Source: a virus. Taken from it: 36,841 nucleotides of DNA. The stretch lies in the IMG/VR virus record IMGVR_UViG_3300037502_004173, positions 1-36,841 of that record, one strand, 5' to 3'. The notes beneath the pieces are model-generated. The model had not been told where the DNA came from, did not search any database, and saw only the letters and a list, made by a program, of their open reading frames with translations. Made by a program: the position numbers and the translations under genes. Shown in pieces: positions 1-36,841 of this stretch (its first letter is position 1; every line of letters starts with the position of its first letter).

Positions 1-1374
1 ATGGCAGAAATATCAGTACCCAGACTAAGTGATAAAGCACTGCTTAAAATTTTTATTGATGAAACTCTAATGCGGCATAGTGAGCTAGGGTTAACCGATA
101 AAGCTACAGTTGCATTTGGTATTGGAGCAAACAGTTTTACAGTCGATATTAATGGTGGAGGGCTTCAACCTCTCCTCAACAAACTGTTAGAAGACGACAG
201 CTTCGGAACTAAAATTCATGTAATTAATATTCGAGACGTTGGATTAAGTCAGCACTTCGTTGTTTCCTATAAACGCAGCGCGATTTCTTTCATTGATACC
301 TTCGTTACTCCGACTCAAGAGGTACCAGTTCAAGCGCTCTCTATAGGCTTTTATCTCAATAAACTCATTTTGGCGAATGCCGAAGCGTATATGTCACCAA
401 ATGCTGAACAACGGTACGATATTGCTTCTGCTCATCATGATGTACTCACTCGGCTTGAGGGGTTTAGCGCTGAGCTTATAGAAAAACAAGTTCAACAGGT
501 TCAAAAGCTCGAGAATGACAAACAAAGATTTCTTGATGAGCGTGGTGCTGAATTCGCAGAGAAAGTGAATGCTCAAGACGAAGCTTATACAAAAAAGCTT
601 GAAGACTTAGAGGCGAAATATCAAAAAAGAAGCGAAGAGTTAGATGAACGACAGCAAAAAATTGATGATGCTGACAACACCACCGCTCGCCGCAAAACCA
701 CGACTCGAACTCTCGAAGAAGCGCAAGAAAGAGCGCGTAAATTCAGCTTTTCCAGTAATGTTGAAAGCAGAACTTTTGCTGCGCTTATTTTAGGTGTTTT
801 ATTAGCTGTTTTGGGTGGAGGAATAGCTTTTTCGGCTTCGACACAGTTGGAGTCCAAACAGAACCAGTACAGCAGCTACTTAGCAAGCAAGGCAAATAAA
901 GAAGAGCCTAGCGAAATGAATCTCGTTGCTGATGATATGGCAAAACAACATATCTATTTTCTCTATTTGCGGATTTTACTGGGTAGTGCCTTAACGATTT
1001 CATCGATCATTTACCTTATTCGTTGGTTTAACTCTTGGGCGAACCGTATTGCACAGCAAGAGCTTGATAACCAAATGTTTATTCGGGATCTTAATAGGGC
1101 TCAACTTGCAGTAGAAATGTCATTAGAATGGAATGAGAAGAAAGATGGTGAGATTCCACCAAGATTGCTATCTTCTTTGACTGAAGGATTATTCCAGCCT
1201 CAAAATTCGCCTCAGCAAGAATTGCTTCATCCTGCGGAACAGATAGCCGCGGCAATACTTCGAACATCAGATAAAGTCACTTTGCCATTAGGTGGTAGTG
1301 TTATCGAAACTTCAGGCAAGAAAATTAACAAAGCAAAGCCTTTTAACGTCGATGGTGACAATGCTAGAAGCTAG
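1..1374 (+). CDS. Membrane-anchored coiled-coil protein, function unknown
   Basis: I do not recognise a family. The 457-residue product has a globular N-terminal part (about 1-150), a long charged coiled coil rich in Glu/Lys/Gln (about 155-250), and two hydrophobic segments (about 257-280 and 319-341) separated by roughly 40 polar residues, then a soluble tail. It has no N-terminal signal, so the long N-terminal part and the tail are probably cytoplasmic, with a hairpin in the inner membrane. The ATG is the first base of the window, so an upstream start cannot be excluded. A terminator-like hairpin follows shortly after. If the window is circular, this gene directly follows the channel gene that ends at the last base. 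It could be a lysogenic-conversion or defence protein, but nothing in the sequence proves that. Confidence 0.7.
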   Translation: MAEISVPRLSDKALLKIFIDETLMRHSELGLTDKATVAFGIGANSFTVDINGGGLQPLLNKLLEDDSFGTKIHVINIRDVGLSQHFVVSYKRSAISFIDTFVTPTQEVPVQALSIGFYLNKLILANAEAYMSPNAEQRYDIASAHHDVLTRLEGFSAELIEKQVQQVQKLENDKQRFLDERGAEFAEKVNAQDEAYTKKLEDLEAKYQKRSEELDERQQKIDDADNTTARRKTTTRTLEEAQERARKFSFSSNVESRTFAALILGVLLAVLGGGIAFSASTQLESKQNQYSSYLASKANKEEPSEMNLVADDMAKQHIYFLYLRILLGSALTISSIIYLIRWFNSWANRIAQQELDNQMFIRDLNRAQLAVEMSLEWNEKKDGEIPPRLLSSLTEGLFQPQNSPQQELLHPAEQIAAAILRTSDKVTLPLGGSVIETSGKKINKAKPFNVDGDNARS

Positions 1375-1395
1375 TGTTCGACAGTAACTCGGAAT

Positions 1396-1421
1396 GACAA
1401 AAGGAGGGGAACTCCCCTCCT
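1396..1421 (-). terminator. Terminator of the leftward early operon
   Basis: A perfect 8-bp stem (AGGAGGGG, loop AACT, CCCCTCCT) lies at 1402-1421. Read on the minus strand it is followed by TTTTGTC. It overlaps the stop codon of the last minus-strand gene, and could also stop rightward transcription from the gene ending at 1374. Confidence 0.75.
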
Positions 1422-1638
1422 AAACCACCATTTCAGCGGGTAACATCCCGCGTTCGACAGCCCACTCAACCACTTTATGGTAAGGGCGCATTCCACGCTT
1501 TTCCTTAACAGGTTTTGGAAAGCCTAGCTTATCTGTCCAGCGCCAAAGCGTCGGTTGGCTGATCTCAAACTTCTCTTTGATCTCTCTGTCCGAGATAAGT
1601 ACGCGAGGCAGGTTGGTATTGTTTGTTGGATTACTCAT
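1420..1638 (-). CDS. Small helix-turn-helix regulator, AlpA/excisionase-like
   Basis: The 72-residue protein has an N-terminal winged-helix/MerR-type DNA-binding pattern. Residues about 14-40 (ISDREIKEKFEISQPTLWRW) look like the recognition helix region of AlpA-type phage regulators, and a basic segment with KRGMRPYHK follows. It is the last gene of the leftward early operon. In temperate phages such proteins act as excisionase or transcription regulators; here either is possible and the integrase is far away. The start is set by the leader AGGAACTGTGCAATGAG, a motif shared with several other early genes. Confidence 0.7.
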   Translation of the reverse strand: MSNPTNNTNLPRVLISDREIKEKFEISQPTLWRWTDKLGFPKPVKEKRGMRPYHKVVEWAVERGMLPAEMVV

Positions 1639-1650
1639 TGCACAGTTCCT
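1634..1650 (-). repeat. Early leader motif, copy a (at gene start)
   Basis: Reads AGGAACTGTGCAATGAG on the minus strand. Its ATG is the start of the helix-turn-helix gene, and AGGA is a usable ribosome binding site. Confidence 0.6.
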
Positions 1651-1677
1651 TTCTTAGCTATGGGATTTGGCCGCTGG

Positions 1678-1914
1678 TCAGTTCGGCATATCCGCAATTG
1701 GGTTGCGGTGTTGGTTTCGGTTAAACAAGCGTCGAATCAGATAACTACGAACGATCGACACAATGGTAAAGAAGACGCCAATTAACAGGTTGTCGGTAAG
1801 GGGGAGGTGAACGCCAAAGAACGGGAAGATAGCCAACTGGCCGCATAGCACTAAAACATAACCGATCACCACATTCACCACACTTTCAATAAAACTTTGC
1901 TGCTTACTCTGCAT
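1678..1914 (-). CDS. Small two-TM phage membrane protein (DUF7220-like)
   Basis: I start it at the internal ATG giving MQSKQQSFIES, because AAGGGAAA lies just upstream and an upstream start would run deep into the neighbouring gene. The 78-residue product has two hydrophobic stretches: VVNVVIGYVLVLCGQLAIFP, then LLIGVFFTIVSIVRSYLIRR. The pattern 'SFIES-VNV-IGY...NLLIGV-FT-VSI-RSY-IRR-FN' is one I associate with a small family found in prophage early regions (DUF7220). Its role is unknown. It is a member of the leftward early operon. Confidence 0.7.
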   Translation of the reverse strand: MQSKQQSFIESVVNVVIGYVLVLCGQLAIFPFFGVHLPLTDNLLIGVFFTIVSIVRSYLIRRLFNRNQHRNPIADMPN

Positions 1915-1924
1915 TGCGTTTCCC

Positions 1925-2296
1925 TTAGCCCACTGGCTGATAAATCCGAACCCGGTTGTTTGTGTGCCAACAATCGGCGTCTCCTTTAAATAAACCGCCA
2001 TCGCTTAGCTTGGCACATCCTTCTGGGAGCTGTTCTCCGCACTTACGGCATTTCCCCAGTTGCGTTTCAATCACTGGAATTTCGCTATAGACACGGTGGA
2101 TCAGTGACTGAAGTGCTTCTTCCTGTGTATAGGGTTCAGCGGGATAGGCGAAGAACTGACAGATTTTCTCTAACTTCGCCTGTTCCTGAGGGTTTAGAGA
2201 TACGCGCATATCATGGTTGTTGTTGGCTTTACGCTTATCTCTACATCTTTGAGCGCGCTTTGCGTTTTGCTTACGTTTACGCTCTTCAGGTGTCAT
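1925..2296 (-). CDS. Basic early protein with a Cys cluster, function unknown
   Basis: The 123-residue product starts with a very basic stretch (KRKQNAKRAQRCRDKRKA), followed by a helical middle and a C-terminal pair CRKCGEQLPEGC with a further Cys-His (CWH), which could bind zinc. The architecture resembles small phage proteins that bind nucleic acid, but I cannot name it. Its ATG overlaps the stop of the preceding gene by four bases (ATGA), so the two are probably translationally coupled. Confidence 0.7.
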   Translation of the reverse strand: MTPEERKRKQNAKRAQRCRDKRKANNNHDMRVSLNPQEQAKLEKICQFFAYPAEPYTQEEALQSLIHRVYSEIPVIETQLGKCRKCGEQLPEGCAKLSDGGLFKGDADCWHTNNRVRIYQPVG

Positions 2297-2535
2297 TTTG
2301 TTTTGCTCTTTCTAGTTCGCCTTGGCTTCTTAGGTGAGAGCATCTGTTTAGCTCTGGCTAGGCATTCATCGAACACCTTGCCCTTGGCAAAACCAGCAGT
2401 GTTACGATAGTGGTCGATTCCGCGCTCAATGGCGCGTTTGATGTCGAGTTCTTCATGGCCGTCGTTCTCGAGAGCTGTGGTCATATGTTTGGCGATAAAT
2501 GCCTCTTGGCTGTTTCGGTAAGTTAAAGTACTCAT
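2293..2535 (-). CDS. Small helical early protein, function unknown
   Basis: This is an 80-residue, mostly helical protein with a lysine/arginine-rich C-terminus (KKPRRTRKSKTK), which suggests contact with nucleic acid. I recognise no family. It is coupled to the next gene by a 4-base overlap. The start lies in a variant of the early leader motif (AGGAACTTAGTGTAATGAG), with AGGA as the likely ribosome binding site. Confidence 0.65.
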   Translation of the reverse strand: MSTLTYRNSQEAFIAKHMTTALENDGHEELDIKRAIERGIDHYRNTAGFAKGKVFDECLARAKQMLSPKKPRRTRKSKTK

Positions 2536-2549
2536 TACACTAAGTTCCT
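2531..2549 (-). repeat. Early leader motif, copy b (at gene start)
   Basis: Reads AGGAACTTAGTGTAATGAG on the minus strand. It is a diverged copy in which TGTGCAATGAG has become AGTGTAATGAG. Its ATG starts the 80-residue gene. Confidence 0.5.
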
Positions 2550-2642
2550 ATTGCTTGTGGGTGAATACCCGCAATCAGCCTAAGATCTTGATATTGGTGG
2601 TCAGCCAGAGATATACTGATTGCGAGGTTTGGTTATCTAAGT

Positions 2643-2659
2643 CTCATTGCACAAAGAAC
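2643..2659 (-). repeat. Early leader motif, copy c (no gene attached)
   Basis: Reads GTTCTTTGTGCAATGAG on the minus strand. The ATG opens only a four-codon ORF (ATG AGA CTT AGA TAA). It is therefore either a leader peptide, a relic start of a lost gene, or a sign that the motif is not primarily a translation signal. Confidence 0.55.
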
Positions 2660-2660
2660 G

Positions 2661-2688
2661 CCCCTGTTGGTTTGGTCACCGATAGGGG
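2661..2688. terminator. Strong hairpin between early genes
   Basis: An 11-bp stem including two G-U pairs (CCCCTGTTGGT, loop TTGGTC, ACCGATAGGGG). On the plus strand it is followed by TTTTCTCTTTCT; on the minus strand only by the weaker CGTTCTTTG. It lies just after the stop of the minus-strand gene ending at 2699, so it may be an attenuator of the leftward operon, which then depends on antitermination. Confidence 0.55.
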
Positions 2689-2698
2689 TTTTCTCTTT

Positions 2699-2971
2699 CT
2701 AGTGGGGTAGCGTTCTCGCTTCCACTGCGGCTTGCAGGCTAACCAGCTGGCTGAATAGCTCTTGCGCCTTTTCAAAATCTTCTTCGTTTACGTGAATCTC
2801 CAGCCCTTTAAAGTCTTCAGCGCCTTCAAAGATGGAAGTCGCCGCGATACGAAGCGGGTCATCCTTACTTAGCTCTGCTGTCACTTCTTCAAACTGATGG
2901 CTGCACACATTGAGTAGTTGCAGGTTGTTCAGCAGTTGGTGGGTTTGTTCTAACGTCATTGTTTTCATCAT
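2699..2971 (-). CDS. Small acidic early protein, function unknown
   Basis: I start it at the tandem ATG ATG giving MMKTMTLEQTHQ. The longer frame begins inside the leader hairpin region and adds residues unlike the rest. The roughly 90-residue product is helical and acidic (NEEDFEKAQELFSQLVSLQAAVEA) with no recognisable domain. The start is reached through a three-codon mini-ORF (ATG AGA GCT TAA) whose stop overlaps the gene's ATG as TAATG. That mini-ORF itself begins at an early leader motif, suggesting coupled translation. Confidence 0.65.
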   Translation of the reverse strand: MMKTMTLEQTHQLLNNLQLLNVCSHQFEEVTAELSKDDPLRIAATSIFEGAEDFKGLEIHVNEEDFEKAQELFSQLVSLQAAVEARTLPH

Positions 2972-2977
2972 TAAGCT

Positions 2978-2994
2978 CTCATTGCACAAAGTTC
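2978..2994 (-). repeat. Early leader motif, copy d (opens a mini-ORF)
   Basis: Reads GAACTTTGTGCAATGAG on the minus strand. Its ATG opens the mini-ORF M-R-A-stop, which ends exactly on the start codon of the 90-residue gene. Confidence 0.6.
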
Positions 2995-3004
2995 TAGATA
3001 AGTC

Positions 3005-3021
3005 GCGGCTGGTCAGGCCGC
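3005..3021. repeat. Hairpin with the TGACCA-type motif
   Basis: GCGGCTGGTCAGGCCGC forms a 5-bp stem (GCGGC/GCCGC) around TGGTCAG. Related copies are TGGTGGTCAGCCA at 2595-2607, GGCTGGTCAGGCT at 3460-3472 and, in the opposite orientation, GTGGCTGACCACCAC at 5236-5250. All lie ahead of early genes. Confidence 0.45.
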
Positions 3022-3032
3022 GATTGCACAAA
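3022..3032 (-). repeat. Early leader motif, partial copy e
   Basis: Reads TTTGTGCAATC on the minus strand, adjoining the hairpin at 3005-3021. The ATG is lost (ATC). Confidence 0.4.
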
Positions 3033-3130
3033 TGTGATTAAAATCTTGGTTTATATATACTTACTAAGCAATGGGTTGCACTGTGCGTAAGTTGTTGATA
3101 TAAATCGTTATGAGTGTCCCTTGGGTGATG

Positions 3131-3145
3131 CTCGTTGCACAAAGT
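3131..3145 (-). repeat. Early leader motif, copy f (start codon lost)
   Basis: Reads ACTTTGTGCAACGAG on the minus strand: identical to the core motif except that ATG is ACG, with no ORF attached. This suggests selection on, or spread of, the motif apart from translation. Confidence 0.5.
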
Positions 3146-3149
3146 AAAT

Positions 3150-3186
3150 CCTAGATCTCGTGTCTAGGTGCGCTACTGAGGTAGCG
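3150..3186. other. Two adjacent small hairpins in an early intergenic region
   Basis: CCTAGA/TCTAGG (3150-3168, 7-base loop) and CGCTAC/GTAGCG (3171-3186, loop TGAG) lie directly downstream of the minus-strand gene that ends at 3190. Neither has a clear U-tract. They could be attenuation, processing or antitermination structures. Apart from these and leader copies e and f, I see no gene in 3032-3189. Confidence 0.45.
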
Positions 3187-3189
3187 AAC

Positions 3190-3417
3190 TTAAGTCGCTA
3201 GAGGTTTGGTCACTTCTAGCGGCTTTAACATATCTGGGGTATCAGAAAAGCCTCCAATCGAAATCAACTCAATATCCTGCTTAGTAACAAAGAACCTTAA
3301 CTTCTCGTTGTTTTCGGTTAGTAGGCAGATGCCGATATGTGAATCCCTTTCGGGTAAAACGCCATAGATTTCTGCCTTAACAAAACCCTTTGGGGTTCTT
3401 GGTGATTTAACATCCAT
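3190..3417 (-). CDS. First gene of the leftward early operon, function unknown
   Basis: A 75-residue protein with a compact beta-rich pattern (GFVKAEIYGVLPERDSHIGI, then KLRFFVTKQDIELISIGGF); it may be a small OB-like or single-stranded-DNA-binding-type fold, but this is a guess and I recognise no family. It has a good ribosome binding site (GGAGATAGGTA before the ATG). It is the promoter-proximal gene downstream of the operator-covered leftward promoter, so it should be expressed immediately on induction. Confidence 0.65.
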   Translation of the reverse strand: MDVKSPRTPKGFVKAEIYGVLPERDSHIGICLLTENNEKLRFFVTKQDIELISIGGFSDTPDMLKPLEVTKPLAT

Positions 3418-3485
3418 TACCTATCTCCAAATTAACGCTAGTCGCTCCCTAAGGAGGGCGGCTGGTCAGGCTTACTAACTTATGA

Positions 3486-3498
3486 ACACTAATTGTGT
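3486..3498. promoter_or_regulatory. Repressor operator, left site 1
   Basis: ACACTAATTGTGT matches the palindrome ACAC-N5-GTGT. It lies in the transcribed leader of the leftward operon. Confidence 0.7.
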
Positions 3499-3522
3499 TT
3501 GCTAGGTTGTCTCGATAGAAAT

Positions 3523-3552
3523 AAAATACACAAAACGTGTTTGATGTGTCAA
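3523..3552 (-). promoter_or_regulatory. Leftward early promoter (PL-like)
   Basis: On the minus strand: TTGACA (3547-3552), an 18-bp spacer and TATTTT (3523-3528). The -35 is a perfect consensus match. Left operator 2 lies in the spacer and left operator 3 overlaps the -35, so repressor binding should block polymerase. Confidence 0.7.
3528..3540. promoter_or_regulatory. Repressor operator, left site 2
   Basis: ACACAAAACGTGT, lying between the -35 and -10 of the leftward promoter. Confidence 0.8.
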
Positions 3553-3564
3553 CACGTTTTGTGT
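3552..3564. promoter_or_regulatory. Repressor operator, left site 3
   Basis: ACACGTTTTGTGT, 24 bp centre-to-centre from left site 2. It is identical to the right-hand site at 4358-4370. Confidence 0.8.
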
Positions 3565-3582
3565 TCGTTTTTGCGTCAGATA

Positions 3583-3613
3583 TAAAAAAACCGCCTAAAG
3601 TTAGGCGGTTTTA
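3583..3613. terminator. Bidirectional terminator after the repressor gene
   Basis: A 10-bp stem AACCGCCTAA/TTAGGCGGTT with a 2-base loop (AG) and an A-run on its left, which is a U-run on the minus strand. It ends repressor transcription before the leftward promoter region. Confidence 0.85.
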
Positions 3614-3635
3614 TGAAAAAAGCTGCTTGTCTTTT

Positions 3636-4304
3636 CTATATGAGTCTTAGTCTTGCTTCTACGACGACACCGATGATCTTGCAGTTACCGTTGATAGGAA
3701 TCATTTTATAGTTTTCGTTTAGTGGCTTTAAATAGTCCTGACCACCATCAGTTACAAACTTCTTAAACGTTGCTTCATTAACGTCTGTTAACTTCGCTAC
3801 AACTAAAGAACCATTACAATGTTCTTTCTCTGTATCGACCAGAACAAGAGTTCCTTCAGGGACACTGACGCCAGATAAGCTAGTCATCGAATCACCTTGA
3901 ACTTTTAACCAAAAGCTACGCTTCGATGTTTTAACTGTTGCTTCATACCATTCGTCTATTTCATCTAGGGCGTATGCCTCACAAGCTTCAGTCCATTGAC
4001 CTGCTTGTACAGAACTCAAAAGAGGGAATGAGCTTTGAAGCCTAGGCTGAATATCTATTTCATGTACATTTGGAATTAAGTCGATTTCTGAGGAATCGAA
4101 TAGGATTTCATAAGGTTTGATATTTAATACGGAGGCAATAATTTCAGCATCATCTAAATTGATACTTCTCACCCCAGCTTCATAATTACCAATACGAGAT
4201 GCGCCCCAGCCGCATTTCTCAGCTAGGGTCTTTTGGCTTATGCCTTGGGCTTCTCGGAATCGCTTTAAACGCGACCCCACTTCTTGTTTTTTACTCATAT
4301 CCAT
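3636..4304 (-). CDS. Phage repressor, CI/LexA type (HTH plus S24 peptidase)
   Basis: The 222-residue protein has an N-terminal XRE helix-turn-helix (about 11-65; SQKTLAEKCGWGASRIGNYE) and a C-terminal S24 self-cleavage domain: likely cleavage site A101-G102 (VQAGQW), Ser139 (GDSM) and Lys171 (VAKLTD). It therefore should bind the ACAC-N5-GTGT operators, silence both early promoters, and be inactivated by RecA-stimulated cleavage during the SOS response. It is transcribed opposite to the Cro-like gene. The start could be M1 or M3; neither has a clear ribosome binding site, so a leaderless or near-leaderless message is possible. Confidence 0.92.
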   Translation of the reverse strand: MDMSKKQEVGSRLKRFREAQGISQKTLAEKCGWGASRIGNYEAGVRSINLDDAEIIASVLNIKPYEILFDSSEIDLIPNVHEIDIQPRLQSSFPLLSSVQAGQWTEACEAYALDEIDEWYEATVKTSKRSFWLKVQGDSMTSLSGVSVPEGTLVLVDTEKEHCNGSLVVAKLTDVNEATFKKFVTDGGQDYLKPLNENYKMIPINGNCKIIGVVVEARLRLI

Positions 4305-4310
4305 AAATTA

Positions 4311-4323
4311 ACACGCTCTGTGT
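4311..4323. promoter_or_regulatory. Repressor operator, right site 1
   Basis: ACACGCTCTGTGT, ending only a few bases upstream of the repressor start codon. It is well placed for autorepression. Confidence 0.7.
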
Positions 4324-4334
4324 GTGCTGTAAGC

Positions 4335-4347
4335 ACACGAATTGTGT
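4335..4347. promoter_or_regulatory. Repressor operator, right site 2
   Basis: ACACGAATTGTGT, 24 bp from right site 1 and 23 bp from right site 3. That spacing puts the three dimers on nearly the same helix face. Confidence 0.8.
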
Positions 4348-4375
4348 TTACTGTTAAACACGTTTTGTGTATTCT
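4347..4375 (+). promoter_or_regulatory. Rightward early promoter (PR-like)
   Basis: A candidate -35 TTTACT (4347-4352), 17-bp spacer and -10 TATTCT (4370-4375), each matching consensus at four of six bases. Right operator 3 fills the spacer, and the Cro-like gene starts about 20 bp downstream. Confidence 0.6.
4358..4370. promoter_or_regulatory. Repressor operator, right site 3
   Basis: ACACGTTTTGTGT, identical to left site 3. It lies inside the candidate rightward promoter. Confidence 0.8.
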
Positions 4376-4394
4376 CTTTGGCGGAGGGCTAGCA

Positions 4395-4628
4395 ATGAAC
4401 AATATTTCATTATTTCGCAATCAAGCCAAAATCAGCCAATCGAAGTTAAGTCAGATGGTGGGAGTAACGCCTTCGACCATAGGTAACTACGAATCAGGGA
4501 TTCGAGCCATAAATATCAGTATGGGATGGAAAATCGTGAATGCATTTTCTTCTTTAGGCATTAAGTGTCAATTCACTGAAGTATTTCCAAATCCCTTAGA
4601 TTCAAAAAATAGCAAAACCCATTCTTAA
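4395..4628 (+). CDS. Cro-like helix-turn-helix regulator
   Basis: I start it at the ATG giving MNNISLFRNQAKIS, preceded by GGCGGAGGG; the longer frame would run through the operators. The 77-residue protein has one XRE-type helix-turn-helix (SQSKLSQMVGVTPSTIGNYESG, about residues 12-33) that resembles the repressor's own DNA-binding domain, including the IGNYE(A/S)G motif. It therefore probably recognises the same operators and acts as Cro. It is the first gene of the rightward early operon and diverges from the repressor. Confidence 0.85.
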   Translation: MNNISLFRNQAKISQSKLSQMVGVTPSTIGNYESGIRAINISMGWKIVNAFSSLGIKCQFTEVFPNPLDSKNSKTHS

Positions 4629-4674
4629 AAGGCTGATCAACAACATTCTGTACAAACAACCAGTAAGGAAAGTC

Positions 4675-5223
4675 ATGAACAACAGTTTTAAAAGCGTTAT
4701 GCGTAACGCGATAGAAAGTTGGCGAACGGAACTGAGCAAAGAGTGCATTGCTCACCGTGTCGCTAGCTTGTATCACAAACTCGATCTGGAACATGAAGTC
4801 GATGCTCAGCGTAAAGCGCTGCTCAAAGTGCCGGGTGCGGATGACAAGAACAACGCGCAGAACTTTTTCCGCTATGTCGAGCGCACGAGTGTAGAAGCCA
4901 AAGCCACAATGATGGATTTGTTACCCGCGGTACTTAAGGCCATGCCCGCCAAACGCGGGAGCGACATGCTTAACCAATTTCTCAACCCGCTTGGGTTCTC
5001 TGTCACTTGCATTGGTGCCAGTGATGCAAACCTTAGCCGCGATTTATTGCTGCACAACCACAACAAAGAAACTTCTGAAGCGTTTTGTGCGGTGATCTCT
5101 TTAGGTGAGAACGCGACCATCGACCAGCTGCGCGATGCGTACCGAGAAGTGCAGGAGGCGAAGGCATCTCACGCGCCGCTTCTTGAATACCTTGAATCGT
5201 TGATGGCCAAGAAAGCCGCCTGA
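4675..5223 (+). CDS. YdaT/CII-like early regulator
   Basis: The 182-residue protein contains a segment (about 57-95: DDKNNAQNFFRYVERTSVEA, then LLPAVLKAMPAKR) that resembles the pattern in YdaT of the Rac prophage, NNQQN-(x)-W/Y-(x)-LIPAILAILP. YdaT-family proteins are reported as CII-like transcription activators of lambdoid prophages encoded just after Cro/YdaS, which is exactly this position. An acidic C-terminal helical part follows. The ribosome binding site AAGGAAAG is good. Its binding target here is not known; the assignment rests on remembered similarity and synteny. Confidence 0.6.
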   Translation: MNNSFKSVMRNAIESWRTELSKECIAHRVASLYHKLDLEHEVDAQRKALLKVPGADDKNNAQNFFRYVERTSVEAKATMMDLLPAVLKAMPAKRGSDMLNQFLNPLGFSVTCIGASDANLSRDLLLHNHNKETSEAFCAVISLGENATIDQLRDAYREVQEAKASHAPLLEYLESLMAKKAA

Positions 5224-5235
5224 TTTAAACGCGTC

Positions 5236-5250
5236 GTGGCTGACCACCAC
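5236..5250 (+). repeat. TGACCA-type motif ahead of the 43-residue gene
   Basis: GTGGCTGACCACCAC is the plus-strand counterpart of the motif found at 2595, 3007 and 3460 on the other arm. Confidence 0.4.
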
Positions 5251-5271
5251 AGAACACGCATCTAACTAGGA

Positions 5272-5288
5272 GAACTTTGTGCAATGAG
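5272..5288 (+). repeat. Early leader motif, copy g (at gene start, plus strand)
   Basis: GAACTTTGTGCAATGAG is identical over 17 bases to minus-strand copy d. It is preceded by AGGA, and its ATG starts the 43-residue gene. The motif thus occurs on both divergent early arms. Confidence 0.65.
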
Positions 5289-5415
5289 TCTTAGCTTACA
5301 GAACTATCACGGCTGCCTGATTTGGGTGGCCAATAACGGTGTGTGTCGTTTCGTCGTATCACGGACTAAAGCGATGGAAATCTTTGAATCAATGAAAGCG
5401 GGGACGGCGGTGTGA
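5284..5415 (+). CDS. Small early ORF upstream of the replication gene
   Basis: A 43-residue ORF begins at a leader-motif ATG with AGGAGAAC as ribosome binding site. Its sequence (MSLSLQNYHGCLIWVANNGV at the start) has no family I recognise. The stop overlaps the GTG start of the replication gene (GTGTGA), so it probably couples translation into that gene. The motif, good spacing and overlap together make it likely to be real. Confidence 0.6.
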   Translation: MSLSLQNYHGCLIWVANNGVCRFVVSRTKAMEIFESMKAGTAV

Positions 5416-6197
5416 TTGAGTATTTGGATAGACCCATCGCTTTTCATCGATCGTTTGTGAAGATGGGGATTGGTATCACGGGCGCATTAATGCTTAGCCA
5501 GAGTATTTACTGGAGCCGAAGAACGAACGCTTCTGGATGGTTTTACAAAACTCAGGAAGAGTGGCAAGACGAAACGGGCATGACTCGAAGAGAGCTTGAT
5601 ACTGCGCGTAAAAAGCTGCGTCAGTTAGGTATTTTGGAAGAGAAAAAACAAGGTGTTCCTTGCCGAGTTTTCTACCGCATTAATGAGCCAAACTTGATTG
5701 CACAAATGGAGCAAACTGGTTTGGCGGAATGCGCCAAACTAGAACGTACAAATGCGCCAAGCAGTGCTGTACAAATCAGCCAAACTAAAACAGAGACTAC
5801 ACAGAGATTACCAGAGACTACTACAGAAAAAGTAAACAAAAAGTCTCCCATCACGGGTAGCTTGGTTTCTGAGGAGCACATTCCAGCCATGCTCGATCAC
5901 GATGCTTGGGCTGAGTACCTGGCATTCCGTAAGCGAATCAAAAAGCCTTTCAAAACTGAGCGGGGCGAGCGAACCAAAATGCTCGATTTGCTCAAGCTCT
6001 CCCAGAACGTGGTGAGCATGCAGCGCCAAATCATTACGCAATCCATCGACAACGAGTGGCAAGGGTTGTTTAACCTCAAATCGCCCTCGCCAAACTCAAA
6101 GTTAATTCCGGTGGAGCAGTTTTCTGACCAAACCAACCCTGATGATTACGGACCACCTCAGTGGTTCAAAGACCGCCAAGACGGAGGTGACCAATGA
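5412..6197 (+). CDS. Phage replication initiator, O-like (winged helix)
   Basis: The 261-residue protein starts at GTG, overlapping the previous stop by four bases. The N-terminal third (about 1-95) is a winged-helix module (ALMLSQSIYWSRRTNASGWF, then TGMTRRELDTARKKLRQLGI), as in phage replisome organisers. A low-complexity Thr/Gln linker follows (about 118-145), then a C-terminal segment with the pattern RQIITQSIDNEWQGLFNLK that is usual at the end of DnaT/O-type proteins and is thought to contact the helicase or its loader. It should bind the phage origin and recruit the helicase with the next gene's product. The linker region is AT-rich and could contain the origin, but I see no clear iterons. 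Confidence 0.75.
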   Translation: MIEYLDRPIAFHRSFVKMGIGITGALMLSQSIYWSRRTNASGWFYKTQEEWQDETGMTRRELDTARKKLRQLGILEEKKQGVPCRVFYRINEPNLIAQMEQTGLAECAKLERTNAPSSAVQISQTKTETTQRLPETTTEKVNKKSPITGSLVSEEHIPAMLDHDAWAEYLAFRKRIKKPFKTERGERTKMLDLLKLSQNVVSMQRQIITQSIDNEWQGLFNLKSPSPNSKLIPVEQFSDQTNPDDYGPPQWFKDRQDGGDQ

Positions 6198-6925
6198 GCA
6201 GCTTTTACCAAAAATTACAGCAAGCGATGCCTGCGAACGTTGTGCCGTACACGGCTGAGCAGATGGCTCAAATCGCTAAGCAGGAAGTCGAAAAGCAAAG
6301 CCAAGTGGCGTTTCAAAACTACCAGCAGAGCAAGGTTCAGGATTTACTTGGCCGCAGCGGTGTTGGCAAGAAGCACCAAAAGTGTCGGTTCGCTAATTAC
6401 GTGACGGACAACCAAGGCCAGCGTCAGGCGTTCAGTGTTTCTCGCCGTTGGGTGTCGGAGTTCCTTGAGGGTGACTCGAAGAATTTTATCTTCTCCGGTT
6501 CGACTGGAACGGGCAAAAACCACTTGGCTTGCGCGATGGCGAACGCGCTGATGACTCGTAACAAGACGGTGTTGGTGATTACGGTAGCTGAGCTGATGAT
6601 GAAAATCCGCGATAAGTACAACCGCCAATCGAACGTGACGGAAGCTCAGTTTCTAAAATATTTGTCTCAGGTGGATCTGTTGGTGCTCGATGAGGTTGGG
6701 GTACAGCGCATGAATGACCACGAGGCGATCATGATTAACACCATCATCGACTCGCGTTACACCAACGAGAAGGCAACCGGCATTCTGACCAATCTGAAAT
6801 CTGATGAGCTGACTCAGGTTCTTGGCGCCCGAGTGATGGAGCGTTTGTTGGAGAGCTGCGAGTGGGTGAGCTTCACGTGGGAGAGTTTTCGCAAGCAGGT
6901 GAGGAACAGCAAGGAGGTAGCGTAA
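6194..6925 (+). CDS. DnaC-like helicase loader ATPase
   Basis: A 243-residue AAA+ protein with Walker A GSTGTGKN (102-109), followed by HLACAMANAL as is typical of DnaC, and Walker B LLVLDE (163-168). An N-terminal helical region (1-60) would bind the host DnaB helicase. It loads DnaB at the origin marked by the initiator encoded just upstream; the two genes overlap by four bases. Length matches E. coli DnaC (about 245). Confidence 0.9.
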   Translation: MSSFYQKLQQAMPANVVPYTAEQMAQIAKQEVEKQSQVAFQNYQQSKVQDLLGRSGVGKKHQKCRFANYVTDNQGQRQAFSVSRRWVSEFLEGDSKNFIFSGSTGTGKNHLACAMANALMTRNKTVLVITVAELMMKIRDKYNRQSNVTEAQFLKYLSQVDLLVLDEVGVQRMNDHEAIMINTIIDSRYTNEKATGILTNLKSDELTQVLGARVMERLLESCEWVSFTWESFRKQVRNSKEVA

Positions 6926-7507
6926 ATGCGACCAGAAACGTTATTGGCTAAATTCGATTTAAAAGGCATAAATTACGAACCGCAAAAAGGCGGTAAAGGC
7001 TTATTTTCTCTGGAAGACCAACTCGGCATGGTGGGGATAACCTGGAAGGAATCTCCAGTCGGTTTTCTGGTTTTGTTTGTGGAGTTACTGGACAACGCGC
7101 AATCTCGAAGAGCACTGGAAAAGGCAGTTCTTGCGGAATTGTATACGCTGACCGATGACTGGCGCGGCCAGAAAAGCGAAGCCGCGTTCGCAGCCATTGT
7201 GCGCGCAGCTGTGGAAGAGGCGATCACTCCACAAGGCCGTATTTGCTCTTGCTGTGGCGGCAGCGGTAAGTACCGAGCACCAAACCGCCACTACCGTAAA
7301 TGCATGCATTGCAACGATGGCCGAGTAGCGTGGGATTTAGAAAGCCGCTTCGCCGCAATGTGCTCCGGCCGCTTCGTTTGCACCTTCTCCGTATTCAAAC
7401 GCCAATACCACCCAGTTCTCGATGGCCTAGCAGATTGGCTAGCCGCAAAACGTAACGCCGCAATGCTGGCACTGATGGAAAGGATAGAGAAGGAGAGGGT
7501 GGCGTAG
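6926..7507 (+). CDS. Late antiterminator, Q-like (phage_antitermQ family)
   Basis: The 193-residue protein has a zinc-finger-like Cys pattern in the middle (CSCC at 107-110, then CMHC at 126-129, with GGSGKY between), as in the Q family of phage 82-type lambdoid phages, and a basic C-terminal region (CTFSVFKRQYHP...). Q proteins load onto RNA polymerase at the late promoter and let it ignore terminators. It is the last gene of the rightward early operon, starting immediately after the helicase loader. A second, broken copy of its 3' end lies at 11952-12065. Confidence 0.75.
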   Translation: MRPETLLAKFDLKGINYEPQKGGKGLFSLEDQLGMVGITWKESPVGFLVLFVELLDNAQSRRALEKAVLAELYTLTDDWRGQKSEAAFAAIVRAAVEEAITPQGRICSCCGGSGKYRAPNRHYRKCMHCNDGRVAWDLESRFAAMCSGRFVCTFSVFKRQYHPVLDGLADWLAAKRNAAMLALMERIEKERVA

Positions 7508-7684
7508 TTGGAAGAGGCCTGTCAGTGATTGACTTACGGTGTAGCGAGGGCTGGCAGGTTTGTTTTCATTAACCTATTGATTATAAATTGAAATGACATA
7601 AGAAAGATTGCATCATAGTGGGATAAACGGCTTTCGCTGAGTTAAGCGTTAGCACTAGAATAAAAGTTATTGTCGGAGAGAATA
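7508..7684. other. Spacer after Q, left boundary of the cargo locus
   Basis: No gene seen. A loose hairpin pairs CCTGTCA (near 7523) with TGGCAGG (near 7551) across about 28 bases, followed by a T-rich stretch, and may be a weak terminator after Q. Further on, GAGTTAAGCGTTAGC (7639-7653) resembles the cassette-junction end (GCGTTA) of Vibrio integron attC sites; together with the attC-like sequence at 8307-8366 it would bracket the next gene as a former cassette. Confidence 0.4.
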
Positions 7685-8257
7685 TTGGAAACGTTGTTGT
7701 ATATAGGTATTGGTTTGGCTGCGCTCTTTGGGGCAGGCTATATCGCATGGCTATCAGTTTCTTTACTAGAAGCAGTATTAACCATTGTTGCGGATCGTTC
7801 TAACTTAAAACACTTCAAGTCTGACTTTGAAAATGCTGTAGTCCATAATCAACCTGATTGGGAAGGAATGAGAAGAATCGCTCAAACTAGAAACTTAAAG
7901 GCCCATCAAATATATTGGACTCTTGAAGATTATGCTCGAGATATTAAAACTGGTCAAAATGACAATCTATCTGATCATCTAGATTTAATAGAAAGCTATA
8001 TTTCATCATATAAGCACGATGAACCTTTCCAATCTCTACCAAGTGACATGAGACTGCACCTTGTACGTGTCCGAGATAAACTTGGTGGTACTGAATTACT
8101 AGATCCGCTCACGAACCAAATTAAAGATTTGTTAGCGATCCATTCTAAAGAAAATAAAAAATCAAAATTTTATACTGTTGCTGGCTTTGTCACGGGATTG
8201 ATAGGTATAGCCTTGGCAATATTTTTCTATTTTGTACCACTGAACTCTATCACTTAA
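7685..8257 (+). CDS. Two-TM membrane protein, cargo gene of unknown function
   Basis: I start at TTG giving METLLYIGIG because GGAG sits 6 bases upstream; a TTG at 7670 is the alternative. The roughly 190-residue protein has an N-terminal hydrophobic region (about 5-35), a polar helical middle of about 120 residues, and a C-terminal transmembrane segment (VAGFVTGLIGIALAIFFYFV). I recognise no family. It lies in the accessory locus after Q and is bordered by integron-cassette-like sequences, suggesting acquisition from a Vibrio integron. A role in superinfection exclusion or defence is only a guess. Confidence 0.65.
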   Translation: METLLYIGIGLAALFGAGYIAWLSVSLLEAVLTIVADRSNLKHFKSDFENAVVHNQPDWEGMRRIAQTRNLKAHQIYWTLEDYARDIKTGQNDNLSDHLDLIESYISSYKHDEPFQSLPSDMRLHLVRVRDKLGGTELLDPLTNQIKDLLAIHSKENKKSKFYTVAGFVTGLIGIALAIFFYFVPLNSIT

Positions 8258-8306
8258 GATACCTCTTCTAGTGTTCAGCATGAGCAAGTTATAGACAAAT
8301 AGTGTA

Positions 8307-8366
8307 AACAAACTGTTTAGGTGGATTACTGTGGTTTCGATAATGCGTTGTCCACGCCTTAACAGG
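8307..8366 (+). repeat. Degenerate integron attC-like remnant
   Basis: The left part (AACAAACTGTTTAGGTGGAT) resembles the conserved beginning of Vibrio attC repeats (ACAAA-GCGTTTAAGAGGGATT, as I remember it). The right part, GTGGTTTCG, GCGTTG and CGCCTTAACAGG, resembles their conserved end. The centre is short and the terminal GTTRRRY is degenerate, so it is probably not functional. It lies 50 bases after the stop of the membrane-protein gene, where a cassette's attC would be. Confidence 0.4.
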
Positions 8367-8393
8367 TAGTAATCTTATTTTGGAGAGGAGTTT

Positions 8394-8864
8394 ATGTCCG
8401 ATGTGACAGTCGCAGTGGTTACTGCGGTTGCTACAGTTGTAGCTGGAGCAATTGGCGCGTTTTGGTCATATAAAGTTAGCAACAAAAGCATTCTGATTAA
8501 GACAGTAACAGAAGAGCGAGCTAAGTGGCGAAATGACTTGAGGGATGTGTTTGGAGAGTTTTCTAAACTGACATACGAGCAAGTAAACAATTCAAATGCT
8601 AGTAATAAACCAAGAATATATGAACTGAAATCAAACATAGTGCTGCGAGTTAACTATAAGAGAAAGCACAAATTGGATAGCGATATAGTGAGGCTAAGTG
8701 AGATCATTGTAGCTAGCTTAGACAATGGTTCTTCGAAAGAGTTAGTGTTGAGAGATTTAAATCTCCTAGAGGAAAAACTCCAGCAATTAATTAAGCAAGA
8801 ATGGGACAAGTCCAAAGAAGAGGCTGTTACTGGTAAGATTGAACGGAATAAAAACATCACATGA
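8394..8864 (+). CDS. Single-TM membrane protein, cargo gene of unknown function
   Basis: A 156-residue protein with a strong ribosome binding site (GGAGAGGAG). Residues about 4-27 (VAVVTAVATVVAGAIGAFWS) form one transmembrane helix; the rest is a charged, mostly helical cytoplasmic domain starting with KTVTEERAKWRNDLRDVFGE. This N-anchored 'TEERAKWRNDLR' layout recurs in small uncharacterised bacterial proteins, but I know no function. It is read in the same direction as Q and ends just before repeat A. Confidence 0.65.
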   Translation: MSDVTVAVVTAVATVVAGAIGAFWSYKVSNKSILIKTVTEERAKWRNDLRDVFGEFSKLTYEQVNNSNASNKPRIYELKSNIVLRVNYKRKHKLDSDIVRLSEIIVASLDNGSSKELVLRDLNLLEEKLQQLIKQEWDKSKEEAVTGKIERNKNIT

Positions 8865-8907
8865 CAAAGTACTCATGACTGGTTGGCAACATGTACTTGG
8901 GTTTGAT

Positions 8908-9039
8908 GTTGTTCGAGCCTCTTCGCATAACTTTGTAGGGGATCTACATAGTTGAGGTTTAGACGGCTATGTTTTGGTCAGAACAACAATGACATCCTTC
9001 CTTTGCTGCTGGAACTATAAAACGCCCCCAGGGGCGTTT
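8908..9039. repeat. Cargo-locus direct repeat A, copy 1
   Basis: This stretch aligns with 12087-12217 almost base for base, e.g. GTTGTTCGA, TCGCATAACTTTG, CTACATAGTTGAG, CGGCTATGTTTTGGTCAGAA and CCTTCCTTTGCTGCTG in the same order. It ends in a terminator and adjoins the 3' end of the TOPRIM gene. Confidence 0.9.
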
Positions 9040-9040
9040 A
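9019..9040. terminator. Bidirectional terminator ending repeat A copy 1
   Basis: AAACGCCCC and GGGGCGTTT form a 9-bp stem with a 2-base loop (CA), flanked by A/T runs. It ends the minus-strand TOPRIM/ATPase operon and faces the rightward transcript from Q. Confidence 0.85.
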
Positions 9041-9048
9041 ATTGAGTA

Positions 9049-10182
9049 CTAATTTGATCTTGGCTTGGATAAGTTTGGACTACAGCTCCAATTTAAGACG
9101 GATTCACCAATAAACTCCCATTGCTCGGATATATAAGGTGTTAGACTCCCACGGATGCGTCTAAGGTTTGCTCTAGTTAGTTTTTCGATTGACTGCTCTA
9201 GAATTTTGCTACCAAATCCGTTTATTTCAATGCAAGTATTACAGTTTGTCTCATTGCCCGTATTAGTACAGCTTTTTACTGTTCTACATGGCTTATGGTT
9301 AAACAAATGCTGTTCTTTAAATATTCTTTCCCAAAATTTAATTTTTCTTCCCTTATCTAGTATCCATGCTTCTTTTAAAGATAATCCATTCTTGTGATCA
9401 AAATATTGTCTAAACTTATATTCTGTTTTTTCATCTATTCTTATTACGTTGTCAAAATCGTCAATTTTAGAATTATCAATTACATCAATTAGAATAGACT
9501 CTGGTATGATGGATTCAGCTTCGTGGAAGTCAAGAATAATAGATTCCTGATTTTGATAAAATCCTCGTTCTTTGTGTGCCTTAAACTTAGAAGAGGTACT
9601 ACCTTCAGAACTTTCTGGGTGCTTTTTATCATTGTCAACTATACATATACCAAATTTATTATTTTTCATCATATCAATGTATTTCTTATGTGTTCTAGAA
9701 CCTCCCCCCTCCAAATACTGTATATGTGATTTTACTGAGTTACCAAAATTGGCTCTAGCATAAGCACTAGTAATAATATCGAAAAACTCACAATCAGTTT
9801 CATCTTCTCCAAGAAGTATTGCTCCTTGATGAAAGCTTTCTAATTTTGCAACTTTGTAAGAACAAACGATATTTAATTTTTTATCATCTTGATGAATTAA
9901 AAAGTTGTTTTCATCTTCATTACTGAAGTCAAGTGTAAAAGTATATTTAAATGAGTTTTTAAATTGATTCAACTCGCTTTTATATTCTCGAAGGTCTTCT
10001 GCATACTTTTCATATCGTTGGCCATAAAAACCAGCTTCTACAATATCATCACATATAGACTTTTTGCTTTTAATAATATGAATTCGTTGCCCGTGACATT
10101 CTAGTACTTTTTGAAGACATTCTTGCTTTACCAAGTCGCCTCGGTAGTCTCGCGGATTACAGTTTTTTAAAATTACAAACAT
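9049..10182 (-). CDS. TOPRIM-domain protein of a two-gene defence-type module
   Basis: The 377-residue protein carries a TOPRIM-like core: the Glu motif at 126-130 (LLGEDETDCEFF), a glycine motif at 158-161 (YLEGGGSRT) and the acidic DxD at D183/D185 (CIVDNDKKHP), with EAESIIP at 221-227 where OLD-family TOPRIM nucleases have a conserved Glu pair. An N-terminal segment of about 115 residues and a C-terminal part with a Cys cluster (C299, C305, C314, C317) that may bind zinc are extra. It starts 3 bases after the ATPase stop, so the two form an operon. ATPase-then-TOPRIM order is known from PARIS (AriA/AriB), and related pairs occur in AbiL; the exact type is unclear. The effector is probably a nuclease. 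The gene is visibly AT-rich compared with the phage core. Confidence 0.7.
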   Translation of the reverse strand: MFVILKNCNPRDYRGDLVKQECLQKVLECHGQRIHIIKSKKSICDDIVEAGFYGQRYEKYAEDLREYKSELNQFKNSFKYTFTLDFSNEDENNFLIHQDDKKLNIVCSYKVAKLESFHQGAILLGEDETDCEFFDIITSAYARANFGNSVKSHIQYLEGGGSRTHKKYIDMMKNNKFGICIVDNDKKHPESSEGSTSSKFKAHKERGFYQNQESIILDFHEAESIIPESILIDVIDNSKIDDFDNVIRIDEKTEYKFRQYFDHKNGLSLKEAWILDKGRKIKFWERIFKEQHLFNHKPCRTVKSCTNTGNETNCNTCIEINGFGSKILEQSIEKLTRANLRRIRGSLTPYISEQWEFIGESVLNWSCSPNLSKPRSN

Positions 10183-10185
10183 ACT

Positions 10186-11754
10186 TTACCTACCAGAGAA
10201 GAAACCAATAGGCCAGTTGTTTAGATCACCTTCTTCATCGAATGATGCAGTTTCAATATTAGTAATGCCGTCTTTTTTATTAAAGATAACAATGTTTACT
10301 AACTCAGGGCATTGATGTTCTTCGATATAATCACCGAGAGCATCAATCATTGTTTTACTGTGTGTTTCAAAAATAATTTTTGGACGCTTATATTTTGATT
10401 TGGAGTTAGCTGCATGTACTACGGAAATAAATACTTTTGCAAGAAGAGCCTGTAGTTCTGGGTGTAAATGTAATTCAGGTTGCTCGATGACAAATATCGG
10501 AGCGTACTCCAATTTACGTCTCCTATTCAAGGGCCCGTTATTTTCTAACCACAGGGACGTAATTATTGGTAATATTTGTGAAAACCCAAAACCCATATCA
10601 CTAATGTTGTGAACTTCATCGTCTATTTTGATTTTTATTTCGTAGTGTAGAGAGTTCGTTTCAGGTAGTAAGATCATAAATCCAAAGTTTTCCTGTGACC
10701 AACGTTGGAATCTTCTCATTTGTGTGTAATGGAAACTTTGTAGCAACATTGCTAAGTTTGAACCAGTATGATCCAGTTCTTCAACCCTGAGATCTTGAAA
10801 TCGATAGAATCTTTCTGCACTAGCTCTCAGTGGGGCAATGTAAGTTATACTAGCTGAATACTTTTCTAATTGTTCATTGATATTTTCAATTAACTTTGTT
10901 AGATAACAAGCTAGTAATTTAGAGTATATGATTTCACATATATTTTCATTTGGCTCCTCTTGTATTAAAAATAATTTAAATAGATTTTTTAAAGTATCTT
11001 TCTTACTGGTGATATTTAGGTTTGAAACTAGGTAAATTTCACTTTCTATCTGATCTTCTTCAAGTAAGTTATGACTAGCGTAAGGTTTTATTAATTCAAT
11101 TACATCTAATATGTAGTTTCGAAAAATAACATCTGATTCTTCATACGCATCATTAAGAGCGAGCCATTGTTCTTCGATTTCATCATCTGTTTCATCTAAC
11201 TCTGGAATTCCATGGTCTAAAGATAAAATAAGTGGAAGTAATCCCTTGGCTGGTGAATATTGTCGAAGTGATTCAGAGCTTTCGACCTTTTCATTGTTAA
11301 GGTATACAGTGCAGTTTTTATCAAATAAAATATAAACTTCATTTCCTTCAATTTTTATTTTTATCGAGCTCGCTACGGTTCTTTTACCTTTTTCTTTTAC
11401 ACCCAGCTCTAGTTCAATATCTGATGACCTTTGAAAAAGAGGCCTTATTATTCCTTGTTTATTATAAGACTTGTATTGAAGTTCAAATTTATAGTCGAGA
11501 AAAATTTCTTCACACTCGGACTTGTTGTTTTTAGCTTCTAGAAACGCCCCGTAATCTACATATTGGCCGTACCAAAGGATAGGCCCACTGGTTTTGGACT
11601 CAAAAGATTGCCTGAGCAGGGGTAATGTTCTTAAGAGGCTACTTTTACCACAACTGTTCTTACCTACAAAAACAGTGATTGGTTTAAGGTCTACGTAGGG
11701 TTGCTCTGACGAATGCGAAAAGCTTCTTAGGTTTCGTGCTCTAATCTTGTCCAT
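10186..11754 (-). CDS. OLD-like AAA/ABC ATPase (DUF3696-type C-terminus)
   Basis: The 522-residue protein has Walker A GKNSCGKS (31-38), an ABC-like signature region (GFGFSQ, 388-393), Walker B IFVIEQPELHLHP (420-432) and a switch histidine in FETHS (H465). The EQPE variant and the ending NWPIGFF are what I associate with the DUF3696 class of AAA ATPases. About 300 residues between the Walker motifs form a charged coiled-coil-like insertion. In two-gene defence systems such an ATPase senses infection and holds or triggers the TOPRIM partner, encoded here immediately downstream. Its 5' side abuts repeat B, leaving about 100 bp for the promoter; TACAAT is a candidate -10. Confidence 0.8.
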   Translation of the reverse strand: MDKIRARNLRSFSHSSEQPYVDLKPITVFVGKNSCGKSSLLRTLPLLRQSFESKTSGPILWYGQYVDYGAFLEAKNNKSECEEIFLDYKFELQYKSYNKQGIIRPLFQRSSDIELELGVKEKGKRTVASSIKIKIEGNEVYILFDKNCTVYLNNEKVESSESLRQYSPAKGLLPLILSLDHGIPELDETDDEIEEQWLALNDAYEESDVIFRNYILDVIELIKPYASHNLLEEDQIESEIYLVSNLNITSKKDTLKNLFKLFLIQEEPNENICEIIYSKLLACYLTKLIENINEQLEKYSASITYIAPLRASAERFYRFQDLRVEELDHTGSNLAMLLQSFHYTQMRRFQRWSQENFGFMILLPETNSLHYEIKIKIDDEVHNISDMGFGFSQILPIITSLWLENNGPLNRRRKLEYAPIFVIEQPELHLHPELQALLAKVFISVVHAANSKSKYKRPKIIFETHSKTMIDALGDYIEEHQCPELVNIVIFNKKDGITNIETASFDEEGDLNNWPIGFFSGR

Positions 11755-11874
11755 AACGATTCTTCGGTTGAATTTAACTTTTCAATTGTAGGGAATTATC
11801 TGAAAAATAAGAAGTTAGTAGCGCCTAAGCGGTGCCAAAGTATGCTATTGATCTGGTTTTATATGAACTTTGAG

Positions 11875-11949
11875 GATGAGTGTTGACAATCACTCCTACA
11901 TGGAACTCTTTTTTCAGTATGAAAAGGCTCGCGAACGCGGCGGGGTTTT
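11875..11949. repeat. Cargo-locus direct repeat B, copy 1 (decayed)
   Basis: It matches 14024-14097: GAGTGTTGACA, then TCACTCCTACATGG, ACTCTTT and a GC-rich hairpin ending GGCGGGGTTTT in the same order. The terminator stem is damaged (GCTCGCG...) and the T-run is cut short (TTTTGCG), so this copy looks inactive compared with copy 2. Confidence 0.8.
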
Positions 11950-11951
11950 GC

Positions 11952-12065
11952 GTTTTCACTTTCTCCGTTTTCAAACGCCAGTACCATCCCAGTCGCGATG
12001 GTTTGGCTGATTAGTTGGCCGATAAAAGCAATATCGCGATTTTGGCGCTGGCAGAAAGAGTTTAG
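11952..12065 (+). pseudogene. Remnant of the 3' end of a second Q antiterminator gene
   Basis: Read on the plus strand, codons from 11952 give VFTFSVFKRQYHPSRDGLAD, then a TAG at 12012-12014 in place of the Trp codon of the intact gene, then LADKSNIAILALAERV and a stop. The intact Q C-terminus reads FVCTFSVFKRQYHPVLDGLA followed by DWLAAKRNAAMLALMERI. Only about the last 38 codons remain. The remnant begins abruptly at the end of repeat B copy 1, so its upstream part was lost at a recombination joint. Confidence 0.85.
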
Positions 12066-12086
12066 AAAGGGGGGCTTAAGTGTGTA

Positions 12087-12217
12087 GTTGTTCGAACTGC
12101 ATCGCATAACTTTGGTAGAAGCCTACATAGTTGAGCTTTCAACGGCTATGTTTTGGTCAGAACAATAATGACTCCCTTCCTTTGCTGCTGAAACTAAAAA
12201 CGCCCCTCGGGGCGTTT
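12087..12217. repeat. Cargo-locus direct repeat A, copy 2
   Basis: Second copy of the 8908-9039 sequence, 21 bases after the Q remnant. Here the order Q-end, repeat A is uninterrupted, which shows the ancestral layout; in copy 1 two membrane-protein genes separate Q from repeat A. Confidence 0.9.
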
Positions 12218-12220
12218 TTT
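12196..12220. terminator. Bidirectional terminator ending repeat A copy 2
   Basis: AAACGCCCC/GGGGCGTTTT with a TC loop and T-runs on both strands. It lies directly after the KwaB stop on the minus strand. Confidence 0.85.
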
Positions 12221-12226
12221 GGCACA

Positions 12227-13246
12227 TTAGCTTGCTGGGCTTACAATGCTGCCACTGTCGGTAGCATAGTACTTTTTAGTAGTCATGCCTTGCTTGTAGT
12301 AATCGTTAAGGAGCTTAAGGAAGTTTCGACCTTGCTTCTCATCTTCAATTACTATTTTACCATCTTCATTAATTGTGAACTCTTCACCTTGAAACATTTT
12401 TAGTACATCGTTCATTGATAGAACTTCATTTTTGTCTAAGGTGGTGTGATTACCTTTCTCAGCGATATGGGCAAGCGTTTTTCTGAGAGATGGTTTGTGT
12501 AATATCGCTTGTTCTAAAATATCTAAACCTTCAACCAGGTCAAACTCTTTAATGGTATTTAGTGTTTTTTGGGCTGCCTCGGTGAACTCTGCCTCAAGCC
12601 CAACAATTGCTTCAAAGCTTTTCTTATGGAAAACATAGAACTTTTCATTGATATATATACAGTCGATTTTATCATCGAAATTTACGACGCTTCCATCAAA
12701 CGTTTTTAACTCACCACCTGTTTTGTCGAACATGGCTGAAATACGTTGCAATACGTCTTGTGGCTCATTAGTTGTCACTTTTCCCTTACTGATTTTTCTA
12801 AAGGAATAAGTTAATTCAGTTCCTTGCTGTACTTTAATGCAATAAGCCCAAAGGTCATCTTGTATATCTGTAAGTGCTTTGAGTTCTGGGATTTTATCAG
12901 ACTTAATATTTTCATTGATAACCTTTGCAAATGAAATGGCATTGTTCATTGCGTAAGCATAGATTTTATTATCTATATCGTCATCAATAACAGTGTAGTT
13001 TTTCATTTCAATATCATCTTTTGATGCGTGAGAAATGATCTGGTTGGAAAGAGTTTGCTTAAAAAATGTAGCTATATCTGGTGCTATTGGTGCTTTTACA
13101 AGTTTGAAGTCATGTTTATCAGTCACTTTTGCACTTCTGCTCATGCCTGTCTTTAAGTGCCTTGTTACAAAATACAGTGAGACCTTAGCTTTTTTATCAC
13201 TTTGTAGCTCTTCAGCGTATTCCAGCAACTCTTCCAGTTTTAACAT
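12227..13246 (-). CDS. kwaB: Kiwa defence protein KwaB (DUF4868)
   Basis: This 339-residue soluble protein follows a four-TM protein by a TAATG overlap. Length, gene order and sequence style (N-terminal KVSLYFVTRHLK; middle segment KIDCIYINEKFYVFHKKSFEAI; C-terminal DUF4868-like helical region) match KwaB. In the Kiwa system KwaA is a membrane-embedded sensor and KwaB is the cytoplasmic, DNA-binding effector that blocks late infection steps. The assignment comes from recalled family features, not a search. It is oriented against the late operon and ends at the repeat A terminator. Confidence 0.82.
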   Translation of the reverse strand: MLKLEELLEYAEELQSDKKAKVSLYFVTRHLKTGMSRSAKVTDKHDFKLVKAPIAPDIATFFKQTLSNQIISHASKDDIEMKNYTVIDDDIDNKIYAYAMNNAISFAKVINENIKSDKIPELKALTDIQDDLWAYCIKVQQGTELTYSFRKISKGKVTTNEPQDVLQRISAMFDKTGGELKTFDGSVVNFDDKIDCIYINEKFYVFHKKSFEAIVGLEAEFTEAAQKTLNTIKEFDLVEGLDILEQAILHKPSLRKTLAHIAEKGNHTTLDKNEVLSMNDVLKMFQGEEFTINEDGKIVIEDEKQGRNFLKLLNDYYKQGMTTKKYYATDSGSIVSPAS

Positions 13247-13863
13247 TATTTATCCTCGTGTGATTCAGCGTAAAATAGTTTAGGCCCTACATCTTCTATA
13301 TCTAAATAGTCATCTTCTTCTAAATATTTTGATTTAGTTAAAATCATTCCAGTCCGTTTCTTTTTGCTCTCTATATCTAAATATGTAACTTGATATAGTG
13401 TATATTTGATACTAATAGTGGGATTAATAAGTATCATGCTGGAATTTGTATAGATTAATGCTGTTACCAATAATAAAACAGCAATTGGAATAATATTTGT
13501 TAAGGTCGATAGGTCTTGAAATACGAAAGGAATTATATAGGTAAATAAATAACTAATAGATTCACTGTTTTTGTTTTCTATGTCTACTATTTTTACTGTA
13601 CGTCCGCTAGTTCGGCATCTTCGTTTGACATTTTTAAGAAATATTATTAGTCCGAAGATTCCAAATAAAGAAATGAGTATTAAAATTGTAACGGCACCAA
13701 AATATTTGGCGAATATACTTAATGACTCGTAGCTTATTCCATTCCAGTTTAAATAGTTTCTATATGTGTATATTTGAACAAAGCACATAATAAAAAATAG
13801 AGGAAGATATGACACAAGGAAGAGTGATATACGAGCTCCTAAATGTAACTTGTTTACTCTCAT
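13246..13863 (-). CDS. kwaA: Kiwa defence protein KwaA, four-TM membrane protein
   Basis: The 205-residue protein has hydrophobic segments at about 12-34, 53-77, 103-118 and 122-145, and a polar C-terminal tail. Length, topology and position directly upstream of kwaB agree with KwaA, the membrane component that senses phage attachment or injection. There is a usable ribosome binding site (AGAGG) before the ATG. It is AT-rich like kwaB. I saw no convincing -35/-10 pair in the 160 bases upstream. Confidence 0.8.
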   Translation of the reverse strand: MRVNKLHLGARISLFLVSYLPLFFIMCFVQIYTYRNYLNWNGISYESLSIFAKYFGAVTILILISLFGIFGLIIFLKNVKRRCRTSGRTVKIVDIENKNSESISYLFTYIIPFVFQDLSTLTNIIPIAVLLLVTALIYTNSSMILINPTISIKYTLYQVTYLDIESKKKRTGMILTKSKYLEEDDYLDIEDVGPKLFYAESHEDK

Positions 13864-14023
13864 GATTAGCCTCTACTTATGACAACTGACATTCTAGTAC
13901 ATATGATGTTGTAACGCATCGACTTTTATGTCGTCATCAATCACATAACCTATGTTAAATATAGCAGGATACTGTTTGTTTATACAGTCTTCTTGGGCGT
14001 AATTTATATTCCCACATCTAGTG

Positions 14024-14100
14024 GGTGAGTGTTGACATTCACCCCTAAATGGCGCACTCTTTCCACTATCCAAAACCTCGCCAACTCGGCGGGGTTTTTT
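14024..14100 (+). promoter_or_regulatory. Repeat B copy 2: putative late promoter and Q-responsive terminator
   Basis: GAGTGTTGACATTCACC contains a consensus -35 (TTGACA, 14032-14037), but no good -10 follows at 16-18 bp (best CACTCT, 14055-14060), so the promoter call is tentative. A perfect terminator lies about 40 bases downstream. In lambdoid phages the late promoter sits between Q and lysis with a terminator just inside the transcript, which fits this place. It is the intact counterpart of 11875-11949. Confidence 0.5.
14076..14100 (+). terminator. Terminator 1 ahead of the lysis genes (tR'-like)
   Basis: A 7-bp stem CCTCGCC/GGCGGGG with loop AACTC, followed by TTTTTT. It would stop late transcription unless Q has modified the polymerase. 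Confidence 0.85.
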
Positions 14101-14126
14101 TATATCTCTACAAAATTCCTTACTGG

Positions 14127-14149
14127 AGCGCCTCTCGGGGCGCTTTTTT
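14127..14149 (+). terminator. Terminator 2 ahead of the lysis genes
   Basis: AGCGCC/GGCGCT stem with TTTTTT directly after. Two terminators in series before the holin-like gene argue strongly for antiterminated late transcription. Confidence 0.8.
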
Positions 14150-14162
14150 GTGGGCGCCATAT

Positions 14163-14444
14163 ATGTCGAATTCATGCAGTGATAAACACAACTCAGTTCA
14201 ACACGAATCACACCAAACCAAAATTCTTGTAACCGTTGCTTCGGCCGTTATCGCTGCACTCCTTCTGTGGATTGGCGGGACGGTTAGCAACAACCAAGTT
14301 TCTCTCGCAACCCTTCAAGCTGACATGCTTAACCTTCGAGTCGATATTCAGGAAGCTGCTGACAGAAGTGATGATTTTCGCAAAGAATACAACTCAGATA
14401 AGCGGGAGTTAGAGAAGCGTTTACGAGCACTGGAGAGTCAATAA
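14163..14444 (+). CDS. Single-TM holin-like lysis protein
   Basis: I start it at the ATG giving MSNSCSDKHN, after both terminators. The 93-residue protein has a short polar N-terminus, one transmembrane helix (about 21-41, ILVTVASAVIAALLLWIGGT) and a charged coiled-coil tail ending EKRLRALESQ. Its position just before the endolysin, with a TAATG overlap, suggests a holin or other lysis-timing protein. Single-TM phage lysis proteins are diverse, and I cannot tell holin from pinholin. Confidence 0.6.
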   Translation: MSNSCSDKHNSVQHESHQTKILVTVASAVIAALLLWIGGTVSNNQVSLATLQADMLNLRVDIQEAADRSDDFRKEYNSDKRELEKRLRALESQ

Positions 14445-14875
14445 TGTCTCAATTCTACTTAGGCAAACGTAGCCTCACTCGTTTGCACAAGCTACACCCC
14501 AAAATGGCCGCATGTGTGGCACTCGCCATCACTTATCTTGAAGAGGTTGATCTCTCTGTGAGTGAAACGGTAAGAACCAACGAACGCCAACACCGATTGT
14601 TTTACGGTAAGCCAAAGAAAACGTGGACGCTCAATAGTAAGCACCTAATTCAAAAGGATGGTTTCTGCCATGCGGTTGATCTCGTTCCCTTACTCAACGG
14701 TGAGCTGGCTTGGGACAAATGCCCAGTAATCGCCAAGGCCATGTTTAAAGCGGCTGAGGTTATCGGCATTCGCATTCGATGGGGTGGGGATTGGAACCAA
14801 AACGGCTCAAGTGCCGATGAACACAAACGGGGCTCTTATGATGGGCCGCACTTCGAATTGTTAGAGATTTTATAA
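14444..14875 (+). CDS. Endolysin, M15-family L-alanyl-D-glutamate peptidase
   Basis: A 143-residue zinc peptidase with the motifs SKHLIQKDGFCHAVD (65-79; zinc ligands H67 and D79) and WGGDW (113-117) ending in DGPHFEL (H136), as in VanY/peptidase_M15_4 phage endolysins. It cuts the peptide side chain of murein. There is no signal peptide, so it should need a holin for release. It overlaps the preceding gene by one base. Confidence 0.92.
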   Translation: MSQFYLGKRSLTRLHKLHPKMAACVALAITYLEEVDLSVSETVRTNERQHRLFYGKPKKTWTLNSKHLIQKDGFCHAVDLVPLLNGELAWDKCPVIAKAMFKAAEVIGIRIRWGGDWNQNGSSADEHKRGSYDGPHFELLEIL

Positions 14876-14878
14876 CCA

Positions 14879-14902
14879 AGCAGCCGATGAGCTGCTTTTT
14901 TT
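14879..14902 (+). terminator. Terminator after the endolysin
   Basis: AGCAGC/GCTGCT stem with loop CGATGA and seven T's. It separates the endolysin from the next small gene and would be passed only by antiterminated polymerase. Confidence 0.85.
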
Positions 14903-14916
14903 ATGGAGAACGCATA

Positions 14917-15102
14917 ATGAAGGTGTTCCTTTTTACGCTACTTAAACAACTGCTTGGCTATTGGGCTGCGAAGCTACTCAGCCCTGAATCAGTGACTGAA
15001 CTGCTTATTACTATTGCCGATTCACACGCGAAAAATACCAAAACTGATACTGATGACCGCTTGCTTACTGTGGTGAAAAAGCACCTCGGTAAAGAGCAGT
15101 AA
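14917..15102 (+). CDS. Small protein of the lysis region, function unknown
   Basis: I start it at the ATG giving MKVFLFTLLKQL, preceded by TGGAGAACGC; an upstream in-frame ATG lies inside the terminator. The 61-residue protein has an amphipathic-to-hydrophobic N-terminus (VFLFTLLKQLLGYWAAKLL) and a charged C-terminal half. It could be a second lysis or membrane-associated protein. I recognise no family. Confidence 0.6.
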   Translation: MKVFLFTLLKQLLGYWAAKLLSPESVTELLITIADSHAKNTKTDTDDRLLTVVKKHLGKEQ

Positions 15103-15412
15103 CTCAATTCTCACCACCAAGAGCAAAAACGTTAGCGTTCTGCAATGTCGTCGAGCATTGCCAGGCTTTGGCCATTTAGAAACTGTGCTTACGGTGGTGA
15201 CCCTTTGGGCTGGCGTCGGTGCCTCGCTGTTTCTCTGTGTTAGCTATGACCATGAAGTAACCTGACCCGTTACTTACTCCTTAACATGAGAGCGCACGAA
15301 GAAAATCAATAAGGCACAAGCTAAGGGGCGAAACTCCCCTCATTACTGGAAACGTCAGCCACAGGCGAAGAAGCGGCGTGACACTGGAGAGACAGATTAG
15401 CGGTTTAACTCT
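15103..15412 (+). other. Region between lysis genes and integrase
   Basis: No certain gene. Two overlapping short ORFs are possible: ATG at 15145 to a stop at 15243 (32 codons) and TTG at 15158 to a stop at 15265 (35 codons). The second reads as one hydrophobic helix (TVLTVVTLWAGVGASLFLCV) with a polar tail, and could be a small lysis or spanin-like peptide, but there is no ribosome binding site. A small inverted repeat AGGGG/CCCCT lies near 15324-15340 without a T-run. Confidence 0.35.
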
Positions 15413-16627
15413 ATGACTACAGTACGACTACGTATCTCTGATGCGAAAATTAAAAGCTATTTGAAAAGTGATACTGTCACGAGGCTTAGAGATGAACGGT
15501 ATGCGTTGGAGCTGCGTTTTCATAAGTCTCGTGAGAGTGCTACTTGGTGGTTGATTGATAAACGCAAGAACAATGGCAAGTACGGAAAACCCAAGTGGGA
15601 GCGTCTTGGTTTATGGCCGCGTTTGAACGCAAAGGCTTTGTTTGAATTATTACCTCACAAGATAGCGAGAATGGCGACAGAGACAGACCAAGTCGTTACG
15701 GATTGGAGTTGTTTTGGTGATTGTTTGCGTTGGTATGTGCAGCATATCGAATCGAATAAGGACATTTCATCAGAAAGGAAAAGTGCAGTGAAGTCGGTGG
15801 TGGTTAACCATCTACTGCCTGCACTGAGCGAATTGCCTCTCACCAATATTCGAAAGCACCATATCAAGGATTTGTTGGTTTGGCCGCTACGAGAACGGTA
15901 CGAACTCAGAACCGTGAAAGGGTATTTTGCCATTCTGAAAGCCGCTTTTAATCAGGCGTATCGGGAAGAGCATATCGTTTCTAATCCGGTTGCTGGCATG
16001 GTGTTTACTGACTTCATCAATAAGAAAATCACTCCGAATGAGGGCAAGATTCAGTCTGATGATGTGAGCCAATTGCTTGATAGGCTAAAGACCTATTCAC
16101 TGCAAAAGCAGGTGTTTGTTTTGATGCAGCTGGCGCATGGCACACGCATTCGTGAAACCCGTTTAGCTCGATGGAGCAATATCGATTGGGATGAGAATAT
16201 CTGGAGAATTCCTGCCTGTAATGCCAAGAACGGTGAGGCTTTGATGTTACCGATGACCTGGCAGATTAGAAACCTGCTTCAACAATATCGGCGTACTCAG
16301 AAAGAAGGCCAGAAGTTTATATTCCCAAATACGAAAGGGGATGCGCCCATCTGTAAGGACACGGCCAACAGCACTTATGCAGAGTGGAGTGAAGGAGAGT
16401 TTACCAGCCACCATTGTCGTAAGTTAGTCGGTACACGATTGACTGACCTTGGTGTCGATAAGTTCGTGCGTGAACGCATACTCAACCACAAGATGTCAGA
16501 CCTAGACCAAGCCTACATACATACAACGACAGAAGCCTTAAAACTCAAGGCATTGCAGACTTATCACAACTGGTTAGATCTGCAGGGCTTTATTTTTTTT
16601 CATGGGAAGATCGCGGGAAGATCCTAA
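15413..16627 (+). CDS. int: Tyrosine-type phage integrase
   Basis: The 404-residue protein has an N-terminal arm-binding-like part (1-95), a core-binding helical domain (about 96-190) and a catalytic domain with R245 (HGTRIRETRLARW), K272, H333-x-x-R336 (SHHCRKL), H359 (ILNHK) and Y368 (QAYIH), so the full active-site set is present. It should integrate and excise the phage at a host site. It lies between lysis and terminase, far from the repressor, which is unusual. Its 3' end contains a run of eight T's and codes for an atypical tail (after HNWLDLQ), so the last 15 or so residues may come from a slipped or shifted end. Confidence 0.92.
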   Translation: MTTVRLRISDAKIKSYLKSDTVTRLRDERYALELRFHKSRESATWWLIDKRKNNGKYGKPKWERLGLWPRLNAKALFELLPHKIARMATETDQVVTDWSCFGDCLRWYVQHIESNKDISSERKSAVKSVVVNHLLPALSELPLTNIRKHHIKDLLVWPLRERYELRTVKGYFAILKAAFNQAYREEHIVSNPVAGMVFTDFINKKITPNEGKIQSDDVSQLLDRLKTYSLQKQVFVLMQLAHGTRIRETRLARWSNIDWDENIWRIPACNAKNGEALMLPMTWQIRNLLQQYRRTQKEGQKFIFPNTKGDAPICKDTANSTYAEWSEGEFTSHHCRKLVGTRLTDLGVDKFVRERILNHKMSDLDQAYIHTTTEALKLKALQTYHNWLDLQGFIFFHGKIAGRS

Positions 16628-16679
16628 AACATGATCATCTAGCCTGAGCATAGATTTCATAAGGGCTCAAGCAGCGCTG

Positions 16680-16706
16680 ACCGATTTAACTCTTAAGAAA
16701 ATCGGT
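16680..16706. repeat. Inverted repeat downstream of the integrase gene
   Basis: ACCGATTT and AAATCGGT form a perfect 8-bp stem with loop AACTCTTAAGA. It could be the int terminator (a weak T-run follows) or part of the attachment site. Confidence 0.55.
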
Positions 16707-16999
16707 AAATTGCGGTGATTGTGACTTTTTAGATTTCTAGACGTCTAAAACCAAGAAGGGAGGAGAAGGGAGTTTTACCCCTATTTTGCCCAAAATCGCC
16801 TGATTTCAGCGTTTTTCGAGGGGTCGAAAATCGGGGCAAAAATGAGCTTTTAAAACGCTGTTCGATTGAGTTCGAGACAATTTTCCTTCAAGCCTTATTC
16901 CACATGGGCTGCGAGAGATTTTTGGGTCCTTCCCAGAGGTTCGAAAAGCCACGGGGCCCAGACTCGCCGTTTCCGCCTCGTTTTTATGTGCGGTTTCTA

Positions 17000-17030
17000 C
17001 TCCCTTCTAACGGGCCGGTTGAGAAGGGAG
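17000..17030. repeat. Long hairpin upstream of the terminase genes
   Basis: CTCCCTTCT (17000-17008) pairs with AGAAGGGAG (17022-17030); the loop AAC-GGGCCG-GTT can pair further with one bulged G. There is no T-run, so it is more likely a protein- or terminase-recognition site than a terminator. Confidence 0.55.
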
Positions 17031-17065
17031 TGAACCATAACGCGTAACACTAGAAGAATGTCGCT

Positions 17066-17635
17066 ATGGCTGAAGTAAACCGAAACGAATTTGCCCGAAT
17101 CATGGGCTACTCACCCAAGTGGGTGGGTGACCTCATCAAAGAGGGTTTGCCACACCAAAGCGGTGGTGGGCGAGGCAAGCCACTCATCATTGAAACGGAT
17201 AAAGCCATTCAATGGATTATCGACCGAGAAATTAAAAAGCAGGTTGGCCAGTACGAAAAAGAACACAGCGCTCCAAAGGTCGGTACCAAAGATGGTGAAG
17301 ACTTATTACTGACTGCAGCCAAACGCCGCAAAGCTGAGATTGAAGCTAAGAAGGCAGAAGAAACCGTAATGGATTTGGGCGACTTGGCTCAGTTCCTTTA
17401 CATGGTTGGAAACTTATTCGGCAGTGAGCTGGATGGGATAGGTGCGCGAACCGCTTTAGAGGTAGCTTCAGAACATGAACCCGCCAAGTGCAAAAACACC
17501 ATTGACCGAGAAGCCAGACGTATACGCACTGCCACCGCTGACCACCTCAGTTCGTTCGTTGCTGAATATCTTGCAAAACGTAGCAGAGATGATCAGAGCG
17601 AAGCCGTTGAGGAATGCAGCTCAGTGGGCAACTGA
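17066..17635 (+). CDS. Terminase small subunit, Nu1-like
   Basis: The 189-residue protein starts with a winged helix-turn-helix (MAEVNRNEFARIMGYSPKWV, DNA-binding as in lambda gpNu1), then a basic Gly-rich wing (GGGRGKP), a helical middle (KRRKAEIEAKKAEE) and a C-terminal domain that would hold the large subunit. It recognises cos DNA to start packaging. The gene sits directly after the structured non-coding region and overlaps the large subunit gene. Confidence 0.85.
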   Translation: MAEVNRNEFARIMGYSPKWVGDLIKEGLPHQSGGGRGKPLIIETDKAIQWIIDREIKKQVGQYEKEHSAPKVGTKDGEDLLLTAAKRRKAEIEAKKAEETVMDLGDLAQFLYMVGNLFGSELDGIGARTALEVASEHEPAKCKNTIDREARRIRTATADHLSSFVAEYLAKRSRDDQSEAVEECSSVGN

Positions 17636-19583
17636 AAACCGAATCATGCCTCCGGGCTCTCCGATACCTGGTCCGTTTGATACCACTTCAACGCCATACA
17701 TGATTCCCGTCTGTGTTGCGTTTGCCGACCCAGCCTATTCAAAGATTACCTTTGTGATGGGAACACAAATGGGTAAGTCGGCCACCATGCAAAACGTGAT
17801 TGGCTGGCGACTTGATGATCAACCGGCACCGATTATTTACGTCGGTCCAACCGAGTCGAACATCAACAACGTTGTCGAACCGAAGATCATGGAAATGTTC
17901 CGCGAGTGTTCGGCGTTATGGATTAAGTACGACGACAAAAGTCCAAAACATAAAAAGCGTATTGGTGGTGTGTCTCTGCGTTTTGCATGGGCAGGTTCGG
18001 CAACCGAGCTGGCGTCCGACTCTGCAGTTATCACCTTGGTGGATGAGCTAGACCGACCGGATGCAAACGCAACGGGTGAAGGCTCACTGGCTGAAATTGC
18101 AGAAGCGCGTGGTGATGCTTACATCGATTCAAAACTTGGGCTGACCAGTACGCCGACACACGGCAAGGCCAGTACCTATGAACATCCTGATACTGGCTTA
18201 ACTCATTGGGCTGTTGCGCCGAAAGGCAAAGTCTCTAGCCCAATCTGGTTGGAGTGGGAGCAGGGAACCCGACATGAATGGGCGGTTCCGTGTCCAGACC
18301 CAGATTGTGGTGAGTACTTCATTCCACGCAGTGAGTTGCTTTGGTGGCCGGGCAAAGGAACAGAAAATGAAGTCTCTCCCGCAGCTGCTTCGAGAGAAGC
18401 CCGTTTAATCTGTCCTCACTGTGGTGGTCAGATTGAAGACAAATACCGCAAGGCAATGAATGCTCGCGGCGTTGCGATTGCACCTGGTCAGTATGCCAAG
18501 AAGCACGATGACTCTTCTGTGCTAATCACCCAAGGTGGCGAGTCTACGGTAGTCCCGTTTCACTCCATGCTTCATCCATTGGAAGACAACAACCATTTCA
18601 GTATTTGGGTTAGTGGCTTGTGTTCCTTCTCGGGGAAAAAGAGTTACGGCTACTTAGCAAGAAAACTCCTGCAAGCACAGAGAGGTGGTGACCCGCACCA
18701 GCTGCTTTCAGTCTACAACACTGGCTTTGGCGAGATATTTGCCGTTGTCGGTGACGCTCCTGAATGGGAGGAAGTTTATAAGCTACGTTCAACCTACACT
18801 TCGGGTGATATTCCTGATGGGGTAGACACACTCATTTGCACCGTAGACGTCCAGAAAAACCGCTTGGTATACATTGTTCGAGGCTGGATCAACGGTATGA
18901 CATCTCGCCTGATTGAGTTCGGAGAGCTTTGGGGTGATACCGACAAGCCAGAGGTCTGGGGTGAACTTGATGACCTGATGGAACAGGAGTGGGGTGATTT
19001 AAGAATCCGCCAGTGTGGTGTCGATGCTGGTTATCGAACTGATGAGGTTTATGCCTGGGTTCGTCGCCATAAAACTCGCGCACGAGCGTTAATGGGCTGG
19101 CAAAAACTTCCTAAGCCTTTTCGTGTAACCCGTGTCGAAGTCGATAAGCAGGGCAAGGTAAGAAAGCGTGGTGACAAACGTTGGGATTTCGATGCCAGCT
19201 TAGCAAAGGCTTGGGTGCACAACCGTGTTAGGTGGAAGCGTGGAACCGTCGGTGACTGGTTACTGCCTAGCGATATTTCAGAGGACTACTGTAAGCAGAT
19301 CGTTGCCGAAGAGTTTGATGAAGAAAAGGGAGAGTGGAACCGAGTAAGCAAGGATAACCACTTTCTCGACTGCGAGGGCATGAACTATATGGTGGCCAGA
19401 ATGCTGCGACTTGACCGCAAGAAACATAAGCCGACTGATGATGAGGAAGAACCTCAACCTGAATCGGTAGCCGATGAGGTAGAAGAAGAGCAGGAAGACG
19501 AAGAAGAACGTAAGCCTGTTAAGTTGAAAAAACGTAAGCGCCGTTTAGTCCGGCGGAAAGGAAACTTTGCTAAATCATGGTAA
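17589..19583 (+). CDS. Terminase large subunit, lambda gpA family
   Basis: The 664-residue packaging ATPase/nuclease shows the gpA start pattern (PLRNAAQWATENRIMPPGSP), a Walker A-like GTQMGKS (about 58-64), Walker B VITLVDE (about 147-153), two zinc-type CxxC pairs (CPDPDC and CPHC) and the nuclease Asp motif LICTVDVQKNRLVYIVRGW. A very acidic Glu-rich then basic Lys/Arg-rich C-terminus would bind the portal. I chose the ATG at 17589 (47-base overlap with the small subunit); an open frame reaches back to 17475 with a 161-base overlap, and alternative TTG starts between them cannot be excluded. Confidence 0.9.
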   Translation: MIRAKPLRNAAQWATENRIMPPGSPIPGPFDTTSTPYMIPVCVAFADPAYSKITFVMGTQMGKSATMQNVIGWRLDDQPAPIIYVGPTESNINNVVEPKIMEMFRECSALWIKYDDKSPKHKKRIGGVSLRFAWAGSATELASDSAVITLVDELDRPDANATGEGSLAEIAEARGDAYIDSKLGLTSTPTHGKASTYEHPDTGLTHWAVAPKGKVSSPIWLEWEQGTRHEWAVPCPDPDCGEYFIPRSELLWWPGKGTENEVSPAAASREARLICPHCGGQIEDKYRKAMNARGVAIAPGQYAKKHDDSSVLITQGGESTVVPFHSMLHPLEDNNHFSIWVSGLCSFSGKKSYGYLARKLLQAQRGGDPHQLLSVYNTGFGEIFAVVGDAPEWEEVYKLRSTYTSGDIPDGVDTLICTVDVQKNRLVYIVRGWINGMTSRLIEFGELWGDTDKPEVWGELDDLMEQEWGDLRIRQCGVDAGYRTDEVYAWVRRHKTRARALMGWQKLPKPFRVTRVEVDKQGKVRKRGDKRWDFDASLAKAWVHNRVRWKRGTVGDWLLPSDISEDYCKQIVAEEFDEEKGEWNRVSKDNHFLDCEGMNYMVARMLRLDRKKHKPTDDEEEPQPESVADEVEEEQEDEEERKPVKLKKRKRRLVRRKGNFAKSW

Positions 19584-20104
19584 TGCCGACAACGATCACT
19601 GCAGGTCTGTCGGTCAACTTCCAACTCTCTTATCCAGATTTCCCCGCTAGTTCTTGGGGAGCCACTCTCTATCTGCGTTCCGCATCCGGTAAAGCTGACA
19701 TTGTCGGTACGCCGGAAGGTGATGCGTTTCTTTTCTCTGTGCCAGCAAGTGAAACCGCGAGCTGGCCAGCAGAGGAATACAGTGTTGTGCTGCGAGTGAG
19801 TGATGGCACTGATGTGCATCAGCCATTAACCAGTCGATTGACTGTCCTGCCAGATTTGGCAGCGATGGATACTCACGACCCACGAAGCGAAGCAGAAAAA
19901 GCATTGGCAGCTATCCAGGCAACGTTGAGCAATCGTGCAACCTCTGATCAGCTCAAGTTGTCATTTGGTGGGCGCAGTCTGGAGAAAACCCCGCTTAGTG
20001 ACCTGCTGAAATTAGAGCAGCGTTTCCTTAATCGGGTAAATCAGGAGAAGCGTAAGAAGTCTGGCCGAGGTCTTTTGACAGTACATAAAGTGAGGATGCG
20101 CTGA
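19577..20104 (+). CDS. Head-tail joining protein, gpW-like C-terminus with an added beta domain
   Basis: The 175-residue protein sits between terminase and portal, where lambda has the 68-residue gpW. Residues about 105-165 (KALAAIQATLSNRATSDQLK followed by LSFGGRSLEKTPLSDLLKLE) follow the gpW pattern. The first 100 residues form an extra beta-rich, Ig-like domain. It would plug the portal after packaging. The start at 19577 keeps AGGAAA as ribosome binding site at a long spacing; a second ATG at 19583 overlaps the terminase stop (TAATG). Confidence 0.6.
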   Translation: MVMPTTITAGLSVNFQLSYPDFPASSWGATLYLRSASGKADIVGTPEGDAFLFSVPASETASWPAEEYSVVLRVSDGTDVHQPLTSRLTVLPDLAAMDTHDPRSEAEKALAAIQATLSNRATSDQLKLSFGGRSLEKTPLSDLLKLEQRFLNRVNQEKRKKSGRGLLTVHKVRMR

Positions 20105-21657
20105 TGTGGAATCCTTTTAAAAGCAGAGCTCAGCCAGAGGTGAAAAAGAAACGCCGCAAAGCTCCCTATATCAAACTGAATCCTGTCTCTCGTAACCTAT
20201 TTTCAGCAGCAGACCCAGACAGAAATAACAGCACTTGGGATTCCACTCCTGTACCGATTGGCAAGATGATTGACCAAAAGTTGTCTGTCTTGGTTGCTCG
20301 TTCTCGGGAACAAATCAGCAATAACGATTACGCCCGTGGATTTGTTCGAGAAGTTCGTAAGAACGTGCTTGGCCACAAAGGCATCGTTCTTCAGGTTCGC
20401 GGAAAAGAGCTAGACGGTTCGCTCGATGCTTATGGCAATGCTGCCGTTGAAAAAGCGTTTAAGAAGTGGGGGCGAAGAGACACTTGTACGGTTGATGGCC
20501 GTCTTGACTGGCAAAGAGCCAAGCGCGTAATCCTCAACACAGTAGTCGGTAGTGGTGAGCAGTTCATCAGAATTGTGGAAGGCACCACCGCTGGACCTTG
20601 GGGATTTGCTATTCAGCTTATCGACCCTTTACGTGTTCCGATTCAGGTCAATGAAAGTCGACTCTCAAACGGAAATATTATCCGCCATGGGATTGAAATG
20701 ACGCCTTACGGGCGTCCGGTTGCTTACCTTGTTGAAACGAAAGCTGGCGTTTTGGCTGAACCTTTCAGGCATAGCGGCAAAGAGTTTGAGCGCGTTTCCG
20801 CCGAGGACATGCTGCACATCTATGACCAGGAACACCCAGAGCAATTCCGTGGCATACCTTGGAATCACAGCTCCCTTAGCCGGATGCGAAACTTAGCGGG
20901 ATTCGAAGAAGCGTCTGTGGTTAACGCTCGAGCTGGCGCGAGTAAAACGATGGTGCTGAAAGCCGACCCAGATGTGTATGAACCGGAAGATGGGGAATAC
21001 TTTGCAGAGCCAGAAATTGAGCTTGAAGCCAACACGGTTGTGACTCTGCCTCCGGGCTTTGAGCCAGTGGATTACGCTCCTGATTTTCCATCAACTGAAA
21101 CCGCTACATTCTCCAAGCATATGCTGCGTGGTATCGCGACGGGCGTTGGTATTGCTTACAACACCTTTGCTAACGATCTCGAGGGTGTGAATTTCAGTTC
21201 GATTCGTCAAGGCAAGCTTGATGAGCGTGACGGTTGGAAAGAGCTTCAAGAGTGGTTCATCGAGTCAGTTTGTCAGCGCATCTATGAGCGTTGGCTGCAG
21301 TATTCCCTTCTCTCCGGAAAAATCATCAATACCAATGGCAAATCTATTCCAGCCAGCCGATTAGGAAAGTTCTTAGAGGTTGAATGGCAAGCTCGCCGTT
21401 GGGAATGGGTTGATCCGCTCAAAGAAGAAAAAGCTATTACGGAAGCTCAATCAAACGCACGTAAATCACCAGGCGAAGCAATTCGAGAATCTGGTCGTGA
21501 CCCTGTTGAAGTTTGGAAAGGGTACGCCGCAGATATTGCTGCCATGAGGAAGGAGAGCATACCGGAAGCAATGATTCTCCAGATATTGGGGATTACTGCC
21601 ACCGCACAACCTGCAGGAGAAAAACAAAATGAGCAAGAAGAAGACACTGACATCTAG
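20104..21657 (+). CDS. Portal protein, lambda gpB family
   Basis: The 517-residue protein has the lambda-type portal layout: a basic N-terminus, then ISNNDYARGFVREVRKNVLG, TVVGSGEQFIRIVEG, and the crown/stem region GFEPVDYAPDFPSTETATFS, AYNTFANDLEGVNFSSIRQG and a C-terminal Pro/Gln-rich tail. It forms the DNA entry ring of the head and binds terminase. It overlaps the preceding gene by one base (TGATG), indicating coupling, and the downstream gene by 29 bases. Confidence 0.93.
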   Translation: MWNPFKSRAQPEVKKKRRKAPYIKLNPVSRNLFSAADPDRNNSTWDSTPVPIGKMIDQKLSVLVARSREQISNNDYARGFVREVRKNVLGHKGIVLQVRGKELDGSLDAYGNAAVEKAFKKWGRRDTCTVDGRLDWQRAKRVILNTVVGSGEQFIRIVEGTTAGPWGFAIQLIDPLRVPIQVNESRLSNGNIIRHGIEMTPYGRPVAYLVETKAGVLAEPFRHSGKEFERVSAEDMLHIYDQEHPEQFRGIPWNHSSLSRMRNLAGFEEASVVNARAGASKTMVLKADPDVYEPEDGEYFAEPEIELEANTVVTLPPGFEPVDYAPDFPSTETATFSKHMLRGIATGVGIAYNTFANDLEGVNFSSIRQGKLDERDGWKELQEWFIESVCQRIYERWLQYSLLSGKIINTNGKSIPASRLGKFLEVEWQARRWEWVDPLKEEKAITEAQSNARKSPGEAIRESGRDPVEVWKGYAADIAAMRKESIPEAMILQILGITATAQPAGEKQNEQEEDTDI

Positions 21658-23599
21658 TGACCTCATTCGTCAGGTTACTGGTCAGCCTGTGTATCGGAAC
21701 TACACGGTTGAGTCAGTGGACGAAGAAAGCCGCACGGTTGAGCTGGCGTTCTCCAGTGAGTACCCGGTGGAACGATGGTTTGGCTACGAAGTTCTCGATC
21801 ATTCCTCTGGAGCGGTACGAATGGAGCGTTTTGAGGCGGGCGCCTCTGCGTTGGTTAATCACGATTGGGATGACCTGGTCGGAGTGATTGAGTCAGCTCG
21901 TGTTGAAAAGGGAAATGGACGTGCCGTTGTTCGCTTCGGTACTAGCCCACGGGCGGAGGAAATTTGGCAAGACGTTAAAGATGGCATTCGTCAGCACGTT
22001 TCTATCGGCTACATCGTGCATGCGATGGTGCTGGAGAGTGATGAAGATGATGTTCGCACTTACCGCGTGACAGATTGGGAGCCGTTTGAGCTCTCTTTCG
22101 TCACCGTTCCCGCTGACCCTTCCGTTGGTGTAGGGCGCAGCTTAGATACAACCAAATATCAAAACCATCTGCGTGATATGGGGATCATCATCCCAACTGG
22201 CGCAGCAGAAAATGAACCTGAAATAATTGATAAACGGAGCAATCCTATGAAAGAAAAAGTCCTGCGTGATGCCAGTGGCCGTTTGGTACGTGCAAAAGTT
22301 GATGAGAACAATGCCATTGTCGAAGTGTTGGAAGTGATCGAAGAAGCCGGCACTGAGCGCCAAGCAGGTGCGGAAGCAGAGCAAAACCGAGTGCGTGATA
22401 TTCTTGACCTGTTCGAGCAGTACGGCAGCCGAGGTGTTGATCCTAATGCTTACCTTCGTGATAAAACGAAAACAGCAGCCGATTATCAACGTGCCTTACT
22501 CGATGCGGCAAGTGAGAATGGTGGTCAGCCAGTTGGTTCACGTAGTGCAACACCAACCGTTGCAGATAGTCCTGATATCGGTCTGTCTGACAATGAAATT
22601 CGTCAGTATTCATTCCTGAATGTTCTGCGTTACCTTTCTCAACCTACAAATGAGAAATACCGTCGAGCTGCTGCGTTTGAGTTAGAAGCATCAGAAGCAG
22701 CCGCCGACAAGATGAAGCGTGAAGCTCAGGGCATTATCGTGCCTAATGACGTTCTCCGTGCCGCAGCTCCGGTAAGTAAAACTGGCACGGGTGGCAACTT
22801 AGTTGCAACGGAACATATGGCAGGTAGCTTCATTGACATGCTTTACAACAAATCAGCGGTGATGAACTACGCGACAACACTGACTGGGCTGGTGGGTGAC
22901 CTGTCAATCCCAACTCAGGAAGGTGGCGCAACGGGTTACTGGCTTGGTGAAGACGTCGATGCAACGCTATCTGAAATCACCTTTGGTGAGCGTGGCTTGC
23001 AGAACCGTACTTGTGCGGCTCTGGTCGAGATGACTCGCAAAATGCTGATGCAGTCTTCACCAGACGTCGAAATGTTAGCTCGTGCTGACATTGCGAAGGC
23101 ACTGGCTCTGACCATCGATAAAGCGGCTATGTACGGTACAGGTGGTGATCAACCGCTTGGACTGGCCAACATCACTGGTGTGAACGGCGTGAACTTCGCG
23201 GCAGTAAATCCGACTTACCAAGAAATCGTGAACATGGAGACCGAAATCACGGCAGATAATGCTGATGTTGGCTCCATGCTTTACATGATGAACGCGACTG
23301 GCCGTGGTCACTGTAAGACAACTCAGAAGTTTGCCAACACTAATGGTGCGCCAATCTGGGAAGGTGGCAACACAGTGAATGGGTATGGTACGCACATTTC
23401 CAACCAGATTGATACTGGCGACTACTGGTTTGGTGTTTGGTCTGAAATGCTGATTGGTTTGTGGGGCGGTCTGGACTTAACCATTGACCCATACACTCAC
23501 AGTGCCAAAGGTCGCTTGCGCGTAGTCGCATTCCAGGATGCTGACGTAACGGTTCGTCATCCAGCTTCGTTCTGTTTAGGCAAAAAGCCAGCAGCGTAA
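21629..23599 (+). CDS. Prohead protease fused to HK97-type major capsid protein
   Basis: This 656-residue polyprotein joins an HK97-type prohead protease (S78 family; about 1-180, with His78 in LVNHDW, Ser125 in QHVSIGY and the WEPFELSFVTVPADP segment) to a scaffold-like linker (about 195-310) and an HK97-fold major capsid protein (about 320-656; GDLSIPTQEGGATGYWLGED and later YTHSAKGRLRVVAFQDADV). In most phages these are separate genes. The protease should free the capsid by cleavage between the linker and the capsid part. A good ribosome binding site (AGGAG) precedes the ATG. A terminator follows the gene. Confidence 0.92.
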   Translation: MSKKKTLTSSDLIRQVTGQPVYRNYTVESVDEESRTVELAFSSEYPVERWFGYEVLDHSSGAVRMERFEAGASALVNHDWDDLVGVIESARVEKGNGRAVVRFGTSPRAEEIWQDVKDGIRQHVSIGYIVHAMVLESDEDDVRTYRVTDWEPFELSFVTVPADPSVGVGRSLDTTKYQNHLRDMGIIIPTGAAENEPEIIDKRSNPMKEKVLRDASGRLVRAKVDENNAIVEVLEVIEEAGTERQAGAEAEQNRVRDILDLFEQYGSRGVDPNAYLRDKTKTAADYQRALLDAASENGGQPVGSRSATPTVADSPDIGLSDNEIRQYSFLNVLRYLSQPTNEKYRRAAAFELEASEAAADKMKREAQGIIVPNDVLRAAAPVSKTGTGGNLVATEHMAGSFIDMLYNKSAVMNYATTLTGLVGDLSIPTQEGGATGYWLGEDVDATLSEITFGERGLQNRTCAALVEMTRKMLMQSSPDVEMLARADIAKALALTIDKAAMYGTGGDQPLGLANITGVNGVNFAAVNPTYQEIVNMETEITADNADVGSMLYMMNATGRGHCKTTQKFANTNGAPIWEGGNTVNGYGTHISNQIDTGDYWFGVWSEMLIGLWGGLDLTIDPYTHSAKGRLRVVAFQDADVTVRHPASFCLGKKPAA

Positions 23600-23619
23600 T
23601 TAATCCCGGTAACCATCTA

Positions 23620-23646
23620 AGCCACTCTGCCTGAGTGGCTTTTTAT
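23620..23646 (+). terminator. Internal terminator after the capsid gene
   Basis: AGCCACTC/GAGTGGCT stem with loop TGCCT, then TTTTTATTT. It probably limits expression of genes downstream of the capsid. Confidence 0.85.
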
Positions 23647-23659
23647 TTGGAGAAACAAA

Positions 23660-23851
23660 ATGTCTGTTCAAGCAATTTCAGTCACCCAATCATTCCGATG
23701 TAACGGCCAATTAGTGAAACCAGACACGGTGCTTGAAGTCGGTCAAGGTTGTGATGTTACCCCATCAGAAGCTCGTTCTCTGGTCGGGCAAAAGAAAGCC
23801 GTTTGGGTTCCAGAAGACGAACTCGAAGTAGAAGAAGACGAAGATGAGTAA
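23660..23851 (+). CDS. Small head-region protein, function unknown
   Basis: A 63-residue protein with a basic-to-neutral beta-like body (VTQSFRCNGQLVKPDTVLEV) and a C-terminal acidic tail of Glu/Asp. Similar small proteins follow the capsid gene in lambdoid and Mu-like genomes, but I know no assigned role. It has a good ribosome binding site (TTGGAG) just after the terminator and overlaps the next gene by 8 bases. Confidence 0.65.
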   Translation: MSVQAISVTQSFRCNGQLVKPDTVLEVGQGCDVTPSEARSLVGQKKAVWVPEDELEVEEDEDE

Positions 23852-24194
23852 CTGGGCTCAGGGTGTGGCAGAGATGGATGCGGCACTTATGGCAGAGTTT
23901 TCCATCCCTGTGACTATTCACTTAGATACAGGTGATCGTCAGGCAAGCGGAATTTTTGATAATCCTGCTAGCTTGAGCAAAGTGTCAGGTGGTGGCTTCG
24001 TAGCTGATTCAGAGCCAGAGCTTCACCTGCAGGATAAAGATGCTCAAGGCATTGAAACTCGCCATATTGTAACGATTTCCGGTAAGCAGTGGATGGTTTT
24101 AAGTCCTCCAGAACCGGATGGAACCGGAATGACTAAATTGACGTTAGGACATCACGATGGCCAACAAACCTCAAAACCTTCTATTCAATATTGA
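23844..24194 (+). CDS. Head-tail attachment protein, gpFII-like
   Basis: The 116-residue protein has the beta-barrel pattern of lambda gpFII: IPVTIHLDTGDRQASGIFDN, then the VADSEPELHLQD segment, RHIVTISGKQWMVL and a final PEPDGTGMTKLTL. It would bind the filled head and dock the tail. It is the second small protein after the capsid, as in lambdoid phages. Confidence 0.7.
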   Translation: MSNWAQGVAEMDAALMAEFSIPVTIHLDTGDRQASGIFDNPASLSKVSGGGFVADSEPELHLQDKDAQGIETRHIVTISGKQWMVLSPPEPDGTGMTKLTLGHHDGQQTSKPSIQY

Positions 24195-24774
24195 TCTGGA
24201 AGAGCTGGAAGCCATTCAACATATCCTTGGTGCTACTGAGAGCCAAGTGAAAGCCGCCTACAACAGAGCAATTAGCCGCACAGCCAGAACTGTGCGGTCT
24301 CTTGCTAACAAAGAAATTCGTGATGCTATGCAGGTAAAAAGCCTGAAGGCCATAAGAAAAAGGTTCCAGAACTTCCGGCTGAAAAGTCCAAGCAAGCAGA
24401 AGAAACTTGATGAACTCCGCTTGTGGTTCGGGCTTAACGATTTGCCTGTAGGTTACTTGAAGGGACGAATACGCCGGAATGGTACAAAACGAGATCCAAA
24501 CGGGGCTACGTTTACACCAAAAGGCAAAATGTCTCCACAAACCTATGAGCAAGGTTTTGTTGCCAGAAGATATAAACGCCGTTCTATTTTCACGAGGACT
24601 TCTGAAAAGCGTTTCCCGATTAAGGAAGCGCGGGTACCTGTTTCTAATGCTCTTCAAATCACGATTGAAGATGAGATTTTTGACCGCTTGCCGGAGATAT
24701 TCCTCAAGCATTTTGAGACTGATTTGAAAGGTCGCGTGAAGATGGGGCTAAACAGGAGAGGCTGGCGTGAGTGA
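24157..24774 (+). CDS. Tail completion protein, gpZ-like
   Basis: The 205-residue basic protein matches the minor tail protein Z pattern: helical N-terminus (QVKAAYNRAISRTARTVRSL), then DAMQVKSLKAIRKRFQ, LWFGLNDLPVGYLKGRIRR, ARRYKRRSIFTRT and an amphipathic end. Z-family proteins act at the tail end near the head in lambda. It overlaps its upstream neighbour by 38 bases and its downstream one by 8. Confidence 0.7.
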   Translation: MANKPQNLLFNIDLEELEAIQHILGATESQVKAAYNRAISRTARTVRSLANKEIRDAMQVKSLKAIRKRFQNFRLKSPSKQKKLDELRLWFGLNDLPVGYLKGRIRRNGTKRDPNGATFTPKGKMSPQTYEQGFVARRYKRRSIFTRTSEKRFPIKEARVPVSNALQITIEDEIFDRLPEIFLKHFETDLKGRVKMGLNRRGWRE

Positions 24775-25297
24775 TGGAATTCATTTAACAGAATATCATG
24801 AAAAGGTAACGCAATGGTTGATTGATAACTTGCCCTGGCTCAAGTCAGTTGAGTGCTATCCAGAGACTCAAACGGCATTAGTCACGCCTTGTGCGTTCGT
24901 TGCCGTGATGGATTGGGAGCGAGCTGAAAATCAGCCTATGAACGGACAAATGGCGGTCACGTTGAATTGTGAAATCCTCGCTGTTTTTGGTATGGCAGAT
25001 GCGCAATATCAGCTTGAAGTGCGAAATGCTGCTATGGCCATCGGTTTGAAAGTGGAACAAGCCCGTTTTGGGATGCCAATTGAACCTGCTGTGTTTGTAA
25101 GTGCAGAGCCGGATGCATTCAACCCAGAGCTGGATGATTACGCTGTTTGGTCTATTCGGTTCAACCAAGATGTGGAAGTAGGAGAGGATGCGTTCCAGCC
25201 TGAAGGGCTAACGCCATCCACGATTAAAGTTGGGTTCTCGCCAGAGATTGGTCAGGCCAACGAAGACAAATATGTACAGGTGGTACCGGATGAGTGA
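24767..25297 (+). CDS. Putative tail terminator/completion protein
   Basis: The 176-residue protein lies between the gpZ-like gene and the baseplate gene. Its pattern (LTEYHEKVTQWLIDNLPWLK, then MAVTLNCEILAVFGMADAQYQLEVRNAAMAI and a DDYAVWSIRFNQ strand) resembles tail-terminator folds (gpU/Mu gp37-type), which cap the tail and fix its length. I infer the role from position and fold-like pattern. Confidence 0.5.
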   Translation: MSDGIHLTEYHEKVTQWLIDNLPWLKSVECYPETQTALVTPCAFVAVMDWERAENQPMNGQMAVTLNCEILAVFGMADAQYQLEVRNAAMAIGLKVEQARFGMPIEPAVFVSAEPDAFNPELDDYAVWSIRFNQDVEVGEDAFQPEGLTPSTIKVGFSPEIGQANEDKYVQVVPDE

Positions 25298-25931
25298 TTT
25301 GAATTACATCGTCCGTGACCTGCAGCGCCGTATGGCAAATATGGTTCGCCGTGGTCGAGTGCATAGCGTGGACTTTTCGAGGTCTCCGCCACGGGTAAAA
25401 GTTGAGTATGAAAAAGGTGCGGTCACTGGTTGGTTACCTTGGGCCTCTGGACGAGCATCAAGTAATCATCGGACGGATTGGGAACCACTGGCCATTGGTG
25501 AGCAAGTGCTCATCCTGTCAGAGTCCGGAGAACTATCTGCAGGTGTGGTTCTGCCTTCATTGCCAGATGCTTCAAGCCCAGTACCGAGTACATCGCCTGA
25601 TGAACACGTTAGCCGCTATGAAGATGGGACCACGTTTATCTATAACCGCAAAACCCACGCGCTGACTATTGATGTGCAGGGTGATGCAAATTTACATACC
25701 ACTGGCAACCTGACTGCAACCGTTGAAGGTCAGGCAGATATACATGTGACGAATACAGCCACAGTCACCTCTCAGGCAGATATTAAAGCCGAGGCTCAGG
25801 GTGACGTGATTGTTAATGGTAAACAGGTAAAGCTCAACGGTGGAACAGGGGTGGTGACTGGTGAATGCGTTTGTCATTTCACGGGTAAGCCGCACGGAGA
25901 TATATCAGTCAAAGTGATAGCGGGTAAGTAG
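25290..25931 (+). CDS. Baseplate spike protein, P2 gpV-like
   Basis: I start it at the ATG giving MSDLNYIVRDLQ. The 213-residue protein has an OB-fold-type N-terminus (GRVHSVDFSRSPPRVKVEYE, then WLPWASGRASSNH and GEQVLILSESGEL) and a C-terminal repetitive beta-helix (NLTATVEGQADIHVTNTATV) ending in a Cys/His motif (ECVCHFTGKPHG) that can bind metal at the needle tip, as in gpV spikes. The spike punctures the outer membrane when the sheath contracts. Confidence 0.9.
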   Translation: MSDLNYIVRDLQRRMANMVRRGRVHSVDFSRSPPRVKVEYEKGAVTGWLPWASGRASSNHRTDWEPLAIGEQVLILSESGELSAGVVLPSLPDASSPVPSTSPDEHVSRYEDGTTFIYNRKTHALTIDVQGDANLHTTGNLTATVEGQADIHVTNTATVTSQADIKAEAQGDVIVNGKQVKLNGGTGVVTGECVCHFTGKPHGDISVKVIAGK

Positions 25932-26129
25932 ATGGCCTTAAGCAAATCAGATTTGAAAAGCCGCATTGTTTCTGAATTTGAAAACCTTGGGGCTACAGCT
26001 AATGGTGAGCATTCTTGGGTGAATAAGATGGCAGAGGCTATCGCCAACGCGGTGATTGATGAAATTCAGGCGAATGGTAAGGCATCTGTTACCAGTGGTA
26101 GCAGCACTGGTGAATGGCCTATTCAATAG
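25932..26129 (+). CDS. Small baseplate-region protein, function unknown
   Basis: A 65-residue, mostly helical protein (SDLKSRIVSEFENLGATANG, then MAEAIANAVIDEIQANGK). It starts directly after the gpV stop. A short protein of this type is common between V and W in P2-like myoviruses, but its role is not known to me. Confidence 0.65.
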   Translation: MALSKSDLKSRIVSEFENLGATANGEHSWVNKMAEAIANAVIDEIQANGKASVTSGSSTGEWPIQ

Positions 26130-26137
26130 GGGAAATT

Positions 26138-26476
26138 ATGCGTGGGATGGATGCAAATACAGGTCGTGTTCTGAGTGGCATCGACCATTTGAAGCAGTCG
26201 GTGATTGACATCCTCACTACGCCAATAGGCTCACGAGTGATGCGCCGTGATTATGGTAGTCGCCTGTTTGAACTGATAGATAATCCGACTAACCCTGAGA
26301 CAGTAGCCGATATTGTGGCAGAAAGTGCCCAAGCCCTGAAAAAGTGGGAAAAGCGCATTGAAGTATCACGAGTTCTGGTGACTTCCGCTCAGCCTGGTTC
26401 GGTTGCGTTGACCATTGAGGGTAAATACAAACCCAATGGTGAGTCCATCACACTGGAAGGTATTGAGGTGAATTAA
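26138..26476 (+). CDS. Baseplate wedge protein, P2 gpW (gp25-like)
   Basis: I start it at the ATG giving MRGMDANTGR, because AGGGGAAATT precedes it; an upstream ATG would overlap the previous gene. The 112-residue protein has the gp25/lysozyme-like wedge motif (LTTPIGSRVMRRDYGSRLFE, then ALKKWEKRIEV). It nucleates sheath assembly on the baseplate. Its stop overlaps the gpJ start. Confidence 0.9.
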   Translation: MRGMDANTGRVLSGIDHLKQSVIDILTTPIGSRVMRRDYGSRLFELIDNPTNPETVADIVAESAQALKKWEKRIEVSRVLVTSAQPGSVALTIEGKYKPNGESITLEGIEVN

Positions 26477-27369
26477 TGGCTACTGTAAATGTCGATATGA
26501 GCCAACTGCCGAAGCCTGCAGTGATAGAGCAGTTGGACTATGAACAAATCCTGCAGGAATGGATCGTACGTTATCAGGTTCTGGATCCTGATTACCAAGA
26601 TGTGAATGAATCTGATCCAGTTTATAAATTGATGGAAGTCGCCGCATTTCGTGAAATGGTGATGCGTCAGCGGGTTAATGACGGTGCGCATGCCACCATG
26701 TTGGCGTATGCCGTCGATGAAGATTTGGATGTCATTGGTGCCAACTTCGATGTTGAACGCTTGGTGATTGATGAAGGTGATCCCGATGCGGTACCACCCA
26801 TTGAAAGAGTGATGGAATCCAATGAAGCGTTTCGTTACCGGATCCAATTATCCAACCGAGCCAAAAATACCGCAGGCAGCGCAGATGATTACGAGTTCTG
26901 GGCATTATCAGCCGATGGTCGGGTGAAAAGTGTCGCTACTGATTCCCCTCAAGGGACATTGACCGTTACAGTTTCAGTCCTTTCCCATGAGGGTAATGGC
27001 ACAGCAGCACCTGAACTTATCACGCTGGTGGAAAACACATTGACACCTAAAGGCACCAGACCACTTAGTGATGAGGTCGTGGTACAAAGTGCCAACATCA
27101 ATGAGTTTGCAGTGGTTGCAGAGTTAGAACTATTTGCAGGCCCTGACCAAAGTGAAGTGTTAAATGCAGCTCGAGCTCAGTTAGATAAATGGCTGTCTGA
27201 ATCCCATCAACAGGGCATCGACTTAACTCTGGATGGTTTTTATGCCTCATTGCGTGTGCCTGGTGTTTATAAGGTGCATTTGACCTCACCTGCAGACGAC
27301 ATTATCAATGACCAATTCAGTGCCGGGTATGCTTCCAGCATTACGCTAACTACAAGGGTGACAGGATGA
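26476..27369 (+). CDS. Baseplate protein, P2 gpJ-like
   Basis: The 297-residue protein has the gpJ order: LPKPAVIEQLDYEQILQEWI, then the ESDPVYKLMEVAAFREMVMR segment, AYAVDEDLDVIGANFDV and GTRPLSDEVVV. It forms the outer wedge of the baseplate with gpW and gpI. It overlaps both neighbours by one and four bases. Confidence 0.92.
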   Translation: MATVNVDMSQLPKPAVIEQLDYEQILQEWIVRYQVLDPDYQDVNESDPVYKLMEVAAFREMVMRQRVNDGAHATMLAYAVDEDLDVIGANFDVERLVIDEGDPDAVPPIERVMESNEAFRYRIQLSNRAKNTAGSADDYEFWALSADGRVKSVATDSPQGTLTVTVSVLSHEGNGTAAPELITLVENTLTPKGTRPLSDEVVVQSANINEFAVVAELELFAGPDQSEVLNAARAQLDKWLSESHQQGIDLTLDGFYASLRVPGVYKVHLTSPADDIINDQFSAGYASSITLTTRVTG

Positions 27370-27998
27370 CGGTAAACAGCCTGCTGCCACCCAATGCCAG
27401 CAAACATGAACGAGACATAGAGGCGGTGATTTCACCGCCTCTTTCTATTCCAAACCGTGACATATGGAACCCGTGGAAGTGTCCAGAGCATCTACTACCC
27501 CATTTGGCGTGGGCCTTGTCGGTGGATAACTGGGATTCATCTTGGCCGATAGAACGAAAGCGGCAGGTAATCGCAGACAGTACTTACATCCACCGAAAAA
27601 AAGGCACGAGAGATGCGGTTGAGCGCGTCGTCAGCGCCATTCGAGGTGATGAAACCCAAGTTACCGAATGGTTTGAAGATAAAGCCAACCTTGCACCTGG
27701 TGAATTCACGATTGATTACGTATCGACAGGAACACCAATAGATGGCTCTGATCTAGGAAAGCTCGTTCCAGCCATTAACTCTGCGAAAAACGTTCGCAGT
27801 AACTTAACCAAAGTCACCATTACCAGCCGAGTGGAAGCGCCTGAAAACCATGCTGCAGTAAGCCGACAAGGGCTGCAGATGAAGGCGGGACCATGGGTCA
27901 TTTCTTCGATGGTGAGTTCTTCAGATAACGGGATGGCCTGCCTGTCTCGACAAGCATTACAGATTAAATCCGGTCCACTACCGTTAGTGTTGGAGTAA
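27366..27998 (+). CDS. Baseplate/tail protein, P2 gpI-like
   Basis: The 210-residue protein carries the gpI signature: LLPPNASKHERDIEAVISPP, then CPEHLLPHLAWALSVDNWD and KRQVIADSTYIHRKKGTRDA. It connects the wedge to the tail fibre or spike. A repeated segment (VSRQGLQMKAGPWVISSMVS and LSRQALQIKSGPLPLV) at the C-terminus suggests a short duplicated attachment motif for the spike encoded next. Confidence 0.9.
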   Translation: MTVNSLLPPNASKHERDIEAVISPPLSIPNRDIWNPWKCPEHLLPHLAWALSVDNWDSSWPIERKRQVIADSTYIHRKKGTRDAVERVVSAIRGDETQVTEWFEDKANLAPGEFTIDYVSTGTPIDGSDLGKLVPAINSAKNVRSNLTKVTITSRVEAPENHAAVSRQGLQMKAGPWVISSMVSSSDNGMACLSRQALQIKSGPLPLVLE

Positions 27999-28003
27999 CA
28001 AAC

Positions 28004-30022
28004 ATGAGTGAAACCCCAGAGAACCAACAGCAATATGGTTCAATCCTTACCATTCTCGGCGAGAATGCGGAGCAGAACGGTAAGCTACAAAACAAACAGA
28101 TCACCTTTACCCATATCGCGATTGGCGATGCAAACGACACCTATATTCAGCCAGACCGCAAGCAGACCGCGTTGACGAATGAGTTAGCTCGTATTCCGGT
28201 CAACTCCGTTGATGTACTTCAGCCAACCCCAGAAAGCGTGCCAATGCTCAAGGTCGAGGCCGTTCTACCGGATGATGTGAATGATCTGGTGATTCGTGAG
28301 TTTGCTGCAGTGGCTACCTTCGATGGAAATACTTATTTTCATGCGGTTGGGAACTGTGCTCGTATTTATGTACCAGCACCAGTGAACAATGGCAACGTCA
28401 GCACGCCAGTGACGCTGGAAATGATTTTTGTCATTACTAGTGCCGATCCGATTGTTGAGATTGATCCAAATGTAGTCACAGCGAGTAGGGAATATGTAAA
28501 CAATGCCGTTCCAAAATTCGCTTATTCAACATTTGGCACGCATTTGCGTTCTTCTCAAGACCGATTCAAGGATGCCATAAACATCAAAGATTTTGGTGCG
28601 ACAGGAAATTTTGAAGATGATACGGATGCTTTTCTTTTAGCCGCTGAGTTCGTTAAAACAAATGGCAAATATAAGACAATATATGCACCTGCTGACTCAT
28701 ATCGTTGTGATAAACCAATTGTTTTATGGGATGGCGCCTCCTTAATTGGCGACGGAAGAAACTCTACATCAATAACGAACACAGACCCAACGTCTAAAAC
28801 GGACATCGAAACCTTGAGTCCAGTCAGACAGCTTGAGCGTAACGTCAACTGTAATGTGGCTTTATTTTCCAGCAGTCAGGGATATTCCTATAACTCACAA
28901 GTTAAGGACTTGCGTCTATCTGGTCCTGTTGGCTCCATGTCTGATGGTTCTGGTAAGTTGTCTTATTCTATCTATACGCCGGAAATCACTCATATGGAGT
29001 TGCAAGGATTACTTCTCGATAATGCAAAGCATGGTTTCTGGTCGTATAACACTTGGATGTGCTCGTTAGAAGAAGTAGTTGCAAGAAATGTATTTGGTTG
29101 GGGGTTTGCTGTCGCCGATGACGGCAATGGTAAGGGGGGGTCAACGTCAACTCATCTAAAACGTTGCTGGGTTAACACGGGGGCTGGAGGTTATTACCTT
29201 TATGGTATGAACTACAGTGATATGGTCAACTGTGGAGCAGACCATATCGGTCTGACTGGTTATGATGAAATGGAAACCTCCCCTTATTTTTTCCACTTGT
29301 GTAATGGCCTAAATGCAAGTGGGTGTGGGTCTGAAGATGTCATTACCGACCTTGTTTACAACGTAGTCAGTGGTCACGTTAATCTCAGCAATCCTACGAT
29401 ACAAAACTGGCGACCAAATAGAGACTCCTTATTTAAAGCTCTTATTAAAAATACCGGTGCAAACCTCACCGTCATGGAAGGACAAACGTCGCTATTGAAA
29501 GTGTCTAGGAATGACCCAGGTGAACTCTATTCTGTGGCTGCTGTTTCAGAAGGATCCCGAACACAGGTAATTGGGGGCTTCTGTGATAGAGCCGTGGACG
29601 AACAGCTCGTGACTTTAGCTTCCGTATTTCACGGTGGCGGTTTTGAAGCTTTGGGTAATCGAATTAAATTGAGAGACGGATTTGGCTCGAAGCAGTTAGA
29701 TTATGGATTACTTTCATTGCTCCAAGGTAGTTGGTCAAGTGGTTCTGGTGACGGTGTCTTTACTAAATCTCAGGTTGTTAATTGTAAAGCGGGTGATTTG
29801 ATAGATGTTCCTGTTAGTGCTGATGTTTACAAAATTCGTGATGCGTTTGCTCGATTAGTTACTGACGATGATGAATCTAGACAAATTCGAGTCGAAGTGA
29901 CACACATTTATCATTCGCCAGAAGAATACAACCGAGTGCGTGTGTGGTTCTTTAATCCAGATGGTTCCACAAACTATCAATTACACGATATCGTCATTTC
30001 ATCCATCATTTCAGTGAAATAA
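28004..30022 (+). CDS. Tail spike/fibre with collar domain and beta-helix
   Basis: The 672-residue protein begins with a phage tail-collar (DUF3751) domain (about 8-165: YGSILTILGENAEQNGKLQN, then TFTHIAIGDANDTYI and TNELARIPVNSVDVL), which attaches to gpI. From about 195 (INIKDFGATGNFEDDTDAF) it turns into a pectate-lyase-type right-handed beta-helix with Gly/Asn-rich coils, as in polysaccharide-degrading tailspikes. It therefore may bind or cut the host's surface polysaccharide. No separate fibre-assembly chaperone (gpG-like) follows. Confidence 0.85.
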   Translation: MSETPENQQQYGSILTILGENAEQNGKLQNKQITFTHIAIGDANDTYIQPDRKQTALTNELARIPVNSVDVLQPTPESVPMLKVEAVLPDDVNDLVIREFAAVATFDGNTYFHAVGNCARIYVPAPVNNGNVSTPVTLEMIFVITSADPIVEIDPNVVTASREYVNNAVPKFAYSTFGTHLRSSQDRFKDAINIKDFGATGNFEDDTDAFLLAAEFVKTNGKYKTIYAPADSYRCDKPIVLWDGASLIGDGRNSTSITNTDPTSKTDIETLSPVRQLERNVNCNVALFSSSQGYSYNSQVKDLRLSGPVGSMSDGSGKLSYSIYTPEITHMELQGLLLDNAKHGFWSYNTWMCSLEEVVARNVFGWGFAVADDGNGKGGSTSTHLKRCWVNTGAGGYYLYGMNYSDMVNCGADHIGLTGYDEMETSPYFFHLCNGLNASGCGSEDVITDLVYNVVSGHVNLSNPTIQNWRPNRDSLFKALIKNTGANLTVMEGQTSLLKVSRNDPGELYSVAAVSEGSRTQVIGGFCDRAVDEQLVTLASVFHGGGFEALGNRIKLRDGFGSKQLDYGLLSLLQGSWSSGSGDGVFTKSQVVNCKAGDLIDVPVSADVYKIRDAFARLVTDDDESRQIRVEVTHIYHSPEEYNRVRVWFFNPDGSTNYQLHDIVISSIISVK

Positions 30023-30060
30023 TAATTCTCACTCTATTGTGAATACCCAAATTAATCGAC

Positions 30061-30084
30061 AACCCCGCACTCACGGGGTTTTTT
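30061..30084 (+). terminator. Internal terminator between spike and sheath
   Basis: AACCCCG/CGGGGTT stem with loop CACTCA followed by TTTTATT. The sheath gene starts 26 bases later with its own ribosome binding site. Confidence 0.85.
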
Positions 30085-30109
30085 ATTACCCGACGAATAG
30101 GAATTAGCT

Positions 30110-31576
30110 ATGACGCGATTTCTCCATGGTGTGGAAGTCATCGAGATTGATGACGGCTCACGCCCGATCCAAACCGTAAAATCAGCCGTGATTGGTTTGG
30201 TTGGTACGGCGCCTGGTGCAGCTTCCGCAATTGCGGCAACGCTAACCCTTGGCAGTGCAATTTTGAATGATGGCATGGTGTTTACTGCTAAAACCGCAGG
30301 AACGGAAGGTAACGCCATCAGTATTGAAGTGGTTGACCCAGCTGCAGCGGATAACGCACTGGCTGTTGAAGTCGACGGAAGTAAAGTCAAAGTAACGCTG
30401 GCTACCGATGCCAGCAAGGTGATCACTTCGACTGCAGCTGAAATCAAAGCCGCCATTGAAGCGGATGCCGATGCGAACGCTTTGGTGAGTGTGGCCGTGC
30501 TTGGTGACGGCAGTGGTGATGTTGCTACTACTCCTCGCACTTACCTCACTGGCGGTGAAAATGAACCTTTCCCTCTGTTCACCCCTGTGGCTGTGGCTGG
30601 TAGCCGTAAACGTGCAGAAGGTTTAGGAACGGATGGCACCTTACCTGCGGCAATTGATGACATCTTTGACCAGACAGGCGCATTGGTTATCGTGGTTCGC
30701 GCTGAACAAGGTGCAGATGATGCCGAAACTCAGGCAAACATCATCACGGCGATGCAGGGGTGGCTGGACAGTCAAACCGAGACCGGATACACGCCTCGTA
30801 TTCTGGTAGCTCCAGAGTTTAGCCAGGTGGATGCCGTATCGAGTGAAGGCGAAGCAAAAGCCAAACGCCTCCGCGCTATTTTCTATTCAGATTGTGTTCG
30901 TAGCGCTAGCTATACCGATGCTATCAAACGCGCTCGTCAGTTTGGTGAACGTGTCGAAGTCACATGGCCATGGGTTCGTGTTTTTGATACCGATTTAGCC
31001 AAGGAAATCGATCGTCCTTATTCAGCACGAGCAGCAGGACTACGAGCGCGTATCGATGCAGAGAAAGGGTTCTGGTGGTCAAAATCGAATCAGCAGGTGT
31101 ATGGCATTGTCGGTACCTCTCAGCCAGTGGACTGGTCATTGGGAGATGCAAATACCACGGCGAACATGCTGAATGAAAACAAAGTCAGCACCATCATCCG
31201 TGAGGGCGGTTTCCGTCACTGGGGTAACCGTACCTGCAGTGTCGATCCTAAATGGACATTTGAGCAGACCCGCCGAACTGCCGACATCATCAATGACAGT
31301 GTTCAGCGCAATCACATGTGGGCGGTCGACCGCAACATCACCAAAACCTACGTGGATGATGTGACATCGGGCGTGAATGCCTACCTGCGTGAACTCAAGG
31401 CGCTCGGGGCCATTCTCGGCGGTGAATGCTGGGCGGATAAAGAGCTGAACACGCCAGAGACCATTCAAAAAGGTCTGGTGTACTTTGATTTCGACTTCTG
31501 TCCGCCGTATCCGGCTGAGCACATCGTGTTCCGTAGCCGATTAAACAATGATTATCTTGAAGAGGTATTTAACTAA
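30110..31576 (+). CDS. Contractile tail sheath, P2 gpFI-like, with inserted domain
   Basis: The 488-residue protein starts with the gpFI pattern (FLHGVEVIEIDDGSRPIQTV, then KSAVIGLVGTAPGA) and ends with FDFCPPYPAEHIVFRSRLNN, ALGAILGGECW and ITKTYVDDV as in sheath proteins. P2 gpFI has 396 residues; the surplus is a domain at about 40-145 rich in Ala, Asp and Val (GTEGNAISIEVVDPA, TDASKVITSTAAEIKAAIEA), likely surface-exposed on the sheath. It forms the contractile tube around the tail. Confidence 0.92.
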   Translation: MTRFLHGVEVIEIDDGSRPIQTVKSAVIGLVGTAPGAASAIAATLTLGSAILNDGMVFTAKTAGTEGNAISIEVVDPAAADNALAVEVDGSKVKVTLATDASKVITSTAAEIKAAIEADADANALVSVAVLGDGSGDVATTPRTYLTGGENEPFPLFTPVAVAGSRKRAEGLGTDGTLPAAIDDIFDQTGALVIVVRAEQGADDAETQANIITAMQGWLDSQTETGYTPRILVAPEFSQVDAVSSEGEAKAKRLRAIFYSDCVRSASYTDAIKRARQFGERVEVTWPWVRVFDTDLAKEIDRPYSARAAGLRARIDAEKGFWWSKSNQQVYGIVGTSQPVDWSLGDANTTANMLNENKVSTIIREGGFRHWGNRTCSVDPKWTFEQTRRTADIINDSVQRNHMWAVDRNITKTYVDDVTSGVNAYLRELKALGAILGGECWADKELNTPETIQKGLVYFDFDFCPPYPAEHIVFRSRLNNDYLEEVFN

Positions 31577-32091
31577 TGGCAGGAGACAACTTACTTAGCC
31601 GCTGGTCTATCTGGGTGGATGGGATCGGCAAGGCAGGCAATGCCAAAGAGTACACACCACCCGTTTTGGAGGTGCTTACCTCGGATTTTCAGGCTGGTGA
31701 CATGGATATGCCCATCCCAGTGGATGAAGGTATGGCGGGGATGGAAGCCAGCTTTTCTCTGTTTGGTGTCGATGTTCTGGTGCTGCCTCTGTTTGGCTTG
31801 CGTCAGGGAGCTCGTACTTCAGTATCGGTTCGCTCGACTTACACTGATCTCTCAGGTGGCAGTTATGACCTGGTTGAAGAGCTCGGCGGAATGATCACCA
31901 AGATTGAGCGTGATACTCAGGACACAGGCAGTCAGCGTGATAAAGCCATGAAAGTCACCATGAAGCTGGACTATTACAAGGTCGTCCGTTCGGGTGTGGT
32001 TCTCATCGAAATTGACCCGGTCAACCACGTTCGTAGATTGGGTGGCATTGATGTCCTTGAGGGCATCCGCGCTATTCTTCAGCTTTCTTAA
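31576..32091 (+). CDS. Tail tube protein, P2 gpFII-like
   Basis: The 171-residue protein overlaps the sheath stop by one base (TAATG). It has the tube-protein pattern: DNLLSRWSIWVDGIGKAG, then GDMDMPIPVDEGMAGMEASF, the LFGLRQGARTSVSVRSTYTD strand and YYKVVRSGVVLIEID. It stacks in rings to form the inner tube. A strong terminator follows its stop. Confidence 0.92.
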   Translation: MAGDNLLSRWSIWVDGIGKAGNAKEYTPPVLEVLTSDFQAGDMDMPIPVDEGMAGMEASFSLFGVDVLVLPLFGLRQGARTSVSVRSTYTDLSGGSYDLVEELGGMITKIERDTQDTGSQRDKAMKVTMKLDYYKVVRSGVVLIEIDPVNHVRRLGGIDVLEGIRAILQLS

Positions 32092-32123
32092 TTCTCTGGG
32101 GCCATGGTCCCATTCGTATTTCC

Positions 32124-32146
32124 GGCCGCTTATGCGGCCTTTTTTA
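32124..32146 (+). terminator. Internal terminator after the tail tube
   Basis: GGCCGC/GCGGCC stem with loop TTAT and a six-T tail. It separates highly needed sheath/tube genes from the chaperone and tape measure. Confidence 0.9.
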
Positions 32147-32160
32147 TTTGGATTGAAGTC

Positions 32161-32451
32161 ATGACATACCCAGTAGCAAAAACAGAAGTAAAACTTTCTT
32201 ACCCAGTAGAGTTAGGTGGCTCGAAAATAGAAGTCCTTAACCTCCGTCGACCTAAAGTTCGTGATCAACTGATTGCGGATAAACAGAACAAAAACGATGC
32301 CGACAAAGAAGTGCACCTTATGGCTCTGCTGGCCGAAGTAGAGCCTGTCGTTATTCAAGAGCTGGATATGGAAGACTACGCGGAGGTGCAAAAAGTCATC
32401 ATGGGTTTTCGCAAGAAGAACTCAGAGAGCGAGACATCCAGCGAGGGTTAA
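32161..32451 (+). CDS. Tail assembly chaperone, P2 gpE-like
   Basis: I start it at the ATG giving MTYPVAKTEVKLS; an earlier in-frame ATG lies upstream of the terminator. The roughly 96-residue protein has the gpE pattern (VKLSYPVELGGSKIEVLNLR, then RDQLIADKQ and HLMALLAEVEPVVIQELDME). It binds the tape measure protein during tail assembly. A slippery site near its 3' end allows a frameshifted longer product. Confidence 0.85.
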   Translation: MTYPVAKTEVKLSYPVELGGSKIEVLNLRRPKVRDQLIADKQNKNDADKEVHLMALLAEVEPVVIQELDMEDYAEVQKVIMGFRKKNSESETSSEG

Positions 32452-32567
32452 TTGTATTGGCCAGCCACACAGGCTGGTCTCTTTCTGAGTTGTTAGACCT
32501 GCCGATGAACACGTTCACCGACTTTATTGAGCTGCTGCCGAAGAAGGAAAAGAAGTCTGATGGTTAG
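32161..32567 (+). CDS. Frameshifted tail chaperone gpE+E' (-1 frame)
   Basis: The slippery heptamer G GGT TTT occurs in the gpE frame at 32403-32409. After a -1 slip the reading frame stays open to a TAG at 32565-32567 and codes for SQEELRERDIQRGLIVLA followed by SHTGWSLSELLDLPMNTFTD. The extension has the pattern of P2's E' region. The total is about 135 residues; P2 gpE is 91 and E+E' about 142. The longer form is known in P2 to be needed for tail assembly. Its stop overlaps the start of the tape measure gene. Confidence 0.8.
32403..32409 (+). promoter_or_regulatory. Programmed -1 frameshift site
   Basis: GGGTTTT read as G GGT TTT in the gpE frame fits the X XXY YYZ rule. An inverted repeat CCAGCC/GGCTGG lies at 32461-32477, about 50 bases downstream, which is far for a stimulatory hairpin. 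Confidence 0.75.
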
Positions 32568-34350
32568 TCAAAATCTAAAAACGGTGGTCACGCTCGGTGG
32601 TACTGTAGATAGTAGTTTTGGAAAAATTGGCTCTGCATTTAATGAATCGATGGGCAAGGCAACCAAAACGGTCAAACAGCTTGAACGGGAGCAGGGCAAG
32701 CTTACCAAAGAAATCAAAAAGTCCAAGTTAGCCGGTGCAGATGTAAGCCTGCTCACCCGACGCTATAAGCAGCTCGGTGATGAGCTCAATGATGCCAGAG
32801 TAAAAGCGGAAGCGTTTGATGAAGCATCCAGTCTTCGTGACCGCTTACGTGGCATTGGTACTGCTGGTGTTGCTGCCGTTGGTGGTATTTGGGCGACGAC
32901 AACAGCCATAACTGGCCTGATGACCGTCACCAATGAAAGCACTGCATCTATGGTTGGCATGGCTAAGTCCTATGACATGACTGTTGACAGTTTTAAGGCA
33001 TGGAGTGGCGTTGCTCAGCAAGCTAACTTAGATGGTGAGCATGTAGGGGACTTGATCGAAGAGCTTAGGAATAAGTTTGGTGAGTTTAAAGCCCTTGGTG
33101 AGCAATCCTCGGTTTCTGATGTATTTGGTGCTCTTGGTATTGATGCATCCATGATGGAAGGCATGGCTGCTGCAGAGCAGTTTGAGTTCATCATGAAGCG
33201 CTTGGAAGGTGTAGCGGATAAAGACCAGGCGGCTTCTCTGGCCGATATGCTGTTTGGTGGTGAAGGTAACAAGTTAACCACCTATATCCGCAACACAGGC
33301 AAGAGTTTGAATGAATTGCTGGATGAACAACGGCAATTCAACTTACTTACTGATGAAGGCGCAAGTGGTGCTGTGGCTTATGGCCTCTCATTCAAGAATC
33401 TTAAGTCAGTCATCAGCTCCGCATGGCAGGAAATCTCAGGTATCGTTGGTGGCGAAATGGCTGGAGATATTGATTCGCTATCACTTACGATTGGTAATTT
33501 TGTCCGGGAGAATAAAGCAAGAATTGTTGGCTTTTTTAAAGACCTGATTCAGGTCAGTAAAAGCATTGCTACGGGTCTATGGAACCTTGGAACTGCAGTG
33601 AACAGTGTGGCTCAAGCTATGGGAGGTTGGCAGAATATTGGCCTTGCTATGGCTTCGTTATTGGCAGGGAAGCTGGTCGTCGGGTTATTTGTCTTGGTTA
33701 AGACCGGGTTGACTGTCGTCAGGACAATAGGATTGTTAAAGGCCACGATGACAGGCTTAAATGTTGTGATGGCTGCGAACCCGATTGGGTTAGTTGTTGC
33801 TGCAGTTGGTGCGCTTATCTTCGCTGGCATCAAGCTCTATCAAAACTGGGATATGGTCACTGCTTGGTTTGGTGAAAAGCTGACTTGGTTTAAGACCGAG
33901 TTTCCCGCTACGTTCAATGTCATCAAAACACTCTTCGACTGGTCTCCTTTAGGGATGGTCATCAATAACTGGGAGCCTCTGACCGATTTCTTTACGGGTC
34001 TTTGGAGTGGAATTACCGGAGTATTTGATTCTGGTTTAGCTAAAATATCAGGAGTTTGGGAGACGATTAAGGGTTGGAAAGAGTCTCTGAAATTTTGGGA
34101 AAGTAATTCATCAACTCCAGAGGTGAAGTCCTATCACCAGATACAACAGGAAGCGGCGCAAAGTCGAACAGTTGCTGCAATTAACGGCTCATACCCAGCC
34201 AGCAAAGGTAATACGGTTCACCAGAGTGTTGGTGAAATTAAAGTGTACGCAGCACCTGGTCAGTCTCCTGCAGAAGTGGCACAGGCGGTTCATTCTCAGC
34301 TTGGTGGTTATCAAGACAGCGCACTTTATGATTTACCGGAGGCAGGTTAA
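32560..34350 (+). CDS. Tail tape measure protein, P2 gpT-like
   Basis: I start it at the ATG giving MVSQNLKTVVTLG with AAGGAAAAG upstream. The 596-residue protein begins with a phage tape-measure repeat (TVDSSFGKIGSAFNESMGKA), a coiled coil (KTVKQLEREQGKLTKEIKKS), hydrophobic membrane-active segments (WATTTAITGLMTVTN; LVVGLFVLVKTGLTVV; VAANPIG-type stretch about 413-435) and a helical C-terminus. P2 gpT is 815 residues, so this tail should be somewhat shorter. It sets tail length and helps DNA cross the inner membrane. Confidence 0.92.
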   Translation: MVSQNLKTVVTLGGTVDSSFGKIGSAFNESMGKATKTVKQLEREQGKLTKEIKKSKLAGADVSLLTRRYKQLGDELNDARVKAEAFDEASSLRDRLRGIGTAGVAAVGGIWATTTAITGLMTVTNESTASMVGMAKSYDMTVDSFKAWSGVAQQANLDGEHVGDLIEELRNKFGEFKALGEQSSVSDVFGALGIDASMMEGMAAAEQFEFIMKRLEGVADKDQAASLADMLFGGEGNKLTTYIRNTGKSLNELLDEQRQFNLLTDEGASGAVAYGLSFKNLKSVISSAWQEISGIVGGEMAGDIDSLSLTIGNFVRENKARIVGFFKDLIQVSKSIATGLWNLGTAVNSVAQAMGGWQNIGLAMASLLAGKLVVGLFVLVKTGLTVVRTIGLLKATMTGLNVVMAANPIGLVVAAVGALIFAGIKLYQNWDMVTAWFGEKLTWFKTEFPATFNVIKTLFDWSPLGMVINNWEPLTDFFTGLWSGITGVFDSGLAKISGVWETIKGWKESLKFWESNSSTPEVKSYHQIQQEAAQSRTVAAINGSYPASKGNTVHQSVGEIKVYAAPGQSPAEVAQAVHSQLGGYQDSALYDLPEAG

Positions 34351-34754
34351 TGGCTCAAGTTATGCTGTCCCTTGGCGGTTTCAAGTTCAACATTGATTCC
34401 GCTGCTTACAACGAACTGGTCAGAACGTGGCAATGGCGATGGAATTCTCAGTCACGGATTGGCCAGTCTGATCTCCTTCAATACACAGGCAAAGCGCCCG
34501 TCAAGATTTCGCTTAACGGGCAAATTTCTACCACCTTTCGTGAGGTCGGCATCCATCAGATTGAAACACTGGCTGAAATGGGGAATGAATATAAACCCCA
34601 ATTGCTCGTGAGTGGGCTTGGTGATGTGATGGGATATTGGGTTATGACGGATTTAACGGAAACCAATACCAAGTTCATCAAAGGTGGCTTGCCACGACAT
34701 CAGTCTTTTACCTTGGAGTTAGCATTTTATGGCGACGACTTACAGAACCCGTGA
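34350..34754 (+). CDS. Tail protein, P2 gpU-like
   Basis: The 134-residue protein has the gpU pattern (VMLSLGGFKFNIDSAAYNEL, then RTWQWRWNSQSRI, GKAPVKISLNGQISTTFREV and YKPQLLVSGLGDVMGYWVMT). In P2 it lies between T and X and is required for tail completion. It overlaps the tape measure by one base and the next gene by 26. Confidence 0.9.
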   Translation: MAQVMLSLGGFKFNIDSAAYNELVRTWQWRWNSQSRIGQSDLLQYTGKAPVKISLNGQISTTFREVGIHQIETLAEMGNEYKPQLLVSGLGDVMGYWVMTDLTETNTKFIKGGLPRHQSFTLELAFYGDDLQNP

Positions 34755-34935
34755 TGGGGACAAGCTTGATGCTATTTGTTGGCGTCATTATGGACGAGAG
34801 AATGCAACCATTGAGGTTCTGAAAGCAAACCCGGGCTTAGCTGACAAAGGGACCATTCTTCCGAGTGGTATTGAAATCACTTTGCCAGATTTGGTCACGC
34901 CAGTCGCTAAGGAGTCATCAAGCTTATGGGATTAG
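34729..34935 (+). CDS. Tail protein, P2 gpX-like (LysM-type)
   Basis: A 68-residue protein with a LysM-like fold (YRTRDGDKLDAICWRHYGRE, then LKANPGLADKGTILPSGIEI), as in the P2 gpX/tail protein X family. It is thought to bind the baseplate near the hub. It lies inside the U-X-D overlap chain. Confidence 0.92.
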   Translation: MATTYRTRDGDKLDAICWRHYGRENATIEVLKANPGLADKGTILPSGIEITLPDLVTPVAKESSSLWD

Positions 34936-35927
34936 ATTACCGTCCGGATTTCTCCCTCTCTGCAGATGGAAATGACATCACAGCAGTGATGCAAAGGAAC
35001 CTGATTAGCTTAACGTTAACCGATAACGCAGGAAGTGAATCTGATCGCCTAGCCATTACGATTAGCTTACCTGAGACGATGGTGACACCGAAGAAAGGTG
35101 CGGTTCTTCGCCTTGGTTTGGGGTTCAATGGCGAGCTGATTGATAAGGGGCAATATGTCGTTGATGAGGTCACATCCAGTGGCCCTCCAAGACGAGTGCA
35201 AATCGTGGCCAATGCCGCCCCAATGGATAATCGTAAGCAATCGGCAAACCTTCAAACCCAGAAGACTCGCAGTTTTGATGACGTTACCTTAGGGGATTTG
35301 GTAAAAACCGTGGCTTCGGGTCATGGCTTGGTGCCGAGGGTGAACAGTGAGTTAGACAGAATTAAGATTGATCACGTTGACCAGGTTGGTGAGAGTGATA
35401 TGAACCTGCTTACCAGACTCGCTAAGCGTTATGGGGCCATCAGTAAACCCGCCAATGGGTACTGGCTCTTTTTGAAAGAAGGCGAAGGTAAATCAGCTTC
35501 AGGAAAGACACTCACCAACATCACCATTCAGCCTCATCAAGTGACTCACTGGCAATGTCGTTTTAGTAGCCGTAATGATGTTCGCCGTGTCGTGGCCACC
35601 TATCATGATTTGGAAACAGGTGACACAAAGGAAGTGTCAACGGGAGTAGGTGAACCAGAATTCCGCATTGTTTTTAAATACCCTAACTATGAGGAAGCAG
35701 AGACCGCAGTCTTGTCCAGAGCGAAAAGCGTAAAAGCGGGAAGTGATACGTTAGATATTACTATGCCAGGTCGTTCTTCACTGATGGCGTTGATTGCGGA
35801 AGGTCATATCACGCTTGATGGTTTTGGTGATATAGAAGATGGCCAGTGGCGCGTAAAATCGGTGGAATGGTCACTTAGTGAGTCAGGGTTACAGCTTCGT
35901 ATTTTTGGTGACCATGGCGCCAGTTAA
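34926..35927 (+). CDS. Baseplate hub/tail protein, P2 gpD-like
   Basis: The 333-residue protein has the gpD order: YRPDFSLSADGNDITAVMQR, then DNAGSESDRLAITI and KGAVLRLGLGFNGELIDKGQ, VDQVGESDMNLLTRLAKRYG and a beta-rich hub domain. It forms the baseplate hub under the spike. It is the last gene of the tail operon; no obvious terminator follows before the next gene. Confidence 0.92.
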   Translation: MGLDYRPDFSLSADGNDITAVMQRNLISLTLTDNAGSESDRLAITISLPETMVTPKKGAVLRLGLGFNGELIDKGQYVVDEVTSSGPPRRVQIVANAAPMDNRKQSANLQTQKTRSFDDVTLGDLVKTVASGHGLVPRVNSELDRIKIDHVDQVGESDMNLLTRLAKRYGAISKPANGYWLFLKEGEGKSASGKTLTNITIQPHQVTHWQCRFSSRNDVRRVVATYHDLETGDTKEVSTGVGEPEFRIVFKYPNYEEAETAVLSRAKSVKAGSDTLDITMPGRSSLMALIAEGHITLDGFGDIEDGQWRVKSVEWSLSESGLQLRIFGDHGAS

Positions 35928-35981
35928 TCTTCCTACTTCGACTTACGCGCTATCAGCGAACACTGAGCATACTCGGTAGCC

Positions 35982-36011
35982 TTTACATGGTCTTTTATTT
36001 TACCGTACTAT
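35982..36011 (+). promoter_or_regulatory. Candidate promoter of the channel moron gene
   Basis: TTTACA (35982-35987), an 18-bp AT-rich spacer and TACTAT (36006-36011), five and four of six matches. It lies about 40 bp before the channel gene and would let it be expressed independently of the late operon. Confidence 0.5.
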
Positions 36012-36049
36012 CCGTCTAAGATGTTAAAAATAAAAGGGAAAATCACTTA

Positions 36050-36841
36050 ATGAAACCTGTTCACTATTATTATGAGCAATTTAGGCCATGGTTAAAAAGG
36101 AAGTTAAGTGTAAGTCAGCTCAATATTCATAGTAGAGTTGATAAATTTTTGGATAAGTATCTTGATACAATCAAAAAAGGTGTTTGTTCAATACTATCTC
36201 CCACATGGTATTTGGCGAGAATCACGAACGAAGGGTTAAGCCGCGAAGACAAGACGAAAGTCGTTAAAACCAGAAACTACTTCTATTTGTTCGTATCAAT
36301 TGCGCTGATATTTCTGCTAGTTATTCTTGAGGTTTGTACAGGGAAAGGCATGGTTGGGATTCCTTCTAATCAACCAAATGACAATTTTCTTGGAGTTATT
36401 CTGTCATGGCTTTTCGCATTTTTTGTCTATGTCCTAATCTGGTCTAGGTGCAATGAAATTTTTATTGCATTTATATCTGACGCGTTAGATAAGACGGAGG
36501 GTAAAGAACCTTCTACAGATTTGACCTATAGGGATAGAATTACTTTATCGTTTTTCAGCTACGTTGAACTAATTCTAAATTTCGCAATAATTTACTCGTT
36601 TATGCCAGAGCCGTGGTTCGATAGTGGCCTAAAAAGCATTATTGACGCTGTATACTTCAGTGGTGTAACCATTACAACTTTAGGGTTTGGCGACATTTCT
36701 CCACAGCATTGGCTTCCTCAAATACTGGTATTGCATCAAGTATTGGCCGGATTCACGCTCATCGTAGTTAGTTTTGCTATTTACGCAGGAAGAGGATTAT
36801 CTTCGGAAAAGGAAACTGAAAACGAGGAAGAAACTAAGTAA
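36050..36841 (+). CDS. Potassium-channel-like membrane protein (moron)
   Basis: The 263-residue protein has four hydrophobic segments (about 77-96, 113-133, 163-184, 224-247). Between the last two lies a pore loop with the potassium selectivity-filter motif TTLGFGD (209-215, inside YFSGVTITTLGFGDISPQHW), as in Ion_trans_2 channels. A polar N-terminus of about 75 residues and an acidic C-terminal tail are cytoplasmic. The role in the phage is unknown; a membrane-depolarising defence effector, or a change to lysogen physiology, is possible. The stop codon is the last base of the window; if the molecule is circular, the ATG at position 1 follows directly, with GAGGAAG about 12 bases upstream as a candidate ribosome binding site. 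Confidence 0.8.
   Translation: MKPVHYYYEQFRPWLKRKLSVSQLNIHSRVDKFLDKYLDTIKKGVCSILSPTWYLARITNEGLSREDKTKVVKTRNYFYLFVSIALIFLLVILEVCTGKGMVGIPSNQPNDNFLGVILSWLFAFFVYVLIWSRCNEIFIAFISDALDKTEGKEPSTDLTYRDRITLSFFSYVELILNFAIIYSFMPEPWFDSGLKSIIDAVYFSGVTITTLGFGDISPQHWLPQILVLHQVLAGFTLIVVSFAIYAGRGLSSEKETENEEETK

Follow-up and report, generated by a model that had tools for sequence, protein, structure and literature searches.

Why does one short sequence recur at the start codons of early genes on both arms of this Vibrio phage genome, and why does it persist where no gene begins? The window examined here is the whole 36,841-nt stretch of viral DNA, positions 1 to 36,841 of IMG/VR record IMGVR_UViG_3300037502_004173. 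Its sequence and that of its relatives point to an answer with considerable confidence: the repeated motif is very likely the landing site of a phage-encoded antisense small RNA (sRNA) that would repress early genes of both arms.

Copies of the repeated motif

All seven motif sites listed in an earlier note are present in the sequence. Exact copies of TTTGTGCAATGAG lie at 2643-2655(-), 2978-2990(-) and 5276-5288(+), the last within a 16-mer that begins at 5273 and not, as had been noted, at 5272. The copy at 3131-3143(-) carries one mismatch, with ACG in place of ATG, those at 1634-1646(-) and 2531-2543(-) carry two each, and the 3022 site retains just TTTGTGCAAT and reads ATC. With up to two mismatches allowed, the motif matches seven times against a mean of 1.83 in shuffled sequences (seven reached in 0/100). 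Four matches remain at up to one mismatch, and the reversed motif gives none.

Three copies do supply the ATG of ORFs (1638-, 2535- and 5284+), and the 2978 copy opens the reported mini-ORF of three codons, its stop codon sharing bases with the start of a 90-aa gene (ATG). The earlier note would have abandoned its proposal had the motif been absent from related phages; instead, dozens of related prophages in Vibrionaceae have it, on the left and right early arms alike. Its register relative to the Shine-Dalgarno (SD) sequence and ATG is fixed, and it stands at the gene start in 14 unrelated protein families. The motif is non-random and conserved and, judged from sequence, is the target half of a predicted antisense-RNA system. 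The suggestion of an RNA-level signal was right in kind as regards translational control, for which the agent would be the predicted phage-encoded antisense sRNA, and wrong as regards antitermination.

Of the copies without genes, the 2643 copy is the complement of the predicted sRNA gene itself, the 3131 copy is probably a decayed second sRNA copy, and the 3022 copy is a cis element adjoining a CUGACCA hairpin. Since UUGUGCAA is complementary to itself if two G-U pairs are allowed, an mRNA bearing both the 3024..3034(-) copy and the 2978 copy can pair the one with the other, as seen in the minimum free energy (MFE) fold of 2960-3040(-).

Table 1. Features of the early region, in window coordinates
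Feature	Position	Strand	Remarks
72-aa excisionase/DNA-binding-like gene	1420..1638	-	phrog_4745 and phrog_66, weak
Predicted target of excisionase-like gene, AAGGAACTGTGCAATGAG	1634..1649	-	Weakest pairing in window
Hairpin GCCGAACTGACCAGCGGC	1670..1687	-	Upstream of excisionase-like start
80-aa gene, phrog_4439	2293..2535	-	E=2e-23
Predicted phrog_4439 target, AGGAACTTAGTGTAATGAG	2531..2546	-	C-to-T, G-U pair retained
Predicted sRNA promoter, TTGATA-18-TATACT	2588..2617	+	Sigma-70-type; independent scan, 10/12 matches
CTGACCA hairpin of phrog_4439 target	2595..2607	-	Upstream; other strand is sRNA promoter spacer
Predicted antisense sRNA gene, about 80-86 nt	2618..2703	+	Fold, models, conservation
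Predicted sRNA seed, GUCUCAUUGCACAAAG / GTCTCATTGCACAAAG	2641..2656	+	Mostly single-stranded, two hairpins either side
Predicted intrinsic terminator hairpin, 12 bp	2660..2689	+	Loop UUGGUC 2672-2677; T-rich tail to about 2700
90-aa left-arm gene	2699..2971	-	ORF list; downstream of 2978 target
Predicted left-arm target, AACTTTGTGCAATGAG	2978..2993	-	Starts 3-codon ORF MRA*, overlap with next ATG (TAATG)
CGCGGC-CTGACCA-GCCGCG hairpin	3004..3022	-	Upstream of 2978 target
Gene-less copy (ATC)	3024..3034	-	5' of 3004..3022 hairpin
Probable decayed second sRNA copy	3131..3237	+	CTCGTTGCACAAAG, then terminator-like hairpin with GGTTTGGTCAC loop
CI-like repressor	3636..4304	-	HTH and S24 peptidase domains, Pfam
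CII-like regulator	4675..5223	+	phrog_163, E=9e-27; bait protein
GTGG-CTGACCA-CCAC hairpin	5236..5250	+	Upstream of right-arm target
Predicted right-arm target, AGGAG + AACTTTGTGCAATGAG	5273..5288	+	Start of 43-aa leader ORF
43-aa leader ORF, MSLSLQNYHG...	5284..5415	+	Stop overlaps next gene's GTG (GTGA)
O-like replication initiator, leader-coupled	5412..6197	+	phrog_9773, E=3e-39

A predicted sRNA gene opposite the 2643 copy

Opposite the 2643 copy, the + strand carries a promoter-seed-terminator unit, in which the motif copy 2643-2655(-) is the complement of the seed. An independent scan placed a promoter and its top-listed terminator exactly either side of the seed, so that the candidate gene would have its own promoter and Rho-independent terminator, as a trans-acting sRNA should. 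Its fold gives z=-4.67 on the + strand vs -1.89 on the - strand, and it scores 108.6 and 86.0 bits with models R1 and R2, respectively. The seed core, AUUGCACAAAG, is flanked by CUC.

Conservation was assessed with the CII-like protein as bait, a choice that picks loci without reference to motif or sRNA. The sRNA was found in 57/58 loci, the exception being a truncated contig. Isolated Vibrio phage 10N.286.54.F2_PE001 also has this sRNA, at L005:3685-3776. A scan for the terminator loop alone returned 45 contigs, with the seed upstream in all but L114, where truncation at the contig edge leaves a partial seed. All 25 distinct primary sRNA copies have an invariant promoter TATACT with TTG(A/T)NN 17-18 nt upstream; CTCATTGCACAAAG in the seed is invariant in 27 aligned sRNAs. 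The terminator loop UUGGUC is invariant too. Changes that preserve the terminator stem on the + strand are compensatory or of the G-U kind; there, 537/540 cells of stem pairs are formed vs 443/540 on the - strand, and 6/15 pairs show two-sided compensatory change in diverged copies. The candidate second copy at 3131..3237(+) scores 25.8 and 23.9 bits, and second sRNA copies also occur at L172, L175, L202 and L236.

Rfam (15) holds no family for the sRNA, nothing relevant having emerged when the window region was searched together with ten related loci. Among named relatives, those inspected have no RNA annotated at its position. As far as sequence can tell, the predicted RNA is a previously unlisted small RNA of a Vibrio prophage family.

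Predicted targets on both arms and their change with the seed

Computed with target accessibility ignored, the duplex between seed and right-arm target reaches -30.7 kcal/mol, the strongest among 238 ORF starts in the window; the values are -30.6 kcal/mol for the 2978(-) target, -25.2 kcal/mol for the phrog_4439 target and -21.0 kcal/mol (z=-1.1) for the excisionase-like target, whose weak pairing weighs against the sRNA model. Across the set, 50 genes homologous to phrog_4439 have the motif at their start, and 47/49 distinct right-arm leaders overlap or nearly overlap the next ORF. The 90-aa gene at 2699..2971(-) matches no PHROG and no Pfam family over its cut-off.

These positions bear on what the RNA does. 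Most likely, in the lysogen it would repress translation of genes for replication and excision and of left-arm genes. An sRNA that is real but works mainly in another way, by activation, by sponging another RNA or by acting on host mRNAs while the phage sites serve as decoys, appears unlikely to us. Sequence does not give the direction of regulation, and VpdS and PreS are phage sRNAs with host targets (PMC12197685), but the sites cover the SD sequence together with the start codon, where repression is classically exerted, and belong to real gene starts across the 14 families. Moreover, genomes harbouring these prophages are where the CTGACCA..GTGCAATGA module is concentrated (up to five per genome); elsewhere it is single and scattered.

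Seed and targets have changed together in diverged Vibrionaceae prophages, the compensatory pattern expected where a trans-acting sRNA pairs with translation initiation regions. Among 23 distinct sRNA/right-arm pairs, 320/322 seed positions pair, against a permuted mean of 306 (p<5e-5), although seed types are clustered on the CII tree, with about five label changes and the CTAT type nested in the CTTT clade, so that independent co-change events are few, fewer than this p-value would suggest, which weighs against the sRNA model. Differences between right-arm targets and the seed complement are mostly G-U-compatible; two right-arm targets, L168 and L245, contain a true seed mismatch, which weighs against the sRNA model. 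Motif copies inside one genome are all of one type, and in L248 the same swapped block is present in the sRNA and three targets. L234 has a natural CACATAG seed, for which CTATGTG is the natural target. Cognate duplexes average -31.9 vs -23.3 kcal/mol for non-cognate ones, accessibility again being ignored.

A second element accompanies the targets. CTGACCA lies upstream of 115/141 targets vs 111/2432 control starts, and with a stem of at least 3 bp ahead of 94 of 141 vs 58 of 2432; the 26/141 targets that lack it within 100 nt weigh against the sRNA model. The loops of the CUGACCA hairpins sit 32-71 nt upstream of most targets, their stems varying in a compensatory manner around an invariant loop. 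Because the sRNA terminator loop UGGUC is complementary to this loop, recognition is probably bipartite, combining a loop-loop contact with the seed; the loop-loop contact is without covariation support, since both sides are invariant.

Such hairpins, with variable stems and invariant loop, also resemble protein sites, TTTGTGCAA is quasi-palindromic, and concerted change of binding sites would likewise yield one motif type per genome. We nonetheless consider it quite improbable that a protein of phage or host, be it an RNA-binding repressor or a DNA-binding regulator, occupies the start codons and that the motif copy within the sRNA-like unit is simply another of its sites. That copy, at 2643, lies inside a conserved opposite-strand promoter-seed-terminator unit whose stem is held by + strand G-U pairs; the G-U-compatible target differences and the fixed register with SD and ATG argue in the same direction.

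Boundary sequences of lambdoid phages are short conserved stretches between exchangeable early genes, and the earlier note had offered a modular joint for gene shuffling. That the same 13-17 nt precede unrelated genes (14 families) lends this limited support, and second sRNA copies indicate that the unit is subject to duplication. A conserved joint aiding early-module recombination, as proposed for lambdoid phages, is still highly improbable: it assigns no role to the co-change of motif and seed in each lineage or to an upstream hairpin with compensatory stems, and lambdoid boundaries, unlike the Vibrio prophage motif, are without a covarying antisense RNA. Equally remote are nut-like antitermination sites, which the invariant-loop RNA hairpins on both early arms recall (nutL/nutR), given that the motif sits on start codons and covaries with the sRNA, that hairpins precede most target genes rather than occurring once per arm, and that the motif bears no resemblance to boxA.

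Proposed regulation, known systems and distribution

Under the antisense model, an sRNA of about 80 nt would be made from the + strand within the leftward early operon, antisense to it. On early mRNAs of either arm, its single-stranded seed would pair across the start codon and the SD spacer. The sites would be those of the O-coupled leader ORF, of the first left-arm gene and of the phrog_4439 gene, with weaker pairing at the excisionase-like gene, while the UGGUC loop would contact the upstream CUGACCA loops. The duplex would block 30S loading, and on the right arm, shutting off the leader ORF would switch off the replication initiator through start-stop coupling. In the lysogen, CI would silence the left operon and free sRNA would remove leaky early mRNA; upon induction, the left-operon transcript would cross the sRNA gene and, carrying its full complement, titrate and occlude the sRNA.

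Among the closest known systems is C4 of phages P1 and P7, an antisense RNA of about 77 nt that controls ant, with one part over the ribosome-binding site (RBS), a second loop pairing with upstream sequence, P1 vs P7 specificity set by few changed bases, and RNase P processing from a larger transcript (PMC5320573). The predicted Vibrio prophage sRNA resembles C4 (RF01695) in size and may share its division into an RBS part and an upstream-loop part; when C4-like bipartite pairing was examined, the RBS part was found to covary and the upstream loop complement to be invariant. Unlike C4, it has its own predicted opposite-strand promoter and terminator and several predicted targets on two operons, and the conserved promoter directly before it would argue against C4-like RNase P processing. 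With the RF01695 model, the window region yielded nothing at E<=5, and ten related loci nothing at E<=0.5.

CopA is cis-encoded and fully complementary to one target, whereas the predicted sRNA gene lies about 2.6 kb off in the other arm of a phage, with a short seed and several targets. In the CopA/CopT-tap-repA system of IncFII plasmid R1, the replication initiator is coupled to a short leader ORF, whose translation the antisense RNA prevents (PMC12361487). Likewise, the Vibrio prophage sRNA is predicted to cover a leader ORF start, and that leader ends at, or overlaps, the beginning of the initiator gene. Sar RNA of P22 and OOP RNA of lambda limit early gene expression, and VpdS of Vibrio phage VP882 acts on several mRNAs (PMC12197685). 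Sar and OOP are each described for one cis-encoded target and, unlike the predicted sRNA, lack a target site that recurs through a regulon; VpdS differs in being Hfq-bound, in promoting lytic replication and in acting on host RNAs as well. VP882 is absent from the blastn matches, and its best match to model R2 (14.0 bits, E=0.76) is not convincing.

Phage antisense RNAs that control phage genes have mostly been reported for a single cis target. Here, a single phage sRNA appears to control a regulon across both early operons, through a short target site that stands at the start of unrelated incoming genes and, throughout a bacterial family, co-evolves with the sRNA. The system bears on how gene modules join a regulon and on RNA as a second immunity system in temperate phages, and its natural seed and target variants offer a test of how antisense specificity can shift where several targets have to change in step. 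More tentatively, and with somewhat less than even confidence, an RNA-based second immunity layer may exist beside CI, in which sRNA and left operon form a bistable switch, the left-operon transcript being a perfect antidote to the sRNA, and the seed types (CTTTGTG, CTATGTG, CATCGTG, ATTCGTG, TCTCGTG and AACATTG) define prophage compatibility groups. If so, an incoming phage of matching type would have its replication and excision silenced, and other types would be spared.

Outside Vibrionaceae, the R2 search of 369 class-level and 395 order-level genomes returned just two genomes already seen in the family search, and the plasmid collection gave no match. Within the family, weak R1/R2 matches below about 40 bits (L224-L226, L228-L230, L303, L304, L306 and L307) were dropped as plain terminators with no seed or synteny, whereas L227/L248 was retained, being supported by three matching targets and by synteny of CII, CI and dnaC. 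Pseudomonas phages with CII about 25-30% identical were compared for gene order only. At L311, a CATTGCACGA string stands ahead of a terminator.

Motif copies and the candidate small RNA gene

The recurrent early start-codon block, TTTGTGCAATGAG, occurs in the window as three exact copies and four with one or two mismatches. These seven matches exceed the 1.83 expected at up to two mismatches, a count reached in none of 100 shuffles; with at most one mismatch, the motif gives four matches versus none for its reverse. The seven sites listed in an earlier note all exist, although that at 3022 retains only the first ten motif bases, and the match at 5694, one of the seven counted here, was absent from that list.

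The exact gene-less copy reads CTCATTGCACAAAG on the plus strand and is preceded by a promoter and followed by the region's top-listed terminator-like hairpin, each found by an independent scan (see table). Because the seed is flanked by these elements, and because the 86-nt unit folds far better than its shuffles (z=-4.67), we read this unit as a candidate small RNA (sRNA) whose seed is antisense to the Shine-Dalgarno (SD)/start region of motif-bearing genes. The predicted fold opens with a 5' hairpin, leaves the seed mostly unpaired, and ends in a 12-bp terminator hairpin with a UUGGUC loop.

Features in the window and at other loci
Feature	Sequence	Position	Strand
sRNA promoter, TTGATA-18-TATACT	window	2588-2617	+
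Promoter spacer between -35 and -10	window	2595-2607
Candidate sRNA	window	2618-2703	+
Exact gene-less motif copy	window	2643-2655	-
Terminator-like hairpin	window	2660-2689	+
Motif neighbours with UUGUGCAA	window	2960-3040	-
Plus-strand motif copy	window	5273-5288	+
138-nt direct repeat	window	8896-9033, 12075-12212
Probable second defence cassette	window	9049-11754	-
Kiwa pair	window	12227-13863	-
Second sRNA copy	L172	5450-5538
Second sRNA copy	L175	3319-3405
Second sRNA copy	L202	5452-5538
Terminator outside prophage locus	L311 (G056:C1)	1890153-1890229

Across 36 distinct sRNAs, the predicted stem pairs form in 537/540 cells on the plus strand versus 443 on the minus strand, the deficit arising because many pairs are G-U. 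Two-sided changes occur at 6/15 pairs in an alignment including diverged copies, and TATACT with a TTG hexamer 17-18 nt upstream is present in 25/25 distinct primary copies. Stem pairing, two-sided changes and the conserved promoter thus argue for a functional RNA read from the plus strand.

If this model holds, the gene-less 2643 copy is the sRNA gene itself. The gene-less 3131 copy is probably part of a decayed second sRNA (25.8 bits), and that at 3022 lies beside a CUGACCA hairpin and can base-pair in cis with the 2978 copy. In the same stretch, UUGUGCAA is self-complementary including two G-U pairs, and the motif neighbours can pair inside one mRNA around the CUGACCA hairpin, masking the start codon. 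The promoter spacer contains TGGTGGTCAGCCA, the complement of a CUGACCA hairpin in the left-operon mRNA; its flanks are compensatory across relatives, and promoter and mRNA hairpin both lie on this DNA.

Targets and co-change with the seed

In the set, 177 genes from 14 unrelated protein families have exact or near motif copies at real starts, where the predicted target lies over the SD and AUG. On the right arm, the target is a ~43-aa leader ORF that follows cII, the gene of the CII-like protein. In 47/49 distinct cases the leader's stop codon overlaps or directly adjoins the beginning of a long ORF, typically as RTGA, versus 19% of control short ORFs by the same loose criterion, which points to coupling; in the window, the long ORF is an O-like replication initiator. 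On the left arm, the targeted genes encode, among others, a phrog_4439 protein and an excisionase-like protein; the window adds a 3-codon ORF that runs into the ATG of a 90-aa gene. Of the 238 ORF starts in the window, that of the right arm gives the strongest sRNA duplex (-30.7 kcal/mol), equalled by the 2978 site (-30.6 kcal/mol); the phrog_4439 start ranks fourth (-25.2 kcal/mol), and the excisionase-like duplex is weak (-21.0 kcal/mol).

Diverged Vibrionaceae prophages, located with R1, a covariance model of the sRNA, in 331 genomes, differ in their seeds, and the targets of each match its own seed. The pairs are CACATAG with CTATGTG (L234), CACGATGG with GCATCGTG at four genes (L237 and L249), TTCATTGCACGAA with TTCGTGCAATGAA (L238), CACGAGAT with ATCTCGTG (L239), and CATTGCAATGTT with AACATTGCAATG at three sites (L248). 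Over 23 distinct sRNA/right-arm pairs, 320/322 seed positions pair, versus a mean of 306 in shuffled pairs; 0/20,000 shuffles match this value (p=5e-5 after collapse to 10 pairs). Right-arm targets that deviate from the exact complement retain a G-U pair in 3/5 collapsed cases, and mean duplex energy is -31.9 kcal/mol for cognate versus -23.3 for non-cognate pairs. Seed types require ~5 changes on the CII tree; co-change events are therefore few, but more than one.

CTGACCA lies within 100 nt upstream of 115/141 distinct targets versus 111/2432 control starts, and with a stem of at least 3 bp at 94/141 versus 58/2432. The loop sequence does not change from target to target, and the stems differ in a compensatory way. 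The sRNA terminator-loop UGGUC, complementary to GACCA, is kept in L223 and L227, where the remaining loop changed. Element order is compatible with antiparallel bipartite pairing; since both loops are invariant, its loop-loop part stands as an inference. The sRNA would be transcribed, would repress its targets and may have a role in lysogeny. The left-operon transcript, which holds a full complement of the sRNA (-51.9 kcal/mol at that site), could titrate it.

Distribution and known systems

Relatives were gathered by an IMG/VR pattern scan and, independently of the motif, by a scan using the CII-like protein as bait, both yielding prophages of Vibrio and Aliivibrio. R1 detects the sRNA at ≥85 bits, left of cII and on its strand, in 57/58 CII-bait loci, a test whose independent part is the bait, since the model derives from phages of the same group; in the sole exception (L149), the contig stops 1.2 kb left of cII. 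A terminator-loop-only scan gave 45 contigs, with the seed upstream in all except one cut at the contig edge. High-confidence copies occur in 21/331 Vibrionaceae genomes, and the order and class samples, under strict filters, added no further genome.

Like C4 of P1/P7, which pairs with the RBS plus an upstream element and draws specificity from few bases (PMC5320573), the candidate sRNA would pair with both such elements with few-base specificity; its leader-coupled right-arm initiator resembles CopA/tap/RepA (PMC12361487). The Rfam C4 model does not include it, VP882 (the phage of VpdS) yielded no convincing homologue, and no paper describing it was found in the open-access literature, subscription papers being outside the search. 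Judged from sequence, it would represent a new family of antisense sRNAs, with a regulon of several targets.

Second copies within one prophage occur in L172, L175, L202 and L236 (G040; 489 nt apart), those of L172 and L175 missing the conserved promoter; the second copy in L040 carries a one-base seed deletion. At L311, CATTGCACGA, the seed type of the prophage sRNA in the same genome, precedes the terminator, by chance or as a remnant.

Elsewhere in the window lie a complete Kiwa defence pair (PADLOC; KwaB E=6e-155, KwaA E=3e-100) and a probable second defence cassette, with a 522-aa AAA ATPase similar to NsnB/PDC-M55A/AriA/GajA and an adjoining 377-aa protein that matched nothing in PADLOC or Pfam. 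The 138-nt direct repeats, 79% identical and spaced by 3179, bracket this 9-12 kb cassette and are possibly a joint used in exchange of the defence module.

Follow-up and report, generated by a model that had tools for sequence, protein, structure and literature searches.

Two predicted defence modules in series between a Q-like antiterminator gene and the predicted late promoter of a lambda-like phage

Introduction

In lambdoid phages, late gene control proceeds from Q to a promoter with an early terminator and then to lysis, and in lambda the promoter pR' lies directly after Q. Genomes of this type take up extra genes at neutral joints by moron accretion, and Stx phages carry their toxin genes behind pR'. 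The locus described here differs from lambda and the Stx phages in that its cargo precedes the late promoter and is accompanied by inner remnants of Q and of a late promoter-terminator element, termed B.

Defence hotspots have been described in P2-like phages, P4 satellites and K139-like Vibrio prophages (Rousset et al. 2022, PMC9122126). Like the present slot, these have conserved phage flanks and swappable defence cargo, including Septu and PARIS in the non-E. coli cases (PMC9122126). However, the Vibrio hotspot described in PMC9122126 lies between cI and integrase in a P2-related phage, whereas the present slot, in a lambda-like phage, separates Q from the late promoter, and slots of this group show tandem units with Q and B remnants as well as integron cassettes. 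Integrons and attC clusters also occur in phage genomes, and Vibrio phages hold integron pieces (Qi et al. 2023, PMC9892861). Those are captured integrase/array segments near the attachment site, whereas the present slot is internal, between Q and the late promoter, and holds single cassettes or short arrays; antitermination is not mentioned in PMC9892861. One phage of that work, Va_PF430-3_p42, is our relative L083, in which the slot is nearly empty. Vibrio chromosomal integron cassettes are known to include anti-phage genes (reviewed in PMC12409362); the reviewed cassettes are chromosomal and mostly silent, whereas those reported here lie in prophages, often behind a promoter-like leader, P.

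Results

The window is the viral contig IMGVR_UViG_3300037502_004173 (positions 1 to 36,841; 36,841 nucleotides), and the region studied spans 6926-14100. Its parts follow the order Q, leader P, two small genes, A1, TOPRIM-like/ATPase pair, B1, Q remnant, A2, Kiwa, B2 and lysis, with the following borders and repeated elements:

6926-7507, plus strand: late antiterminator gene of Q type, which bounds the slot on the left (match to phrog_127, anti-termination Q-like, E 1.4e-24)
7375-7498, plus strand: Q-end repeat copy 1, within intact Q (direct repeat D2, 70% identical to 11951-12074)
7513-7641, plus strand: leader P, a conserved post-Q leader (profile matches; promoter-like site at 7588)
8896-9042, plus strand: A1, spacer native to the interval from Q to the late promoter, containing a bidirectional terminator; part of unit 1 (D1 repeat; aligned with the spacers of L083 and L020)
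11874-11949, plus strand: B1, late promoter-terminator element in decayed form, closing unit 1 (79% identical to B2)
11951-12074, plus strand: Q-end remnant with two in-frame stops, opening unit 2 (similarity to Q; codon-position test)
12075-12220, plus strand: A2, second spacer/terminator element (86% identical to A1 over 133 bp; 84% to the L011 copy)
14023-14098, plus strand: B2, predicted late promoter-terminator element resembling pR'-tR', intact, which bounds the slot on the right (conserved copies 3' of Q; terminator stem)
14444-14875, plus strand: endolysin, first recognised late gene (phrog_465, endolysin, 3e-39)

A sequence-only reading had reported that A, B and the Q end each occur twice in the same order, and three direct repeats were recovered in exactly that order. 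Repeat A (8896-9033 and 12075-12212) is 79% identical over 138 bp (blastn E 3e-34), repeat B (11874-11949 and 14023-14098) 79% over 76 bp (E 1.5e-13) and the Q-end repeat (7375-7498 and 11951-12074) 70% over 124 bp (E 5e-13), against 39-47% for the best unrelated placement of each repeat (5.5-16.5 kb scanned). B1, the Q remnant and A2 form one contiguous block (11874-12212). In the first copy, ~1.4 kb containing the two small genes parts the Q end from A1, and for this reason the small genes are assigned to unit 1. The window is thereby resolved as two whole slot contents in series, Q-[P, small genes, A1, TOPRIM-like/ATPase]-B1 followed by Q remnant-[A2, Kiwa]-B2. Neither A nor B matched an RNA family in Rfam, and P, A, B and the Q end gave no significant match to the host integron.

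Does this interval hold variable cargo in other phages? The alignment of the Q-to-lysis interval in related Vibrio prophages, which the same reading had proposed, showed that the cargo separating Q from B varies from phage to phage and is missing in some. Each of the 11 close relatives shares 86-92% identity with the window in the backbone flanking either side of the slot, and 96-99% in Q itself, and the window cargo is matched in none of them. Slots were filled in 27 cases and empty or nearly so in five (36 bp in L016-L018, 157 bp in L083 and 190 bp in L020). A PADLOC defence family was found in 14 of the ~25 filled slots scanned, and L088 adds Kiwa by tblastn; predicted cargo comprises Kiwa, Septu, Gabija, retron I-B, Shedu, PD-T7-5, RmrTA, PDC-S20, AbiLi-like and AriAB-like systems, among others. 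No defence gene was recognised in the slots of L007, L008, L009, L010 and L014. By sequence comparison, the stretch from Q to the predicted late promoter is a prophage defence hotspot, while phage resistance conferred by the cargo is inferred and remains a prediction.

The two flanking repeats, both formerly taken as the conserved ends of a cargo hotspot, behave differently in these relatives. For B that assignment holds, since it is the general right border: 24 conserved copies lie downstream of Q, with paired stem changes in L031/L083, and in viral contigs B occurs only behind the Q group of the window. The element has a conserved TTGACA and a terminator stem of 11 pairs; its -10 is weak and absent from the promoter-scan list. 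We regard B as the constant right border of the slot, with a predicted promoter-terminator role and an inferred dependence on Q. For A the assignment does not hold. An A-like spacer/terminator aligns within the near-empty sites of L083 and L020, A is missing from most slots and kept in few loci, and no exact A 24-mer was found in viral contigs. From these alignments A is read as the native spacer between Q and the late promoter, not as a general cargo border.

On the left, leader P carries a promoter-like TTGAAA-17-CATCAT at 7588, and the genes 3' of P differ between phages. Profile matches to P were obtained in the window, L006, L008 (two), L010, L011, L014 (two), L012 and L007 (partial). The cargo behind it is as follows:

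7670-8257, plus strand: small gene 1, encoding a predicted membrane protein of 195 aa, unit 1 cargo (open reading frame)
8315-8366, plus strand: marginal candidate for the right half of an integron attC site (attC profiles)
8394-8864, plus strand: small gene 2, encoding a predicted membrane protein of 156 aa (attC-flanked Vibrio homologues)
9049-10182, minus strand: TOPRIM-like partner of the ATPase, 377 aa (homologues adjoining the ATPase in L082, in the slot, and in L098)
10186-11754, minus strand: AAA ATPase, 522 aa, belonging to a predicted defence module of two genes (Pfam AAA_15, 2e-26)
12227-13246, minus strand: kwaB, Kiwa defence (PADLOC KwaB, 6e-155; Pfam PF16162; solved KwaB homologues)
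13246-13863, minus strand: kwaA, Kiwa defence (PADLOC KwaA, 3e-100)

The adjacent minus-strand kwaA and kwaB genes bear out the earlier Kiwa call through the scores listed. The call of a TOPRIM/ATPase pair stands for the ATPase by its Pfam match; the TOPRIM label is backed only by an E126/D130 plus DxD pattern common to the relatives, in which E126, D130, D183 and D185 are invariant. The 377-aa partner has no PADLOC, Pfam or PHROG match, its AlphaFold model is poor (pLDDT 44) and leaves the fold unconfirmed, and no relatives were found in viral contigs. PARIS (AriA plus AriB) was considered for this module. The ATPase matches AriA (2e-30) in PADLOC, with better scores for NsnB (7e-40) and PDC-M55A (8e-39); the partner gave no AriB TOPRIM/DUF4435 match, and lacking any profile match for the partner, the module is not filed as PARIS.

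Both modules also occur as single units, the second check that had been proposed. Kiwa occupies the equal slot and orientation in two other phages (L074/L032, with KwaB 90% identical versus 54% for Q, and L088, 78%), with homology spanning from beside A2 to beside B2, and the ATPase/TOPRIM pair stands alone in equal place and orientation in L082. Among 228 Vibrio genomes, the only close KwaB sits in such a slot.

Part of the cargo appears to come from another source. With an attC profile built from 56 host-integron sites, 15 attC sites were found in the slots of relatives, a 15-fold enrichment. Most begin within 30 nt of a stop codon, and they are up to 95% identical to sites of the G041 chromosomal integron, beside the G041 integrase; their single-strand folds were not clearly better than shuffles. 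On this evidence, the cargo of related slots consists partly of chromosomal integron cassettes. In the window itself, the half-site at 8315-8366 is marginal (E 3.5e-4, or 0.009 with the profile built only from the host integron). Small gene 2 has attC on both sides in four of seven Vibrio homologues (L106, L109, L111, L112) and is probably, judging from these, integron-cassette type cargo; no relatives of it were found in viral contigs. Small gene 1 has no Pfam, PADLOC or PHROG match. An association of leader P with attC among 12 close relatives, including the window, is suggestive only (p 0.07, or 0.03 with the window half-site).

Discussion

How did two units come to stand in series? We think it likely that the Q-to-late-promoter interval serves this Vibrio prophage group as a cargo slot and that the two slot contents of the window were linked by a short-homology join of B to the Q end of related phages, followed by decay; expression, Q dependence and defence are inferred. 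In the steps envisaged, cargo would be tolerated in the slot because neither the early nor the late operon is interrupted, and whole modules would be exchanged by recombination in the conserved flanks. One phage's B element would then have been joined to the Q end of a related phage at ~5 shared bases, CGTTT, found at the junction. After the join, the inner Q piece and B1 would decay, since one Q and one late promoter are enough, and B2 would remain as the working late promoter. In a lysogen, each module may have its own promoter driving expression, in the orientation opposite to the phage operons, and the two would protect host and prophage from other phages.

The sequence-only reading had also proposed a join of two related phages, which the varied cargo and single units of the relatives support; the refinement concerns its age. 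The Q remnant retains 65% amino acid identity to Q residues 144-189 (E 6e-11), and B1 is on average 75% identical to 24 other copies, versus 90% for B2. Given the decay of both, and a remnant that resembles the window's own Q no more than it does the Q genes of relatives, either the join involved donors that were already diverged relatives, or it dates back about as far as the group itself. From this decay we infer that the tandem is old; it has also gone too far to name the donors. An identical B1-Q remnant junction was absent from other viral contigs, and this particular join has been seen once. Comparable scars exist elsewhere, with inner Q pieces and P between modules in L008 and L014, a weaker Q remnant in L012 and inner B pieces between modules in L013 and L015. 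L008 and L014 have a common scar with differing cargo on either side. Q remnants in three other relatives and B remnants in two indicate that slot growth by unit addition recurs.

Alternatively, a phage may have copied its own Q-end-to-B segment, for example by replication slippage, with the cargo of one copy later replaced. A1 and A2 are 86% identical, a level close to the 81-84% that each shares with the copy in L011, and the distribution of Q-remnant differences over the codon positions (7, 7 and 15-19) would also suit an old duplication followed by decay; that test gave no support for a recent self-duplication of the window phage's own Q. However, the remnant is not nearer to its own Q (69%) than to those of relatives (68-73%), and Kiwa and ATPase/TOPRIM are each present as single modules in phages that share just 47-64% Q identity with the window, so that modules demonstrably move between phages. 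We consider such a duplication unlikely, without dismissing it. That A and B mark the termini of a mobile defence cassette inserted twice, as the flanking of both modules by A and B might suggest, is very improbable: it is contradicted by the empty sites L016-L018, L020 and L083, where B keeps the same position and an A-like terminator is native spacer, and neither recombinase nor target-site duplication was seen with A or B, while in viral contigs B is confined to one Q group. Equally hard to credit is a chimeric contig collapsed from two prophages of one genome, for although repeats are typical wrong-join points and the exact junction lacks a second example, mis-joined intact prophages would not be expected to yield stops and ~20% divergence in the inner Q piece, and similar inner remnants occur in five independent contigs (L008, L014, L012, L013, L015).

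A tentative hypothesis, which we hold to be possible but doubtful, is that the slot gives the chromosomal integron a mobile outlet. Otherwise silent cassettes, some of them anti-phage, would be placed behind P by integrase or by homologous recombination; there they would gain expression, the phage would spread them, and the slot would grow by whole-unit joining.

The slot is a precise, alignable site at which Vibrio prophages collect predicted defence genes, and it can be mined for new systems, as several slots hold genes without a known family. The Q and B remnants form a stepwise record of module gain, and the slot cassettes bear on how largely silent chromosomal integron cassettes may become expressed and mobile.

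Anatomy of the repeats behind Q

The window record (36.8 kb, viral) is a prophage of lambda type, and the hosts of its relatives, where known, are all Vibrio. The direct repeats predicted behind the antiterminator gene Q are borne out and fall into three families:

6926-7507, Q, anti-termination Q-like protein
8896-9033 and 12075-12212, repeat A (A1, A2), direct orientation, 79% identity
11874-11949 and 14023-14098, repeat B (B1, B2), direct orientation, 79% identity
7375-7498 and 11951-12074, Q-end repeat (second copy, the Q remnant), direct orientation, 70% identity

All three identities far exceed those of the best alternative placements (39-47%). B1, the Q remnant and A2 form one contiguous run, and two small genes intervene between the first Q end and A1. 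These small genes are part of the cargo, together with an ATPase and its TOPRIM-like partner (minus strand) and Kiwa (minus strand). An integrase gene (15413-16627) lies between the lysis and terminase genes, as it does in close relatives and in locus L088, and the right end of the record (36050-36841) carries a gene with an Ion_trans_2 ion-channel domain that is possibly further cargo.

Element B combines a conserved TTGACA and spacer with a poor -10. The terminator, reached within about 40 bases, is strong, and its stem shows paired changes in loci L031 and L083. Copies of B lie behind Q in 24 other records, and the exact pattern used found none elsewhere in the viral collection. B precedes the lysis genes, as does pR'-tR' of lambda, and action of Q on B is inferred. 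Repeat A ends in a terminator that is also present in the near-empty-site spacers of L083 and L020; for this reason, A is read as the normal separator of Q and B, with cargo insertable on either side of it. Both minus-strand modules of the window have this terminator directly behind their stop codons. The proposal that A and B are the conserved ends of a cargo hotspot is therefore retained for B and not for A, which is native Q-B spacer.

Behind a Q homologue (about 60-62%) in six Vibrio genomes (L067-L072, at 1.7-2.7 kb of the oriented loci), B-like promoter-terminator elements stand in tandem, roughly 2-8 copies with a 127-133 bp period. It is unusual for a late promoter to be repeated in this way. 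In L068, the array leads into baseplate and tail genes, as in a contractile tailocin. Genome G022 (L077/L078) has three copies of Q on a single chromosome, spread over about 42 kb and possibly representing tandem or degraded prophages; one of the copies is interrupted by an inner stop codon.

A hotspot with conserved flanks and variable content

Proteins encoded near the slot in 11 related viral contigs are highly similar to those of the window (helicase loader 91-98%, Q 96-99%, integrase about 94-99%, terminase about 83-99%). DNA matches cover both sides of the slot, the Q-to-B interval, in 11/11 contigs, and none of the 11 has a match within window 7750-14000 apart from A and B remnants. Slots span 2.9 to 4.4 kb in these contigs versus 6.5 kb in the window, with a GC content of 35-40% versus 42-45% for the loci. 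Sites with no or almost no cargo have Q-to-B distances of 36 bp (three relatives) and 157-190 bp (two). On genome comparison, the interval qualifies as a hotspot. No published account of the slot was found in the open-access literature searched; subscription papers and preprints were outside the search. The finding is real and the sequence-only reading holds with refinements: anatomy and comparative genomics are demonstrated, and it is by inference that the slot is linked to expression, dependence on Q and defence.

Cargo of other slots, by locus
L005: Hp1/Hp2 (PADLOC profiles)
L006: PD-T7-5 (PADLOC); RelA/SpoT (Pfam)
L010: HNH (Pfam)
L011: NACHT (Pfam)
L012: PDC-S20 (PADLOC); putAbiC (Pfam)
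L013, L080: AbiLi-like (PADLOC profiles)
L015: RmrT/RmrA (PADLOC profiles)
L022: PDC-M31 (PADLOC profiles)
L031: AriA/AriB-like (PADLOC profiles)
L079: Septu and Gabija (PADLOC profiles)
L084: Shedu (PADLOC profiles)
L085: retron I-B (PADLOC profiles)

Among the filled slots that were scanned, about 25 in number, 14 had at least one PADLOC family, counting Kiwa and the ATPase pair; the L088 Kiwa, detected by tblastn, is additional. Since the remaining scanned filled slots contained no PADLOC family, the slot is not solely defensive as far as profiles tell. In L012, a 179 bp direct repeat (8498-8676 and 9900-10075, 78%) around the PDC-S20 start is perhaps another duplication scar.

Single-unit versions of each module were found. 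Kiwa stands alone between Q and B, on the same strand as in the window, in Vibrio sp. S17_S38 (L074/L032), where KwaB is 90% identical and Q only 54%. It also lies on that strand between Q and B in L088 (78% identical), preceded by an extra Rha-like gene. The Kiwa homology block runs from immediately behind A2 to immediately before B2. The ATPase/TOPRIM pair is alone between Q and B in L082. Across 228 Vibrio genomes, a close KwaB occurs solely in the L074 slot and close TOPRIM-like proteins number two, one in the L082 slot and the other in L098, with no recognisable Q or B near the latter gene. These single-unit occurrences indicate that the modules moved between phages with widely divergent backbones. 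A further Kiwa pair (L089, 7383-9023, 78-82%) lies upstream of a NinB-like gene in the early region of a prophage of non-Vibrio type, outside the Q-B slot.

Integron cassettes in the slot

In L075 and L079, repeats some 110 bp long stand between modules and are attC sites, the recombination sites of integron cassettes; the L075 host chromosome carries the same sequence, with identities of up to 95%, at least 38 times next to an integron integrase. A profile built solely from 56 sites of that integron matched 15 times in 27 slots (91 kb) versus 7 times in the remaining 646 kb. The enrichment in slots is 15-fold (p 2e-9, sites treated as independent), and the majority of slot sites lie at most 30 nt from a stop codon. 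Short cassette arrays, one with PD-T7-5, follow leader P, the conserved stretch behind Q with a promoter-like site (window 7513-7641), in L010, L007 and L006. In the window, 8315-8366 is a possible right attC half-site (weak match), and small gene 2, which adjoins it (8394-8864, plus strand, predicted membrane protein), has seven Vibrio homologues, four of them flanked by attC. Integrons in phages (PMC9892861) and integrons as anti-phage reservoirs (PMC12409362) are already known; no account of cassettes in this Q-B slot was found in the open-access literature searched, with subscription papers and preprints outside the search. A second attC cluster left of cI, near the prophage left end (L006 277-882, L007 323-1075, L009 953-2948), suggests another cassette-bearing region.

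Origin of the tandem

Compared with the Q of close relatives, the Q remnant, which contains stops, has about 7, 7 and 15-19 differences at codon positions 1, 2 and 3, versus about 1, 0 and 11 among functional Qs; this pattern indicates that part of its divergence accrued as a gene and part as junk. It is no closer to the window's own Q than to other Qs, and mean identity to other B copies is 75% for B1 and 90% for B2. The claim that segments of two related phages were joined in tandem fits all three repeats, with the refinement that the event would be old and both the Q remnant and B1 decayed. The contents of two slots would have been joined end to end at or before the radiation of the group, with decay of the repeats afterwards. 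At the junction, about five bases (CGTTT) are, as inferred from the alignment, common to an L016-type B end and the Q gene.

Similar scars are found in relatives. Between modules, L008 and L014 have in common a scar in which leader P comes after a truncated end of Q, with different cargo on both sides; in L012, P and a weak piece of Q stand mid-slot. In L013 and L015, the terminator half of B precedes the last gene, which also occurs in L009 (96-97%); their shared block starts inside the B remnant. Recombination between copies was not observed, and the simplest reading of these sequences is that modules would be added and exchanged at Q, P and B remnants.
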